From NCBI GenBank assembly GCA_030658975.1, contig JAUSBL010000065.1:1-64000 (forward strand): a stretch of DNA of 64,000 bases, given 5' to 3'. Positions 1-64,000 of the stretch are shown here, in pieces. Position numbers and translations under genes: made by a program. How positions within the stretch are numbered: position 1 is the stretch's first letter; every line of letters starts with the position of its first letter. Below the pieces are notes generated by a model that was given only the letters and a program-made list of their open reading frames with translations, did not search any database and was not told the DNA's origin. This DNA is from Candidatus Latescibacterota bacterium (GTDB lineage: Bacteria > Krumholzibacteriota > Krumholzibacteriia > LZORAL124-64-63).

Positions 1-666
1 GCCGAGGGCGAAGCCCGGATCGCCGTCGGTGACGGTGGCCGTGACCCGGATCGCGTCGGTGTTCTTGAGGTAGTCGTCGGTATGGGCGAGGGTCGTGTTC
101 TCGATGAGCACTGCCGTGACCGAGGGCACGACCAGATCCACGATCACCTGGCCGTCGTCGGCGGTGATCCCGCCCAGGGGGTTGTTGTTCTGATCGCGGA
201 AGCTGAGAACCGTCAGGTCCAGATTGGTCGTGGCATGGTCCGGAGTGCCCACTGCGGTGAAGGTGACCCTGAACAGGTCATCGTCGGTGGTGCCGGTGCT
301 GCCACCCGCCAGCGAGGCGTCGATGATGGCGTGGCCGGCGGTGATGACCCGGGGAATGAACCACTGGGTGGAGGCGAAAGCGCCGCCGGCGGGCTTGGCG
401 AAATCGCTTGCGACGGCCGTGATCACGTCCGGATCCCAGGTCAGGTCGATCGAGTAGCCGTACACGGCGCCGTCGCCCGCGTAATGGACCACCACGGTAT
501 CCTTGTAGAGCCCGCCCGTGACGTCGGCCAGACTGATCATCTGGGGATCGGGGACGCAGGTGATGTTCTGGGCAAGGACGGGAGTCGCTGCGGCGAAGAT
601 CAGGAGGAGCCCCAGGCTGCCGCCCAACAGAATCGAGATCTTCGGGTGCGAATGCATTCCGGCCAT
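1..666 (-). CDS. Secreted cohesin-like domain protein, C-terminus cut by window edge
   Basis: Read from the reverse complement: MAGMHSHPKISILLGGSLGLLLIFAAATPVLAQNITCVPDPQMISLADVTGG..., open to position 1; signal peptide then beta-rich cohesin-like sequence. Absent from the ORF track because it has no stop in the window. Confidence 0.7.
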   Translation of the reverse strand, partial: MAGMHSHPKISILLGGSLGLLLIFAAATPVLAQNITCVPDPQMISLADVTGGLYKDTVVVHYAGDGAVYGYSIDLTWDPDVITAVASDFAKPAGGAFASTQWFIPRVITAGHAIIDASLAGGSTGTTDDDLFRVTFTAVGTPDHATTNLDLTVLSFRDQNNNPLGGITADDGQVIVDLVVPSVTAVLIENTTLAHTDDYLKNTDAIRVTATVTDGDPGFALG

Positions 667-1390
667 GAAGAACCTCGCTTCGAAAGAGGATGCCAGCTGG
701 GCGAACCGTTCTTCATGCGTCACGGCACTGGCTGAGCAAGAGCCGACATCTATCACAGGTCGTTATGGGCGCCCATGAACTGGGGCGTCCGTCGGCTTGG
801 GTGATGGTTGAGAGGGATGGATGGATCGGTGAGCGAACCTTGAAATGCTGGAGGTGGACATCGAACGAGGGCGGCGTAAGGTCGGGGGGGCGTTGTAGGG
901 AATGGTAGCTCTGCGACGTCCTGCTCGGCTTGTTGTTTCGAACAGGATCAGGATACTGGAGGCAAGTGAGGCGGTTGATTTCGGGCAGGTGGAGGATCAC
1001 GATGGGCAGTTCGGGCCGAACCACGGCTGCCAGTGCGTTGTGAGCCCAATATCGATGACGGTCTTTGTGCCGATACTGTTTCAATGGATATCACTTCTCC
1101 TCTGCAACCCTCAGAGTTTCGAGAACATCTCCTCCCTTCGGTTCGGATGCCGATACGCGCCGTGATGCCGCTCTCCCCAGACATCACAAGTCGCAAGCGT
1201 TGAGAATCTATGTTGAAGTGTCCTGATTATCGATTAACGAATATCGATATTCACTAGGCATTATAGCAGAATGGATCCCAGAATGTTGTTCCTTTTTCGA
1301 TAAACTCGGACGTATTTTGTTTTAATTATGCAACTTACGATTTTCAAGGTGTTAGGCATCGACAACTGCAGGCTTGTGACCTCCGTTTGA

Positions 1391-1511
1391 CCTCGTGGTT
1401 CCCACAAGGTGGCCGGTTCTGGCCACAAACCTGCGGACCTTCGTGACCAACGCCGCGGTGCTGCGCGCGGCGGACCGCCTGACGGGGCTGCTGCTCGACG
1501 AACTCGCTTGA
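1391..1511 (+). pseudogene. Possible 3' remnant of a decayed gene
   Basis: Frame ending in TGA at 1509-1511 reads PPFDLVVPTRWPVLATNLRTFVTNAAVLRAADRLTGLLLDELA*, coding-like composition, directly after an AT-rich stretch with no upstream start. Confidence 0.3.
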
Positions 1512-1514
1512 GAG

Positions 1515-2909
1515 TTAGGGCGCGCTCGCCGCGGGACGCATCCTCCCCCGGGCCAGCGAGGCGAAGATCCCGGCGCCGCAGAGCGCCGCGAAGACGAGGA
1601 ACGCCGTCCGCAGTCCCGCGATGAACTGGTCGTGGTTGGCGGGCGTGATCGGGACGCGCCCGACGTGCACCGCGATGATCAGGGTCACGATCCCCATCGA
1701 GAACATCTGCCCGAGCAGGCGCATGGTGCCGACCGTGCCCGAAGCGACGCCGTAGTGCCGGCGCTCGACGGATCCCATCACGGCGTTCATGTTGGGCGAC
1801 GAGAATAGACCGAATCCCAGACCGAGGATCACCAGGCTCGCGATCAGGTAGGGGATGCCCGTGTCCCGGCCCAGGCCGGCGAGCAGCGCGAGTCCGACCG
1901 TCACCAGACCCATCCCGACCGAGGCGACGATCCGGGGCTCCACCCGGTCCGACAGCCTCCCGGCGTAGAGCGACGTCAGCACCATGACGATCGGCTGCCA
2001 GACCAGGATGACGCCGGCGCCATCGGCGCCATATCCACGGGTGTACTGCAGGAACAGGCTCAGCATGAAGGAGACCGCATAGGTCGCGGCGTAGTTGATC
2101 AGGGCCGCCAGGTTGGAGAACGTGAAGGCCGGGTTGTGTCGGAAGAGCCGCAGGTCGAAGACCGGACTGGCCGTGCGGAGTTCCCGGCGCACGAACAGGA
2201 CCAGGCCCGCGATCCCCGCGGCGAGCAGCCAGACGCCGCGTCCGCCCGTCAGCTCGCTGAAGCCCAGCATGATCGCGACCAGCGCCGCGCCGTAGAGGAC
2301 CGCTCCCGGCAGGTCGAAGCGCTCCCCCCGCGACTCGGCCCATTCCCCCTTCAACCTCCGCAGCACGACCAGGATGATGAGGCCTCCCGCCGGGACGTTC
2401 ACGTAGAAGACGCTGCGCCAGCCGAGGTGCTGCACCAGGATGCCGCCCAGGAAGGGGCCGGCCGCGAGGCCCGCGTAGACCGCGGCCACGTTGATCCCGA
2501 GCACCCGTCCGCGCTCGCGGTCCGGGAAGACGGAGGTGAGGATGGCGATGCCGGTGCCGAAGATCATGGCGCTGCCGATCCCCTGCAGGGCCCGGCCAAC
2601 GACCAGCATCGCGGCGGAACCGGACGCGCCGCACCAGAGCGAAAAGACGGTGAAGATCGCGATGCCCAGGACGAAGACCCGCTTGCGGCCGTGGATGTCG
2701 GCCAACCTGCCGAACGGGACGAGGAAGACGGCCGCCGACAGCAGGAACGCCGTCATCATCCAGCTCAGGTACACGGCGTCGATCGCGAACTCCCGGCCGA
2801 TTTCGGGCAGCGCCATCCCGATCGCCGACGCCATGAAGGGCGTGAGGAACGAGGAGATGGTGAAGACGAGCAGCGCTGCGCGCTTGGCCGGCGAATCGAG
2901 AATCCCCAT
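1515..2909 (-). CDS. MFS transporter, DHA2/EmrB-like drug efflux family
   Basis: 464 aa with many hydrophobic segments; FGRLADIHGRKRVFVLG and GRALQGIGSAMIFG MFS motifs. Confidence 0.9.
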   Translation of the reverse strand: MGILDSPAKRAALLVFTISSFLTPFMASAIGMALPEIGREFAIDAVYLSWMMTAFLLSAAVFLVPFGRLADIHGRKRVFVLGIAIFTVFSLWCGASGSAAMLVVGRALQGIGSAMIFGTGIAILTSVFPDRERGRVLGINVAAVYAGLAAGPFLGGILVQHLGWRSVFYVNVPAGGLIILVVLRRLKGEWAESRGERFDLPGAVLYGAALVAIMLGFSELTGGRGVWLLAAGIAGLVLFVRRELRTASPVFDLRLFRHNPAFTFSNLAALINYAATYAVSFMLSLFLQYTRGYGADGAGVILVWQPIVMVLTSLYAGRLSDRVEPRIVASVGMGLVTVGLALLAGLGRDTGIPYLIASLVILGLGFGLFSSPNMNAVMGSVERRHYGVASGTVGTMRLLGQMFSMGIVTLIIAVHVGRVPITPANHDQFIAGLRTAFLVFAALCGAGIFASLARGRMRPAASAP

Positions 2910-2934
2910 ATCGCCTCTCCCGCGGTCGCGGACG

Positions 2935-3849
2935 TCAACGGGCCGGCGTGCCGGACGCTTCGAGATAGCCGAGCATGCCCTCGAGCGTGTTGCGCAGGAA
3001 GTCGGCCTCGCGTTCGCGCAGGTCGTCCTCGAGATCCGCCATGGTCGCGAACCAGGGGTCGGCGTCGGTCAGCCGGCGCAGCGCCGCGGCCTGCAGCTGC
3101 GGTGACCAGGTCGGACCGTGAATGGCACGCACTTCGTCGAGCACCGTGGTCCACAACAGCAACTGGCCGCGCGCCGCCGCGAGGAAGCGGCCGGGCTCTA
3201 CGCACACGCCGTAGTGGCCCCAGGCCAGGCGCGCCGGCGCCGGATCGAGCGTGAGCAGCAGATCGAGCGACCGCAGCGCCGTCGGGAGGTGGAAGCGCGG
3301 CGGTGTGGCCGGCCGCAGGTAGGGCGTGCCTCCGCGCGTCGGGCAGGTCATGCCCGCCGCCTCGCCCACGAACAGCGTCCCGTCGTCGAGATAGCACTGG
3401 TGATGGGCGGCGTGGCCGGGCGTGTGGTAGGTGCGGATGCCCAGCGGCTCCAGCGACGACGGCGGGTCGATGCGATCGGCCGGCACCGGCAGCGGCCGCC
3501 CGAAGAGCGGCGCCAGATCGCGCAGCACCTGCAGCGAACCCTCCCACAACCGCTGCGGATCGATGAGGTGGCGCGCCGCCTCCTCCCAGACCACGACGCG
3601 CGCCTCCGGGAAGTCCGCCGCGAGGTGCCCGGCGCCGCCGCCGTGGTCGAGGTGGACGTGCGTCAGCAGGATCCGGTCCAGGCGCGCCACGCCGTGGCGG
3701 CGCAGCTCCGCCGTCAGGTGCGGGATCGTGCTCGCGGGACCGGGGTCCACGACGTAGGTCTCGTCGCCGCGCCGGCGCAGCCAGCAGCTGATGAACTTGC
3801 GGTAGCCGCGACGCGGCTGGTCCAGGTCGATGAGGGTCAGGTCGTCCAT
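2935..3849 (-). CDS. MBL-fold metallo-hydrolase
   Basis: LTHVHLDHGGGAGHLAADFP (HxHxDH) and HTPGHAAHHQCY motifs. Confidence 0.9.
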   Translation of the reverse strand: MDDLTLIDLDQPRRGYRKFISCWLRRRGDETYVVDPGPASTIPHLTAELRRHGVARLDRILLTHVHLDHGGGAGHLAADFPEARVVVWEEAARHLIDPQRLWEGSLQVLRDLAPLFGRPLPVPADRIDPPSSLEPLGIRTYHTPGHAAHHQCYLDDGTLFVGEAAGMTCPTRGGTPYLRPATPPRFHLPTALRSLDLLLTLDPAPARLAWGHYGVCVEPGRFLAAARGQLLLWTTVLDEVRAIHGPTWSPQLQAAALRRLTDADPWFATMADLEDDLREREADFLRNTLEGMLGYLEASGTPAR

Positions 3850-3865
3850 GGGGCTCCCGGGGCGC

Positions 3866-4474
3866 TCAGGCTTCGGCCGCGTCGGCGAGCCCGTCGAGCC
3901 AGGTCAGGGCCGCCTCGGCCCGGCGGGTGACGTGCCGCTCGGCCAGGGCCCACGCCTTGCGCTCGCGCGACAGCGGCAGGTGCTGGAAGAGGAGATCGGC
4001 GAGCAGCCCGGTGTCCAGGCCGTCGGAGAGCTGCACGCCGGGGAGCATGCGCGCGGCGACCGCGTCGCGCAGCCGCGGGGCCAGGGCCGCGTCACGAGCC
4101 GGCTCTCCGGGCTCGTCGTCCAGGACTGCGGCGTGGACTCGGCGGTAGAGTCGGTCGCTCGGCGCTTCTTCGATGCGCAGACGGTCGAGTCCCAGCAGCC
4201 AGATCAGGTAGCGGCCGTCGTCGAGCCGGCGGTGGCTGACGATCTCGCCCAGGCCGGCCACCGGCAGCACCGCCGGCCCCTCGCGCCGCGGGGTGCCGGC
4301 GGGGTCCAGGCAGCCGAGCGCCAGGCGCCCGGCGGTGTCCAGCAGGTCGCCGACCATCTGCAGGTACCGCGGCTCGAAGACGTGCAAAGGGACCAGGGCG
4401 CCCGGGAACAGGAAGGCGTCCGGCAGCGGGAACAGGGGCAGGCCCGTGATCCGGCGCAGGTCGGGTGCGGTCAT
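3866..4474 (-). CDS. LON peptidase substrate-binding domain protein
   Basis: LPLFPLPDAFLFPGALVPLHVFEPRYLQMVGDLL is the typical LON N-terminal domain signature. Confidence 0.85.
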   Translation of the reverse strand: MTAPDLRRITGLPLFPLPDAFLFPGALVPLHVFEPRYLQMVGDLLDTAGRLALGCLDPAGTPRREGPAVLPVAGLGEIVSHRRLDDGRYLIWLLGLDRLRIEEAPSDRLYRRVHAAVLDDEPGEPARDAALAPRLRDAVAARMLPGVQLSDGLDTGLLADLLFQHLPLSRERKAWALAERHVTRRAEAALTWLDGLADAAEA

Positions 4475-4508
4475 CTCGTCGGTATCCTCTGCGGTCCACC
4501 CGCCTCGC

Positions 4509-5840
4509 TCAGTGCTGCAGGTCGGCGAAACGCGTGAACGACTTGTGGAAGTGCAGGTCGAACTGGCCGATGGGTCCGTTGCGCTGCTTGCCGACGATGA
4601 CCGTCGCCTTGTTGCGCACGGACTCGTCGTCCGGTTTGTAGTACTCCTCACGATAGATGAACATGACCACGTCGGCATCCTGCTCGATGGATCCCGACTC
4701 GCGCAGGTCCGAGAGCATGGGCTTGTGGTCGCCGCGCGACTCGACGGCGCGCGAGAGCTGGCTGAGGGCCATGACGGGCACGTCGAGGTCCTTGGCCATG
4801 CCCTTGAGGTTGCGGCTGATCTGCGAGATCTCCTGCTGGCGGTTCTCGGCGCGCGAGGTGGAGGACATCAGCTGCATGTAGTCCACGATGATCAGGCCGA
4901 CGTCGTGCTGCTGCTTGAGCCGGCGCGCCTTGGCCTTCATCTCGAGCACGCCGATGCCGCTGGAGTCGTCGATGAAGATGGGCGCCTCGGACAGGCGGCT
5001 GCAGGCCTCGGTCAGCTTGGGCCACTGCTCCGACTTGATCTGCCCCTTGCGCAGCTCGTGGTTGTTGAAGCCCCCGCTGGCGCAGATCATGCGCATGACG
5101 AGCTGCTCCTTGGCCATCTCCAGGCTGAAGATCGCGACCGGCACCTTGTCCTTCACCGCGGCGCTGTAGGCGACGTTCAGCGCCAGCGCCGTCTTGCCCA
5201 TCGACGGCCGCGCCGCCAGCACGATCAGGTCGCCGCGCTGCAGGCCGGCGGTCATGCGGTCGAACTCCACGAAGCCGGTGGACAGCCCCGTGATGTCGCT
5301 CTTGGAACGCGAGGCCTCGTCGATGCGCCGGAAGGCCTCCGGCACCACGTCGCGCACCGAGGCGAAGGCCTGCGTCTCGCGGCTCTCGGCGATGGAGTAG
5401 ATGCGCGTCTGGGCGCGGTCGAGGATGGTGTCGGTCTCCTCGCGGGCGGCGAAGGCGTCGGTGGTGATCTCGCCCGAGACGTGGATCAGCCCCCTGAGCA
5501 CCGCCTTGTCGCGCACGATGCGCCCGTGGTAGGCGACGTTCGCGGCCGTGGCGGTCGCGGCCAGGATGTCGGCGAGGTAGTCGTTGCCGCCGCACTTGAG
5601 CAGCTCGCCGCGGCGCTCCAGCTCCTCGGCGACCGTGATGCCGTCGATGGCCTGGTCGTTCTCGTAGAGGTCGCACATGACCCCGAAGATGATCCGGTGC
5701 TCGCGGCGGTAGAAGTCGTCGGCGCGGATCGATTCGAGCGCCACTCCCAGCGCGTCGCGGTCGAGCATGACCGCGCCGAGGATGGCGCGTTCGGCGTCGA
5801 GGTTCTGCGGCGGCTGCCGGGTCTCCGCGGCGCGGCGCAT
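4509..5840 (-). CDS. dnaB: Replicative DNA helicase DnaB
   Basis: PQNLDAERAILGAVMLD, GDLIVLAARPSMGKTALALN and IIVDYMQLM; no intein visible. A GTG about 30 nt upstream is an alternative start. Confidence 0.96.
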   Translation of the reverse strand: MRRAAETRQPPQNLDAERAILGAVMLDRDALGVALESIRADDFYRREHRIIFGVMCDLYENDQAIDGITVAEELERRGELLKCGGNDYLADILAATATAANVAYHGRIVRDKAVLRGLIHVSGEITTDAFAAREETDTILDRAQTRIYSIAESRETQAFASVRDVVPEAFRRIDEASRSKSDITGLSTGFVEFDRMTAGLQRGDLIVLAARPSMGKTALALNVAYSAAVKDKVPVAIFSLEMAKEQLVMRMICASGGFNNHELRKGQIKSEQWPKLTEACSRLSEAPIFIDDSSGIGVLEMKAKARRLKQQHDVGLIIVDYMQLMSSTSRAENRQQEISQISRNLKGMAKDLDVPVMALSQLSRAVESRGDHKPMLSDLRESGSIEQDADVVMFIYREEYYKPDDESVRNKATVIVGKQRNGPIGQFDLHFHKSFTRFADLQH

Positions 5841-6001
5841 ATCGTGGGGCAGGGGGCTCAGTTCGGGTTCCACGGGACCGTTCCTCGGGGCTCGATGTGA
5901 CGGGGCGAGGCGAAGACGAACATTGTAAGCGATGCCCGCGACCCGAGACAGACCGACTTCGCGGCGACGCCCGATTCCTGGGGACCGGACGTGCACAAAC
6001 C

Positions 6002-6250
6002 CGTGGACAAGCCGGTGGACGGGCGGTGGATGGGTGGTGGACGGCGCCGCTGCGCCCGGCCGCCGGCCGCCGGTCCGGCGAGCGCCTCGGGACAACGCCG
6101 GGATAACGCCTGGACATACTGTGGACAAGTCGCGGCCGAGGTGGATAAGCTGGGCGACGGCAGGCGGGCGGCGGCCTCAAGCGCTTCCGGACCAACGCCT
6201 TGACGATCCACAACCCAACTGAGGCGGCCCCCATGCCCGACGGTGGACAA
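6002..6250. promoter_or_regulatory. Cluster of DnaA-box-like 9-mers upstream of dnaB
   Basis: TGTGGACAA 6120-6128 and GGTGGATAA 6140-6148 (each 8/9 to TGTGGATAA); CGTGGACAA 6002-6010, CGATCCACA 6204-6212 and GGTGGACAA 6242-6250 (7/9); further GGTGGAYGG repeats 6014-6044. Confidence 0.45.
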
Positions 6251-7114
6251 CTCCGCGAAACCTGGGCCCGGATCGCCGCCGATCCGCGTCCTGCGCGACC
6301 CTGGCGGGACGGCGCCGCCTTCCCCTGGGCCGACCCGGTCTTCAGCGAACGCATGCTGCGCCTGCACCTGGACCAGTCGACGCACATGGCGAGCCGGAGC
6401 CTGCCGGTGATCCGCGCGCACGTCGGCTGGCTGGAGGACCGGCTGGCCGAGGCGTTCGGCGACGCCGCGCCGCGCCGCGTGCTGGACGTCGCCTGCGGGC
6501 CCGGCCTGTACTGCCACGAGCTGGCCCGCCGCGGGCACCGCGCCTGGGGCTGCGACGTGGCGCCGGCGGCGCTGCGGCACGCGCGCGAGGCCGCTGCGTC
6601 CGAGGGACTGGCCTGCGGATTCCACGCCGCCGATCTCGAGGACCCGGACGCGCCGCTGCCCCCGGACATCACCGACCTCGACGCGGTGACGCTCTGGTAC
6701 GGCGAGGTCCACGCCCACCCGCCCGGCGCGATGCTCGCCGCCCTGACCGCCCTCGCCGCACGCCTGCGCCCCGGCGGCCTGATGATCCTGGAGTACCAGC
6801 CCTGGGAACTCTACCCGCGCGAGGACCTGCTGGAGTGGCGGGCCTGCGAAGGCTCGCCCTTCGCCGACGGCCCGCACTTCTGGCTGCAGGAGTACCACTG
6901 GGACGAAGCGTCGCAGTCCGAGATCAACGTCCACTGGATCGTGGACCCCGCGACGGGCGCAGCAAAGCGCTACGCGCAGAGCGGGCGCGCCTGGCGGGAC
7001 GAGGACCTCGCGGGGCTGTGCGCGGCCGCCGGCCTCGTCGGCGGCGTCTTCCTGCCGCCGGTCACCGGCGTGGACGCCCGCCACGAGTTCGCGATGCTGA
7101 TCTCACGGCGGTGA
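6233..7114 (+). CDS. Class I SAM-dependent methyltransferase
   Basis: VLDVACGPGLYCHELARRGHRAWGCDVAPAAL motif I/II; ATG at 6233 chosen over TTG at 6200. Confidence 0.85.
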   Translation: MPDGGQLRETWARIAADPRPARPWRDGAAFPWADPVFSERMLRLHLDQSTHMASRSLPVIRAHVGWLEDRLAEAFGDAAPRRVLDVACGPGLYCHELARRGHRAWGCDVAPAALRHAREAAASEGLACGFHAADLEDPDAPLPPDITDLDAVTLWYGEVHAHPPGAMLAALTALAARLRPGGLMILEYQPWELYPREDLLEWRACEGSPFADGPHFWLQEYHWDEASQSEINVHWIVDPATGAAKRYAQSGRAWRDEDLAGLCAAAGLVGGVFLPPVTGVDARHEFAMLISRR

Positions 7115-7118
7115 AGGG

Positions 7119-8102
7119 TCAGGAGGCGTCGGCGAGCAGCGCGTCGTGCAGGGCGCGCAGCTTGCGCACGTCCTCCCACGTGTCGCGCTTCCAGTGCGGG
7201 TTGCGCAGCAGCGCGGCCGGATGGAAGGTCGCCAGCACGGGGATGCCCTGGTAGAAGTGCACGGTCTCGCGCAGCGAACGCAGGCTGGCGCGGGTGTCCA
7301 GCAGCGTCATCGCCGCGTGGCGGCCGAGGCAGCAGATCAGGTGCGGCTGGATGATCGCGAGCTGCCGGCGCAGGAAGGGTTCGCAGGCGTCGGCCTCGTC
7401 GCGCTCGGGATCGCGGTTCTCGGGCGGACGGCACTTCAGGATGTTGCAGATGTAGACCTCGTCGCGCTCGAAGCGGATGGCGCGCAGGATGTCGGTGAGC
7501 AGCTGACCGGCGCGGCCGACGAACGGCAGCCCCTGCTCGTCCTCGTTGCGCCCGGGCGCCTCGCCGATGAACAGCACGCGCGCGTCGGGATTGCCGCTGC
7601 CGAAAACCGTCTGGGTGCGCGTGGGGTGCAGCTTGCAGGCCGTGCAGACGGCCACCTCGGCGGCCAGGCTCTCCAGCGCCAGACGTTTCGACACCGGGGC
7701 GGGCGCGGCCGGCGGCCCATCCGGAGTCGCGGCCGGCGCCGCGGCGAACAGATCCGGCGCAGCGGGCGCCGCCGCGACCGGCGCCACCGGACGATTGCGG
7801 ATCTGCGTCAGCGTCTCGCGCACGAAGCGCTCGCACTCGGCGCGGAATTCCCGCTCGCGGGCCGACTTCGCCGCCGCGGCAGCGTCCGCCTCCGGCCCGC
7901 CGGCAGCGGTGGCGGCCGCGGGCGGCGTGAGCGCGGCCGGCGTCGCGGCCTCGACGGGCGTCGCGGGAGGATCGGCCAGGGTCGCCGCCGCGGCCGCGGC
8001 GACGGGCCCCTCGTCGAAGTACCAGGCGGTGCCGTCCTGCTGCTGCTGGTCGAGGTAGCGGGCCAGGTCGGCGGCCAGGCGCCCGGGGCTGTCCTGGGTC
8101 AT
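7119..8102 (-). CDS. Uracil-DNA glycosylase, type 4/5 Fe-S family
   Basis: [65 protein letters not shown]; Ala/Pro-rich N-terminal extension. Confidence 0.92.
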
Positions 8103-9346
8103 GCCGCTCCTCCCCCGGGCCGCAGCAGGGGAGCGAGCCGATCCAGGATGCGGGCGGCGAGGTCGCGCTTGTCCAGCGGGCCGATCGCCTCGCTGTCGCC
8201 GTCGGCGGTGATCAGCGTGACGCGGTGCAGGCCCTCGCCGAAGGTGCCGTCGGCGATGGGGTCGTTGGCGACCACGGCGTCCATGCCCTTGGTGCGCAGC
8301 TTGGCCGCGGCGCGCTCCAGCAGATTCTCGGTCTCGAGCGCGAAACCCACGACCTTCAGGCCGGCGGGCTTCTCGACCTGGACGATGTCGGCCAGGATGT
8401 CGGTCGTGCGGGTCATGTTCACGCACCAGGACGTGCCGAGCGACTCCTTCTTGAGCTTCCCGTGCCCGACGCTGTCGGGCGTGAAGTCGGCCACGGCCGC
8501 CGCCATGATCAGGGCGTCGGCGCGCGGCAGGCGTTCGCGCACCGCGGCGGCCATCTGGGCGGCGGTCTCCACCGGCACGACGATCCCGATCCCGCGCGGA
8601 GGCGGCGACGGCACCGGTCCGTGGATCAGGGTCACTTCGGCGCCCAGGCCGGCCGCCTGCCGGGCCAGAGCGAAGCCCATCGCCCCGGTCGAGCGGTTGC
8701 CGACGAAGCGCACCGCGTCGAGCGGCTCGCGCGTCGGACCGGCTGTCACCAGCAGGCGGCAACCGGCCAGCGGCAGGTCCGTGGCGCCTGCATCGCGCGG
8801 GGGCAGGGCGTCGTCCAGTTCGCAGATGAGGGCGAAGATCTCTTCGGGTTCGGCCATCCGGCCCTCGGCGACCGTGCCGCAGGCCAGCCAGCCGCGGCCG
8901 GGGTCCACGACGCGGGCTCCCCGCCCGCGCAGCGTCGCGAGGTTGGCCTGCACGGCGGGGTGGCGCCACATGGCGTCGTTCATGGCCGGGGCCAGGACCA
9001 GGTCGCGTTCGCAGGCCAGCAGCAGGGTGGTCACGATGTCGTCGGCGATGCCTCCGGCGGCCTTGCCCAGCAGGTTGGCCGTGGCCGGGGCGACCACCGC
9101 GATGTCGGCCCAGCGGGCCAGCTCCACGTGGTCCAGCGGGTCGGTGTCGCCCTCGCCCCACAGGTCCGTGGCGACGCCGTGGCCGGTCAACGCGCGGAAC
9201 GTGGTGGGCCCCACGAAGCGCTGCGCCGCGCCGGTCATGGCCACGCGCACGGAAAAGCCCGCCTGCACGAGCAGGCGGGCCAACAGACAACTTTTGTAGG
9301 CGGCAATGCCGCCGGTCACCAGCAGCAGGACGCGCGACCGGGTCAT
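8099..9346 (-). CDS. coaBC: Phosphopantothenoylcysteine decarboxylase/synthase
   Basis: VLLLVTGGIAAYKSCLLARLL, APAMNDAMW, TAGPTREPLDAVRFVGNRSTGAMG. Confidence 0.95.
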   Translation of the reverse strand: MTRSRVLLLVTGGIAAYKSCLLARLLVQAGFSVRVAMTGAAQRFVGPTTFRALTGHGVATDLWGEGDTDPLDHVELARWADIAVVAPATANLLGKAAGGIADDIVTTLLLACERDLVLAPAMNDAMWRHPAVQANLATLRGRGARVVDPGRGWLACGTVAEGRMAEPEEIFALICELDDALPPRDAGATDLPLAGCRLLVTAGPTREPLDAVRFVGNRSTGAMGFALARQAAGLGAEVTLIHGPVPSPPPRGIGIVVPVETAAQMAAAVRERLPRADALIMAAAVADFTPDSVGHGKLKKESLGTSWCVNMTRTTDILADIVQVEKPAGLKVVGFALETENLLERAAAKLRTKGMDAVVANDPIADGTFGEGLHRVTLITADGDSEAIGPLDKRDLAARILDRLAPLLRPGGGAA

Positions 9347-9349
9347 GGT

Positions 9350-9589
9350 CTACTCCTGTCCGCTCTCCCGCTCCTTGAGGGCGGCGGCAGCGCGCTCGCG
9401 CTTGTCGTAGTAGAGGATCTTGCCGTCGATCAGACGCTGGACCGCGATGGTCGTCAGCTTGCCGGGCAGGTTCGCGCTCACCGCGCGGGCCCGGTCGTTC
9501 AGACGGCGCGCCTCGAGGGCGGCGATCCGGATGGCTTCGAACTTGTTCGGAATCCTGTCGGTGACATCCTTGCGCTGGATGTAGGTCAT
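9350..9589 (-). CDS. rpoZ: DNA-directed RNA polymerase omega subunit
   Basis: Short ORF between coaBC and gmk: IPNKFEAIRIAALEARRLN...KLTTIAVQRLIDGKILY. Confidence 0.9.
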   Translation of the reverse strand: MTYIQRKDVTDRIPNKFEAIRIAALEARRLNDRARAVSANLPGKLTTIAVQRLIDGKILYYDKRERAAAALKERESGQE

Positions 9590-9707
9590 CGGTCACCTCA
9601 GTGGAATAGACATGTCGTCGGGGGCCGGAGGCGCTGCAACCGCCGGTGGAGCGCGAACGGAGCAATGTAACCCCGTTCCGGCCCGGCATCAACAAATATT
9701 CTCCAAC

Positions 9708-10319
9708 TCACTGTCCGACAGGCGGTTCCATCGTCGGCGCCAGCGGTGGCTCCCGGAAGCGCTCGCGCCGGCACTGCTCCGCGGTCATGATCGCCGCGAT
9801 GCGCCGCAGGGCCTCCGGGAGGTCGGCGTTCACGATCCAGTAGCGGTAGTGCGGCGCGAAGCCCACCTCCCAGCGGGCGTTGCGCAGGCGGGTGGCGATG
9901 ACCTCGGGCCCGTCGGTGGCCCGGGAACGCAGGCGCTGTTCGAGCAGGTCCCAAGAGGGCGGGAACACGAACACCGAGACGAGTTCGTCGCCGTAGAGGT
10001 CGATCACGTTCTTGCCGCCCTGGACGTCGAGGTCCAGCAGGGGCACCTCTCCCCGGTCGATCATGGTCTGGATGTGGTCGCGACGCGTGCCGTAGCGACG
10101 GCCGTGCACGTGCGCCCACTCCACGAAAGCGCCGGCGGCCACGAGCCGGTCGAATTCGGCGTCGTCGACGTAGTGGTAGTCGACGCCCTCCCGCTCGCCG
10201 GGCCGGATCGGGCGCGTGGTGGTCGACACCGAGAAGCGCACGCGCGGATCGTCGGCGAGCAGGGCCCGCACGAACGTGGTCTTGCCCGCGCCGCTCGGGC
10301 CGCTGATCAGCAGGATCAT
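9708..10319 (-). CDS. gmk: Guanylate kinase
   Basis: MILLISGPSGAGKTTFVRALLADDPRVRFSVSTTTRPIRPGEREGVDYHYV. Confidence 0.96.
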   Translation of the reverse strand: MILLISGPSGAGKTTFVRALLADDPRVRFSVSTTTRPIRPGEREGVDYHYVDDAEFDRLVAAGAFVEWAHVHGRRYGTRRDHIQTMIDRGEVPLLDLDVQGGKNVIDLYGDELVSVFVFPPSWDLLEQRLRSRATDGPEVIATRLRNARWEVGFAPHYRYWIVNADLPEALRRIAAIMTAEQCRRERFREPPLAPTMEPPVGQ

Positions 10320-10326
10320 CGCCGGG

Positions 10327-11199
10327 TCACTCCAGGTTCTGGACCTGTTCGCGCAGGGTCTCGATCTCTTCCTTCATGGCGATCACCGCGTGCGTGATCT
10401 CGAGGTTCTGGGTCTTGGAACCCATCGTGTTGACCTCGCGGTGCATCTCCTGGAACAGGAAATTCAGGCGCTTGGCCACCTGGCCGCCCTCGGCCAGGGC
10501 CTCGCGCACCTGTTCGAGGTGGCTGGCGAGGCGCTCGCACTCCTCGTTGATGTTGCCCTTGTCCACGAGGATCGCCGCCTCCTGGGCCAGGCGCTGCGGG
10601 TCGATGACGTCGCCCAGCAGCTGGGCCAGGCGCTCGCGCAGCCGGTTCTGGGCCTCCTCGAGGGCGCCGGGCACCAGCGCGGCCACCGTGCCGAGGTGGC
10701 GGTCGATGGCCACGGTCCGCGCGCGCATCTCCGCGGCGGTCTCGTCGCCCTCCCGGCGCTTCATCGCCTCGAGGCCGACGATGGCCTGGTCGAGGGCCGC
10801 CGACACGGCGGCCTGCAGGACTTCGCGGTCGTCCTGCGGCTGGCCGCCGTCGAACAGGCCGGGCAGGGCCAGCAGGTGCTCGAGCCGGATCTCCGGCCGC
10901 GGCAGGCCGCGGGCGGCGACGGCGTCGGCCATGGCGTTCAGGGCGGACAGGCCTGCCTCGACGCGCGCGGGCTGCAGGGCGGCGGCGGCCGCGGCGGTCC
11001 CGCGCTCCAGCGTCAGGGTGCAGCTGACGCGGCCGCGCGCGACGCGGTTCTTCAGGATCTCGCGGATGTCGATCTCGCAGAAGGCCAGGGCCGACGGCAG
11101 CTTCAGGGCGACATCGAGGAAGCGGTGGTTCACGGCGCGCAGCTCCACCATGACGGTGGCGTCGCCCGCGACCGCCTCGCCGTTGCCGTATCCGGTCAT
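10327..11199 (-). CDS. YicC family endoribonuclease-like protein
   Basis: LSMTGYGNGEAV...VELRAVNHRFLDV and C-terminal QEMHREVNTMGSKTQNLEI; next to gmk. Confidence 0.93.
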   Translation of the reverse strand: MTGYGNGEAVAGDATVMVELRAVNHRFLDVALKLPSALAFCEIDIREILKNRVARGRVSCTLTLERGTAAAAAALQPARVEAGLSALNAMADAVAARGLPRPEIRLEHLLALPGLFDGGQPQDDREVLQAAVSAALDQAIVGLEAMKRREGDETAAEMRARTVAIDRHLGTVAALVPGALEEAQNRLRERLAQLLGDVIDPQRLAQEAAILVDKGNINEECERLASHLEQVREALAEGGQVAKRLNFLFQEMHREVNTMGSKTQNLEITHAVIAMKEEIETLREQVQNLE

Positions 11200-11421
11200 G
11201 CTGAGCACGGGGTCTCCGATCCGTGAAGGGGTGGCCCGGCCTGGGAACCGAGTCGGGCGGCCAAGTCTAGGCAAGTCCGACGGCGGCGGCAAGCCCGGAG
11301 AGCGCGGGGCGGTTTCCCGAACGCCGCACGCAGGCATTGACGTCAGAGCCGGAATGCTCTAGAAATGTGCCGGATCGGAATCGTCCGTACCCAACCCAAT
11401 ACCTCTAGAGGGGGAGACACG

Positions 11422-11904
11422 ATGAAGAAGATCCTGTTTCTGACCACAGCCCTGATTCTCGTCGCGGGAGTCGCGGCAGCCGGTCCCATGGCCTTCGGCG
11501 TGCGCGGCGGCTACGTCGACGCCGGCGACGGCGGGTTCTTCGCGGGCGGCCATGTGAAGGGCCTGAACATCACGCCCGAGATCGCGCTGGTCCCCAACGT
11601 CGAGGTCGCCTTCTTCGACGGCTTCAAACTCTTCTCCTTCGCCGCCGACGCGAACTACAGCTTCGTCGAAGCCGACCTGAACGGCTTCATCCCCTACGCG
11701 GGCGGCGAGCTCGGCCTGCACATGTTCAAGTGGGACGATGCGCCTCCCGGCTTCGACGACTCGTACACCAAAATGGGCATCAGCATCCTGGGCGGCCTGG
11801 AGAAGAGCCTGGATGAGACCAAGTCGTTGATGTTCGAGCTGAAGATCGGTCTGTCGGACTACGCGCCGGACATGAAGTTCACCGTCGGTCTGACGTTCTT
11901 CTAG
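11422..11904 (+). CDS. Small outer-membrane beta-barrel-like protein
   Basis: Signal peptide MKKILFLTTALILVAGVAAAGPMA, alternating strands and terminal ...FTVGLTFF; SD GGGGGAG upstream. Confidence 0.6.
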   Translation: MKKILFLTTALILVAGVAAAGPMAFGVRGGYVDAGDGGFFAGGHVKGLNITPEIALVPNVEVAFFDGFKLFSFAADANYSFVEADLNGFIPYAGGELGLHMFKWDDAPPGFDDSYTKMGISILGGLEKSLDETKSLMFELKIGLSDYAPDMKFTVGLTFF

Positions 11905-11912
11905 ACCGCGGC

Positions 11913-13394
11913 GTGGACCGCGCGTCCCTTCCCTGGCGGCGGCCGGAGTCCCTCGGGGCCCTGGCCGCCGCTTGGCATCGGCGCCTGTCGGGGCGGCTGG
12001 CGACCCGCGTCGGCGGGGGGCCCGGCTGGCTGCGCCTGACCCTCGAGGCGCCGCAGGAATCCGCCCCCCCAGCGCAGATCTTCCTGCTGGCGCGCGCGGG
12101 CGCCGTCATGGCCTGGGACGACCCCGCGCCCCTGCCGCGCGCCTGGACCGACGCCCTGGGCTGGGTGCCGCAGAAGCGCCTGGCCGCCGCGCAGCTGCTG
12201 GGCTGCCGCCTGCGTGCGGTGTCCGCGCCCACGGACGACGCCATCCTTTTTTTGGACTTCACCGATCCCGACGGGACACAGCTCGTCCTCGCCCATCAGC
12301 TCTTCGGCCAGCGCGGCAACCTGGTGCTGGCCGACGACGGCGGCCGCCGCCTGTGGTCGGCCCACGCCTCGCCCCACCCCGCGACGCTCGCGCCGCCGCC
12401 GGCGCCGTCGACGTCAGCGCCGCCCGCCGGCTCCGACCCCGACGCCGTCGCCGCACAGTGCCGCGATCTCGGTCCCTCCCTGCTCGGACCCGTCCTGCTG
12501 GACGAGGCGTTCACCGAAGCCCGCACCGCCCTGCGCCGCGTCACCGACGCCGCGCACCGGCTGGCCGAGAACCTGACGCGCGATCTGGCCACGGCCGACG
12601 GCGGCGAAGCGGTGCGCCACTGCGCCGAGACCCTCGCCATCCATCTGCACGGCGTGCGCCGCGGCGCTGCCGTGGTCGAGCTGCCCGACGCCGCCGGCGA
12701 ACCGTGCCGCATCGTCCTGGACCCGACCCTGAGCCCGGCCGAGAACCTCGACCGCCTGTTCCAGCGGGCGCGCAAGGCGGCGCGCGGTCGCGAGCACATC
12801 GCGCGGCGCCTGGCCGAGGCGCAGGCGAAGCAGCAGCTGTGCCGCGACCTGCAGCACGAACTGGACGGGCTGGCCGACGCCGACGACCCCCTCGCCGCCG
12901 TGCTGGCCTGGCGCGCCGGGAAGGCCCCCCTGCTGGGATCGGGCAAGCGCATCGTCGCGGGCCGGCGCGAGGCGGCGCCCGAAGCGCTCCCGTACCGCCG
13001 CTTCCTGGTCGACGAGCGTTGGGAAGTCTGGATCGGCCGCAACGACCGCGAGAACGACGAACTGACCCACAAGGCCGCCGCGCCCGACGACTGGTGGCTG
13101 CACGCCCAGGGCGTGCCCGGCAGCCACGTCGTGCTGCGCGCGGGAGGCCGCCCGGAGCAGGTGCCCGGACTCGTCCTGGAGAAGGCCGCGTCGCTGGCCG
13201 CCCTGTACTGCCGCGCCCGCAATTCCGGTCTGGTCCCGGTCGTCTACACCCTGCGCAAGCACGTGCGCAAACCGCGCCGCTCGCCGCCGGGACTGGCCGC
13301 CTGCACGCACGAGAAGAGCCTGCTGGTGCCGCCCGGGGTGATGCCCGGCGTCGTGCCGCTGAACGCCGGGGATGCGGGCGAACCCCGCCCGTGA
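11913..13394 (+). CDS. NFACT/RqcH-family protein (fibronectin-binding A-like)
   Basis: C-terminal DDWWLHAQGVPGSHVVLRAGG...AASLAALYCRARNSGLVPVVYTLRKHVRKPR matches the NFACT-R domain; N-terminal NFACT-like region. Confidence 0.85.
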   Translation: MDRASLPWRRPESLGALAAAWHRRLSGRLATRVGGGPGWLRLTLEAPQESAPPAQIFLLARAGAVMAWDDPAPLPRAWTDALGWVPQKRLAAAQLLGCRLRAVSAPTDDAILFLDFTDPDGTQLVLAHQLFGQRGNLVLADDGGRRLWSAHASPHPATLAPPPAPSTSAPPAGSDPDAVAAQCRDLGPSLLGPVLLDEAFTEARTALRRVTDAAHRLAENLTRDLATADGGEAVRHCAETLAIHLHGVRRGAAVVELPDAAGEPCRIVLDPTLSPAENLDRLFQRARKAARGREHIARRLAEAQAKQQLCRDLQHELDGLADADDPLAAVLAWRAGKAPLLGSGKRIVAGRREAAPEALPYRRFLVDERWEVWIGRNDRENDELTHKAAAPDDWWLHAQGVPGSHVVLRAGGRPEQVPGLVLEKAASLAALYCRARNSGLVPVVYTLRKHVRKPRRSPPGLAACTHEKSLLVPPGVMPGVVPLNAGDAGEPRP

Positions 13395-13458
13395 ATCGTT
13401 CACGGACTGGCTCCCGGGCTCATCCCTGCGCATCTTGAGGTGAGGACGGGAGGCGGCC

Positions 13459-14745
13459 ATGCCCAGGGTATCGCGCACGATCATCGGTTTCTTCGGACGG
13501 GTCAACGCCGGCAAGAGCACGGCGATGAACCTGCTGACCCGCCAGCCCACGTCGCTGGTGGACGCCGCGCCCGGCACGACCGCCGACGTCCACGACGTGC
13601 TCATGGAGATCCACGCCCTGGGCCCCTGCAAGATCCTCGACACCGCCGGTCTGGACGAGGGCGCGGACCTCGGGGCGAAGAAGCGGCAGAAGACCCTGGC
13701 CGCCCTGGAGGAGTGCAACCTCGTCGTTCTGGTCGTCGATCCGCGGCAGGCCTTCCTCTCGGGCCGGCGCGACGTCGAGGCCTTCGTCGCGCGGGAGGCC
13801 CTGCGCCTGGGCAAGAACCTGGCCGTGCTGCTCAACCTGCACGCCGGAGAGGCGCCGCCCGCCGCGGCCCGCGACTTCTGCCTGGCGGTGCTGCCTCCCG
13901 ACGCCGGCGTCCCGGTGCTGGAGATCGACCTCGCCGACGATGCGCGCGCCGGGGCGCTGTCGGAATTCCTGGCCGCGGCCTCCCCCGCCGCGACGCGGGC
14001 CGCCACCCTGCTACCCTTCCTGCGGGACCGCGGCGTCGTGCTGCTGCACATCCCGATGGACGAGGAAACGCCTTCGGGCCGGCTGCTGCGCCCGCAGGAG
14101 ATGGCCATGGAATCGCTGCTGCGCCGCGGCGTCCCGGTCGCGCTCTACCGCACCGACCTGCACCGCGCGCGCCACCGCGGGTCCGGCGAGCGGGCCGCAG
14201 AACGCGGGCGCTTCGTCGCCTTCCTGGACGCGCTGGCCGCGGCCGAGGGCGTGCAGCTCGTGCTGACCGACTCGCAGGCCGTCGATGTGATGGACGCCTG
14301 GGTGCCGGCGGACATCCCCCTGACGACTTTTTCGGTGATGATGATCCACGCCACCTCGGGCGGCGATCTGACCCTGTTCGCCCGCGGCGCCGGGGCGCTC
14401 GACGCGTTGCGGGCCGGCGACCGGGTGCTGATCGCCGAGGCCTGCAACCACGACCGCATCGCCGAGGACATCGGCACCGTCCAGCTGCCGCGCAGGCTCA
14501 AGGAGCGCGTGCCGGGGCTCGTCGTCGAACACGCCTTCGGCCGCGAGTTTCCCCCGCCGCAGGAGCTGCGCCGCTACGCCGCGGTGATCCACTGCGGGGG
14601 CTGCATGATCCATGAGCAGAAGCTGCGCGCGCGCGTGCTGCGCCTCGCGGCCGTCGGCGTCCCGGTCACCAACTACGGGCTGGCGTTGGCCTGGTACGAG
14701 GGGCCGGACGCGCTGCGGCGGGTGCTGGCGCCCTGGCGGAGCTGA
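13459..14745 (+). CDS. hydF: [FeFe]-hydrogenase H-cluster maturation GTPase HydF
   Basis: N-terminal GTPase GFFGRVNAGKSTAMNLL; CNHDRIAEDIG plus VIHCGGCMIHEQKL gives the CxH...HCxxC HydF cluster motif. Confidence 0.9.
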   Translation: MPRVSRTIIGFFGRVNAGKSTAMNLLTRQPTSLVDAAPGTTADVHDVLMEIHALGPCKILDTAGLDEGADLGAKKRQKTLAALEECNLVVLVVDPRQAFLSGRRDVEAFVAREALRLGKNLAVLLNLHAGEAPPAAARDFCLAVLPPDAGVPVLEIDLADDARAGALSEFLAAASPAATRAATLLPFLRDRGVVLLHIPMDEETPSGRLLRPQEMAMESLLRRGVPVALYRTDLHRARHRGSGERAAERGRFVAFLDALAAAEGVQLVLTDSQAVDVMDAWVPADIPLTTFSVMMIHATSGGDLTLFARGAGALDALRAGDRVLIAEACNHDRIAEDIGTVQLPRRLKERVPGLVVEHAFGREFPPPQELRRYAAVIHCGGCMIHEQKLRARVLRLAAVGVPVTNYGLALAWYEGPDALRRVLAPWRS

Positions 14746-14898
14746 CGCCGCAATTGAAACCCCTTGTCGCATATTCTGTTATTATCTCAGGTAGTGTTCG
14801 CGGGCCCGATTCTCTACCATCTACGTGATTGCTCTCCCCGCCGTATCCGACCTCATGGCCATGCGACCATCGTTCTTCCTTTGCGACGGAGGTTGTCC

Positions 14899-16416
14899 AT
14901 GTCGAAATGCGCGTCGATCCGCGTCGCCGTCCTGGGACTGACTCTCGCGATCCTGGTGTCGGCGGCCCACGCCCAGCAACGCATCACCTGGCATCTCTAC
15001 GCTTCCACCCTCGACTCCGGACAACCTTCGATCGCCTCCCCCCAACCGCTGTCCGCCGTGATCGCCTGGGAGGAGGGAGACCATGTCTGGTCGTCGTGGA
15101 CGGGAGTCGCCTGCGTCGGGCAATCTCGTGATGGCCTGTGGCAGTACGACCACGGTCCCGGCTTCGCGCCCGAGACGGGCGTCCTGGGGCTGCAGACCCA
15201 GGATCACATCTACATCACGGCGTTCATCCGCGGCGACAGCCTCGTGGTCCGCGAGGGCGACGGCGAGGCGTCCTGGGCGACGGTCGCCGTCGCGTATCTG
15301 GGTGCATCCCAACCCATGACCAGCCGCCTCGATCTGTGGTGCAGCCGCCATCCGGACTTCCCCGCCTGGGCCTGGCTGACGTTATGGTCGGATTCCTCCA
15401 CCGGAGGCGGCATCCTCCTGCTGCGCCGGACCGAACTTGGCTGGGAATCACTGCAAACCGTTCCCGGTACCGGATCGGCGCTGCGCGAGTTCTCCTACCC
15501 GCAGGCGACCGAACACCTGGGCCCGGACAGCCCCCTGCCCCGTATCTACTATATCGACCTCGATGAGGAGCCGTGTCTGAAACACGTCGACCTGCAGGTT
15601 CCCGGCGGTTGGTCCACACCCGTCGTGCACACCGGCATCGACGCCTTCGGCGGCGCGTTCGACGTGGCGCGTTCACGGGACGGGTACGTCTTCCTGGCCA
15701 CCGGACTGCAACCCACCTGCCCCTGCAACACCATCAGCTTCTGCGAGTGGACCGACGACGGCGGATGGCTCGATCCCATTCCCCTGACCGTCGATACGAA
15801 TGACTACGACTGGCCCCTTTCGCCGCGGATCGGCGTCGACGCCGATGTCGATCGCTTGCATGCGCTGTGGTTCCAGCTCGGCAGTGACGGGACGATGACG
15901 CCCCGGCACAAGCGGTTGTGCTATTGGCAGCGTGACGGATCGCTCTGGGTGGATCACAGCGGCGATCTGGCCGACCAGCAGGACACCGGCCTCGACTCCC
16001 ATGTGTCCCTCTCCATCGACAGCGACGGCGAAGCGGCCTTCGCCTGGGCGCGGCGCGATACCGTCGGGGGTGTTCCCCGACCGAGCGTGGTGTGGCACTC
16101 CTTCTTCAACTACTGCGCCCTGGGAGCGGGCGACGCGCCGTCTCTCGCCGTGGCCGTGACCGCCTCGCCGAACCCTTTCAACCCCGCGGTCGAACTCAGC
16201 GCAACCTCGGAACGCCCGCTCGTCGAGGTGGAGATCTTCGACGCGCGCGGGCAGCGCGTCGCCGTGCTGACGCCCACGCCCGACTCGGGTTCGTGGCGCA
16301 CGATCTGGGACGGGCGGGATGCGCGTGGGCGTGCGCTGCCCTCCGGCGCCTACCTGGCGCGCGTTCGCGACGAGACCGGAGCGACGGCCTCGTGCAAGTT
16401 GGTGCTGGCGCGGTAG
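14899..16416 (+). CDS. Secreted protein with C-terminal FlgD-like Ig/sorting domain
   Basis: Signal peptide MSKCASIRVAVLGLTLAILVSAAHAQ; C-terminus NPFNPAVELSATSERPLVEVEIFDARGQRVAVL...IWDGRDARGRALPSGAYLARV. Confidence 0.75.
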   Translation: MSKCASIRVAVLGLTLAILVSAAHAQQRITWHLYASTLDSGQPSIASPQPLSAVIAWEEGDHVWSSWTGVACVGQSRDGLWQYDHGPGFAPETGVLGLQTQDHIYITAFIRGDSLVVREGDGEASWATVAVAYLGASQPMTSRLDLWCSRHPDFPAWAWLTLWSDSSTGGGILLLRRTELGWESLQTVPGTGSALREFSYPQATEHLGPDSPLPRIYYIDLDEEPCLKHVDLQVPGGWSTPVVHTGIDAFGGAFDVARSRDGYVFLATGLQPTCPCNTISFCEWTDDGGWLDPIPLTVDTNDYDWPLSPRIGVDADVDRLHALWFQLGSDGTMTPRHKRLCYWQRDGSLWVDHSGDLADQQDTGLDSHVSLSIDSDGEAAFAWARRDTVGGVPRPSVVWHSFFNYCALGAGDAPSLAVAVTASPNPFNPAVELSATSERPLVEVEIFDARGQRVAVLTPTPDSGSWRTIWDGRDARGRALPSGAYLARVRDETGATASCKLVLAR

Positions 16417-16447
16417 ACCGCCTACGCACCCGATCGAAGAACGAACG

Positions 16448-16476
16448 AGGGGCGCCGACACGAGGTCGGCGCCCCT
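16448..16476. terminator. Bidirectional hairpin between convergent genes
   Basis: Perfect 12-bp stem AGGGGCGCCGAC-ACGAG-GTCGGCGCCCCT followed by TTT on +. Confidence 0.7.
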
Positions 16477-16498
16477 TTCGCGGTCATCTCCGCCGTCG

Positions 16499-18133
16499 CT
16501 ACCGCGTCAGCACGACCTTCTGCGTGCGCGCGGCCTGCGACGTCTGCAGCTTGAAGAAATAGACACCGACCGGCGCGGGCGCGCCGCCGTCGCCGTGTCC
16601 GTCCCACTGCGCCAAGTGGTCGCCGCCGGACACGGCGCCGTCCACGAGCGTCCGCACGAGCCTGCCGCGCACGTCGTGCACGGTCAGGCGCACTTCCTGC
16701 GGCGCGGGCAGGCGGTATGCCAGCGCGGTGGCGCCGCGGGTCGGGTTCGGCGACGCCCCGCCCAGGACCACGTCCGCGACGCCGATCTGCGTGCGCCGGG
16801 CCGACACCGTACCGAGCACGGCGGCCTCGCCGCCTTCGTCCAGGACCAGCCGGTAGTGGTAGGTCAGGTCGATCTGCGTGTCCGCGTCCAGCACGAGCGC
16901 GCCGCGGTCCCCGGCGACCGGCGCGGCGCTCACGGCCGCCCACGGGCCGGCGGCGTCGGTCGCACGCTGGAGTGTGACGTCGAGATCCGCCCCGTCAAGC
17001 CACAGCTCCCAGCTCACCTCGATGCCGTCGTCGCGGCCCACGGCCGCGAAGTCCTGCAGCAGCACCGGCACCCCGTGGTTGGGGATCATGGCGTAGCCCC
17101 GGACGTTCCCGTCGTGCTCGCCCGTGCCGACGATGATCCCCTCGTCGCTGATCCCCTCGGCCGAGGACGACGTGTTGAACTCCAGGTCCCAGCCGGTGCC
17201 GTCGGGCAGCAGGTCGGCCAGCCGGTGCGTCGTCTCGCCGTCATAGAGGTAGGGGATGGCGTAGGCGCTGCTGGCGGTGCCGACGACCCAGCCGTCGGAG
17301 TTGGCGTCGCGCGCGCCGCCCTGCGAAGTACCCGCGGGCAGGGGTACGGGCTGGATGCCGTCGGCTGCGGTCCAGACGAAGGGGCTTCCCGCGCCCTGGT
17401 TGAGCATGGAACTGCCGACCACGTGACCGGCCTCACTGACGCCGAAGCAGAGGGCGCCGTTGCAGCCGTCCAGCGCGCCCACCTCGTTCGCGACGCCCGT
17501 GCCGGTGTCGTAGAGGAAGCCGACGTTGCGCGCCAGGTTGCCGGGATCGATGCCCGTGCCCACGGCCAGGCCGGCGTCGTTGATCCCATACAGCGTGTTG
17601 GAATAGCAGCCTTCCGGTGTGGTCGCGGTGACGATGGTGGCGCCGCCGGTCGTGAAGATCGCGGCGACCTGCATGCTGCCCCCGTCGACCGACCCGGCCA
17701 CCAGGCCGGCGTTGTTGATGGCCTCCGCGCGGCCGAGCGTCTCGCCGGCGGGCAGCGGCAGCTGCGCGACGGTCCCACCCTGCCAGATCAGCGGGAGCGG
17801 CCCGGCGCCCCAGCTCGTCGTGGTGCCGTTGCCCACCACCACGCCGGCGTCGTTGACACCGTTGCCCACGCTGTAGGGCCGGCCCGCCAGGTTCGGCAGC
17901 CCGACCAGCCCACCGGCATAGGACCACAGGAACGCCTGGTTGCCGCCCCCCACCGAGCGCCCGGTGGCCATCCCCCTGGGCGACGCCGCATTCCCCTGCA
18001 CCCACTGGTCCCCGGGCGCGACGACCCCCAGGTCGACGATGATGTAGTCGTGCGTAGCGGCCAATGCCGCCGCGCCGAACACCAGCATCGACGTGAGAAC
18101 GATGACGGCGTGGAACTTGCTCATGGCGGACAT
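16499..18133 (-). CDS. Secreted HAF-repeat-like protein with FlgD-like C-terminal domain
   Basis: Signal peptide; repeated GxINDAGxVVG-type units (VNDAGVVVGNG, INNAGLVAGSV, INDAGLAVGTG, VSEAGHVVGSS); terminal SPNPTRGATALAYRLPAPQEVRLTVHDVRGRLVRTL...PVGVYFFKL. Confidence 0.8.
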   Translation of the reverse strand: MSAMSKFHAVIVLTSMLVFGAAALAATHDYIIVDLGVVAPGDQWVQGNAASPRGMATGRSVGGGNQAFLWSYAGGLVGLPNLAGRPYSVGNGVNDAGVVVGNGTTTSWGAGPLPLIWQGGTVAQLPLPAGETLGRAEAINNAGLVAGSVDGGSMQVAAIFTTGGATIVTATTPEGCYSNTLYGINDAGLAVGTGIDPGNLARNVGFLYDTGTGVANEVGALDGCNGALCFGVSEAGHVVGSSMLNQGAGSPFVWTAADGIQPVPLPAGTSQGGARDANSDGWVVGTASSAYAIPYLYDGETTHRLADLLPDGTGWDLEFNTSSSAEGISDEGIIVGTGEHDGNVRGYAMIPNHGVPVLLQDFAAVGRDDGIEVSWELWLDGADLDVTLQRATDAAGPWAAVSAAPVAGDRGALVLDADTQIDLTYHYRLVLDEGGEAAVLGTVSARRTQIGVADVVLGGASPNPTRGATALAYRLPAPQEVRLTVHDVRGRLVRTLVDGAVSGGDHLAQWDGHGDGGAPAPVGVYFFKLQTSQAARTQKVVLTR

Positions 18134-18257
18134 GGCGACCTCCGATCGTCTGCGGACACGACACCCCGTTCAGTGCCCCGCGATCTTACACCATCAGCCG
18201 CCCCAGCAGGTCGGTTCTGACTGGAACGAGTTGAACCAAGGCTGGAGGCGAGGTGAA

Positions 18258-19331
18258 TCAGCGGAGCAGGTCGATCTCTTCGATCAGCACGCGCTCGAGG
18301 TCCGCCTTCTCGATGTTGCGGTGCAACACCCCCTTGCGGTAGATCGCGACCTTGGTCTTCCCCGCCGCGATTCCCAGGTCGGCCGCCTTGGCCTCCCCGG
18401 GCCCGTTGACGATGCAGCCCATCACCGCGATGACGCGGTCCGGCGGCAGGTCCTTGGCCAGCTCCTCGACGCGGCGCGCCAGCGCCACGACGTCGACCTC
18501 GACGCGGCCGCAGGTCGGGCAGGCCACCACGCGGGCGAAGCCCTCGCGCAGGCCCAGGGCCTGCAGCATGTGGAAGGCGGCGGTCACCTCCTCCACCGGG
18601 TCGGCCGCCAGCGAGATGCGCACCGTGTCGCCGATCCCCTCGGACAACAGCACGCTCATCGCCGCGACCGAGCGCGAGATGCCGGCCTGCAGCGTGCCGG
18701 CCTCGGTCACGCCCAGGTGCAGGGGCACGTCGCTCTGGCGCGAGAAGCGCCGGCAGGCCTCGATCACTTCGCGCGGCTCGCTGCTCTTGAGCGAGACGAT
18801 GACGTTCGTGAAGCCGACGGCCGCGAGCACCTCCAGCTCGTCCAGCGCCGACTGCACCATGGCGCCGGCGGGATCGCCGGCGGCCATCTCCTCGTAGCGG
18901 CGGTGCAGGCTGCCCTTGTTGACGCCGATGCGGATGGGGATGCCGCGGTCCTGCGCCGCGCGCGCCACCTCGCGCACCTTGTCGGACGAGCCGATGTTGC
19001 CGGGGTTGATGCGCAGCTTGGCGACCCCGGCCGCGATCGCCTTGAGCGCGAGTTCGTGCTGGAAGTGGATGTCGGCGACCAGCGGCACCGTCGAACTTCG
19101 CACCAGGCGCGGGAGCGACTCCGCCGCGGCGTCGTCGTTCACCGTCACGCGCACGATCTCCGCGCCGGCGGTGGCCAGCTCGAGGATCTGCTGCAGGGTG
19201 GCGTCGTAGTCGCCGGTCCTGGTGGTCGTCATCGACTGCACGCGGACCGGCTCGCCGCCGCCGACGCCGATCGCGCCGACCATCACGCGCCGCGTGGCGC
19301 GGCGCGGGGCGTTCGTGGGATATTCGCTCAT
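18258..19331 (-). CDS. ispG: 4-hydroxy-3-methylbut-2-enyl-diphosphate synthase
   Basis: PVRVQSMTTTRTGDYDATLQQI, KLRINPGNIGSSDKV, ACPTCGRVEVD, VMGCIVNGPGEAKAADLGIA. Confidence 0.96.
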   Translation of the reverse strand: MSEYPTNAPRRATRRVMVGAIGVGGGEPVRVQSMTTTRTGDYDATLQQILELATAGAEIVRVTVNDDAAAESLPRLVRSSTVPLVADIHFQHELALKAIAAGVAKLRINPGNIGSSDKVREVARAAQDRGIPIRIGVNKGSLHRRYEEMAAGDPAGAMVQSALDELEVLAAVGFTNVIVSLKSSEPREVIEACRRFSRQSDVPLHLGVTEAGTLQAGISRSVAAMSVLLSEGIGDTVRISLAADPVEEVTAAFHMLQALGLREGFARVVACPTCGRVEVDVVALARRVEELAKDLPPDRVIAVMGCIVNGPGEAKAADLGIAAGKTKVAIYRKGVLHRNIEKADLERVLIEEIDLLR

Positions 19332-21223
19332 GCTTCCTTCTTCAGGGCCGGGCCGATGGTGCGCAGGTCGCCCACGCGGCGCGTGAGGCCCGCGGCGTCG
19401 AGGTGCTCGAGCAGCGGGATGCCCAGCTTGCGGCTCAGGCCGGTCAGCTCGCGGAACGCGGCGAAGTTCAGGCTGCCCTCGGCGGCGAAGTGCGCGCGCA
19501 GGCGCGGCAGCAGCTCCGCCAGGGCGGCGGCGTGCACAGGATAGTCGTCGGCCACCATCACGGCACGCCCCCGCGCCGCGAGGTAGCGCAGGTGCTCCTC
19601 GAGATCGTGGCCGGCGAGCAGGCCGGCGGGCAGGTCCGCGCCTACGGCGGCCGCGCCCGGCCAGTCCAGGCCGCAGGCCCGCAGGCGGGCCTCCACGGCG
19701 TCGACGGCCCGCTGCAGCCCGTCCGGCAGCACTTCGGACTGCGCCGGTCCGATGCGGTCGCCGGCGGCGCTCCAGCCGCGGGCGGCGGCCAGGGCCTCGA
19801 TCAGCGCGTTCCACTCCGCGGCGGAGCCTGCGAAGCGCGCCTTGCGGCGCGCTTCTTCCTTGCCCACGCCACCGCGCAGGGGGTTGTGCCGCCAGGCCTC
19901 CTCTGCCAGGGCCGCCACGCGGTCGGCGATCTCGTCGATCAGGGCGCGGTCGTAGAGCCGCTTGCCCAGCGGCTGCGCCGCGGAATCGGCGGCGAAGGCC
20001 GCGTGCTCCGCCGCCGCGAGGCCGGCGGTGCCGGCTTCGCGCAGTTTCTGGCGGAACAGTTCGGCCGGGTCGCCCTGCTCCAGGATCGCGAGCTCGGCCA
20101 GGGACTTCCCGTCGAAGCGGCGGCGGCGGGGCGGGTCGCAGTGCAGGACGCGTCCGCCGGCCATGGTGTCCAGCGGCGAATAGAAGCGCAACACCAGACG
20201 GTCGCCGCGGCGTGCGACGAGCGGGGCTTCCAGCTGGAGCTGGACCAGGCCGCTCGTGCAGCCGGACTCGTGGGACAGCAGATCCACGTCGAGCAGCGTC
20301 GCGCGGGCCAGCACTTCGCGGCCGGCGTGGTGGACGTGCAGCCGCTGGCGGTTCTTCAGCTCGCCGTCGAAGTGCGCCACCAGGTCGACGCGCGCGTCCA
20401 GCCGCAGCGTGGTGGCGCAGGCGCCGGGCGCGACCACCTGGAAACCGCGCTCCACCTCGTCCTTCTTGATGCCGTGCAGCGCGAGGGCCAGCCGCTGGCC
20501 CGAGCCGCCGCGCGGCACCGCGCGGCCGTGGGCCTGCACGTCGCGCACGCGCACCTTGGCGCCGGCGGGCGCGAGCTCCAGCACGTCGCCCACGGCGGTC
20601 TCTCCGCTCCAGCAGGTGCCCGTCACGACGACCCCCGCGCCGGGCATGGTGAAGACGCGGTCCACGGGCAGCCGGAAGGGACCCTCGCCGCCCCGGCCGG
20701 GCAGCGCGGCCGCCTCGGCGGCGAGCGCGGCGCGCAGGTCGTCCAGGCCCTCGCCGGTGCGCGCCGAAACCAGGGCCGCGGGCCGATCCTCCAGGAACGT
20801 GCCGCGTGCGAGGTCGCGCACCTCCTCGAGCGCGACCTCGGCGAGGTCGCGGTCGACCAGATCGAGCTTGGTGATCACGATGACGCCGCCGCGCACCCCG
20901 AGCGCGGCCAGGATCTCCAGGTGCTCCACGGTCTGGGGCATGACCCCCTCGTCCGCGGCCACCACCAGCAGCGCGAGGTCGACGCCGCCGGCGCCGGCGA
21001 CCATCTGCCGCACGAAGCGCTCGTGGCCGGGCACGTCGACGATGCCCAGGAAGGTGCCGTCGGCGAGGGTCAGCTCGGCGAAGCCCAGCTCGATGCTGAT
21101 GCCGCGCTCCTGCTCCTCCTTGAGCCGGTCCGTCTCGATGCCGGTCAGCGCCTTGATCAGCGCCGATTTGCCGTGGTCGACGTGGCCGGCGGTGCCCAGG
21201 ATGAAGCGGCGTTCCAAGCTCAA
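19328..21223 (-). CDS. selB: Selenocysteine-specific translation elongation factor SelB
   Basis: LERRFILGTAGHVDHGKSALIKALTGIETDRLKEEQERGISIELGFAEL, VDVPGHERFVRQM and a C-terminal winged-helix region; likely TTG start near 21217-21223. Confidence 0.93.
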   Translation of the reverse strand: MSLERRFILGTAGHVDHGKSALIKALTGIETDRLKEEQERGISIELGFAELTLADGTFLGIVDVPGHERFVRQMVAGAGGVDLALLVVAADEGVMPQTVEHLEILAALGVRGGVIVITKLDLVDRDLAEVALEEVRDLARGTFLEDRPAALVSARTGEGLDDLRAALAAEAAALPGRGGEGPFRLPVDRVFTMPGAGVVVTGTCWSGETAVGDVLELAPAGAKVRVRDVQAHGRAVPRGGSGQRLALALHGIKKDEVERGFQVVAPGACATTLRLDARVDLVAHFDGELKNRQRLHVHHAGREVLARATLLDVDLLSHESGCTSGLVQLQLEAPLVARRGDRLVLRFYSPLDTMAGGRVLHCDPPRRRRFDGKSLAELAILEQGDPAELFRQKLREAGTAGLAAAEHAAFAADSAAQPLGKRLYDRALIDEIADRVAALAEEAWRHNPLRGGVGKEEARRKARFAGSAAEWNALIEALAAARGWSAAGDRIGPAQSEVLPDGLQRAVDAVEARLRACGLDWPGAAAVGADLPAGLLAGHDLEEHLRYLAARGRAVMVADDYPVHAAALAELLPRLRAHFAAEGSLNFAAFRELTGLSRKLGIPLLEHLDAAGLTRRVGDLRTIGPALKKEA

Positions 21224-22476
21224 GCGTCCTCCCGCCGGATCTTCCCGCCCAGCGCCGCGAACTTCGTCTCGATCCGCTCGTAGCCGCGGTCGATGTGGTA
21301 GATGCGGTCCACGGTGGTGGTCCCGGCGGCGGCCAGGCCCGCCATGATCAGCGCCGCCGAGGCGCGCAGGTCGGTGGCCATCACCGGCGCCCCCGACAGT
21401 CCGGGCACGCCGAAGATCGTGGCCGTGGCGCCGTCGAGCCGGATGTCGGCGCCCAGGCGCCGCAGCTCGGCGGTGTGGGTGTAGCGGTCCGGATAGATCG
21501 TCTCGCTGATGTGGCTGGTGCCGTCGGCGCGCGTCAGCACCGCCATGAACTGCGCCTGCATGTCGGTCGGAAAGCCGGGGAAGGGGCGCGTGACGATCTC
21601 CACCGGCCGCGGCCGCCCGGGCGCCGCGACACGCACGGAATCCGCCGTCTCCTCCACCTTGCAACCGAGGCTGCGCAGCACCGCCATCGGCTCGCCCAGG
21701 TGGTCGGGACGGCAGTCCAGCACCGAGACCTCGCCCCCGGTCATCGCGGCCGCGGCCAGGAACGTGCCCGCCTCGATGCGGTCGGGGATCACGCGGCAGC
21801 GCAGCGGGTCGAGCGCGGACACGCCGTGGACCGTGAGGGTGGTGGTGCCGCCGCCCTCGATGCGCGCGCCGGCCCCGATCAGGGCGTCGACGAGCTGCGT
21901 GACCTCGGGCTCCACCGCGCAGTTGGCCAGCACGCTCTCGCCCTCGGCCAGCACCGCCGCCATCAGCACGTTGCAGGTGGCGCCCACGCTGCTGGGCTCG
22001 AAGCGGAAGGTGCCGCCGCGCAGGCCGCGGGGCGCGCGGGCGTTGATGTAGCCGCCCTCGAGATCGGTCTCGGCGCCCAGCGCGCGCAGGCCCTCCAGAT
22101 GCAGGTTGACCGGCCGCGGGCCCCACGCGCAGCCGCCCGGCAGCGAGACCCGCGCCTCGCCCCGGAACGCGCACAGCGGCCCGAGCACGTACACGCTCGC
22201 GCGCATGGTCTTGACCAGATCGTACGGGGCCTCGATGCCGGCAGCGGCGGTGGTGTCCAGGCGCAGCACGCCGTCGGCCAGGTCGCACTTCGCGCCCAGG
22301 ATCGTCAGCAGGCGCATGAAGGTGCGCACGTCGCGCAGGTCCGGCACGTTGCGGATGACCGACTCGCCGCGGGTCAGCAGCGCGGCGGCCATCAGCGGCA
22401 GCACGGCGTTCTTGGCGCCGCTGCAGCGCACCTCGCCCGACAGGCGGACGGGGCCCTCGATCACGAAGCGGTCCAT
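21220..22476 (-). CDS. murA: UDP-N-acetylglucosamine 1-carboxyvinyltransferase
   Basis: [53 protein letters not shown] catalytic Cys loop. Confidence 0.96.
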
Positions 22477-22525
22477 GTCGCGCTCCTAGCGCCGCGGGCC
22501 GCGCCCGCGGCTGGTTCCGTCGCCG

Positions 22526-23404
22526 CTACAGCCGGCCGGTCACGACCCGGTCGCGGTCGCAGTAATCCTTCTTCACCGTCAGGGACGAGAATCCGGCGTC
22601 CTTCAGCAGTCCGGTCACATCCAACGCCTGATCCTCGCCGATTTCAAGCGCGATCCACCCGCCCGGCATCAGCCACGCCGGCGCCTCCCGCGCGATCGCG
22701 CGGTAGGCGTCCAGCCCGTCGGGTCCGCCGTCGAGCGCCGCGCGCGGATCGTGCTCGGCAACCTCGCGCTGCAGGCCGGGCAGGTCGCCGGTGCGCACGT
22801 AGGGCGGGTTGCTGGCCAGCAGGTGGGCGTGCCCGCGCAACGTGGGGGGGAAGGGCTCGCACCAGGAGCCCTCGTGCACCTCGACCCGCGCGGCCACGCC
22901 CAGCCAGCGCGCGTTGGCGCGGGCCAGGGCCGCCGCCAGCGGATCGATTTCCGAGGCGTGGACGCGCAGCCGCGGGATCTCCGCCGCCAGCGAGCACGCC
23001 ACCGCGCCGGTGCCGCAGCCGATCTCCAGCGCCAGGGGCGCCAGCCAACTGCTCGTGCCTCCGGTCAGCAGCCGCACGGCGGCCTCGACGAGCCGCTCGG
23101 TCTCGGGCCGGGGGATGAACACGCCCCGCTCCACCTGGAAGACGCGGCCGTAGAACTCGGTCTCCCCCAGCAGCGTCTGCAGCGGCACGCCGGCGGCGCG
23201 CTGCCGCACCAGCTCGCGGTAGCGGTCGATCTCCTCGGGAGCCAGGGGGCGGTCGTGGTTGAGGTAGAGGTCGATGCGCGCGAGGCCCAGCACGTGGCCC
23301 AGCAGGCGCTCGGCGTTCAGGCGCGCCGAGTCGACGCCTCGCTTCTCGAAGTAGGCGGCGGTCGCCTGGATGAGCTCGCGCACGCTCTTGAGGGCCTCGG
23401 CCAC
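22526..23404 (-). CDS. prmC: Release factor glutamine methyltransferase
   Basis: ALEIGCGTGAVACSLA and LASNPPYVRTGDL; next to prfA. Confidence 0.95.
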   Translation of the reverse strand: MAEALKSVRELIQATAAYFEKRGVDSARLNAERLLGHVLGLARIDLYLNHDRPLAPEEIDRYRELVRQRAAGVPLQTLLGETEFYGRVFQVERGVFIPRPETERLVEAAVRLLTGGTSSWLAPLALEIGCGTGAVACSLAAEIPRLRVHASEIDPLAAALARANARWLGVAARVEVHEGSWCEPFPPTLRGHAHLLASNPPYVRTGDLPGLQREVAEHDPRAALDGGPDGLDAYRAIAREAPAWLMPGGWIALEIGEDQALDVTGLLKDAGFSSLTVKKDYCDRDRVVTGRL

Positions 23405-23450
23405 GCTCGTCTCCGGGTTCGGGGGGCGCCGGTCGCCGCGCCGGCCGCGG

Positions 23451-24530
<1,080 letters not shown>

Positions 24531-24531
24531 G

Positions 24532-25515
24532 TCACGCCTCCGCCGGGACGCCCGCCGGCACGTCGTAGGTCCGCGTCACGAAGCCTTCGGGCTCGGGCTC
24601 GAGCACCGCCCGCAGGGCGGCCAGGCCCACCTCGAGCTGGGAGTCGTCGGGGCGGCTGGTGGTGATCTTCTGCAGCATCAGGCCCGGCCAGATCAGGGGC
24701 CGCACGAACCAGGCGTTGCGGAAGCGTCCCGAGAGCTTGATCGCCTCGTAGGCCAGACCGCCGATGACCGGCACGAAGGCTAGGCGCAGCAGCCGCTGGC
24801 CCACGTCGTCGGGGCGGCCCAGGAAGCTGAACACGACCACCGAGATCAGCATCACGAAGAACAGGAAGCTGGTGCCGCAGCGCGGGTGCAGCGTCGTGAA
24901 GGGGCGCGTCTGGTCGACCGTGAGGTCGCGGTGCGCCTCGAAGGCGTGGATCGACATGTGCTCGGCGCCGTGGTACTCGAAGACGCGCGCCATGTCCTTC
25001 ATCCGCGAGATGAGCAGCAGGTAGGCCACGAACATCACGATGCGGATCACGCCGTCGATCAGGTTGAAGCCGACGCCGTGGCGCACGCCGGTCAGGTCGG
25101 TCAGCACCAGCGGCAGGTAGAAGAACAGGCCCAGGCTCAGGACGAAGGCCACGGCGATCGTGCCCCACATCATGGCCGTGTCCTTGAAGCCCTTCTTCGT
25201 CTCGACGCGCTCCTCGGTCATGGCCTGGTCGGCCGAGAACATCAGCGCGCCGATGCCCAGCCCCATCGACTCGATGAGGTGGATGCCGCCGCGCAGGATC
25301 GGGACATTCAGGAAGCGCCAGCGCCGGAACACGCTGCGGAAGGGCTGCTTGCGCACGACGATCCTGCCGTCGGGCGTGCGCACGGCCGTGGCGATGGCCG
25401 TCGGCGAGCGCATCATCACGCCTTCGATCACGGCCTGGCCGCCGACGGCCAGGTCCATCTCGCGCGGGTCGCAAACGCGGGGCGCCTCGCCCACGGCGGC
25501 CGGTTGTCCGTTCAT
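24532..25515 (-). CDS. DUF1385 family membrane protein
   Basis: [36 protein letters not shown]; conserved position between rpmE and prfA. Confidence 0.9.
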
Positions 25516-25600
25516 CTTGCTGTATCCTCGCATGGTTGCCGGTGTCCGCCCCGCCCTCCAGGCGGGGCTCGCCCCCCGTCGGGGGCCCCCACAAAGAACG

Positions 25601-25630
25601 AGGGTGCCGGCCCGTTCGCCAGCACCCTCG
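25601..25630 (-). terminator. Putative rpmE terminator hairpin
   Basis: GAGGGTGCCGGC-CCGTTC-GCCAGCACCCTC (one mismatch); minus-strand continuation GTTCTTTGTG. Confidence 0.6.
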
Positions 25631-25707
25631 CGGAATCCTCCCGGGCGTTCGCCCCGGGTCCCGTCTCTCCGGGCGTCCGGCGCGGCGGCTGGTGCCGCTG
25701 CGCGCCG

Positions 25708-25926
25708 CTAGTTCTGCTTGTCGCCGTAGACGCCCTGGTACCGCTTCTTGAAGCGCTCGATGCGTCCGGCGGTGTCGACGATCTTCTGCTGGCCGGTGAA
25801 GAACGGGTGGCAGTTGGAGCAGATCTCCACGTTGATCTTCGGCAACGTCGAGCGGGTATGGACCACGTTGCCGCACAGGCAACTGACCTCGCACTCGATG
25901 TACTTGGGATGGATGTCCTTCTTCAT
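25708..25926 (-). CDS. rpmE: 50S ribosomal protein L31, zinc-binding type
   Basis: [63 protein letters not shown]. Confidence 0.97.
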
Positions 25927-26082
25927 GGCTCTCACCTTCGCAACCGTTAGTTTCGGCCCCGGGAAGCCCCATAATTAACTCCGGGATCCCGAAAGGGCAA
26001 ATTTTTTGTCCGGCATCGGCACCGGGCGGACAACCGGGCGGCGGCGGCCGGCTTCAGGAGCAACACGCTGCCGACAAACGCG

Positions 26083-27330
<1,248 letters not shown>

Positions 27331-27550
27331 TTCGCTCCCGTGGCCGTGGCCGGCCGGGCCTGGGTCGGTGGGTGATCTTCCCCGTGGAGGTTCTATCGGC
27401 AAGGCCGCGCGGGGCGCACTCGCGGCATATCGGACGGGTTGTTGCCGGGTCTGGATTTCGCGTGCGGGTTCCGGAGTGGCCACCACGATACAGCAAGTGG
27501 CGTGCCTTGTCCAGACCGGGGCCGCCTCGGCCCCGGCCGCGCACCGGAGG

Positions 27551-28744
27551 TCAGCTTTCGCCCGTCAGCTTCCGGTAGGATGCCATGTTATCTTCCATCA
27601 GCTTCTCGTTGCCCAGCTTCCCGTGGCAGAGGGCCAGGTAGAAGAAGCCGTTCTGGCTCTCGAAGTACTGCCCGACCAGGGCGTTGCCGGTGTTGACGCC
27701 CTTCTCGAACTGGTCGCGGGCCTGCTGCTGCAGTTCGGCCTGGCGGGCCGGGTCGGTCTCGGCGGCGCCGGCCTTCTCGAGGTCGTCGCCGTACTTGTAG
27801 TGGATCTGCAGCTTCGACAGCAGGGTCGCTTCCTCGGGCACGGTCTCCAGGCGCAGGGCCTTCTCGTAGAGATCCAGCGCCTTGCTGTACTGGTGCACCT
27901 CGGAGCTGCTGTAGAGCCCGGCGGCCTGGATGGTCAGGAAGTAGACGTTCTCGTCGTTGCCGACGTCGTCGTCGGCCTCGTAGAGGCCCATGACGCGGAC
28001 CAGCAGGTCCGCGGAGCGCTCGAACTGCCGTTGGTCCTTCGACAGGTTGGCGATGTCGATCAGCAGCGCAGCGTCGTTCGGATGGTCGGCCAGCAATTGG
28101 TCGTAGATCGCGGCGGCCTCTTCCTTGCGGCCGAGCCGGCCCAGCACGTTGGCCTTGTCCGAGAGCAGTTCGTAGGCGTCGGGATTCCCGGCGAGCACCT
28201 GGTCGAGCAGGGTCAGGGCCTCGGTGTAGAGCTCCTGGTTCTCGCCGGAATCGGTGGCGAGCTGGATCTTCATGCGAGCCAGGTTCTTGATCGGGGCGAT
28301 GGAGTCGGGCAGGCTAGCGTAGGCCAGGCGGAACTGGCCCTCGGCGGCCTCGTAGTACTGGCCCTGGTACTCGTTCTTGGCGTCGTTGTTGCGCAGCACG
28401 TAGCTGTACATCAGGGATTCCTGGACGCGGTCGGCCAGCGCCGGGTCAATGGCCTTCGCCTTCTGGTAGTAGTCGTAGGCGGTGGTGTAGTTGAGCTTGG
28501 CCGCGAGGTAGTCGTTGTCGCGCACGTTCTCCTCGGCCTGCTTGGTGTGCGCCTCGCCGAGGTAGAAGAAGGCGTCGGCCTCGTCGGGGCTGTACTCCAG
28601 GCCCTCGTGCAGCACGTCGATCGCCTTGTCGTACATCTGCTGGTCGATGTAGAGGATGGCGCTGGTCACGTGCGCGGATCGGCACCCGGGCAGGACGAAC
28701 AGCAGCGCCAAGCCGACGGTCACGAGGATGCGCTTCGACGTCAT
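27551..28744 (-). CDS. TPR-repeat lipoprotein
   Basis: Lipobox LFVLPGC after a signal peptide, followed by TPR-like helices. Confidence 0.8.
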
Positions 28745-28942
28745 TCGGATTCCCCCTGAGGACACGCGCACGGCAGCCGGCCGGTTCTAGGATCGGAATC
28801 TGCCGGGGTGGGGACGTGGCGCCGGTTCCGGCCGGACACGGGCACGGGCCGCATGGAGACAGGGCGCCGCGGAAAGCAATGAGCAACAAGAATTAAATGC
28901 CGCGGCCGGGCCCCTGTCAAGCGGAGACGGCGGGACGGTCCT

Positions 28943-29425
28943 TCAGCGGGGGGGGCGCGGTCCCCTTTCCCAGGGCAGCAGCCGCAGGAACTCGCGGCGC
29001 TCCTCGAGCGTCATGCTGCCGAGATCCTCCACGAGCGCCTCGGCGACCGTCGAGTCGAGGCGGGCCTGGGCGGACGTCATGGCCCGCACCAGCGGCAGGA
29101 CCGCAGAGCGGTCCAGGTCGGGGCTGCTCAGCGCTTCGCGCAGGGCCTGCCGGGCGGTTTCGACCTCGTCCCGCAGGCCGTCGACGCGGGGCTGCATGCG
29201 TTCGCGCAGCTTCAGCAGCCGGCCGTGGCGTTCGGGATCGAAACGGTGGTCGGGCCCCTGGCCCTGGCCGCCACCCCGCATTCTGCCGCCGGGACCGCTG
29301 TCGTCGCGGAAGCGGCAGGCCGCGACCGCGACCGCGGCGTCGGCGCGCACCCGGCGCAGCGCCAGGCCGAGGCCGACGTTCAGGCCCAGCGAAACCAGCA
29401 GCAGCAGAAGCAGCAGGCGCTTCAT
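28943..29425 (-). CDS. Membrane-anchored periplasmic heavy-metal-sensor-like (CnrX/Spy-type) protein
   Basis: N-terminal TM MKRLLLLLLLVSLGLNVGLGLALRR, helical periplasmic domain; directly downstream of sigma/anti-sigma genes. Confidence 0.6.
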   Translation of the reverse strand: MKRLLLLLLLVSLGLNVGLGLALRRVRADAAVAVAACRFRDDSGPGGRMRGGGQGQGPDHRFDPERHGRLLKLRERMQPRVDGLRDEVETARQALREALSSPDLDRSAVLPLVRAMTSAQARLDSTVAEALVEDLGSMTLEERREFLRLLPWERGPRPPR

Positions 29426-29868
29426 CGTGTCCCCCCTTGCGCGGGATCGTTCCAGGCCGTGGTGAGCAGGCCGTCGAGATCCGCGGCGGCCGACTCGGAC
29501 AGCAGCGTTCCCGCGATGATGTCGTCGGCCAGGATCCTGGCCACGCCGTCGGGCTCCCCGGCGATGCGGCCGCCCAGCAGGACGCCGCAGACCAGCGCCG
29601 CGGCGGCGGCCGCGGGGTAGGACCAGCGCAGCCAGGCCGGCGAACCGGGCCGCTGCGGGTGCAGGGCGAGCGCGATCCCCTCCCAGGCCGGACGGGCCGG
29701 CGCCGGGGCCGGCAACTCGCCCAGCAGTTGCCAGGCGGCCTCGCTCCGCGCGAGAAGACGGCGACAATCCTCGCAGACCTCGCAGTGCGACCGGATCTGC
29801 TCGCGGACGGTCCGGTCGAGGCCGCCGCCCAGCCAGGCGGTCAGGTGCTTGTCGATGTGGTTCATCAT
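29422..29868 (-). CDS. Anti-sigma factor with N-terminal zinc finger
   Basis: HCEVCEDCRRLLARSEAAW (HxxxCxxC-type) plus one TM segment; overlaps the sigma gene stop. Confidence 0.8.
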   Translation of the reverse strand: MMNHIDKHLTAWLGGGLDRTVREQIRSHCEVCEDCRRLLARSEAAWQLLGELPAPAPARPAWEGIALALHPQRPGSPAWLRWSYPAAAAAALVCGVLLGGRIAGEPDGVARILADDIIAGTLLSESAAADLDGLLTTAWNDPAQGGTR

Positions 29869-30413
29869 CCTGCTCCCGGTTCGGGCGCGAGTTCCCGGCG
29901 CAGCGTCTCGAGAGCCCTGACCAGCAGGGACTCGACCGCGCCCTCGCTCGCGCCCATCGCCGCGGCGATGTCGCGTTGGCTCAGATCGTGATAGCGCCTC
30001 AGCACCAGCGCCTCCCTCTGCCGCGGCGGCAGTCCCGCCAGCGCGCGCTGGAGTCGTTGCCGCAGTTGCTCGCCCGCGACGACCGCGTCGGGAGCGGGCT
30101 CGCGTCCGGCACGGTCGTGGACGTCGAGATCGAAACGGACCCAGCCGACGATCTTGCGGCGCCGCGCCCAGCTGCGGGCCAGGTTGCCGGCGATGCGGAA
30201 CAGCCAGCTCTGGAAGCGGCCTTCGGGGCGGTAGCCGCCGGCGTGGGCGTGGACCTTCAGGAAGGTGTCCTGCGTCAGGTCTTCGGCCTCCTCGCGCGAC
30301 CCGGTCATACGCCAGTGGAAGGCATGGACCTGGTGCTCCCAGCGCTCGACGAGGAGGCGGAAGGCCGCCTCCTCGCCCGCGGCGATGCGCGTCATGAGCT
30401 GGTCGTCGTTCAC
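29865..30413 (-). CDS. ECF RNA polymerase sigma factor
   Basis: EEAEDLTQDTFLKVHAHAGGYRPEGRFQSWLFRIAGNLARSWARRRK; LPPRQREALVLRRYHDLSQRDIAAAMGASEGAVESLLVRALETLRR. Confidence 0.93.
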   Translation of the reverse strand: MNDDQLMTRIAAGEEAAFRLLVERWEHQVHAFHWRMTGSREEAEDLTQDTFLKVHAHAGGYRPEGRFQSWLFRIAGNLARSWARRRKIVGWVRFDLDVHDRAGREPAPDAVVAGEQLRQRLQRALAGLPPRQREALVLRRYHDLSQRDIAAAMGASEGAVESLLVRALETLRRELAPEPGAG

Positions 30414-30441
30414 TGGTCGCCACTCTCCGCTTCACGCCTGG

Positions 30442-30996
30442 TCAGCGATTCCCTCCGCGCGGCCCGTGGGGGCCGTCACCGTCGCACATGCCGTGACCGT
30501 GCCCGCCGGACGGGTGGCGGCAGCCGTCGCCACGCATCCCGCAACCGTCGTCGGGGCCGGAGCGCTCGGCGCGGGACCCGCGTCCGCGGGGACCGTCGAC
30601 CGGCAGCGGCAGCCGGTCGCGCTGCTCGGGGGTCAGCAGGTCGTGGATCGCCAGGCGGGTCTGCATCCGCCGCACCTGCTGCTCGGTGCGCAGCTCGCCC
30701 ATCCGCTCGATGAGCTTCTCGGCGGCGGCGGCGTCCGGCTGATCCTGCATCATGATCCCCTGCAGCTCGTGGCGCAGGCGCATCATCTGCTTGCGGGTCT
30801 CGCGTCCGCGCTCGCGCGCCTCGTCGCGGGTCTTCGCGATGGCGGCGGTCTGGGCCTCGGTCAGGTCCAGCCGCTCGAGCAGGCGGGCCGGGAATTCGTC
30901 GCCGCCGCGGCCGCGCGGCCCCGGACCGGGTTGCGCCCAGGCGGCGGCGGCCACGACCAGGATCAGGGCGGCCAGGATCGGTGTGCGGGTCTTCAT
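30442..30996 (-). CDS. Spy/CpxP-like periplasmic protein with His/Cys-rich C-terminal tail
   Basis: Signal peptide; LLERLDLTEAQTAAIAK and LTPEQRDRLP LTxxQ-type repeats; tail DDGCGMRGDGCRHPSGGHGHGMCDGDGPHGPRG. Confidence 0.75.
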   Translation of the reverse strand: MKTRTPILAALILVVAAAAWAQPGPGPRGRGGDEFPARLLERLDLTEAQTAAIAKTRDEARERGRETRKQMMRLRHELQGIMMQDQPDAAAAEKLIERMGELRTEQQVRRMQTRLAIHDLLTPEQRDRLPLPVDGPRGRGSRAERSGPDDGCGMRGDGCRHPSGGHGHGMCDGDGPHGPRGGNR

Positions 30997-31098
30997 GTCA
31001 GGTTCCTCCGGCATGGTTGGTCGAGTTGAGCGTTCCGTCTTGCAGCTGCAGGTTCCTGCATCTGAACGCGCAGCCGCCGCCGATCCTGCGCGGCCGGT

Positions 31099-33057
31099 TC
31101 AGCGCCGCGCGAGCAGGGAATCGACGCGCGCCAGCTGAGATCGCAGCAGGGCGTGGTCGGGACGGCGCTTCAGACCGTCGGCGAAGGCCGCGCGCGCCTC
31201 CGGGTAGCGCCGGTCCCGGGCCAGGATCACCCCCAGGTCCAGCCACCCGCGGGGATCGTCGGGCGCGGCCGCCGTCAGGCGCCTGGCCAGCGCCTCGGCC
31301 TCGCCGGTGCGGCCGCTCTGCGCCAGGGCGATGACAGCCTGGTGCAGGAGTTCGTGATCTTCGGGCGCGTCGCGCAGCAGCTGCATCAGGACCGGCAGCG
31401 CGTCGGCGGCCTCGCCGCTGCGCACGGCCAGCGCGGCGAAGTCCCGGCGTACGTCCTCGGCCGGGTCGGCGCGGGCCATCCCCTCGCGCAGGCAGGCCAG
31501 GGCCTCGTCGTCGCGGCCGGAGCGCAGCAGCAGTCCCGCCAGGCCGCGCCAGGCCTCCGGATGGACGGGATCGCGCACGAGCGCCGCGCGGAACAGATCT
31601 TCGGCGCGACGCCGTTCGGGCGCGTCGGCGGCGGCGACGACTCCGTCCGTCGCCTGCCGCGCGTCGGCCAGACGCGACCAGCGGACGGCCTCGTTGAGAT
31701 CGCCGGCGGCCTCCAATCGCGCGAACTGCCCGCCCAGACCCCAGGGCTGCACCGCCAGCACGGCGGCGAGAACCACGGCGCCGGCCGCAGCCAGGGCCCG
31801 TCCCCGAGAGCGCAGCAGGACCGCCGCCGCGGCGCCGGTCAGCAGCGCCAGCCCGGGCACGAGCACGAGCCGGTAGCGCGAGACCACGAAGAAGAGGCTC
31901 TGCACAGCGATGATGAGCAGCAGGCCCAGCACCCAGGGTCGCAAGCGCGGCTCGCGCCGCAACGCGAGCGCGGCGCCCGCCAGCCCCCCGGCCGCGAGCA
32001 ACCCGTAGGGCACCCAGAACAGACGCAGGACCGGCGCCTCGCGCGTCCAGGCGGCGTGCGGCGAGATCTGCGGGATCTCGGTCCCGACGAAGTGCAACCG
32101 GAGCTTGTGCAGCCACAGGCCGAGGACGCGCAGCGGCCTCTGCTGCGCCGATTTCCAGGCCTCGCCGGCCCAGGCCCGGTCGGCGGCGCCCTCGTCGGCC
32201 AGCGTCCGGCCGAGCTTTTCCGACAGGAACCGTCGACCCGAGGGATCTTCCCCTGCGTCCAGGCCGCGAAAGGTCTGGAACATCCCAGCGGCTTCGCCGC
32301 CGTTGCCGATGTAGAGGTTGATGCCGGCGTTGAGGCTCGGACCCGACGGCCGGCCCAGGCGCACGCTGTTGAACAGCGCGAACGGCAGCATCACCAGCAG
32401 CGCTGCGCCGAGGACCGCCGCCCGCCGGCGGCGGCCGCCGATCGCCAGCAGCGCCGGCACGAGCAGCAGCAGGGCCGTGCCGCGCAACAGCGCGGCGAGT
32501 CCCAGGCAACAGCCGGCCAGGACGGCGCACCGCAGCAGCGCGCGCCCGGTGCCCGGCGCGACCGCGAGCGACAGACCGAGCGTGGCCAGGAACGCCAGCG
32601 GCACCTCCATCAGGGCGGAACCGGCCAGCACCGCCCCGGGCCGGTAGAGCAGCCACAACAACGCCGGCAACCAGCCCAGCGCCGGCGGCAGCAGGCGGCG
32701 GCCCTCGCGCAGCAGCAGCCAGGCCGTGCCCAACCACATCAGGAGTTGGGCCGCGCGCAGTCCCCATGGCGGCGGCCCCACCCGCACGCCGTGGGCATCG
32801 AGCGTGCGGCCGCTGCCGGTCGCCGCCACGAGGTAGGGATAGAGCGGGGACATGACGGTGGGACGCTCGGGCAGCAGGCGGCCGCCGGCGATGGCGGCCC
32901 CCTCGCGCAGGTAGTGCGCCTCGTCGAGCACCGGAACGCGCGTCAGCGGGGTGCGGTCGAGGTCGCGCCAGGCGGCGGACCACGCCCCGACCACCGCCAG
33001 GATCGCGATCGCGGCGACGAGGCCACCCGCGCGGGTCCCGGGGACGGAGCGGATCAT
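31099..33057 (-). CDS. Membrane glycosyltransferase (GT39/ArnT-like) with C-terminal TPR domain
   Basis: VPVLDEAHYLREGAAIAGG luminal acidic motif, many TM helices, TPR units near the C-terminus. Confidence 0.75.
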   Translation of the reverse strand: MIRSVPGTRAGGLVAAIAILAVVGAWSAAWRDLDRTPLTRVPVLDEAHYLREGAAIAGGRLLPERPTVMSPLYPYLVAATGSGRTLDAHGVRVGPPPWGLRAAQLLMWLGTAWLLLREGRRLLPPALGWLPALLWLLYRPGAVLAGSALMEVPLAFLATLGLSLAVAPGTGRALLRCAVLAGCCLGLAALLRGTALLLLVPALLAIGGRRRRAAVLGAALLVMLPFALFNSVRLGRPSGPSLNAGINLYIGNGGEAAGMFQTFRGLDAGEDPSGRRFLSEKLGRTLADEGAADRAWAGEAWKSAQQRPLRVLGLWLHKLRLHFVGTEIPQISPHAAWTREAPVLRLFWVPYGLLAAGGLAGAALALRREPRLRPWVLGLLLIIAVQSLFFVVSRYRLVLVPGLALLTGAAAAVLLRSRGRALAAAGAVVLAAVLAVQPWGLGGQFARLEAAGDLNEAVRWSRLADARQATDGVVAAADAPERRRAEDLFRAALVRDPVHPEAWRGLAGLLLRSGRDDEALACLREGMARADPAEDVRRDFAALAVRSGEAADALPVLMQLLRDAPEDHELLHQAVIALAQSGRTGEAEALARRLTAAAPDDPRGWLDLGVILARDRRYPEARAAFADGLKRRPDHALLRSQLARVDSLLARR

Positions 33058-33074
33058 CGCACTCCTCGTGGAGG

Positions 33075-34124
33075 CTAGACGCTGAAGCGGATGTTCAGCA
33101 CATCGCCGTCGCGGACCTCGTAGGATTTCCCCTCCAGGCGGAACTTGTTCAGCTTCTTCGCTTCCGCCAGGCCGCCGGCCGCGATCAGGTCCTCGTAGGC
33201 GACGGTCTCGGCGCGGATGAAGCCGCGCTCGAGATCCGAGTGGATCACGCCGGCCGCTTCCGGCGCCAGCGCGCCGCGACGCAGCGTCCAGGCCCGGCAC
33301 TCGTCTTCGCCCACGGTGAAGAAGCTGTGCAGTCCCAGGGCGCGGTAGGCGGAGCGCACCATGCGGTGGGCGGCGGGCTCGGCGATGCCGAGGTCGGCGA
33401 GGAACTCGCTGCGCTCCTGGGGGGACAGCTCCGCCAGCTCGGCCTCGACCTTGGCGCAAAGGTCCACGACTTCCGACCCGGCCTTCGCGGCGGCCTCGCG
33501 CACGTCCGGCGGCACTCCCGCCTCGTCGCCGTTCAGCACCAGGATCAGCGGCTTGAGCGTGAGCAGGGAGAAGCCGCTGGTGAGCTTGACCTCGTCGGGA
33601 TTCAGCTGGAGGTCGCGCAGGGGCTTGCCGTCGCTCAGCGTGGCCTGGAAGCGCTCCATGAGCGGCGGCTCCAGCGGCTGGTCGACCTTGCCCTTGCGCT
33701 GCTTCTCCTTGGCCAGCCTGTCGATCCGGTTCTCGACGACCTGCAGGTCGGCCAGGGCCAGTTCCAGGGCCAGCGACTCGATCTCCCCCTGCGGGTCCGG
33801 CGGCTCGACGCCGTTGTCGAAGCAGCGCACGACCTGCGCCAGGGCGTCGACCCGTCGCGCGTGCTCCAGGAACCGCGTGCCTTCGCCCGGTCCGGCGGCG
33901 CCGGAAGGCTCGAAGCCCGGCACGTCGACCCATTCCACCGTGGCGTGGACCTCGCGCTTCGGCTTGAACATGGCTGTCAGTTTCTCGAGGCGCGGGTCGG
34001 GGATCTTGCCGACGGCCAGGTGCGGCTCCACGCCGCCCTGTCCGGTGGGCAGCGAAGCGCCGGTGACGGCGTTGAACAGGGTGGTCTTGCCGGTGAACTT
34101 GAAACCCAGAATACCGATCTGCAC
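33075..34124 (-). CDS. ychF: Obg-family GTPase YchF
   Basis: [24 protein letters not shown]-terminal TGS-like EGKSYEVRDGDVLNIRFSV. Confidence 0.92.
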   Translation of the reverse strand: MQIGILGFKFTGKTTLFNAVTGASLPTGQGGVEPHLAVGKIPDPRLEKLTAMFKPKREVHATVEWVDVPGFEPSGAAGPGEGTRFLEHARRVDALAQVVRCFDNGVEPPDPQGEIESLALELALADLQVVENRIDRLAKEKQRKGKVDQPLEPPLMERFQATLSDGKPLRDLQLNPDEVKLTSGFSLLTLKPLILVLNGDEAGVPPDVREAAAKAGSEVVDLCAKVEAELAELSPQERSEFLADLGIAEPAAHRMVRSAYRALGLHSFFTVGEDECRAWTLRRGALAPEAAGVIHSDLERGFIRAETVAYEDLIAAGGLAEAKKLNKFRLEGKSYEVRDGDVLNIRFSV

Positions 34125-34243
34125 GCGGATCTCCTCGGGTCGGGGGAGTCGGATGGCCCGATGATAGTCCCCGCGCCGGGGATCTGCAATCCGGGGCTGT
34201 CCCGGCCGCTGCGGGGGTGGTTTGAATTTCTCGGCGCATTTAC

Positions 34244-34272
34244 TTGAGATTCCGGTAGCAGCATCCTAACAT
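34244..34272 (+). promoter_or_regulatory. Sigma70-like promoter for the malic enzyme gene
   Basis: TTGAGA (34244-34249), 17-nt spacer, TAACAT (34267-34272), about 50 nt upstream of the ATG. Confidence 0.5.
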
Positions 34273-34321
34273 CGATGTGAATTGCTTAACAGCGCGCCAC
34301 CCTCAGCCAAGGACAGGGGCC

Positions 34322-35977
34322 ATGTTCCGCAAGAAGCACTCCCACGCCTCCGGTTTTCCCACGCGCATGGAACTGCTGCATGACCCCGCCCTGAACAAGG
34401 GCTCCGCCTTCACCGACAAGGAGCGCGATGCGCTCGGCCTGCGCGGCTTGCTGCCGCCGCGGGTCCACACCATCGAGGACCAGGTCGACCGGGTCCTGGA
34501 GAACTTCCGCAAGCAGCCGACGGACCTGGCCAAGTACATCTTCCTGATCGGCCTGCAATCGCGCAACGAAGCGCTGTTCTACCAGGTGATCCTGAACAAC
34601 CTCGACGAGATGATGCCCATCGTCTACACGCCGACCGTCGGCCAGGCCTGCGTCGAGTACGGCCACATCTTCCGCAAGCCGCGCGGCCTGTTCATCACGG
34701 CCGAGGACAGCGGCCACATCGAGGACATCATCTGGAACTGGCCCGAGGAAGACGTGCGCATCATCGTGGTCACCGACGGCGAGCGCATCCTCGGCCTGGG
34801 CGACCAGGGCGCCAACGGCATGGGCATCCCGGTCGGCAAGCTGACACTCTACACGGCCTGCGCGGGCGTCCACCCCGTGTACACGCTGCCCATCACGCTG
34901 GACGTGGGCACCGACCGCGAGACTCTGCTCAACGACCCCCTTTACATCGGCATGCCCCACAAGCGCCTGCGCGGGCCCGCCTACGACGAGTTCATCGAGG
35001 AGTTCGTGGTGGCCGTGCAGAAGGTCTATCCCAAGGCGATCATCCAGTTCGAGGACTTCGCCAACCGCAACGCCTTCCGCCTGCTCGCCAAGTACCGCGA
35101 CCGCGTCTGCAGCTTCAACGACGACATCCAGGGCACGGCCTCGGTGGCCCTGGCCGGCGTCTTCTCGTCGGTGCGGGTCACGGGCGTGCCGCTGTCCCAG
35201 CAGAAGATCCTGTTCTTCGGCGCGGGCGAGGCCGGCATCGGCATCGGCGAGCTGATCGTCTCGGCGATGGTCGCCGACGGCATGGAGCGCCAGGCGGCGA
35301 TGGAGCGGATCTGGTACGTGGACTCCACCGGCCTGGTGTGCAAGTCGCGCACCGACCTGGCGGAGCACAAGAAGCCCTTCGCCCACGACCACCCGTTCAT
35401 CGGCAGCCTCGCCGAGGCCGTGAACAAGCTGGAGCCCACCTGCCTGATCGGCGTCTCGGGCACGCCGCAGACCTTCACCAAGCCGTTGGTCGAGGCGATG
35501 GCCCGCATCAACAAGCGGCCGGTGATCTTCGCGCTGTCCAACCCGACCTCGAAGGCCGAGTGCACGGCCGAGCAGTGCTACAGTTGGACGGAAGGGCGCG
35601 CCCTGTTCGCCAGCGGCAGCCCCTTCGACCCGGTGGAGCTCAACGGCAAGCGCCACGTTTCGGGCCAGGGCAACAACGCCTACATCTTCCCGGGCGTGGG
35701 CCTGGGTGCGATCGTCTGCGGGGCGACGCGGATCACCGACGAGATGTTCTCGCGGGCGGCGCACGCGCTGGCCGAGCAGGTGACCGAGGCCGACCTGGCC
35801 ACCGGCTGCCTGTACCCGCCGCTGCAGCAGATCCGCAAGGTGTCGGCGCACATCGCGGCCGCGGTCGCGGAAGTCGCCTACGACGAGGGCCTCGCGCAGA
35901 ATCCGCGTCCGGACGACCTGCTGCAGGCGATGAAGGACTCCATGTACAACCCGGCCTACGTCAACTACCTCGAGTGA
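34322..35977 (+). CDS. maeA: NAD-dependent malic enzyme
   Basis: MPIVYTPTVGQACVEYGHIFRKPRGLFI, VVTDGERILGLGDQGANGMGIPVGKL, FNDDIQGTASVALAG. Confidence 0.95.
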   Translation: MFRKKHSHASGFPTRMELLHDPALNKGSAFTDKERDALGLRGLLPPRVHTIEDQVDRVLENFRKQPTDLAKYIFLIGLQSRNEALFYQVILNNLDEMMPIVYTPTVGQACVEYGHIFRKPRGLFITAEDSGHIEDIIWNWPEEDVRIIVVTDGERILGLGDQGANGMGIPVGKLTLYTACAGVHPVYTLPITLDVGTDRETLLNDPLYIGMPHKRLRGPAYDEFIEEFVVAVQKVYPKAIIQFEDFANRNAFRLLAKYRDRVCSFNDDIQGTASVALAGVFSSVRVTGVPLSQQKILFFGAGEAGIGIGELIVSAMVADGMERQAAMERIWYVDSTGLVCKSRTDLAEHKKPFAHDHPFIGSLAEAVNKLEPTCLIGVSGTPQTFTKPLVEAMARINKRPVIFALSNPTSKAECTAEQCYSWTEGRALFASGSPFDPVELNGKRHVSGQGNNAYIFPGVGLGAIVCGATRITDEMFSRAAHALAEQVTEADLATGCLYPPLQQIRKVSAHIAAAVAEVAYDEGLAQNPRPDDLLQAMKDSMYNPAYVNYLE

Positions 35978-36848
35978 CCCGCAGGCGGGCGACCAGGCCC
36001 GCTGCGGGCCGGCCGTCGGGGTCGTGGTCCTCCACATGCGCCAGGATGTCGAACCGGGAGGCGGGGAAGAGCTCGAGGAGCTCCCCCGCCTCCAGGCAAT
36101 AGCGCCGCTTCGGCAACCGCTCCACGCCGGCCTCGAAACGGAAGGTGCGCACCACCGCCAACCCGCCGGGCGCCAGCAGGACATCCAGGTCCGACAGCAG
36201 GGGCCGGTGCAGGAAGCGCAGCGCGATCGCAAGCGCCCATGGACCGGCGGGCGCCTCGCCGTGACGGGTCAGGTCGCGCCGGAGCGTGCGCACTTCGACG
36301 CCCCGGTCCCGCGCGAGCCGCTCGCAGAGGGCGAGCGCGTCCGGCAGGTGGTCCACGGCCGTGACGGCGTGCCCCCTCTGCGCCAGCCAGACCGCCTCGC
36401 GGCCGCCGCCGCAACCGAGGTCGACGACCGGGCCCGCGTCCGGCGGCGGCAGCAGATCGGCGTGGGCGGCCAGGAAGGCGTTCGGACGCCACAGCACGCG
36501 CCGCCCGGCGCCCGCCTCCCAATCGCCCGGCGGCGCGTCCCGACCGTGCAGCACGGCCCCGTCGACGCGCTCGCGGCCACGGTCGCGCAGCCAGCGCACG
36601 GCCGCGGCGACGACACCGGGATCGTCGCCGACCAGCAACAGCGGCACGTGCCGCGGCGGCAGCAGCGCGGCGGGCAGCGCGGCGGCGTACGCTGCCTCGG
36701 CGGGCGACCCGGCCTCCGACCGGACGGGCATCGATACCGCTGCGCGCGGATGGCCGGCACAGTGGGCCTGCTGCGGACGCAGGTCGGCCACGTCGCCGGC
36801 CAGCCAGGCGGGATGGGTCCCAACGTCGTGCCAGGACAGCAGTTTCAT
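35961..36848 (-). CDS. SAM-dependent methyltransferase with N-terminal rhodanese-like region
   Basis: VVDLGCGGGREAVWLAQRGHAVTAVDHLPDAL; N-terminal half looks like a rhodanese fold without an obvious catalytic Cys. Confidence 0.75.
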   Translation of the reverse strand: MKLLSWHDVGTHPAWLAGDVADLRPQQAHCAGHPRAAVSMPVRSEAGSPAEAAYAAALPAALLPPRHVPLLLVGDDPGVVAAAVRWLRDRGRERVDGAVLHGRDAPPGDWEAGAGRRVLWRPNAFLAAHADLLPPPDAGPVVDLGCGGGREAVWLAQRGHAVTAVDHLPDALALCERLARDRGVEVRTLRRDLTRHGEAPAGPWALAIALRFLHRPLLSDLDVLLAPGGLAVVRTFRFEAGVERLPKRRYCLEAGELLELFPASRFDILAHVEDHDPDGRPAAGLVARLRVTRGS

Positions 36849-36947
36849 TCGGCGCCCCCTTCCCCGCCGGTCCGGGGTCTGTTATGATGCGCCCCACGCC
36901 GGCCGCGGACCCGAACCGCGGCCGGGATCATCGACGGCGGGTGGACC

Positions 36948-37493
36948 ATGCTGCGTTACGCCCTGTTGCGGACCGTCCTGGACCCCTTGCTGGCGGTCGC
37001 CGGCGACGAAGGACTCGTGCGCCTGGAATTCCTGCCGCGCGCCTACCAATACCACATCCACGCCCATGCCGTCGCGCGGTCGCTCAGGGACGAACCCGGC
37101 CTGCGGGAGCACGACGCCTCGTTCGAGGATCTGCGCTCCCAGCTCGCCGAGTACTTCACCGGACGCCGCGAGACCTTCGACCTGGAACTCGACCCGCACG
37201 GCACGCCGTTCCAGCTCGCGGTGTGGCGCCGGCTGCAGGCGATCCCCCATGGCAAGCTGCGCACCTACAAGCGGGTGGCCGCCGAGATCCGGCGACCCGA
37301 CGCGGTGCGGGCCGTCGGCCAGGCGGTCGGCCAGAACCCCCTGCCCATCCTGATCCCCTGCCACCGGGTCGTCGGCTCGGACGGCTCGCTGGTCGGCTTC
37401 GCCGGCGGCCTTTCGGTCAAGGCGCAGCTGCTGCGGCTCGAAGGCCACACCCTGGGCGACACTCCCCGACTGGAACCGCCTCAACTCTTCTGA
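36948..37493 (+). CDS. ogt: Methylated-DNA--protein-cysteine methyltransferase
   Basis: GTPFQLAVWRRLQAIPHGKLRTYKRVA and LIPCHRVVGSDGSLVGFAGG. Confidence 0.93.
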   Translation: MLRYALLRTVLDPLLAVAGDEGLVRLEFLPRAYQYHIHAHAVARSLRDEPGLREHDASFEDLRSQLAEYFTGRRETFDLELDPHGTPFQLAVWRRLQAIPHGKLRTYKRVAAEIRRPDAVRAVGQAVGQNPLPILIPCHRVVGSDGSLVGFAGGLSVKAQLLRLEGHTLGDTPRLEPPQLF

Positions 37494-37618
37494 TTCCAGG
37501 CCGATGACATGCCCGTGATCGGGCTGGCGCGACGCAGCGCCCCCGGGTTATCTTCCCCGGCCGAACCCGCCCCGCTCGGGGGTGGCCGGCCAGGACCGTC
37601 GAGCGACGAGGAGTCCCC

Positions 37619-39709
37619 ATGTCCCTGACCGAGCGCTTCGGACCCGAACGCCATCTGCCCGCGCCGCTGGCGCCGCTTTACGAGATCGCGCGCAACCTCT
37701 GGTGGACCTGGGACGCCGAAGCGACGCGCCTGATGATCGAGCTGGATCCCGTGCTCTGGAAGAACGGCCGCCACAACCCCCTCGCGGTGATCGAAGCCCT
37801 CGACGCGGCGCGGGTGGCGGCTCTGGCCGCCGACGCGGACTTCACCGCGCGGCTCGCTGCCGTGCGCGACCGCCAGCGGGCCTACCTGGGCAGCGGCGAG
37901 GCGCCGATCGACCTGGACTTCGGCGGGCGGCAGATCGGCTACTTCTGCGCGGAGTTCGGCATCCACGAGTCCCTGCCGATCTACTCCGGCGGCCTCGGCA
38001 TCCTCGCCGGCGACCACCTGAAGGCCGCCAGCGATCGCGACCTGCCGCTGGTCGCCGTCGGCCTGGCCTACCGCTACGGCTACTTCCACCAGGAAGTCGA
38101 CCTCGCCGGCCGCCAGCACGAGGTCTATCTGGCGAACGACTTCGAACGCCTGCCGATGGCTTTGGTCCACGACAAGCACGGCGATCCCCTGACGCTGTCG
38201 CTGCCCTACCCCGGCCGCAAGTTGCTGGCCTGCGTCTGGAAGGTCAGCGTCGGCCGCATCCCCCTGTACCTGCTGGACACCGACCTGCCCGGCAACAACG
38301 CCGAGGACCGCAACATCACCGGGCACCTGTACGGCGGCAACGAGGATACCCGCGTCCGCCAGGAGTTCCTGCTCGGCGTCGGCGGCCTGCGCGCCCTGCG
38401 CGCCATGGGCATCGCGCCCGCGGTCTGCCACCTCAACGAGGGCCACTCCTCGTTCCTCTGCCTCGAGCAGCTGCGCCGGCACATCGTGGACGGCAGCCAG
38501 ACCTTCGAACGGGCCGTGGCGTCGGTGCGCGCGGGCTGCGTCTTCACGACCCACACGCCGGTGCCCGCGGGCAACGACAACTTCGAGGTCGCCCACGTCA
38601 TGCAGTACCTGCGGCCCCTGGCCGCGGGCATGGACGAGCCGGTCGAACGGCTGATCGCCCTGGGCCTGACCGACCCGGCCAACCCGCACGAGCGCTTCGA
38701 GATGACGGTGTTGGCCCTGCGCCTGTCGCGCTTCGCCAACGGCGTCAGCGCCCTGCACGGCGAGGTGTCGCGCGGGATGTGGCGGCACCTCTGGCCCGAA
38801 CGGACGACGGCCCAGGTGCCCATCACGAGCGTGACCAACGGTGTGCACATGCCGACCTGGATCGCGCCGGAGATCGAGAACCTGCGGCTAGGGGCGGGCG
38901 CCGGCTCCCCTGCGCCGGAGCAGATCTGGCGCGTGCACGAGCACCTGCGGTCCGAGCTGATCGACGGCGTGCGGCGGCGGCTGCAGCGCCAGCTGACGCG
39001 CAACGGCGCGCCGGCGCCGGAGATCGCCGACGTCGACCGCGTCTTCGACCCGCACACCCTGACCATCGGCTTCGCCCGCCGCTTCGCCGAGTACAAGCGG
39101 GCGACGCTGCTGATGAGCGACCCCGACCGCTTCGTGCGGCTGCTGACGAACGCCGACCGGCCCGTGCAGGTGCTGATGGCCGGCAAGGCCCACCCGCGCA
39201 GCGAACCCGGCAAGCTGCTCATCCAGCGCGTCTGGGAGCTGTCGCGCATCCCGGCGCTGCGCGGCCGCCTGGTGGTGCTGGAGGGCTACGACATCGCCCT
39301 GGCGCGCCGCATGGTGCAGGGCGCGGACATCTGGCTGAACACGCCGCGCCGGCCGCTGGAGGCGAGCGGCACCTCGGGCATGAAAGCGGCCGCCAACGGC
39401 GCCCTGAACCTGTCGGTGCTCGACGGCTGGTGGTGCGAGGGCTACGACGGGCGCAACGGCTGGGCCTTCGGGGACGACCACGGCGTGGACGAGGCGACGC
39501 AGGACGCCCGCGACTCCGTCGAACTGTTCGAGCTGCTCGAGAAGGTCGTGGTGCCGATGTTCTACGACCGCGGGCCGGACGGCCTGCCCCGCGCCTGGAT
39601 CCAGCGCATGCAGCACGCCATGTCTACGGTGGTCCCGCGCTTCAGCAGCGAGCGGATGGTCGACGAGTACGCGGGGCGCTTCTACCTGCCCTGCGCGATG
39701 GACGACTGA
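37619..39709 (+). CDS. glgP: Alpha-glucan phosphorylase
   Basis: RNLWWTWDAEATRLM, YFCAEFGIHESLPIYSGGLGILAGDHLKAASD, EASGTSGMKAAANGALNLSVLDGWW. Confidence 0.95.
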   Translation: MSLTERFGPERHLPAPLAPLYEIARNLWWTWDAEATRLMIELDPVLWKNGRHNPLAVIEALDAARVAALAADADFTARLAAVRDRQRAYLGSGEAPIDLDFGGRQIGYFCAEFGIHESLPIYSGGLGILAGDHLKAASDRDLPLVAVGLAYRYGYFHQEVDLAGRQHEVYLANDFERLPMALVHDKHGDPLTLSLPYPGRKLLACVWKVSVGRIPLYLLDTDLPGNNAEDRNITGHLYGGNEDTRVRQEFLLGVGGLRALRAMGIAPAVCHLNEGHSSFLCLEQLRRHIVDGSQTFERAVASVRAGCVFTTHTPVPAGNDNFEVAHVMQYLRPLAAGMDEPVERLIALGLTDPANPHERFEMTVLALRLSRFANGVSALHGEVSRGMWRHLWPERTTAQVPITSVTNGVHMPTWIAPEIENLRLGAGAGSPAPEQIWRVHEHLRSELIDGVRRRLQRQLTRNGAPAPEIADVDRVFDPHTLTIGFARRFAEYKRATLLMSDPDRFVRLLTNADRPVQVLMAGKAHPRSEPGKLLIQRVWELSRIPALRGRLVVLEGYDIALARRMVQGADIWLNTPRRPLEASGTSGMKAAANGALNLSVLDGWWCEGYDGRNGWAFGDDHGVDEATQDARDSVELFELLEKVVVPMFYDRGPDGLPRAWIQRMQHAMSTVVPRFSSERMVDEYAGRFYLPCAMDD

Positions 39710-39745
39710 AGCCGCACGGCCGCGATGGCGCCGATCGTCCCCTGG

Positions 39746-40087
39746 CTACAGCCCGGGGACGATCCTCTTGAGGTCTTCGACGTAGCGCGCGAACATCTCG
39801 CGCCCTGCCGGCGTCAGCCGGACCACGGTCCGCGGCCGCTTCCCCACGAACTCCTTGACGATCTCCACGGCCCCCCCCTGTTCGAGGGTGGCGAGGTGGA
39901 CCGAGAGCGTGCCGTCGGTCAGGCCGAGCAGGGAGCGCAGTTCGGTGAACGCGGTCGCGCCGGACCGCATCAGGTGGGACACCACGAGCAGGCGCACCCG
40001 GCCGTGCATCAGCGGGGCCAGGGGCGTTCCGGGCACGTGGGACGTGCCGTCACCGTCGGGAGACGGGGACGGCGGTTCGCGGCGCAC
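39746..40087 (-). CDS. Winged-helix transcriptional regulator
   Basis: VVSHLMRSGATAFTELRSLLGLTDGTLSVHLATLEQGGAVEIVKEFVGKRPRTVVRLTPAGREMF. Confidence 0.85.
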   Translation of the reverse strand: MRREPPSPSPDGDGTSHVPGTPLAPLMHGRVRLLVVSHLMRSGATAFTELRSLLGLTDGTLSVHLATLEQGGAVEIVKEFVGKRPRTVVRLTPAGREMFARYVEDLKRIVPGL

Positions 40088-40333
40088 GTGGGGCCTCCTT
40101 GCCTCCGTTGTCCGCCTCGCGAGACCCGACGGTCCCGGCGTCAGGAGGACCGCGCCGGCATCCCTGCCTGCGCGGTCCCCCGAGAGGGTGCCGGTCGGGG
40201 ATCCTTCCCCGCCCTGCGAACAGGGTCCGCGGCCTTCACCGGCGCTCCGTCCGGACCCGGCGATCTCTCACGCCATCGACCTGGCGCCCACCGGTTCCCA
40301 TCCTTGGGTCCCCGCGGCGCCTTTGCTTTAATA

Positions 40334-40359
40334 ATTCAAGTAGTTTAGTTATTCAAGTA
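40334..40359 (-). promoter_or_regulatory. Candidate minus-strand promoter overlapping a direct repeat
   Basis: ATTCAAGTA at 40334-40342 and 40351-40359; on minus this gives TTGAAT-N17-TATTAA. Confidence 0.4.
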
Positions 40360-40381
40360 AAATCATCGCTCCGGCACCAAA

Positions 40382-40411
40382 TTGTTCCCCGAATTTCACA
40401 ACGCTTATATT
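40382..40411 (+). promoter_or_regulatory. Candidate plus-strand promoter upstream of the structured element
   Basis: TTGTTC (40382-40387), 18-nt spacer, TATATT (40406-40411) in an AT-rich island. Confidence 0.4.
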
Positions 40412-40464
40412 ATATTGATATATAACACTTTATGTGATTGTCGGTCTTGTTGTTCACCTTGAAG

Positions 40465-40593
40465 CCGCACATCCTGTGGTGGCAGGGGTGTCCTGGAGGC
40501 CTTGAAGCCAGGATGGCGGAAAGGCCGGAAGGCCAAGCGCTCCGGGCACAGGAGGTGCCCGGAGCGCGTCCCCTGCCACCACAGGATGTGCGG
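40465..40593 (+). repeat. Multi-hairpin intergenic element, copy 1 (candidate structured RNA or palindromic repeat)
   Basis: Perfect 24-bp outer inverted repeat CCGCACATCCTGTGGTGGCAGGGG / CCCCTGCCACCACAGGATGTGCGG enclosing TCCTGG..CCAGGA, GGCC-GGAA-GGCC and a perfect 13-bp stem GCGCTCCGGGCAC-AGGAG-GTGCCCGGAGCGC (40537-40567). Confidence 0.8.
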
Positions 40594-40704
40594 TAAAATT
40601 TGAGAGCCGACGCGGCGCCATATATCTTGAGCCCGACGCGGACCCCCGCTGTCCATACATGGCCCGCACGAGGGCGCCAACCCATCACACGCCTGGAGGC
40701 CGCG

Positions 40705-41901
40705 ATGAAGACCAGCAAGTACATCGAGTTGGAGGACCGGTACGGGGCGCACAACTACCATCCGCTGGATCTCGTGATCGCGCGGGCCGAAGACATCTGG
40801 GTGGAGGACGTGGAGGGCAAGCGCTACCTGGATTGCCTGGCCGCCTACAGCGCGGTGAACCAGGGCCACTGCCACCCGCGCCTGCTGAAGGTCTTCCGCC
40901 GCCAGGCCGCGCGCGTGACGCTCACGAGCCGCGCCTTCCGCAACGACCAGCTCCCCCACTTCACCCGCGAACTGACCGAACTGACGGGCTTCACGCGCGC
41001 GCTGCCGATGAACACGGGCGCCGAGGCCGTCGAGACGGCGGTCAAGGCCGCCCGCAAGTGGGGCTACAGGGTCAAGGGCATCCCCGCCGACCAGGCCGAG
41101 ATCGTCGTCTGCGCCGACAACTTCCACGGCCGCACCACGACCATCGTCGGCTTCAGCACCGAGCCCCAGTATCGCGACGGGTTCGGGCCCTTCACGCCCG
41201 GCTTCAAGGTCGTTCCCTTCGGCGACGCGGCCGCGCTGGCCGCGGCGATCACGCCCAACACCTGCGCGTTCCTGGTGGAGCCCATCCAGGGCGAGGCCGG
41301 CATCGTGATGCCGCCGCAGGGCTTCCTGAAGAAGGCCGAGGAGATCTGCCGCGCGAACAACGTGCTGCTGATCGTCGACGAGATCCAGAGCGGTCTGGGC
41401 CGCACCGGCCGGATGTTCGCCCACGAGTGGGAGGGCGTGAAGCCCGACGGGATGATCGTCGGCAAGGCGCTCAGCGGCGGTTTCTACCCTGTCAGCGCCT
41501 TCCTGGCCAACGACGAGGTCATGGGCGTCTTCCATCCCGGCGACCACGGCTCGACCTTCGGCGGCAACCCGCTGGGCTGCGCCGTCGCGCGCGAGGCGCT
41601 CAGGGTCATCGTCGAGGAGAAGCTCGTCGAGAACTCGCTCCGGCAGGGCGAGCATTTCATGGCCGAACTGAAGAAGATCGACGCCAAGAGCATCAAGACC
41701 GTGCGCGGCACGGGCCTCTGGATCGGCGTCGTGCTCGACCGGCCCGCGCGGCCCTACTGCGAGGCGCTGATGGCCGAGGGACTGCTCTGCAAGGAGACGC
41801 ACGAGAAGGTCATCCGCATCGCGCCGCCCCTGACGATCACCCGCAAGGACGTCAACTGGGCCGTCAAGCGCATCGCGAAGGTCTTCAGGAAGCTGGGCTG
41901 A
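40705..41901 (+). CDS. rocD: Ornithine--oxo-acid transaminase
   Basis: [76 protein letters not shown]. Confidence 0.92.
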
Positions 41902-41922
41902 TCACAACCCCGCGCGGAACGC

Positions 41923-41958
41923 AGGAACCCGGACCGGCGGCGGCCCGGGTTCCTTTTT
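41923..41958 (+). terminator. Rho-independent terminator of rocD
   Basis: AGGAACCCGGACC...GGCCCGGGTTCCT followed by TTTT. Confidence 0.75.
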
Positions 41959-41976
41959 CGCGCCGCGCCGGCGTGC

Positions 41977-42303
41977 CTAGCGCGGCTCGGTCGTGCTGAA
42001 CGTGTACGAGTGGACCCGGTTCTGCTCGTCGAAGCGCACGATCAGGTCCTTGGTCTGGGTCTCGCCGAAGAGCTTGTAGCGGTAGCGGCCGTAGGTCCAG
42101 GTCGGCCGGCCGTCCTCGACGCCCGTGCGCCAGGGATCGCCGAACAGCGCCTTCACCTGCTGCTGCGTGGTCTGTCCCATGCGGATCTCGGAAACGCCCG
42201 ACGAGGGAAACTCGTGGCCGACCGTGGCGCAGCCGCCGGCAACAGCGGCGATCGCGGCGAACACGACGGCCAGGCGCAGGATTCGGGTGCGCGGAGTCTT
42301 CAT
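41977..42303 (-). CDS. BamE/SmpA-OmlA-like outer membrane lipoprotein
   Basis: Lipobox-like [30 protein letters not shown]. Confidence 0.75.
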
Positions 42304-42803
42304 TCGACGCCCTCCTTGAGCTGCTCGCGGATCTCGACCCGGGTCATGGCGTCGCCCTGACGCACCGCGTCCACGATGTCCTGCCCGCGGACCACCGTGC
42401 CGAAGACCGTGTGGCGGCCATCGAGGTGGGGCTGCGGGCAGTGGGTGATGAAGAACTGGCTGCCGTTGGTGTCGGGGCCGGAGTTGGCCATCGAGAGCAC
42501 CTTGGCCCCGTGGCGCAGCGGGTTGCCGCGGCACTCGTCCCCGAAGCGGTAGCCGGGGCCGCCGCGGCCGGTGCCGGTGGGGTCGCCGCCCTGGATCATG
42601 AAGTCGTCGATGACCCGGTGGAAGACGACGCCGTCGTAGAAGCCTTCACGGGCCAGGAACACGAAGTTGTTGACCGTGCGCGGCGCGTGATCGGCGTGCA
42701 GTTCCACCTCGATCTCGCCGCGCGGGGTGGCGATGACGGCGTGGTAGGTCTTGTCGGTGTCGATGCGCATCTCGGGCGGCGCGGGCCACTGCTTGTCGGA
42801 CAT
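42300..42803 (-). CDS. Cyclophilin-type peptidyl-prolyl isomerase
   Basis: [49 protein letters not shown]. Confidence 0.95.
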
Positions 42804-42837
42804 GGGACCTCCGGTCGGTTGCGATCGTGGCGCGGGT

Positions 42838-43194
42838 TCAGGCCGCGAAGCGGTGTCGGAAGACGAAGAAGACCGCGCCCAGGATGCACAGCGCCGCCCA
42901 CAGGTAGTCCCGGTGCAGCGGCTCCTTCATGTACAGGACCGAGAACGGCACGAAGACCGCCAGGGTGACGACCTCCTGCAGGATCTTGAGCTGCCCCAGG
43001 TTCATCTGCGCGTGGCCGATGCGGTTGGCCGGCACCTGCAGCAGGTACTCGAACAGGGCGATCCCCCAGCTGACCAGCGCGGCGACGAGCCAGTGGCGGT
43101 GCGACAGGTTGCGCAGGTGCGCGTACCAGGCGAAGGTCATGAAGACGTTGCTGCAGACCAGCAGTGCCGTCGTGACGGCGATGGTGCGGGACAT
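42838..43194 (-). CDS. DMT-like small membrane protein (DUF486 type)
   Basis: Four hydrophobic segments; [44 protein letters not shown]. Confidence 0.85.
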
Positions 43195-43364
43195 GGCGCC
43201 GGCGGTTCCTTTCGGGGGCGGTCGTCCGCGCACCATAAGGGCGGGGGCGGGGGGCGTCAAGGCGCTGCGGATTTCCGCGAGCCCGGTCCGGCAGGACGGC
43301 GCCGGGCGGCTGTGGTATGCTGCCTGCCGAGTCGGATTCATCGCCAGTGATCGGGTGATCGTCC

Positions 43365-44771
43365 ATGTTCCGATTCAATCGGCACCACTCGACGGACACG
43401 CGCCCCGCGCACAGGGTGGCCGCCGTCCTGTGGGTGTTCGCGATCCTGATCCTCGCCGCCGGCGCCGCCGTCCTGCTCGACGGCAGCGACTCCCTCCCCG
43501 CCCGCCTCGCGGCGGCCGTCGTTCACCGCGTGCGCCCACCACCGGCGGGGCACGACCTGCCCGGCCAGTGGTCCGTCATGGAGCACGTCGACGACGGCGA
43601 CGACCACGTGCTGAGCCGGGTCCAGCGCGCCGCGGCCCGCAAACTCCTGAGCCTCGGCTACGCCGCGGGCTCCCGGCCACTGCCGGCGCACACCGGTGTG
43701 ACGCAGCACGACCCGGCGCGCAGCGGCCACGAGCTGATGTTCTTCGTCTCCGGCCACGCCCCCGAGGCGCTGCTGATCGCGCGATCGGGCGAGATCCTGC
43801 ACCGCTGGCGCCGCGACTACCGGGACGCGGCCGCCACCGATCCGGACGCCTTCCTGCCCCCCGGCAGGCACAACGCCACGGGCTGCTGGCGGCGCGCGCA
43901 CCTGTTCCCCGACGGCGGCATCCTCGCGATCTTCGAGGGTCACGGACTGGTCAAGCTGGACCGCGACTCGCGCCTGCTCTGGGCCTACCCCGGACACTGC
44001 CACCACGACCTGCACGTGGCCGACGACGGCCGCATCTGGGTGCTGACGCGGGAGGCTGAACTCACGCCGCGCTTCCGCGGCGACGAGCCCGCGTTGCTGG
44101 ACTACTTCACGGTGCTGAGCCCCGAGGGAAAGTTCGAGCGGCGGATCCCGCTGCTCGCCGCCCTGGAGTCGTCGTCCTACGCGTCGCTCCTGGACGCGGC
44201 GCCGGCCGGGGGCGACGTCTTCCACACCAACACCCTGGAACTGCTGGACGGCTCCCTCTCCCACCTCTCCCCGATCTTCGAACGGGGGAACATCCTGACC
44301 TCGATCCGCGAGTTGAACGCCCTGGCGATCCTCGACCCCCGGCGCGAGACGCTCGTCTGGGCCCTGACCGGCCCCTGGGTCAAGCAGCACCAGCCGACCC
44401 TGCTGCCGACGGGGCGCCTCCTGCTCTTCGACAACCTGGGGCGCGGCGGACGCTCGCAGGTGCTGGAAGTGGACCCGCTCACGCAGCAGATCGTCTGGTC
44501 CTACGCGGACGGCCCCGGCCGTCGCCTGTTCTCCGCGACCTGCGGCTCGGCCCAGCGCCTGCCCGGCGGCAACACCCTGATCGTCGAGTCCGACAACGGG
44601 CGCGCGCTGGAAGTGACGCCCGACGGCGCCGTCGTCTGGGAATACCGCAACGAACACCGCGCGGGCGAGCACGGGGAACTGATCGCCGCGATCCTGGACA
44701 TGGTGGCGCTGCCGGCGGATTTTCCGCTGGGATGGCTGGGGGCGGCACCGCTGCCGGAGGGGGGTCCCTGA
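43365..44771 (+). CDS. Arylsulfotransferase (ASST)-like membrane-anchored protein
   Basis: N-terminal TM; DGGILAIFEGHGLVKLDRDSRLLWAYPGHCHHDLHVADDGRIWVL; late GNTLIVESDNGRALEVTPDGAVVWEY beta-propeller repeats. Confidence 0.7.
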   Translation: MFRFNRHHSTDTRPAHRVAAVLWVFAILILAAGAAVLLDGSDSLPARLAAAVVHRVRPPPAGHDLPGQWSVMEHVDDGDDHVLSRVQRAAARKLLSLGYAAGSRPLPAHTGVTQHDPARSGHELMFFVSGHAPEALLIARSGEILHRWRRDYRDAAATDPDAFLPPGRHNATGCWRRAHLFPDGGILAIFEGHGLVKLDRDSRLLWAYPGHCHHDLHVADDGRIWVLTREAELTPRFRGDEPALLDYFTVLSPEGKFERRIPLLAALESSSYASLLDAAPAGGDVFHTNTLELLDGSLSHLSPIFERGNILTSIRELNALAILDPRRETLVWALTGPWVKQHQPTLLPTGRLLLFDNLGRGGRSQVLEVDPLTQQIVWSYADGPGRRLFSATCGSAQRLPGGNTLIVESDNGRALEVTPDGAVVWEYRNEHRAGEHGELIAAILDMVALPADFPLGWLGAAPLPEGGP

Positions 44772-44780
44772 CGACGTCCA

Positions 44781-45143
44781 TCAGCCCTTGAGCCAGGCGA
44801 GGGCCTCGTGCGGATCGGTGAACAGCTTGACCAGGTTGCCGGCGTTGAGCGACGCCGTCTCGAGGAAATCGAAATCCTCCGTGATCCCGCCGACGACCAG
44901 CGCCCGCTTCACGCCGCCCGGCACGCCGACGTCCTTCACCGCCCTGGGGATCGTGTAGATCTCGAGCGTGGAGCGCGTGATGTTGCCGTCCCGCAGGTCG
45001 ATCAGGAAGAGGGGACAATCGTGCTTCAGGACGAGCTGCGTCAGGTCGGACGCCACCCTGCGGGCGCCGGCGGCGTCCAGTTCGCCGTGTAGGCGACCCA
45101 CGATCACGCCCAGGCCCTCATCGTACTCCAGTTCGTATTCCAT
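44781..45143 (-). CDS. STAS/SpoIIAA-like small protein
   Basis: 121 aa, MEYELEYDEGLGVIVGRLHGELDAAGARRVASDLTQLVLKHDCPLFLIDLRDG. Confidence 0.6.
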   Translation of the reverse strand: MEYELEYDEGLGVIVGRLHGELDAAGARRVASDLTQLVLKHDCPLFLIDLRDGNITRSTLEIYTIPRAVKDVGVPGGVKRALVVGGITEDFDFLETASLNAGNLVKLFTDPHEALAWLKG

Positions 45144-45193
45144 GTTCGCCTCCTGCGACGGATTCCCACCGTCCGATGCCGCCGGTACGGCGT

Positions 45194-45691
45194 TCAGGGC
45201 CGGCGGGAACCGGGCGCCTTTTCCGGCACGATCCTGCCGCCGCGCACCGTCGCGCCCAGGACGATGCCCGCGCTGATGAGCACCAGGTTCTTGATGATGT
45301 ACTGGCCCTCGAGCGTGGGGGCGTAGGGGAAGCGCGTGAACGTCTCGCCCGGGAAGAGGAACAGCGGGGTCATGGCGCCGAGCATCTGCAGGAACAGCAG
45401 CAGCAGCGTCGCGCGCAGATAGGCGCCGGAGAGCAGGCCCGCGCCGATGAGGGCCTCCCAGGCGGCGAGCAGGACGATGGCGGTCCCGTGCGAAAGCAGG
45501 CCGAAGGTCAGCACATCGATGGTCCGCACCGCGAGGTCCTGGGCGGGGCTGAGGCCCGGAAAGAATTTGAGCCCGCCGAACCACAGGAACACGATCCCGA
45601 CGCTCATCCGCAGCAGGAGCATGCCGTGCCTGGCCATCAGGGCCGTGATGCGAACGTCCGCCTGGTCGAACCTCGCCCGGAGCTTCTTCAT
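45194..45691 (-). CDS. DoxX/DUF417-like membrane protein
   Basis: LLRMSVGIVFLWFGGLKFFPGLSPAQDLAVRTID; four TM segments. Confidence 0.75.
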   Translation of the reverse strand: MKKLRARFDQADVRITALMARHGMLLLRMSVGIVFLWFGGLKFFPGLSPAQDLAVRTIDVLTFGLLSHGTAIVLLAAWEALIGAGLLSGAYLRATLLLLFLQMLGAMTPLFLFPGETFTRFPYAPTLEGQYIIKNLVLISAGIVLGATVRGGRIVPEKAPGSRRP

Positions 45692-45865
45692 GCCATTTCC
45701 CCTCTCGCGAACGGGCCGGCCGGAACGACGGGACCGGCTCCGGATGCCAATCTAGTCGCATTGGCCGCCGGGCGGCCAGGGGGGATGCTGTTCCTGGCAC
45801 ACCGCCGGCCGATGTGCTTACTTGTGGCCTCGCCCGCCCTCATCCCGAACCGATCGCGAGCCGCG

Positions 45866-47302
45866 ATGTCGTCGTTCCTGGCCCGCCTGCGCGCCTCGGG
45901 GCTCCGCGAGCCCGGCGCCGCCAACCCCATCCTGGAGGGGCCGGTCGACCGGACCCTGCTGGGGTTGAGCGTGCCGATGATCATGGCCATGGTCCTGGTC
46001 ACGGCCTTCGGGCTGGTGGACATGCTCTACCTGGGGCGCTACTCGCGCGAGGCGATGGCGGCGGTGTCGCTGTCGTTCCCGATCGCCTACCTGATCCACT
46101 CGGTCGCCGGCGCGCTCGGCCAGGGGGCGACCTCGCTGGTCTCGCGGCTGGTCGGCGGCGGCGACGAACGGCAACTGCGCAACTTCCTCTGGCACGCCCT
46201 GATCGTGATCGGGATCTTCACGGCGATCATCACGCCGCTGGGCCTGCTGCTGGCGCCCGCCGCGCTGCGGCGCATGGGCGCCGAACCCGGCGTCACCGAG
46301 GGCGCGATCCTCTACACGCAGGTGGCGTTCGCCACGTCGGCGTTCTCGCTGCTGCCGATGGTGCTCAACTCCCTGTTCCGCGGCGAGGGCGACACGATCT
46401 ACCCGTTCAAGGTCATGGCCGTGGCGCTGGCGCTGAACGTCGTGCTGGACCCGCTGTTCATCTTCGGGCCGGGCCCGTTCCCCGAGCTGGGCGTGGCCGG
46501 CGCGGCGGTGACCACGGCCGTCAGCTTCCTGTTCGCCGCGCTGATGGTGCTGCGCGAACTGCGCAACCCCCGCCGCCGCGTGCGCTACGACCGCGCCGCG
46601 TGGTCGTGGAGCCCCGCCCTGCTGCGCGGCTGGGCCAACGTGTCGGCGCCCGCTTTCGTGGCCAACCTGTCGATGCCGCTGTCGGCCTACGTGATCACCG
46701 ACATGCTCACCGGCTACGGCACCGACGCCATCGCCGCCTTCGGCGCCGGCACGCGCCTGCTGAGCTTCGTGTTCCTGCCGACGCTCGGCATCTCGATGAG
46801 CATGATGATCATGGTCGGCCAGAACCACGGCGCCGGCCGTCGCGACCGGGTCCGCGAAACGACGCTGCTGACGCTGCGCTACGCGCTGATCCTCATGGGC
46901 GTCCTGTCGCTGCCCGTGATCCTGTTCCCGTCCTGGGCCCTGCGGATCTTCACGGACGAGCCGACGGTCATCGCCGCCGGCGTCGGGCTGGTCCGCTGGG
47001 TGACCCTCGCGCGGCCGATGCTCAGCATCGTGAACATCACGGCCTTCTGGTTCCACGCCCAGGGCAACGGGCTGATGGGCATGCTGCCGAACTTCGGCAT
47101 GCGCGTGCTGCTGGAGCCCGCCGGCGTCTGGGTGGGCCTGAAGCTGGGCGGCCTGCAGGGTGGCTGGCTGGGCATGGCCGGCGCCGACCTGGTGGGCGGC
47201 GCCCTCTGCCTGGCCCTGCTGTTCTGGCGCCTGGGCGCCTACATGCGCGACGCGCCCGCGACGGTTCCGAAGGCCGCGGCGTCCGGCGCGCCGTCCCGCT
47301 GA
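45866..47302 (+). CDS. MATE family efflux transporter
   Basis: PILEGPVDRTLLGLSVPMIMAMVLVTAFGLVDMLYLGRYSREAMAAVSLSFP; about 12 TM segments. Confidence 0.9.
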   Translation: MSSFLARLRASGLREPGAANPILEGPVDRTLLGLSVPMIMAMVLVTAFGLVDMLYLGRYSREAMAAVSLSFPIAYLIHSVAGALGQGATSLVSRLVGGGDERQLRNFLWHALIVIGIFTAIITPLGLLLAPAALRRMGAEPGVTEGAILYTQVAFATSAFSLLPMVLNSLFRGEGDTIYPFKVMAVALALNVVLDPLFIFGPGPFPELGVAGAAVTTAVSFLFAALMVLRELRNPRRRVRYDRAAWSWSPALLRGWANVSAPAFVANLSMPLSAYVITDMLTGYGTDAIAAFGAGTRLLSFVFLPTLGISMSMMIMVGQNHGAGRRDRVRETTLLTLRYALILMGVLSLPVILFPSWALRIFTDEPTVIAAGVGLVRWVTLARPMLSIVNITAFWFHAQGNGLMGMLPNFGMRVLLEPAGVWVGLKLGGLQGGWLGMAGADLVGGALCLALLFWRLGAYMRDAPATVPKAAASGAPSR

Positions 47303-47405
47303 TTTCCGCCTCCCCGCCCGCTGCGGCGTTGACGCTCCGGGACCCTCCCGCTACGATCCCCGTCCGTACCCGTCGCGTTCCGCTACCGCGCAGGAGGTGC
47401 CGCGC

Positions 47406-49070
47406 ATGTCCATGCTCTTCCTGGTCCTGGCCTGGGGCACGATCATCGGCTTCACCTGGTTCGCCTTCTCGCGCATCCTGAGGCTGGGCAAGCGGGCGGA
47501 CTTCGCGGCCGCCGCCGGCGGCGGGCGGGCGCAGTGGGGCACGCGCATCGGCCTGATCCTGGCCATGGCGGGCAACGCCATCGGGCTGGGCAACTTCCTG
47601 CGCTTCCCGCGCCAGGCGGCCGACAACGGCGGCGGCGCCTTCATGATCCCCTACTTCATCGCCCTGCTGCTGCTGGGCATCCCCCTGATGTGGGTCGAGT
47701 GGACGACGGGCCGCTACGGCGGCGCCCGCGGCCACGGCTCCACGCCGGGGATGTTCCACCTGATGTGGAAGCACCCCCTGGCGAAGTACCTCGGCGCGTT
47801 CGGGATCTTCCTGCCCTTCACCATCGGCATCTACTACTGCTTCATCGAATCGTGGACCCTGGCCTTCAGCTGGTTCTCCGGCAGCGGCGCCTACTGGGGC
47901 AACACCTCGCGCGAGGCGATGAGCGCGTTCCTGCAGGGCTACCAGGGCGTCGCGCCCAACCAGTTCTTCGCCTCGGTCCTGCCCGCGGTCGCCTTCCTGA
48001 CCCTGACCCTGTTCTTCAACTGGTTCTTCCTGGCGCGCGGGATCTCCCGCGGCATCGAGGTGCTGGCGAAGTACGGCCTGCCGGTGCTGTTCGTGTTCGC
48101 GATCGTGCTGGCGGTGCGCGTGCTGACCATGGGCGCGCCGGACCCGTCCTTCCCGGAGCGCAACGTGGCCGAGGGGCTGGCCTTCGTCTGGCAGCCGGAT
48201 TTCGCCCTGCTCGGGCGGGCCTCGGTCTGGCTGGCGGCGGCCGGCCAGATCTTCTTCACGCTGAGCCTGGGCCAGGGAATGATCAACTGCTACGCCTCGT
48301 ACGTGCGCGAGCAGGACGACATCACCCTGAACGGCCTGGCCACCACGATGACCAACGAGTTCGCCGAGGTGATCCTCGGCGGCACCATCGCGATCCCGGC
48401 GGCGGTCGCCTTCTTCGGCATCGCCGAGACGCAGCAGATCGCGGCGGCCGGCTCCTTCGACCTCGGCTTCGTCGCCATGCCCGTCATCTTCCAGCAGCTG
48501 CCGCTGGGCCAGCTGCTGGGCGCGATGTGGTTCCTGCTGCTGTTCATCGCCGGCATCACCTCGTCGGTGGCGCTGCTGTCGCCGGCGGTCGCCTTCATTG
48601 AGGACGAGTTCAAATGGTCGCGCGTGAAGTCCGTCAACGCGGTCTTCGCCGTGCTGCTGACGGGTACGATCGGTGTGGTGGCGTTCTTCCGCCACGGCTT
48701 CATGGACGAGATGGATTTCTGGGCCGGCACCTTCGGCCTGGTCGTATTCGGGATCATCGAGGTGATCATCTTCGGCTGGGTGTTCGGGGTCGAGCGCGGC
48801 TGGCAGGAGATGCACAAGGGCGCGCAGCTGAAGGTCCCGGGCTTCTTCAAGTTCGTGATCAAGTACGTCACGCCGCTCTACATGCTGGCCATCCTGGGCG
48901 TCTGGACGTACCAGGACGCCGTGCCCAAGCTGCTCATGCACGATGAGGCGGAGGCGGACATCCCCTACCTGTGGGGTGCGCGCGCGCTCATGCTCGCGAT
49001 CGTCGGGCTGAACCTCTGGCTGATCGCCAAGGCGTGGCGGCGGCGCGACCACGGCCCGGCCGTCCGGTAG
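47406..49070 (+). CDS. Neurotransmitter:sodium symporter (SNF) family transporter
   Basis: RIGLILAMAGNAIGLGNFLRFPRQAADNGGGAFMIPYFIALLLLGIPLMWVEWTTGR. Confidence 0.92.
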   Translation: MSMLFLVLAWGTIIGFTWFAFSRILRLGKRADFAAAAGGGRAQWGTRIGLILAMAGNAIGLGNFLRFPRQAADNGGGAFMIPYFIALLLLGIPLMWVEWTTGRYGGARGHGSTPGMFHLMWKHPLAKYLGAFGIFLPFTIGIYYCFIESWTLAFSWFSGSGAYWGNTSREAMSAFLQGYQGVAPNQFFASVLPAVAFLTLTLFFNWFFLARGISRGIEVLAKYGLPVLFVFAIVLAVRVLTMGAPDPSFPERNVAEGLAFVWQPDFALLGRASVWLAAAGQIFFTLSLGQGMINCYASYVREQDDITLNGLATTMTNEFAEVILGGTIAIPAAVAFFGIAETQQIAAAGSFDLGFVAMPVIFQQLPLGQLLGAMWFLLLFIAGITSSVALLSPAVAFIEDEFKWSRVKSVNAVFAVLLTGTIGVVAFFRHGFMDEMDFWAGTFGLVVFGIIEVIIFGWVFGVERGWQEMHKGAQLKVPGFFKFVIKYVTPLYMLAILGVWTYQDAVPKLLMHDEAEADIPYLWGARALMLAIVGLNLWLIAKAWRRRDHGPAVR

Positions 49071-49079
49071 CCGCCGGGT

Positions 49080-50597
49080 TCACCGGCGGGCGCGGGTGCG
49101 GGCCTGCTGCAGCAGGGGCGGGATGTCGGGATTGTCGGGCGCGAGTTCCAGGGCGCGGGCGAAGTCGTCCGCGGCCTCGCTCCAGCGCCGGGCCTGATAG
49201 CGGTGCAGCCCGCGGTTGTACCAGGCGGCCGCCAGACCCGGGTCCAGGGCCAGGGCGCGGTCCAGCGCCTGCTCGCCCTGGGCCGCGCGGCCGGTCATCA
49301 TCAGGGTGTAGCCAAGGTCGCTCCAGATCTCCGCCCGATCGGGCGTCGCCGACAGCGCCTCGCGCAACCACTCCTCCGCGCCCTCGACCCTGCCGGTGCG
49401 GTTCAGCAGCTTCCCGTACCGGGCCGCCAGATCCGCTCCCGGCTCGCCCCGCTCCCGCCGCGCGTCCAGGACGCGTCTGAGATCCTCCAGCGCGAGCTCG
49501 TCGGCGCCGATCTGCGCGTACAGCAGGCCCCGCCCCGCGCGGCACTGCTCCTGGTGATCGTCGAGGCGGATGCAGACCCCGAGCGCGTCCACGGCGCGGT
49601 CGGCCCAGGCGATCCGGGCTGCGGGGGAGGCCGCCGCCGCGAAGCTGTCGGTCGCCGCCAGGGCCCAGCCGTAGGGCGAGCCGGTCGCCAGGAGGCGGCC
49701 GAACGCGATCCAGACCGGAAGCCGCGCAGGCTTCGCGCGTCCCTCGTCGGCCAGGACGTCGGCGGGGCCGGGACACGTGCCCGGCCCGAGCCCGAGCGCG
49801 TCGTAGCTGTAGGTGAAGTAGCGGCGGGCCTCCACCGGGTCGCCGACGCGCTCGCAGACCATGGCCAGATCGCGGTGGAAGCGGGCGGACCAGGGGCCCT
49901 CGGGCCGCGTGTCCCGCAGCCAGTGGTAGGCGTTCGCGACGTCGCCGCGGGCCAGTTCGGCGACGCCGCGGATCCAGCGCCACTCGAAACGGAAGTACTC
50001 CTTGGTCTCGATGTCGCGCGAGATGTTGTAGGCGCCCCGCAGGTCCCCGTGCGCGGCCCGGCACAGGCCCTGCAGCATGCGGACCTCGCGCTCGGCGGGC
50101 GAGATGCGGGCCGCGCTGTCGGCCCAGGCGTGGGCCAGCGTCCAGCGGCCGCGATCGCGGTGCAGCCAGCCGCGCGCCAGGGCCAGCCGCAGTCGCGCCG
50201 CGCGCCGCGCCGCGACCGGCAGCTCCGGGATCGCCGGCTCGACCGCGTCGAGGGTCGCCAGGGCCCGCTGCGTGTCGCCGACCCGGCCGGCGGCCTCGGC
50301 CAGGGCGAACCCGTGGTCCGGGACGTCGGGGGCGAGCGCGAACGCCGTCACCAGGGCGCGCAGCCGCTCGGCGTCGTCGCGGGTCGTCGCGGCGAGCTGC
50401 CGCCACGGCAGCGCCTGCGCGCGGCGCCGCTCGCGGGCGGCGGGCGACAGGGCCCGGACGTCTTCGATGCCGAGTGAATCGGCGGGCGCCTCGCAGCGCC
50501 AGGCGTCGGCGTAGCGCAGGGGCGGCGCCGGCGCGTGCCCGCACCCGGCGACCAGACCCGCCGCCAGCGCCGCCGTGATGTGCCAACCGAACCGCAT
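49080..50597 (-). CDS. TPR-repeat lipoprotein
   Basis: Lipobox VAGCGH; C-terminal TPR units AEIWSDLGYTLMMTGRAAQGEQALDRALALDPGLAAAWYNRGLHRYQARRW. Confidence 0.8.
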   Translation of the reverse strand: MRFGWHITAALAAGLVAGCGHAPAPPLRYADAWRCEAPADSLGIEDVRALSPAARERRRAQALPWRQLAATTRDDAERLRALVTAFALAPDVPDHGFALAEAAGRVGDTQRALATLDAVEPAIPELPVAARRAARLRLALARGWLHRDRGRWTLAHAWADSAARISPAEREVRMLQGLCRAAHGDLRGAYNISRDIETKEYFRFEWRWIRGVAELARGDVANAYHWLRDTRPEGPWSARFHRDLAMVCERVGDPVEARRYFTYSYDALGLGPGTCPGPADVLADEGRAKPARLPVWIAFGRLLATGSPYGWALAATDSFAAAASPAARIAWADRAVDALGVCIRLDDHQEQCRAGRGLLYAQIGADELALEDLRRVLDARRERGEPGADLAARYGKLLNRTGRVEGAEEWLREALSATPDRAEIWSDLGYTLMMTGRAAQGEQALDRALALDPGLAAAWYNRGLHRYQARRWSEAADDFARALELAPDNPDIPPLLQQARTRARR

Positions 50598-50823
50598 GAC
50601 CTCTCCCGCCGTGCCGGACCCGTTCCCGACCCGGCCCCATTCCAGCCCAATCCGCCGGCGAAAGCAAGGACACAGCCTCGAACGGAGTCCCTACGGGGCC
50701 GGCGGGACGAAGTTCACCGTTCCGGTCGCGGCTCCTTGACATCCGCGCCGGCAGCCGGATAAGTTGCGCGCGGGGACCATGGAAGGCACCCCGGCAACAC
50801 ACCCCCGACGCGCGAGGACCGCC

Positions 50824-51951
50824 ATGCCACGGATGGACGCCCGGATCGCCGCCCTGCTGACCGTCACGTTCCTGCTTCCCGCCGCCGCCGCCGCCCTGTC
50901 CGGCGCCTACTCGTCCGCCATCGTCATGGAGGAACGCAGCGGCGAGATCCTGTTCGCCGAGAACGAGCACGCCCGCCTCGCCCCGGCGTCGATGGTCAAG
51001 ATGATGACCGAGCTGGTGGTGCTCGAGCACGCCGCGCGCGGCGAGCTGACACTCGACGACATGGTGACGGTGTCCGCGCGGGCCAGCCGCATCGGCGGCT
51101 CGCAGGTCTACCTCAAGCAGGGCGAGGTCTTCACGGTCCGCGACCTGCTGATGGCCCTGGCGGTCCACTCGGGCAACGACGCCGGCGTGGCCCTCGCCGA
51201 ACACGTCGCCGGCACCGACGACGCCTTTGTCGTGCTGATGAACGAGCGGGCGCGCGAACTGGGAATGCGCGACACCGTCTTCCACAGCGTGCACGGGCTG
51301 CCCCCGGCCCGCGGCCAGTCGAGCGACCTCTCCTCGGCCTACGACATGGCCGTGCTGGGGCGCGAGATCTGCCGTCACCCGGAATCGCTGGCCTGGGCCG
51401 TGATGGACCAGGTGCCCTTCCGCAACGGCCAGTTCCTGCTGCGCAACCCGAATCCCCTGGTCGGCAAGCTGCGCGGCCTGGAGGGCATCAAGACGGGCTA
51501 CACCGTCGAGGCCGGCTTCTGCCTCACCGCGGCCGCCACCCAGAAGGGCGTGCGGCTGATCTCCGTGGTCATGGGCGCCAAGACCAACGCCGCCCGAGGC
51601 AGCGAGACCACCCGCCTGCTGGCCCGCGGCTTCACGGAGTATTCGCCGGTGAAACTGGTGCCGGCTGCGGGCGACTCCTGCCCCCGCCTGCTGACGGTCA
51701 AGGGCGGCAAGCTCAAGACCGCCGGGCTGGTCTTCACCCAGCCCCTGGAGGTCGGCGTCCGCAAGGCCCGGGCCGGCGACGTGACCCTGCGCTACGAGCT
51801 GCCCGACCGCATCGAGGCGCCGGCGGCCGCCGGCACCGTGATCGGCAAGGCCGTCGCCGAACTGGACGGCAAGCCGCTGGGCGAGGTGCCCATCGCCCTG
51901 TCCGCCGCCGTGGTCAAGGGGAGCTTCTGGGACCGGGTTTTCCGGCGCTGA
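50824..51951 (+). CDS. D-alanyl-D-alanine carboxypeptidase (PBP5/DacA type)
   Basis: ASMVKMMTELVVLEH (SxxK), HSGNDAGVALAEH (SxN), GIKTGYTVEAGFCL (KTG). Confidence 0.95.
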   Translation: MPRMDARIAALLTVTFLLPAAAAALSGAYSSAIVMEERSGEILFAENEHARLAPASMVKMMTELVVLEHAARGELTLDDMVTVSARASRIGGSQVYLKQGEVFTVRDLLMALAVHSGNDAGVALAEHVAGTDDAFVVLMNERARELGMRDTVFHSVHGLPPARGQSSDLSSAYDMAVLGREICRHPESLAWAVMDQVPFRNGQFLLRNPNPLVGKLRGLEGIKTGYTVEAGFCLTAAATQKGVRLISVVMGAKTNAARGSETTRLLARGFTEYSPVKLVPAAGDSCPRLLTVKGGKLKTAGLVFTQPLEVGVRKARAGDVTLRYELPDRIEAPAAAGTVIGKAVAELDGKPLGEVPIALSAAVVKGSFWDRVFRR

Positions 51952-51975
51952 TCCCGGCCGGATCGAGACTTCTGC

Positions 51976-52008
51976 GCGCGGGCGGATTGTGCAACAATCC
52001 GCCCGCGC
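51976..52008. repeat. Perfect 15-bp inverted repeat
   Basis: GCGCGGGCGGATTGT-GCA-ACAATCCGCCCGCGC; no T-tract on either side. Confidence 0.8.
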
Positions 52009-52071
52009 TGACGTTGGTAAGTGGTTGTGCCGTCCCGAACAACTCCCGATCCGGATCCCCGAGGAGTGATC

Positions 52072-55000
52072 ATGAGCATGCGTTCCTGGCCCCTGGCCGT
52101 CCTGATCCTGCTCGCGGCGGGGCTGTCCGTCGCCGCCGACGACTTCGACGCGCAGGACATGCGCCTGCTGCGCAACCCCGACCTCCTCGGCGGCACGATC
52201 GTGTTCGTCCAGGGCGGCGACCTGTGGACGGTGCCGGCCGCGGGCGGCGAGGCCCGCCGTCTCACCTCCCACGTCGGCTTCGAGTCGCAGCCCAAGTTCT
52301 CCCCTGACGGGAAGTGGATCGCGTTCTCGGGCGACTACGACGGCAACCGGGACGTCTACGTGATCCCCGCCGCCGGCGGCGAGCCCCGGCGTCTCACCTG
52401 GCACCCGCTGGGCGACCGGGTCATCGACTGGCAGCCCGACGGCAAGGCGGTGCGCTTCCAGAGTTCGCGCACCAGCTTCACGATGCGCGAGCAGCAGCTC
52501 TGGACGGTGCCGCTCGCAGGCGGCCTCCCGCAGATGCTGCCCCTGCCCGAGGGCGGCCTGTCGAGCTGGTCGCCGGACGGCCGCCGCCTCGCCTACAACC
52601 GCATCACCTCGGAGGGCCGCACCTGGAAGCGCTACCAGGGCGGCATGGCCCAGGACATCTGGATCCACGATTTCGACAAGGGCACGACGGCCCGCATCAC
52701 CGACTGGCCCGGCGCCGAGAACTACCCGATGTGGCATGGGGACACGATCTACTTCACGAGCGACCGCACCGGGCGCCTCCAGATCTGGGCCTACGACACC
52801 GTGGGCGGCGCCTTCCGGCAGGTGACCGACCATTCCGAGTACGACGTCAAGGAGCCGAGCCTCGGCGACGACGCCATCGTCTACGAGAACGGCGGCTGGC
52901 TGCACGTTCTGGACCTCGCGACCGGCAAGTCGCGCCGGGTGACCGTGGCCGTGCACGACGACTTCTTCCGCACGCGACCGGCCTTCGTGGACGCGTCCGG
53001 ACGGATCACCGGCTTCGGTCTCGGACCCGACGCGCAGCGCGCGGTCTTCGCGGCCCGCGGCGAGATCTTCACCGTCCCGGCGGAAAAGGGCGAGGTGCGC
53101 AACCTCACCGGCACGCCGGCGGTGAACGAGGTCCTGCCCGCCTGGTCGCCGGACGGCAAGTGGATCGCCTACTTCGGCGACGCCTCCGGCGAGTACGAAC
53201 TGACCCTGCGCCGCGGCGACGGCAGCGGCGAGGAACGGCGCCTGACCTCGGGCAGCGGCACCTACTACGTCGGCCTGCGCTGGTCGCCGGACAGCAGCAA
53301 GATCCTGACCTACGACGCGGCCATGATGCTGCGCTGGGTCGACGCCGGCAGCGGCGAGCAGCACGACATCGGCCGCAGCCCCACCGAGCGCAGCTTCGAC
53401 GCCGCCTGGAGTCCGGACAGCCGCTGGGTGGCCTTCGCCGAGGCCGAGGACAACGAGTTCTCCTCGATCTTCCTCTTCGACACGAAGGACGGGTCGCGCA
53501 GCCGCGTGACCACGTCGATGACCGACGACACGTCCCCGACCTTCTCCCCCGACGGGAAGTACCTGTACTTCGCCTCGGAGCGCAGTTTCAAGCCCAGCTT
53601 CGGCCCCTACGACCAGGTCCCCCACTGGAGCGCGACGACCGGCCTGTACCTGGCGACCCTGCAGGCCGGCGAGCCGCACCCCTTCCCGCCCGAGAGCGAC
53701 GAGGTCGCGGTCGAGGGCGAAGGGGACGACCAGGACAAGGAAAAGGACAAGGGCAAGGCCGCAGACAAGGACGACGCCGATGACGGCAAGAAGGACGACG
53801 ACGAGAAAAAGGTCGAGCCCACGGCCATCGACCGCGACGGCCTCGGCAACCGCATCGTCGCCCTGGACGTGCCGCCCGGCAGCTACGGCAACCTGGCGGC
53901 CGCCGAGGGCAAGCTGTTCTATCTGAAGCGCGATCCGCAGGCCGACAACGGCGAACTCATGGTCTTCGACCTGGAGAAGCGGGAAGCCGAAACCGTGCTC
54001 GCCAAGGCCGACGGTTTCGAGCTGGACGCCAAGGGCGCGAAGCTCCTCTACCGCGAGGGCAAGACCTACGGCATCATCGCCGCGGACGCCGACCAGAAAC
54101 CGGCCGAGAAGCCGCTGCGCACCGCGGACATGAAGGCCCGCAGCGACCCCCGCGCCGAGTGGCGGCAGATGTTCCACGACGCCTGGCGTCTCGAGAGCGA
54201 CTTCTTCTACGACCCCGGCATGCACGGCGTCGACTGGGACCGCATGCACGAGCGCTACGGCCAGCTGGTCCCCTACGTGACCGACCGCCGCGACCTGGAC
54301 TACGTGCTGGGCGAACTCATCGGCGAGTTGGGCGCGGGCCACGCCTACGTGAACAGCAGCGGCGAGGCTCCGAAGGCCACGCCGGTGGGCGTCGGCCTGC
54401 TGGGCGCGGATATCCGGCTCGACGCCGCGTCGGGCCGCTACCAGCTGGTGAACATCCTGACCGAGCGCGACTGGAACGAGGACCAGCGCACGCCCCTGGC
54501 GGGTCCGGGCATCGACGTCCGCGAGGGCGACTACCTGCTGGCCGTCGACGGCAAGCCGCTGCAGGCCCCGACGAACCCCTACTCCCTGTTCGAGAACAAG
54601 GTCGACGTCCGCACCGTCCTGACCGTGGCCGCCAAGCCCGGGGGCGAGGAGCGCGAGGTCGTCGTCCTGCCGATCGCCTCGGAGGCCGGGTTGCGCTACG
54701 TCAGGTGGGTCGAAGGCAACCGCCGCAAGGTGGCCGAGCTGTCGGGCGGCAAGGTCGGATACATCCACCTGCCCGACACCGCGGTCGACGGCGTGCAGGC
54801 CTTCGCCCAGGCTTACTACCCGCAGCTGCGCCTGGAAGGCCTGATCATCGACGAGCGTTTCAACAGCGGCGGGTTCGTCCCCGACTTCCTGCTGAACATC
54901 CTGGGCCAGGACTTCCTCAACCTCTGGAAGCCCCGCTACGGCCGGGACTGGCGCACGCCGGGCACGGCCTTCAACGGGCCCCTGGTCATGGTCAGCAACG

Positions 55001-55347
55001 CGCACGCCGGCTCGGGCGGCGACGCCCTGCCCTACTACTTCAAGCGCTACGGCCTCGGCAAGGTCGTGGGCACCCGCACCTGGGGCGGCCTGATCGGCAT
55101 CAGCAGCCGGATCCCGCTGATGGACGGCGGCCTGGTGACCTTCCCCGAGTTCGGACTCTTCAACCTCGAGGGCGCGTGGGAGGTCGAGAACCACGGCGTC
55201 GATCCCGACATCGTGGTCGAGAACCTGCCCGAGGAGGTCAACCGCGGACGCGATCCGCAGCTCGAGCGGGCGGTGGCGGAAGTGATGGCGGCGATGAAAG
55301 AGCGGCGGGAGCTTCCGGCGGCGCCGGCGTTCCCACGCAATCGGTAG
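52072..55347 (+). CDS. Tricorn-like S41 protease (beta-propeller, PDZ and S41 domains)
   Basis: Repeated KFSPDGKWIAFSGDYDGNRDVYVIP blades; WRQMFHDAWRLESDFFYDPGMHGVDWDRMHERY; C-terminal LIIDERFNSGGF and SNAHAGSGGDALPYYFK. Confidence 0.95.
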   Translation: MSMRSWPLAVLILLAAGLSVAADDFDAQDMRLLRNPDLLGGTIVFVQGGDLWTVPAAGGEARRLTSHVGFESQPKFSPDGKWIAFSGDYDGNRDVYVIPAAGGEPRRLTWHPLGDRVIDWQPDGKAVRFQSSRTSFTMREQQLWTVPLAGGLPQMLPLPEGGLSSWSPDGRRLAYNRITSEGRTWKRYQGGMAQDIWIHDFDKGTTARITDWPGAENYPMWHGDTIYFTSDRTGRLQIWAYDTVGGAFRQVTDHSEYDVKEPSLGDDAIVYENGGWLHVLDLATGKSRRVTVAVHDDFFRTRPAFVDASGRITGFGLGPDAQRAVFAARGEIFTVPAEKGEVRNLTGTPAVNEVLPAWSPDGKWIAYFGDASGEYELTLRRGDGSGEERRLTSGSGTYYVGLRWSPDSSKILTYDAAMMLRWVDAGSGEQHDIGRSPTERSFDAAWSPDSRWVAFAEAEDNEFSSIFLFDTKDGSRSRVTTSMTDDTSPTFSPDGKYLYFASERSFKPSFGPYDQVPHWSATTGLYLATLQAGEPHPFPPESDEVAVEGEGDDQDKEKDKGKAADKDDADDGKKDDDEKKVEPTAIDRDGLGNRIVALDVPPGSYGNLAAAEGKLFYLKRDPQADNGELMVFDLEKREAETVLAKADGFELDAKGAKLLYREGKTYGIIAADADQKPAEKPLRTADMKARSDPRAEWRQMFHDAWRLESDFFYDPGMHGVDWDRMHERYGQLVPYVTDRRDLDYVLGELIGELGAGHAYVNSSGEAPKATPVGVGLLGADIRLDAASGRYQLVNILTERDWNEDQRTPLAGPGIDVREGDYLLAVDGKPLQAPTNPYSLFENKVDVRTVLTVAAKPGGEEREVVVLPIASEAGLRYVRWVEGNRRKVAELSGGKVGYIHLPDTAVDGVQAFAQAYYPQLRLEGLIIDERFNSGGFVPDFLLNILGQDFLNLWKPRYGRDWRTPGTAFNGPLVMVSNAHAGSGGDALPYYFKRYGLGKVVGTRTWGGLIGISSRIPLMDGGLVTFPEFGLFNLEGAWEVENHGVDPDIVVENLPEEVNRGRDPQLERAVAEVMAAMKERRELPAAPAFPRNR

Positions 55348-55352
55348 CGTCG

Positions 55353-55497
55353 CCCGGGATCGATCGACATCCTGCCGTCGGCGGACGCCCTCCGGTCACC
55401 TCGTGTGACCGGAGGGCTCGACGTTTCGGCACCTGCGCCCTCCTGGCGCAGGTACCTGCACGACGCCACCGTCGGCAGGATGTCGATCGACCCCGGG
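55353..55497 (-). repeat. Multi-hairpin intergenic element, copy 2
   Basis: Arms 55353-55384 and 55466-55497 pair at 29 of 32 positions with an 18-bp perfect core TCGATCGACATCCTGCCG; inside, minus strand, ACCTGCGCC-AGGAG-GGCGCAGGT and GCCCTCCGGTCAC-ACGAG-GTGACCGGAGGGC. Confidence 0.8.
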
Positions 55498-55757
55498 CGG
55501 CATCAGTCGTCCCAGGGGAAGGTGCGAAGAGTCCGGCGCTGCCGACCGGGCGGGGTGAATCGGGCCAGGGAGTGGTCAGATACCGGGCGGGGAGTCAAAG
55601 AACGGTCGGGGACTCGCGGGGCGCCCTATCAATAACCCATTAACTACCAATGAGTTGTATCGGACCCACCGGCTGGCGGTAAGGGTGGGGATGGCCGGGG
55701 ACTTGCTCTGGGGAATCCATCAGGATTCGCAGAGATGTCCCGTTCCCGGAGGCCGTC

Positions 55758-57782
55758 ATGACCGAGCCGTTCGCCAATCGCGTCTCGATCGTCATTCCCG
55801 TGTTCGACAAGCGCGCGTTGACCGCGGCCTGCCTCGACGCGCTGCACCGCCATACCCCGGCCGGCGTGGAGATCGTCGTGGTGGACAACGGGTCGACCGA
55901 CGGTTCCGCGGCCTGGCTGCGCAGCCTGCACGAACGCGGCGAGATCCGCGCTTTGCTGAACCCCCGGAACGTCGGCTTCGCCCGGGCCAGCAACCAGGGA
56001 GCGGCGGCCGCCCGCGGCGAGCTGCTGCTGTTCCTGAACAACGATACCGAGGTCACCGAGGGCTGGCTGGAACCCCTGGTCTGGACGCTCGACCACGATC
56101 CGTACGTCGGCGCGGCCGGCTCGAAGCTGCTCTTCCCGGACGGCACCGTGCAGCACGCGGGTGTCGCGCTGGTGCAGGGCGACACGCCCACCGGCCCGCT
56201 GCTGGGCGGACAGCACCTCGCCTACGGCAAGCCCGCCGACTCCCCCACCGCCGACAAGGCCATGATCGTGCGCTGCCTGACCGCGGCCTGCCTGCTGGTG
56301 CGCCGCGAGGCCTTCGAGGCCGCCGGCGGCTTCGACGAAGCCTACTGGAACGGCAACGAGGACGTCGACCTCTGCCTGAAGCTGGAGGAAGCCGGCTGGC
56401 GGCTGGTCTACCGGCCGGAGAGCGTGGTCGTGCACCACGAGTCGCAGAGCGGACCCGAACGCTTCTCGAAGCTGGACCAGAACATCGCGCTGCTGAACGA
56501 GCGCTGGCTGGGCCGGATCACACCCGACTATTACCGCGACCTCGACTGGAAGGCCGTGGCCGCGCCCGACTTCCGGCTGCGCCAGTACGCGCCGCCGCGC
56601 CTGCGCTTCGAGCGCGAGAACCGGCGCCCCGCGCACGAGCAGACCGCCTCGGTGATCGTGCTGTGCCACAACGCGCTCGAGTACACGCGCAAGTGCGCCG
56701 CGTCGCTGCTGGAGCATACCGACCCGCGGCACGAGATCATCTTCGTCGACAACGCCAGCACCGACGGCACCGGCGACTGGCTGCGCGAGCTGACTGCGCA
56801 CCAGGAGCGCTGCCACGCCATCTACAGCCAGGAGAACCTGGGCTACGCGGCCGGCAACAACCTGGGCCTGGCCCACGCCCGCGGCGACCACCTGGTGCTG
56901 CTCAACAGCGACGTCGTGGTGACCCCGGGCTGGCTCGAGCGGCTCATCGCCGCCGCGCAGCACCCCCAGGCCGGCGTCGTCGGCCCGGTCACCAACAGCA
57001 TCACCGGCCCCCAGAAACTGGCGGAGGTCGGCTACGACCAGGAGTCGCTGCGGGACCTGGATTTCTTCGCCGCCATGCACGGCGACTCCTGCCGCGGCCA
57101 GGACGTGCCGACGCTGTGGGTCGTCGGCTTCTGCATGCTGATCAAGCGCGACCTCCTGGCGCGCATCGGCGGCCTGGACGAGCGCTTCGGGCGGGGCAAC
57201 TTCGAAGACACCGACTTCTGCCTGCGCGCGTTCCTGGCCGGCTACCAGTGCCTGGTCGCCCGCGACTGCTTCGTGCACCACTTCGGCAGCCGCAGTTTCG
57301 TCGCCGCGAAGGTCGACTACCGCGCCTCCCTCGAGGAGAACTGGCGCGTGTTCAAGCAGAAGTGGCGCATCCCGCAGACGGTGGGCTACGAGCAGAAGTT
57401 CGACCTCGAGAGCATCGTCGTGGCGGGTTTCCACCCCGTGCTGCACTTCGAGCCGCTGCCGCGCGCCCGCGGCGTGGCGCAGATCGAGCCCACGGCCCAG
57501 GACCTCGCCCGCCGGCTGCGCGATGGCGAGTCGATGTTCCGCGACGGCCGCGCCGGCGACGCCGAGGCGGTCTTCCGGAACGTGCGGGAGTGGCGCGCCG
57601 ATGAACCCGCAGCCGCCAACGGCCTGGCCTGCGCCCTGTGGGAGCAGGGGCGGCCGGACGAGGCCGCCGCCGTGCTCGAGGCGACGCTGCGCCACGATCC
57701 GCAGAACGAGGACGCGCGCTGGAACCTCGCGGAGATCCGCAAGGCGACCGCGATGCCGGAGACGGAACCCGCCCTCAACTGA
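55758..57782 (+). CDS. Tandem GT2 glycosyltransferase with C-terminal TPR-like tail
   Basis: Two GT2 units: VSIVIPVFDKRALTAACLDAL...VVVDNGSTDGS and ASVIVLCHNALEYTRKCAASLL...IIFVDNASTDGT; TPR-like end. Confidence 0.9.
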   Translation: MTEPFANRVSIVIPVFDKRALTAACLDALHRHTPAGVEIVVVDNGSTDGSAAWLRSLHERGEIRALLNPRNVGFARASNQGAAAARGELLLFLNNDTEVTEGWLEPLVWTLDHDPYVGAAGSKLLFPDGTVQHAGVALVQGDTPTGPLLGGQHLAYGKPADSPTADKAMIVRCLTAACLLVRREAFEAAGGFDEAYWNGNEDVDLCLKLEEAGWRLVYRPESVVVHHESQSGPERFSKLDQNIALLNERWLGRITPDYYRDLDWKAVAAPDFRLRQYAPPRLRFERENRRPAHEQTASVIVLCHNALEYTRKCAASLLEHTDPRHEIIFVDNASTDGTGDWLRELTAHQERCHAIYSQENLGYAAGNNLGLAHARGDHLVLLNSDVVVTPGWLERLIAAAQHPQAGVVGPVTNSITGPQKLAEVGYDQESLRDLDFFAAMHGDSCRGQDVPTLWVVGFCMLIKRDLLARIGGLDERFGRGNFEDTDFCLRAFLAGYQCLVARDCFVHHFGSRSFVAAKVDYRASLEENWRVFKQKWRIPQTVGYEQKFDLESIVVAGFHPVLHFEPLPRARGVAQIEPTAQDLARRLRDGESMFRDGRAGDAEAVFRNVREWRADEPAAANGLACALWEQGRPDEAAAVLEATLRHDPQNEDARWNLAEIRKATAMPETEPALN

Positions 57783-57802
57783 ACCGCGTGCATCGACGCG
57801 AC

Positions 57803-57830
57803 GAGGCCCCGGATATGAGTCCGGGGCCTC
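57803..57830. terminator. Bidirectional hairpin between convergent genes
   Basis: GAGGCCCCGGA-TATGAG-TCCGGGGCCTC, perfect 11-bp stem. Confidence 0.6.
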
Positions 57831-57855
57831 ATTGCATGGCGCGATGATCAGCAGT

Positions 57856-59256
<1,401 letters not shown>

Positions 59257-59342
59257 GTCGCTTCCTCGCGCTGGCAGTGGGAATTCGCGGCGAATGCTGG
59301 ACATGATGGACGATCGCGCCCCGCCGCGCAAGCCCTCCGGAG

Positions 59343-61493
59343 TCAGGCGAAGCCCAGCGCCCGGCCGCCCTGGTAGACGATCAGGGACGCCAGGTAGGCG
59401 GCGACGGTCAGGTAGCTCAGCATGAACAGGGTCCAGCCCCAGCTGGCGGTCTCGCGGCGGGTGACCGCCAGCGTGCTCATGCACTGCATGGCGATCATGA
59501 AGAAGACGATCAGGCTCACCCCGGTCAGCGGCGTCCAGACGGAGCGGCCGTCGGGCCGGCGGTCGCGCAGCATGGCCTCGCGCAGGGTGTCGTCGGCCGG
59601 ATCCCCCTCGCCGCCGACGCCGTAGACCACGCCCATGGTGCCCACGAAGACCTCGCGCGCGGCGAAGGCGCCGATCAGGCCGATGCCGATCTTCCAGTCG
59701 AAGCCCAGGGGCTCGATCACGGGCTCCAGCGCGCCGCCGATGCGCCCGGCGTAGCTGTGGCGCAGCTGCTCCGACTGGACCGCGGCCGTGTCGGCGCCCA
59801 CGGGGAGTTCCGCGCCGGGCTTCGGGTAGGTCAGCAGCACCCACAGCAAAACCGTCATGACCAGGATCACGGTGCCGGCGGTGGTCAGGAACGCCCGTGA
59901 GCGCTCCCAAACCACCATCAGGACGGTCTTGGGGTCGGGCATGCGGTAGGCCGGCAGCTCCAGCAGCAGCGGGCGCAGGCGCCCCTTGAAGACGGTGCGC
60001 CCCAGCAGGCCCACGGCCAGCAGGGCCAGCAGCGAACTCAGCACGTAGATCCCCAGCAGCACCAGCGTGCCGGTGCTCAGAAAACCGATCTTCTGCGCGG
60101 AGGGGAAGGTCAGCGCGATCACCAGGGTGTAGACCGGTAGGCGGGCCGAGCAGCTGATCAGGGGCACGGCCATGATCGTCAGGAAGCGGTCGCGGCGGTT
60201 GTCGATGGTGCGGGTGGCCATGATCGCGGGAATGGCGCAGGCGTAGCCGCTGAGCATCGGGACGAAGGCCTGACCGTGCAGGCCGAGCCTGCGCATGAGC
60301 CGGTCGATCAGGAAGGCCGCGCGCGCCAGGTACCCCGTGCCCTCGAGGATCGAGATGAACAGGAACAGGAACAGGATCTGCGGCAGGAACACCAGCACGC
60401 CGCCCACGCCGGCGATCACGCCGTCGACCAGCAGGTCCCGCAGGAATCCGGCCGGCAGCAGCCCGCGCAGCGCGCCGGCGAGGCCGCCGACGCCGTTCTC
60501 GATGAGGCCCATGAACGGCTCGGACCACGAGAACAGCGTCTGGAAGATCAGTCCCATGATCGTCACGAAGACCGCGGTGCCCCACAGGGGGTGGGTGAGC
60601 ACGGCGTCGATGCGTTCGGTCTGGTGGCTGCGGGGCGGATTGCGGGTGATCAGGCGCGGAGCCAGCAGGTCGATCTTCGCGTAGCGCGCCGCCACGGCCT
60701 CGCGCGCGAGATCGCGGCCCGCGGCCTCGAGACGCGTGCGCGTCGCCAGCGCGATCTCGCGCAGTCGCGGCCGGACCTCGAGCTCGCTGTGCGGGGTCAC
60801 GCTCATCAGCAGCCACAGCGCGAAGGCGCGGCGCGCCGACGGCGTGGGCAGGCTGAAGCGCACCTCCTCGCGGATCGCCGCGTCGAAGGCGTCGAGGTCG
60901 GCGGACAGCTCGGCGCAGGGTTCCCACAGCCAGTCCGGGGACGGGACCGGCCGCGCGCCGGTCAGCACGTCGTCGAGCGTCTCGCGCAGCAGTTCGAGCC
61001 CCTGGCGGCGGCGGGCGACCGTGCCCACGACCGGGATCCCGAACTCCTTGCGCAGCGCGTCGAAGTGCAGGTCGATGCCCTCGCCGCGCGCGGCGTCGAT
61101 CATGTTGACCACCGCGATGACCGGCAGCCCGAACTCCATCACCTGCATCAGCAAGAACAGGCTGCGCTCGAGCGCGACGGCGTCCAGCACGACCAGGACC
61201 GCGTCGGGGCGCGGCAGGCCCTTGCGTCCCAGCAGCGAGTTGATCGCCACTTCCTCGTCGGGGGAGCGCGCCGTCAGGCTGTAGGTGCCGGGCACGTCGA
61301 CCAGCGTGACGCGTCCGGCGCGGGGCAGTTCGGCCTCGGCGGTGCGCGACTCGACGGTGATGCCGGGATAGTTGCCGATCTTGGCGTGGGCGCCGGTCAG
61401 CGCGTTGAAGAGGGTCGTCTTGCCGCTGTTGGGGTTGCCGGCGACCGCGACGATCAGTTGCCGGCGGTCGGGTTCCGTGGCGGGGGCCATCAC
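59343..61493 (-). CDS. feoB: Ferrous iron transport protein B
   Basis: [45 protein letters not shown]; FeoB core TM region. Confidence 0.96.
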
Positions 61494-61515
61494 GTCCTCC
61501 GTCGGGCGCTCGGGA

Positions 61516-61761
61516 TCAGAGGGGACGGCAGCGGATCAGCGCCGCTTCCTGCTTGCGGATCGAGAGACGGTAGCCGCGGACCTTGATCTCGATGGGATCG
61601 CCCAGCGGAGCGTGACGGACCACCGACAGCTGGGTGCCGGGCGTGAGGCCCATCTCCATCAGACGGGTGCGCAGGCCGTTGCAGGGGTCGATGTCGAGGA
61701 GTTCGGCGGCCGATCCGGCTTGCACACGGTCGAGTGTCACGCGCTTTCCGATCGTTGGCAC
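61516..61761 (-). CDS. feoA: Ferrous iron transport protein A
   Basis: LRTRLMEMGLTPGTQLSVVRHAPLGDPIEIKVRGYRLSIRKQEAALI; GTG start. Confidence 0.92.
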   Translation of the reverse strand: MPTIGKRVTLDRVQAGSAAELLDIDPCNGLRTRLMEMGLTPGTQLSVVRHAPLGDPIEIKVRGYRLSIRKQEAALIRCRPL

Positions 61762-61764
61762 CTA

Positions 61765-61780
61765 TCTTGTTTCAACAAGA
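61765..61780. promoter_or_regulatory. Palindrome abutting feoA start, candidate metalloregulator operator
   Basis: TCTTGTT-TC-AACAAGA, perfect 7-2-7 palindrome 4 nt upstream of the annotated GTG. Confidence 0.4.
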
Positions 61781-61813
61781 CTTATTGGTAGGCCAAAGAT
61801 ATGTGCGTAACAA

Positions 61814-63745
61814 CTAGGCGCAAGGATTATTTACCATCGGCGCCGCGTCGAGCAAGACCCGGAATCCCGCCCGATTCAGGCCTTCCAGGAGCCCTCGCCG
61901 CCAATCGTCGCCGGCTCCGCAACCGCCGGCCTGCCGGAAGCAGTCGGCGCGCACGGCCAGGGCCGGTTCCGCGGCGGAACCGCTCGCGGCCAGATCGGGC
62001 TGCGACACCAGGGGCATGACCACGGCGGCGAGCCAGCCTGCAGGCAGCGGGGCGTCGAGGTTGGCGATCACGAGGCAGGCGCCGCGCGCCATGGCTGCGG
62101 CCTGATCGATGGCGGCGGCGCGACCGGCGACCGCGGCGCCGGTCAACTGCAGGGCGGGTTGGGTCGCGAGCGCGCGCTCCAGGTAGCGACGCGCCGGCGC
62201 GCTCAGGCCGGCGTCGGCCACCACGTACTCGATCGCCGTCGGCAGTTGCTCGGCGCCGAGCGCGGCGAGGCCGCGCAGGATGGCCGGCAGATCGCCTGCG
62301 GCCGGCAGCAGCACCGAAACTTCGGGCGTGGGCGGCGGCGGCGGCGCGAGCGGCCTGGCCGCGATGCGTCCGCCCGCAGGCGCCGCGCCCGACCACAGGC
62401 CGAGGCGACGGGCGTCCTGTCCCAGCAGATCCCAGGCGCGCTGGGCGTCGGCGCGGTGGCGCCCGCTGCGGCAGGTCTGCGTCGTGCGTTGGCGGAAGGA
62501 GCTGAGCGGCTCGCGCAGCAGCACGAGGTCGCCCTTGCTCAGCAGATGGCACCACAGGGACATGTCGCCGTTGGTCAGGGCCCGCCGACCGCCGAAGGAC
62601 ATCAGGGCCGGCAGGGCGTCGGCGGCGTCCGCGCGGCGGAAGAGGCAGGTCGTGGGTTCGCCGATCAGGTTGCGGCGGCCGCCCAGCATCAGGGCGGCGA
62701 GGTCCGTGCCGCGGATCAGCACATCGGTCGCGGCCAGCGGCGCATTGAAGTCGTCGGGCAGGACGCGCCCCTCTTCGTCGATCAGGCGGCGGTACGAGGC
62801 GGCCAGGGTCGCCCCGCCGCTGCCGGCGAGCGCCGCGACCAGGCGCGCCACGCAGTCCGGCTCGAGCAGGTCGTCGTCGGCCAGGCACTTCACGTAGTCG
62901 CCGCGCGCCCGCTCGTAGAGGGCCTGCCAGTTGTCGATCTCGCCCAGGACCGACGGGTTGCGCACGTAACTCACGCGCGGGTCCACGGCGGCGTGCCGGA
63001 GGCAGGCGGCCTCGATCTCCCCGCCGGGACTGTCGTCCCCGACCAGGATCTCCAGGTGCGCGTGGGTCTGGCGGCGCGCCGACTGCAGGGCGGCCTCGAA
63101 CCAGCGCGGCTCGTAGGCGGCGATCAGCACGCTGACCAGCGGCGGCGTGTCCAACGAGAGCGGCGCCGGGGCGGGCCGGCGGAACTCCATCACCAGGTGG
63201 CGTCCGAGCCGCGTCTCCACGTTGCGGAAGAACGGCCAGCGGCTCTCCCCCGTCGCGCACACCTCCGGCGCGGCGAGACCCGCCAGCCGGGCCAGGCGCT
63301 TCAGCTCGACGGCGTCGACCACGTGCTGGTGGCCCCAGTCCCGCAGGCAGACGTTCAGCATCTCGCAGGGGTTGGCGAGCCAGTCGTAGCCGTAGTCCTT
63401 CAGGCCGCAACGCTCGTGCCAGTCGGGATCGGCGTAGCAGCGGACGATCTCGGCGAGGTCGGGGGTGGCGACGCGCACCACGCCGCCCGGCCGCAGCGCG
63501 CGGCGGCACTCCCGCAGGAAGGCCAGCAACTCGCCCTGCGTCAGGTGCTCGACGAAGTGCTCGCTGTGGATCCCGTCGACGGTGCCGTCGGCGAAGGGCA
63601 GGCCGCGGCGGACATCGAGCTTCAGGTCGGCGTCGCGGTCGAGGTCGAGGTTGACGAAGCCGGGCAGCGGCTGGTCGCCGCAGCCCACGTTCACGAGCAC
63701 GGCGTCGGCGGCCGGCGCTTCGGGACGGGTCTGGCGTTCCGTCAC
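61814..63745 (-). CDS. Methyltransferase (N-terminal) fused to GT2 glycosyltransferase
   Basis: VLVNVGCGDQPLPGFVNLDLDRDADL...HFVEHLTQGELLAFLRECRRALRPGGVVRVATPD then VSVLIAAYEPRWFEAALQSARRQTHAHLEILVGDDSPGG. Confidence 0.85.
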   Translation of the reverse strand: MTERQTRPEAPAADAVLVNVGCGDQPLPGFVNLDLDRDADLKLDVRRGLPFADGTVDGIHSEHFVEHLTQGELLAFLRECRRALRPGGVVRVATPDLAEIVRCYADPDWHERCGLKDYGYDWLANPCEMLNVCLRDWGHQHVVDAVELKRLARLAGLAAPEVCATGESRWPFFRNVETRLGRHLVMEFRRPAPAPLSLDTPPLVSVLIAAYEPRWFEAALQSARRQTHAHLEILVGDDSPGGEIEAACLRHAAVDPRVSYVRNPSVLGEIDNWQALYERARGDYVKCLADDDLLEPDCVARLVAALAGSGGATLAASYRRLIDEEGRVLPDDFNAPLAATDVLIRGTDLAALMLGGRRNLIGEPTTCLFRRADAADALPALMSFGGRRALTNGDMSLWCHLLSKGDLVLLREPLSSFRQRTTQTCRSGRHRADAQRAWDLLGQDARRLGLWSGAAPAGGRIAARPLAPPPPPTPEVSVLLPAAGDLPAILRGLAALGAEQLPTAIEYVVADAGLSAPARRYLERALATQPALQLTGAAVAGRAAAIDQAAAMARGACLVIANLDAPLPAGWLAAVVMPLVSQPDLAASGSAAEPALAVRADCFRQAGGCGAGDDWRRGLLEGLNRAGFRVLLDAAPMVNNPCA

Positions 63746-64000
63746 GTGACTTCCCCCCGGCGGACGGCGTGGGGCCACCGGTCGCGGATCTCGGCCGCGT
63801 GCGCGACCATCCCGCGCATCAGGCCGCCGATGCGCGCCACGTCGGCGGGCTCGACGCCGCCGCCGGTCGGCAGGGCCAGCACGCGGTCGGTGACGTGCTC
63901 GGTGCGCGGCAGCAGCAGTCCGGCGTGCGGGAACAGGGAGCGGTAGGGTTCCATGCGGTGGCAGCCGGGGTGGAAGTAGCGGCGCGCCAGCACGTTCTCG
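63742..64000 (-). CDS. DegT/DnrJ/EryC1-type aminotransferase, C-terminal part (truncated by window)
   Basis: ENVLARRYFHPGCHRMEPYRSLFPHAGLLLPRTEHVTDRVLALPTGGG is typical of the family C-terminus; continues beyond 64000. Confidence 0.85.
   Translation of the reverse strand, partial: ENVLARRYFHPGCHRMEPYRSLFPHAGLLLPRTEHVTDRVLALPTGGGVEPADVARIGGLMRGMVAHAAEIRDRWPHAVRRGEVT

Follow-up and report, generated by a model that had tools for sequence, protein, structure and literature searches.

A MITE-like repeat with a conserved three-way-junction core in one family of Krumholzibacteriia, and how its arms may stay matched

RESULTS

Two copies of a folded element in the window

We analyzed a 64,000-nucleotide stretch of Krumholzibacteriota DNA, called the window throughout. 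At positions 40465 to 40593 of its forward strand lies a 129-nt segment, copy 1 of the element described here, in the gap between two divergent genes. To its left is a gene for an HTH_34 winged-helix regulator (39746-40087, - strand; PF13601), and to its right is an ornithine--oxo-acid transaminase-like gene (40705-41901, + strand; TIGR01885, 532.9 bits, above the cut-off). This is the divergent intergenic location given in a first-pass annotation of the window, which also held that the segment is not simply a neighbor's terminator; in agreement, no terminator-like site is present in 40200-40720.

The forward strand of copy 1 folds into one closed multibranch structure with a minimum free energy (MFE) of -105.9 kcal/mol. 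The check proposed in the first-pass annotation, an RNAfold-type comparison with shuffled controls, came out clearly in favor of the fold: 200 dinucleotide shuffles gave -57.5 +/- 3.9 kcal/mol (z -12.3), and none of them folded as well. The opposite strand folds nearly equally (-101.6 kcal/mol, z -12.4). The MFE structure is a three-way junction, made up of an outer stem, P1, and two arms, P2 and P3. P1 is the perfect 24-bp stem originally described, with its 5' arm at 40465-40488 and its 3' arm at 40570-40593. P2 (40489-40535) combines a helix, interrupted by 3x3 purine internal loops, with a GCC-AGGAU-GGC hairpin at its apex (loop 40510-40514), and P3 (40537-40567) is a 13-bp hairpin with the loop AGGAG (40550-40554).

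Two of the smaller features noted in the segment fared differently. A GNRA-type GGCC-GGAA-GGCC hairpin is missing from the MFE structure, and its pairs form in 69% of cells, compared with 68% in shuffles; with a covariation signal of nil, it was rejected as a conserved feature. The AGGAG displayed in the last 13-bp hairpin loop is present in copy 1 but is no family trait. Across the family, the P3 loop reads A[GC]GA in most copies, and within the genus over half have CGA rather than GGA (GGA in 49 of 113 copies, the rest mostly CGA).

A second copy was found at 55351-55499 on the reverse strand, based on its fold (z -13.3) and a covariance-model match. It has 34-bp outer arms and begins 3 nt past the TAG stop codon of the gene on its left, which encodes a Tricorn-like protease (52366-55347, + strand; PF14684, PF14685, and PF03572). 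A further, weak model match at 62462-62574 (E 0.78) was taken as chance.

A dispersed family with a conserved core and variable arms

Searching the window's own assembly at the DNA level gave 48 matches. From 32 copies we built a covariance model, which gave 59 matches at E <= 10 in the same genome, about 55 of them clear; copy 1 scored 133 bits (E 8.9e-31). Three sister species carry 35 to 41 copies, and genomes from other genera of the same GTDB family carry 1 to 20. These counts are lower bounds in draft genomes, because many contigs (L264-L272) end inside the element, where the assembly breaks. Applied to 80 genomes of the phylum, the model matched 22. All of these belong to a single GTDB family of Krumholzibacteriia, represented by 38 genomes; the remaining 42 gave no match. 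A degenerate pattern searched against 264 billion bases of GTDB genomes returned 35 stretches, mostly from Candidatus Krumholzibacteriia, the remainder from metagenome-assembled genomes titled "bacterium."

No credible relative turned up in Rfam or among plasmids, phages, and viral contigs. Nothing in the window scored above the Rfam gathering score, and three loci gave chance-level matches only (E up to 5). The plasmid search gave a single partial, chance-level match in Streptomyces (E 0.1), phages gave none, and a search of viral contigs with one exact pattern came back empty. The family is apparently undescribed, based on the lack of an Rfam match and on the literature that our search turned up for this phylum, which by title and abstract is ecological or metagenomic.

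The three-way-junction core covaries and is conserved across the family. Across 32 diverse copies, standard pairs make up 94.6% of the pair cells, and there are 488 double-change cells compared with 140 in shuffles, a value that none of 500 shuffles reached. Covariation was detected at 19 of the 21 modeled P1 pairs and 12 of the 13 P3 pairs, and also in P2, a composite helix that carries the 3x3 purine internal loops and has AGGA as its apical loop. In 166 of 167 copies, the P2 loop reads A(N)GGA with a closing C-G pair. The median P1 is 34 bp long, and the longest reaches 92 bp when its outward extension is counted. About 96 to 97% of P1 pairs are Watson-Crick, while the arms can have almost any sequence, different in each copy.

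The element is a mobile repeat

The full-length element is about 237 bp long, with shared ends GTTCTGGC...GCCAGAAC that form terminal inverted repeats around the 129-nt core. At one locus (L003), three sister genomes have an empty site in which GTTTGTCATTCg runs straight into the right flank. The window's genome reads GTTTGTCATTC-GTTCTGGCTG...CAGCCAGAAC-GTTTGTCATTC there, with about 237 bp precisely inserted. The 11-bp target duplication, GTTTGTCATTC, is proven at this locus alone. Other empty sites were found for L029, in three sister genomes, and for L137, in one.

The site of copy 1 is likewise empty in three sister species (G001, G002, and G003), which align over both flanks and have about 12 nt in place of the segment 40384-40598 (forward strand; boundaries approximate to within a few nucleotides). 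No target duplication was found at this insertion site. The insertion begins with an AT-rich 5' tail (40384-40464), in which just the final ~17 nt (40448-40464) agree with the 5' tail of the family, TGCTGTTCGACTTGGAT. The part before them (40384-40447) is 67% AT, compared with 29% in the rest of the window, and the tails of other copies are GC-rich.

This tail bears on the proposal that a promoter, TTGTTC-N18-TATATT, could drive the segment as a small RNA. The promoter-like sequence lies at the edge of the AT-rich tail and within it, which is private to copy 1, and a consensus scan did not list it; a promoter shared among the copies is not supported. Copy 1 is a member of a dispersed mobile repeat family, inserted in one lineage, with a tail missing from other copies, and an independently promoted small RNA is unsupported.

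The segment is a copy of a small, dispersed, MITE-like inverted repeat that inserts between genes. Three properties by which bacterial MITEs are recognized are present: dispersed gene-free copies, terminal inverted repeats, and target duplication (at L003). We found no autonomous copy and no transposase between element ends. Matches to the ends without the core are contig ends or, in one case, an internal deletion. That derivative (L263, approximately 2513-2612 in G000:C127) has kept both ends and lost the core. The element carries no gene of its own and is apparently non-autonomous, and a transposase would mobilize it in trans.

Arms change in pairs

We compared orthologous copies to see how paired positions change. 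In 18 ortholog comparisons, which are not fully independent as some share a sequence, 27 arm pairs were doubly changed and still Watson-Crick (20 transversions and 7 transitions), and only 5 arm changes were one-sided. For the transversional double changes, G-U intermediates offer no route. In addition, one locus shared by two species (L137 in G000:C100 and L172 in G002:C34) has the core inverted relative to the flanking genes.

Template switching during replication has been described as recopying one half of a stem from the other, so that hairpin stems are maintained and loops can be inverted (PMC8794818). Applied to this element, a hairpin would form in the course of replication, template switching would recopy one arm from its partner, and the core could be flipped as well. 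A mutation in one arm would therefore soon be found in both. Judging by the substitution pattern, we infer with moderate confidence that the arms are kept matched in this way.

The main competing explanation is a structured non-coding RNA on the forward strand of copy 1, either a small RNA or an antisense 3'-end RNA, with pairing under selection and loops perhaps bound by protein. This would account for the very strong covariation and the nearly invariant P2 loop. It also draws on an excess of G-U over A-C on that strand, 128 to 60 clustered events (core 71:29, P1 57:31), although these events were counted on a model-fitted alignment that may inflate the excess, and a direct count in P1 gave 62:42. 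The excess is a hint of selection acting on a folded strand as well, with template switching perhaps not the sole force, and this strand may fold as RNA or as single-stranded DNA. However, a G-U route predicts transitions, and the double substitutions are mainly transversions; the copies are mobile, with a core that can be flipped, and share no promoter, the promoter-like tail being confined to copy 1. We consider a selected non-coding RNA unlikely as the main explanation.

Most copies lie beside stop codons

Based on gene calls from a simple codon-usage script rather than a trained gene finder, 132 of the 164 copies with a called 3' neighbor face its stop codon, 93 of them within 30 nt. Co-directional neighbors show an orientation bias of 57:18 (p 7e-6). 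Copy 1 is an exception to the stop-codon rule, placed upstream of the ornithine aminotransferase-like gene; it and 31 other copies face no stop codon on the 3' side. Close pairs of copies are arranged head-to-head (-,+) in 18 of 18 loci, spaced 63 to 197 nt apart (e.g., L014, L121, L135, L201, L211, and L202). At seven loci in several genera (L201, L211, L235, L222, L220, L079, and L081), a copy with unrelated arms directly follows the stop codon of a gene that we take to be infB, read by eye from its C-terminal protein sequence.

At the 3' ends of genes, the element may act as a hairpin boundary past the stop codon, protecting the mRNA 3' end or separating transcription units. Such a role, a weaker part of our interpretation, would explain both the position at stop codons and the retention at infB 3' ends in several genera. 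One observation is at odds with a simple hairpin at the mRNA 3' end: the strand favored by G-U is antisense to the gene with the adjacent stop codon.

Ordinary intrinsic or bidirectional terminators would also be expected just downstream of stop codons, where most copies lie, but we think it improbable that the copies are such terminators. On either strand, only 6 of 174 copies have a U-tract, and terminators do not resemble a conserved junction core on a stem with a median of 34 bp. Copy 1, moreover, sits in a divergent region that lacks any terminator-like site.

The loops raise another alternative, in which the element is a CsrA/RsmA sponge and both of its CAGGAUG-like hairpin loops are putative CsrA sites. 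The near-invariant P2 loop with its C-G closure favors such a sponge, and the loops presumably resemble CsrB-type repeats. Nearly every genome of the GTDB family encodes CsrA; the protein is equally present in genomes free of the element, with no correlation between the two, and because CsrA is nearly universal that comparison is uninformative. The P3 loop, where over half of the copies in the genus have CGA instead of GGA, speaks against a sponge, which we regard as quite improbable.

DISCUSSION

The bcr1 repeats of the Bacillus cereus group are mobile and have been reported with a conserved RNA-like structure. The family described here is likewise a mobile structured repeat, but in another phylum. 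It also resembles the MITEs and small structured repeats ERIC/RU-1, Correia/NEMIS, RUP, and YPAL (PMC2229807), which are about 100 to 240 bp long, have terminal inverted repeats and no gene, lie between genes, form stable long stem-loops, and occur in tens of copies with target duplication. Unlike those repeats, it has a three-way-junction core with the P2 A(N)GGA loop and copy-specific arms, and it is further distinguished by its proximity to stop codons, its orientation bias, and its 11-bp duplication (one locus). To our knowledge, the family has no sequence match among these repeats.

An origin as REP/REPIN-type palindromes moved by a RAYT (Y1 transposase) is hardly credible: REP/REPIN elements (PMC3116915 and PMC3733652) are likewise extragenic palindromes, often in inverted pairs, which recalls the extragenic placement near gene 3' ends and the invariably head-to-head pairs seen here, but no Y1_Tnp (PF01797) was found in the genus (four genomes, G000-G003), and it is absent from 20 of the 22 element-bearing genomes (present in 2), and the unit is not a 20- to 40-nt palindrome but a three-way junction of 129 nt or longer (130 to 240 nt).

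The closest parallel for the behavior of the arms is found in template-switch hairpins (PMC8794818), which share with this element perfect stems renewed by multi-base compensatory change, as well as loop inversion. Those cases are RNA genes, whereas this is a mobile repeat with stems of about 30 to 90 bp.

Taken together, the structured mobile repeat is real, its signal is strong, and it is apparently undescribed. The best overall explanation is a MITE-like mobile repeat whose arms would be kept matched by template switching, which may serve as a boundary at gene 3' ends and which would be mobilized in trans; we put the probability of this reading as a whole at roughly three in four. A bolder form of it is possible but doubtful, namely that the element is a portable gene 3'-end boundary, with a three-way-junction core recognized by a protein and free stems that template switching rewrites arm from arm, so that perfect pairing would owe more to how mutations arise than to selection.

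A functional RNA is usually proven by its compensatory substitutions. Here a mobile repeat covaries very strongly, its double changes are mostly transversions, and a core has been flipped, which makes the family well suited to testing how far template switching alone can produce covariation. With many orthologous insertions, both recent and old, it also offers material on why small mobile elements come to lie next to stop codons.
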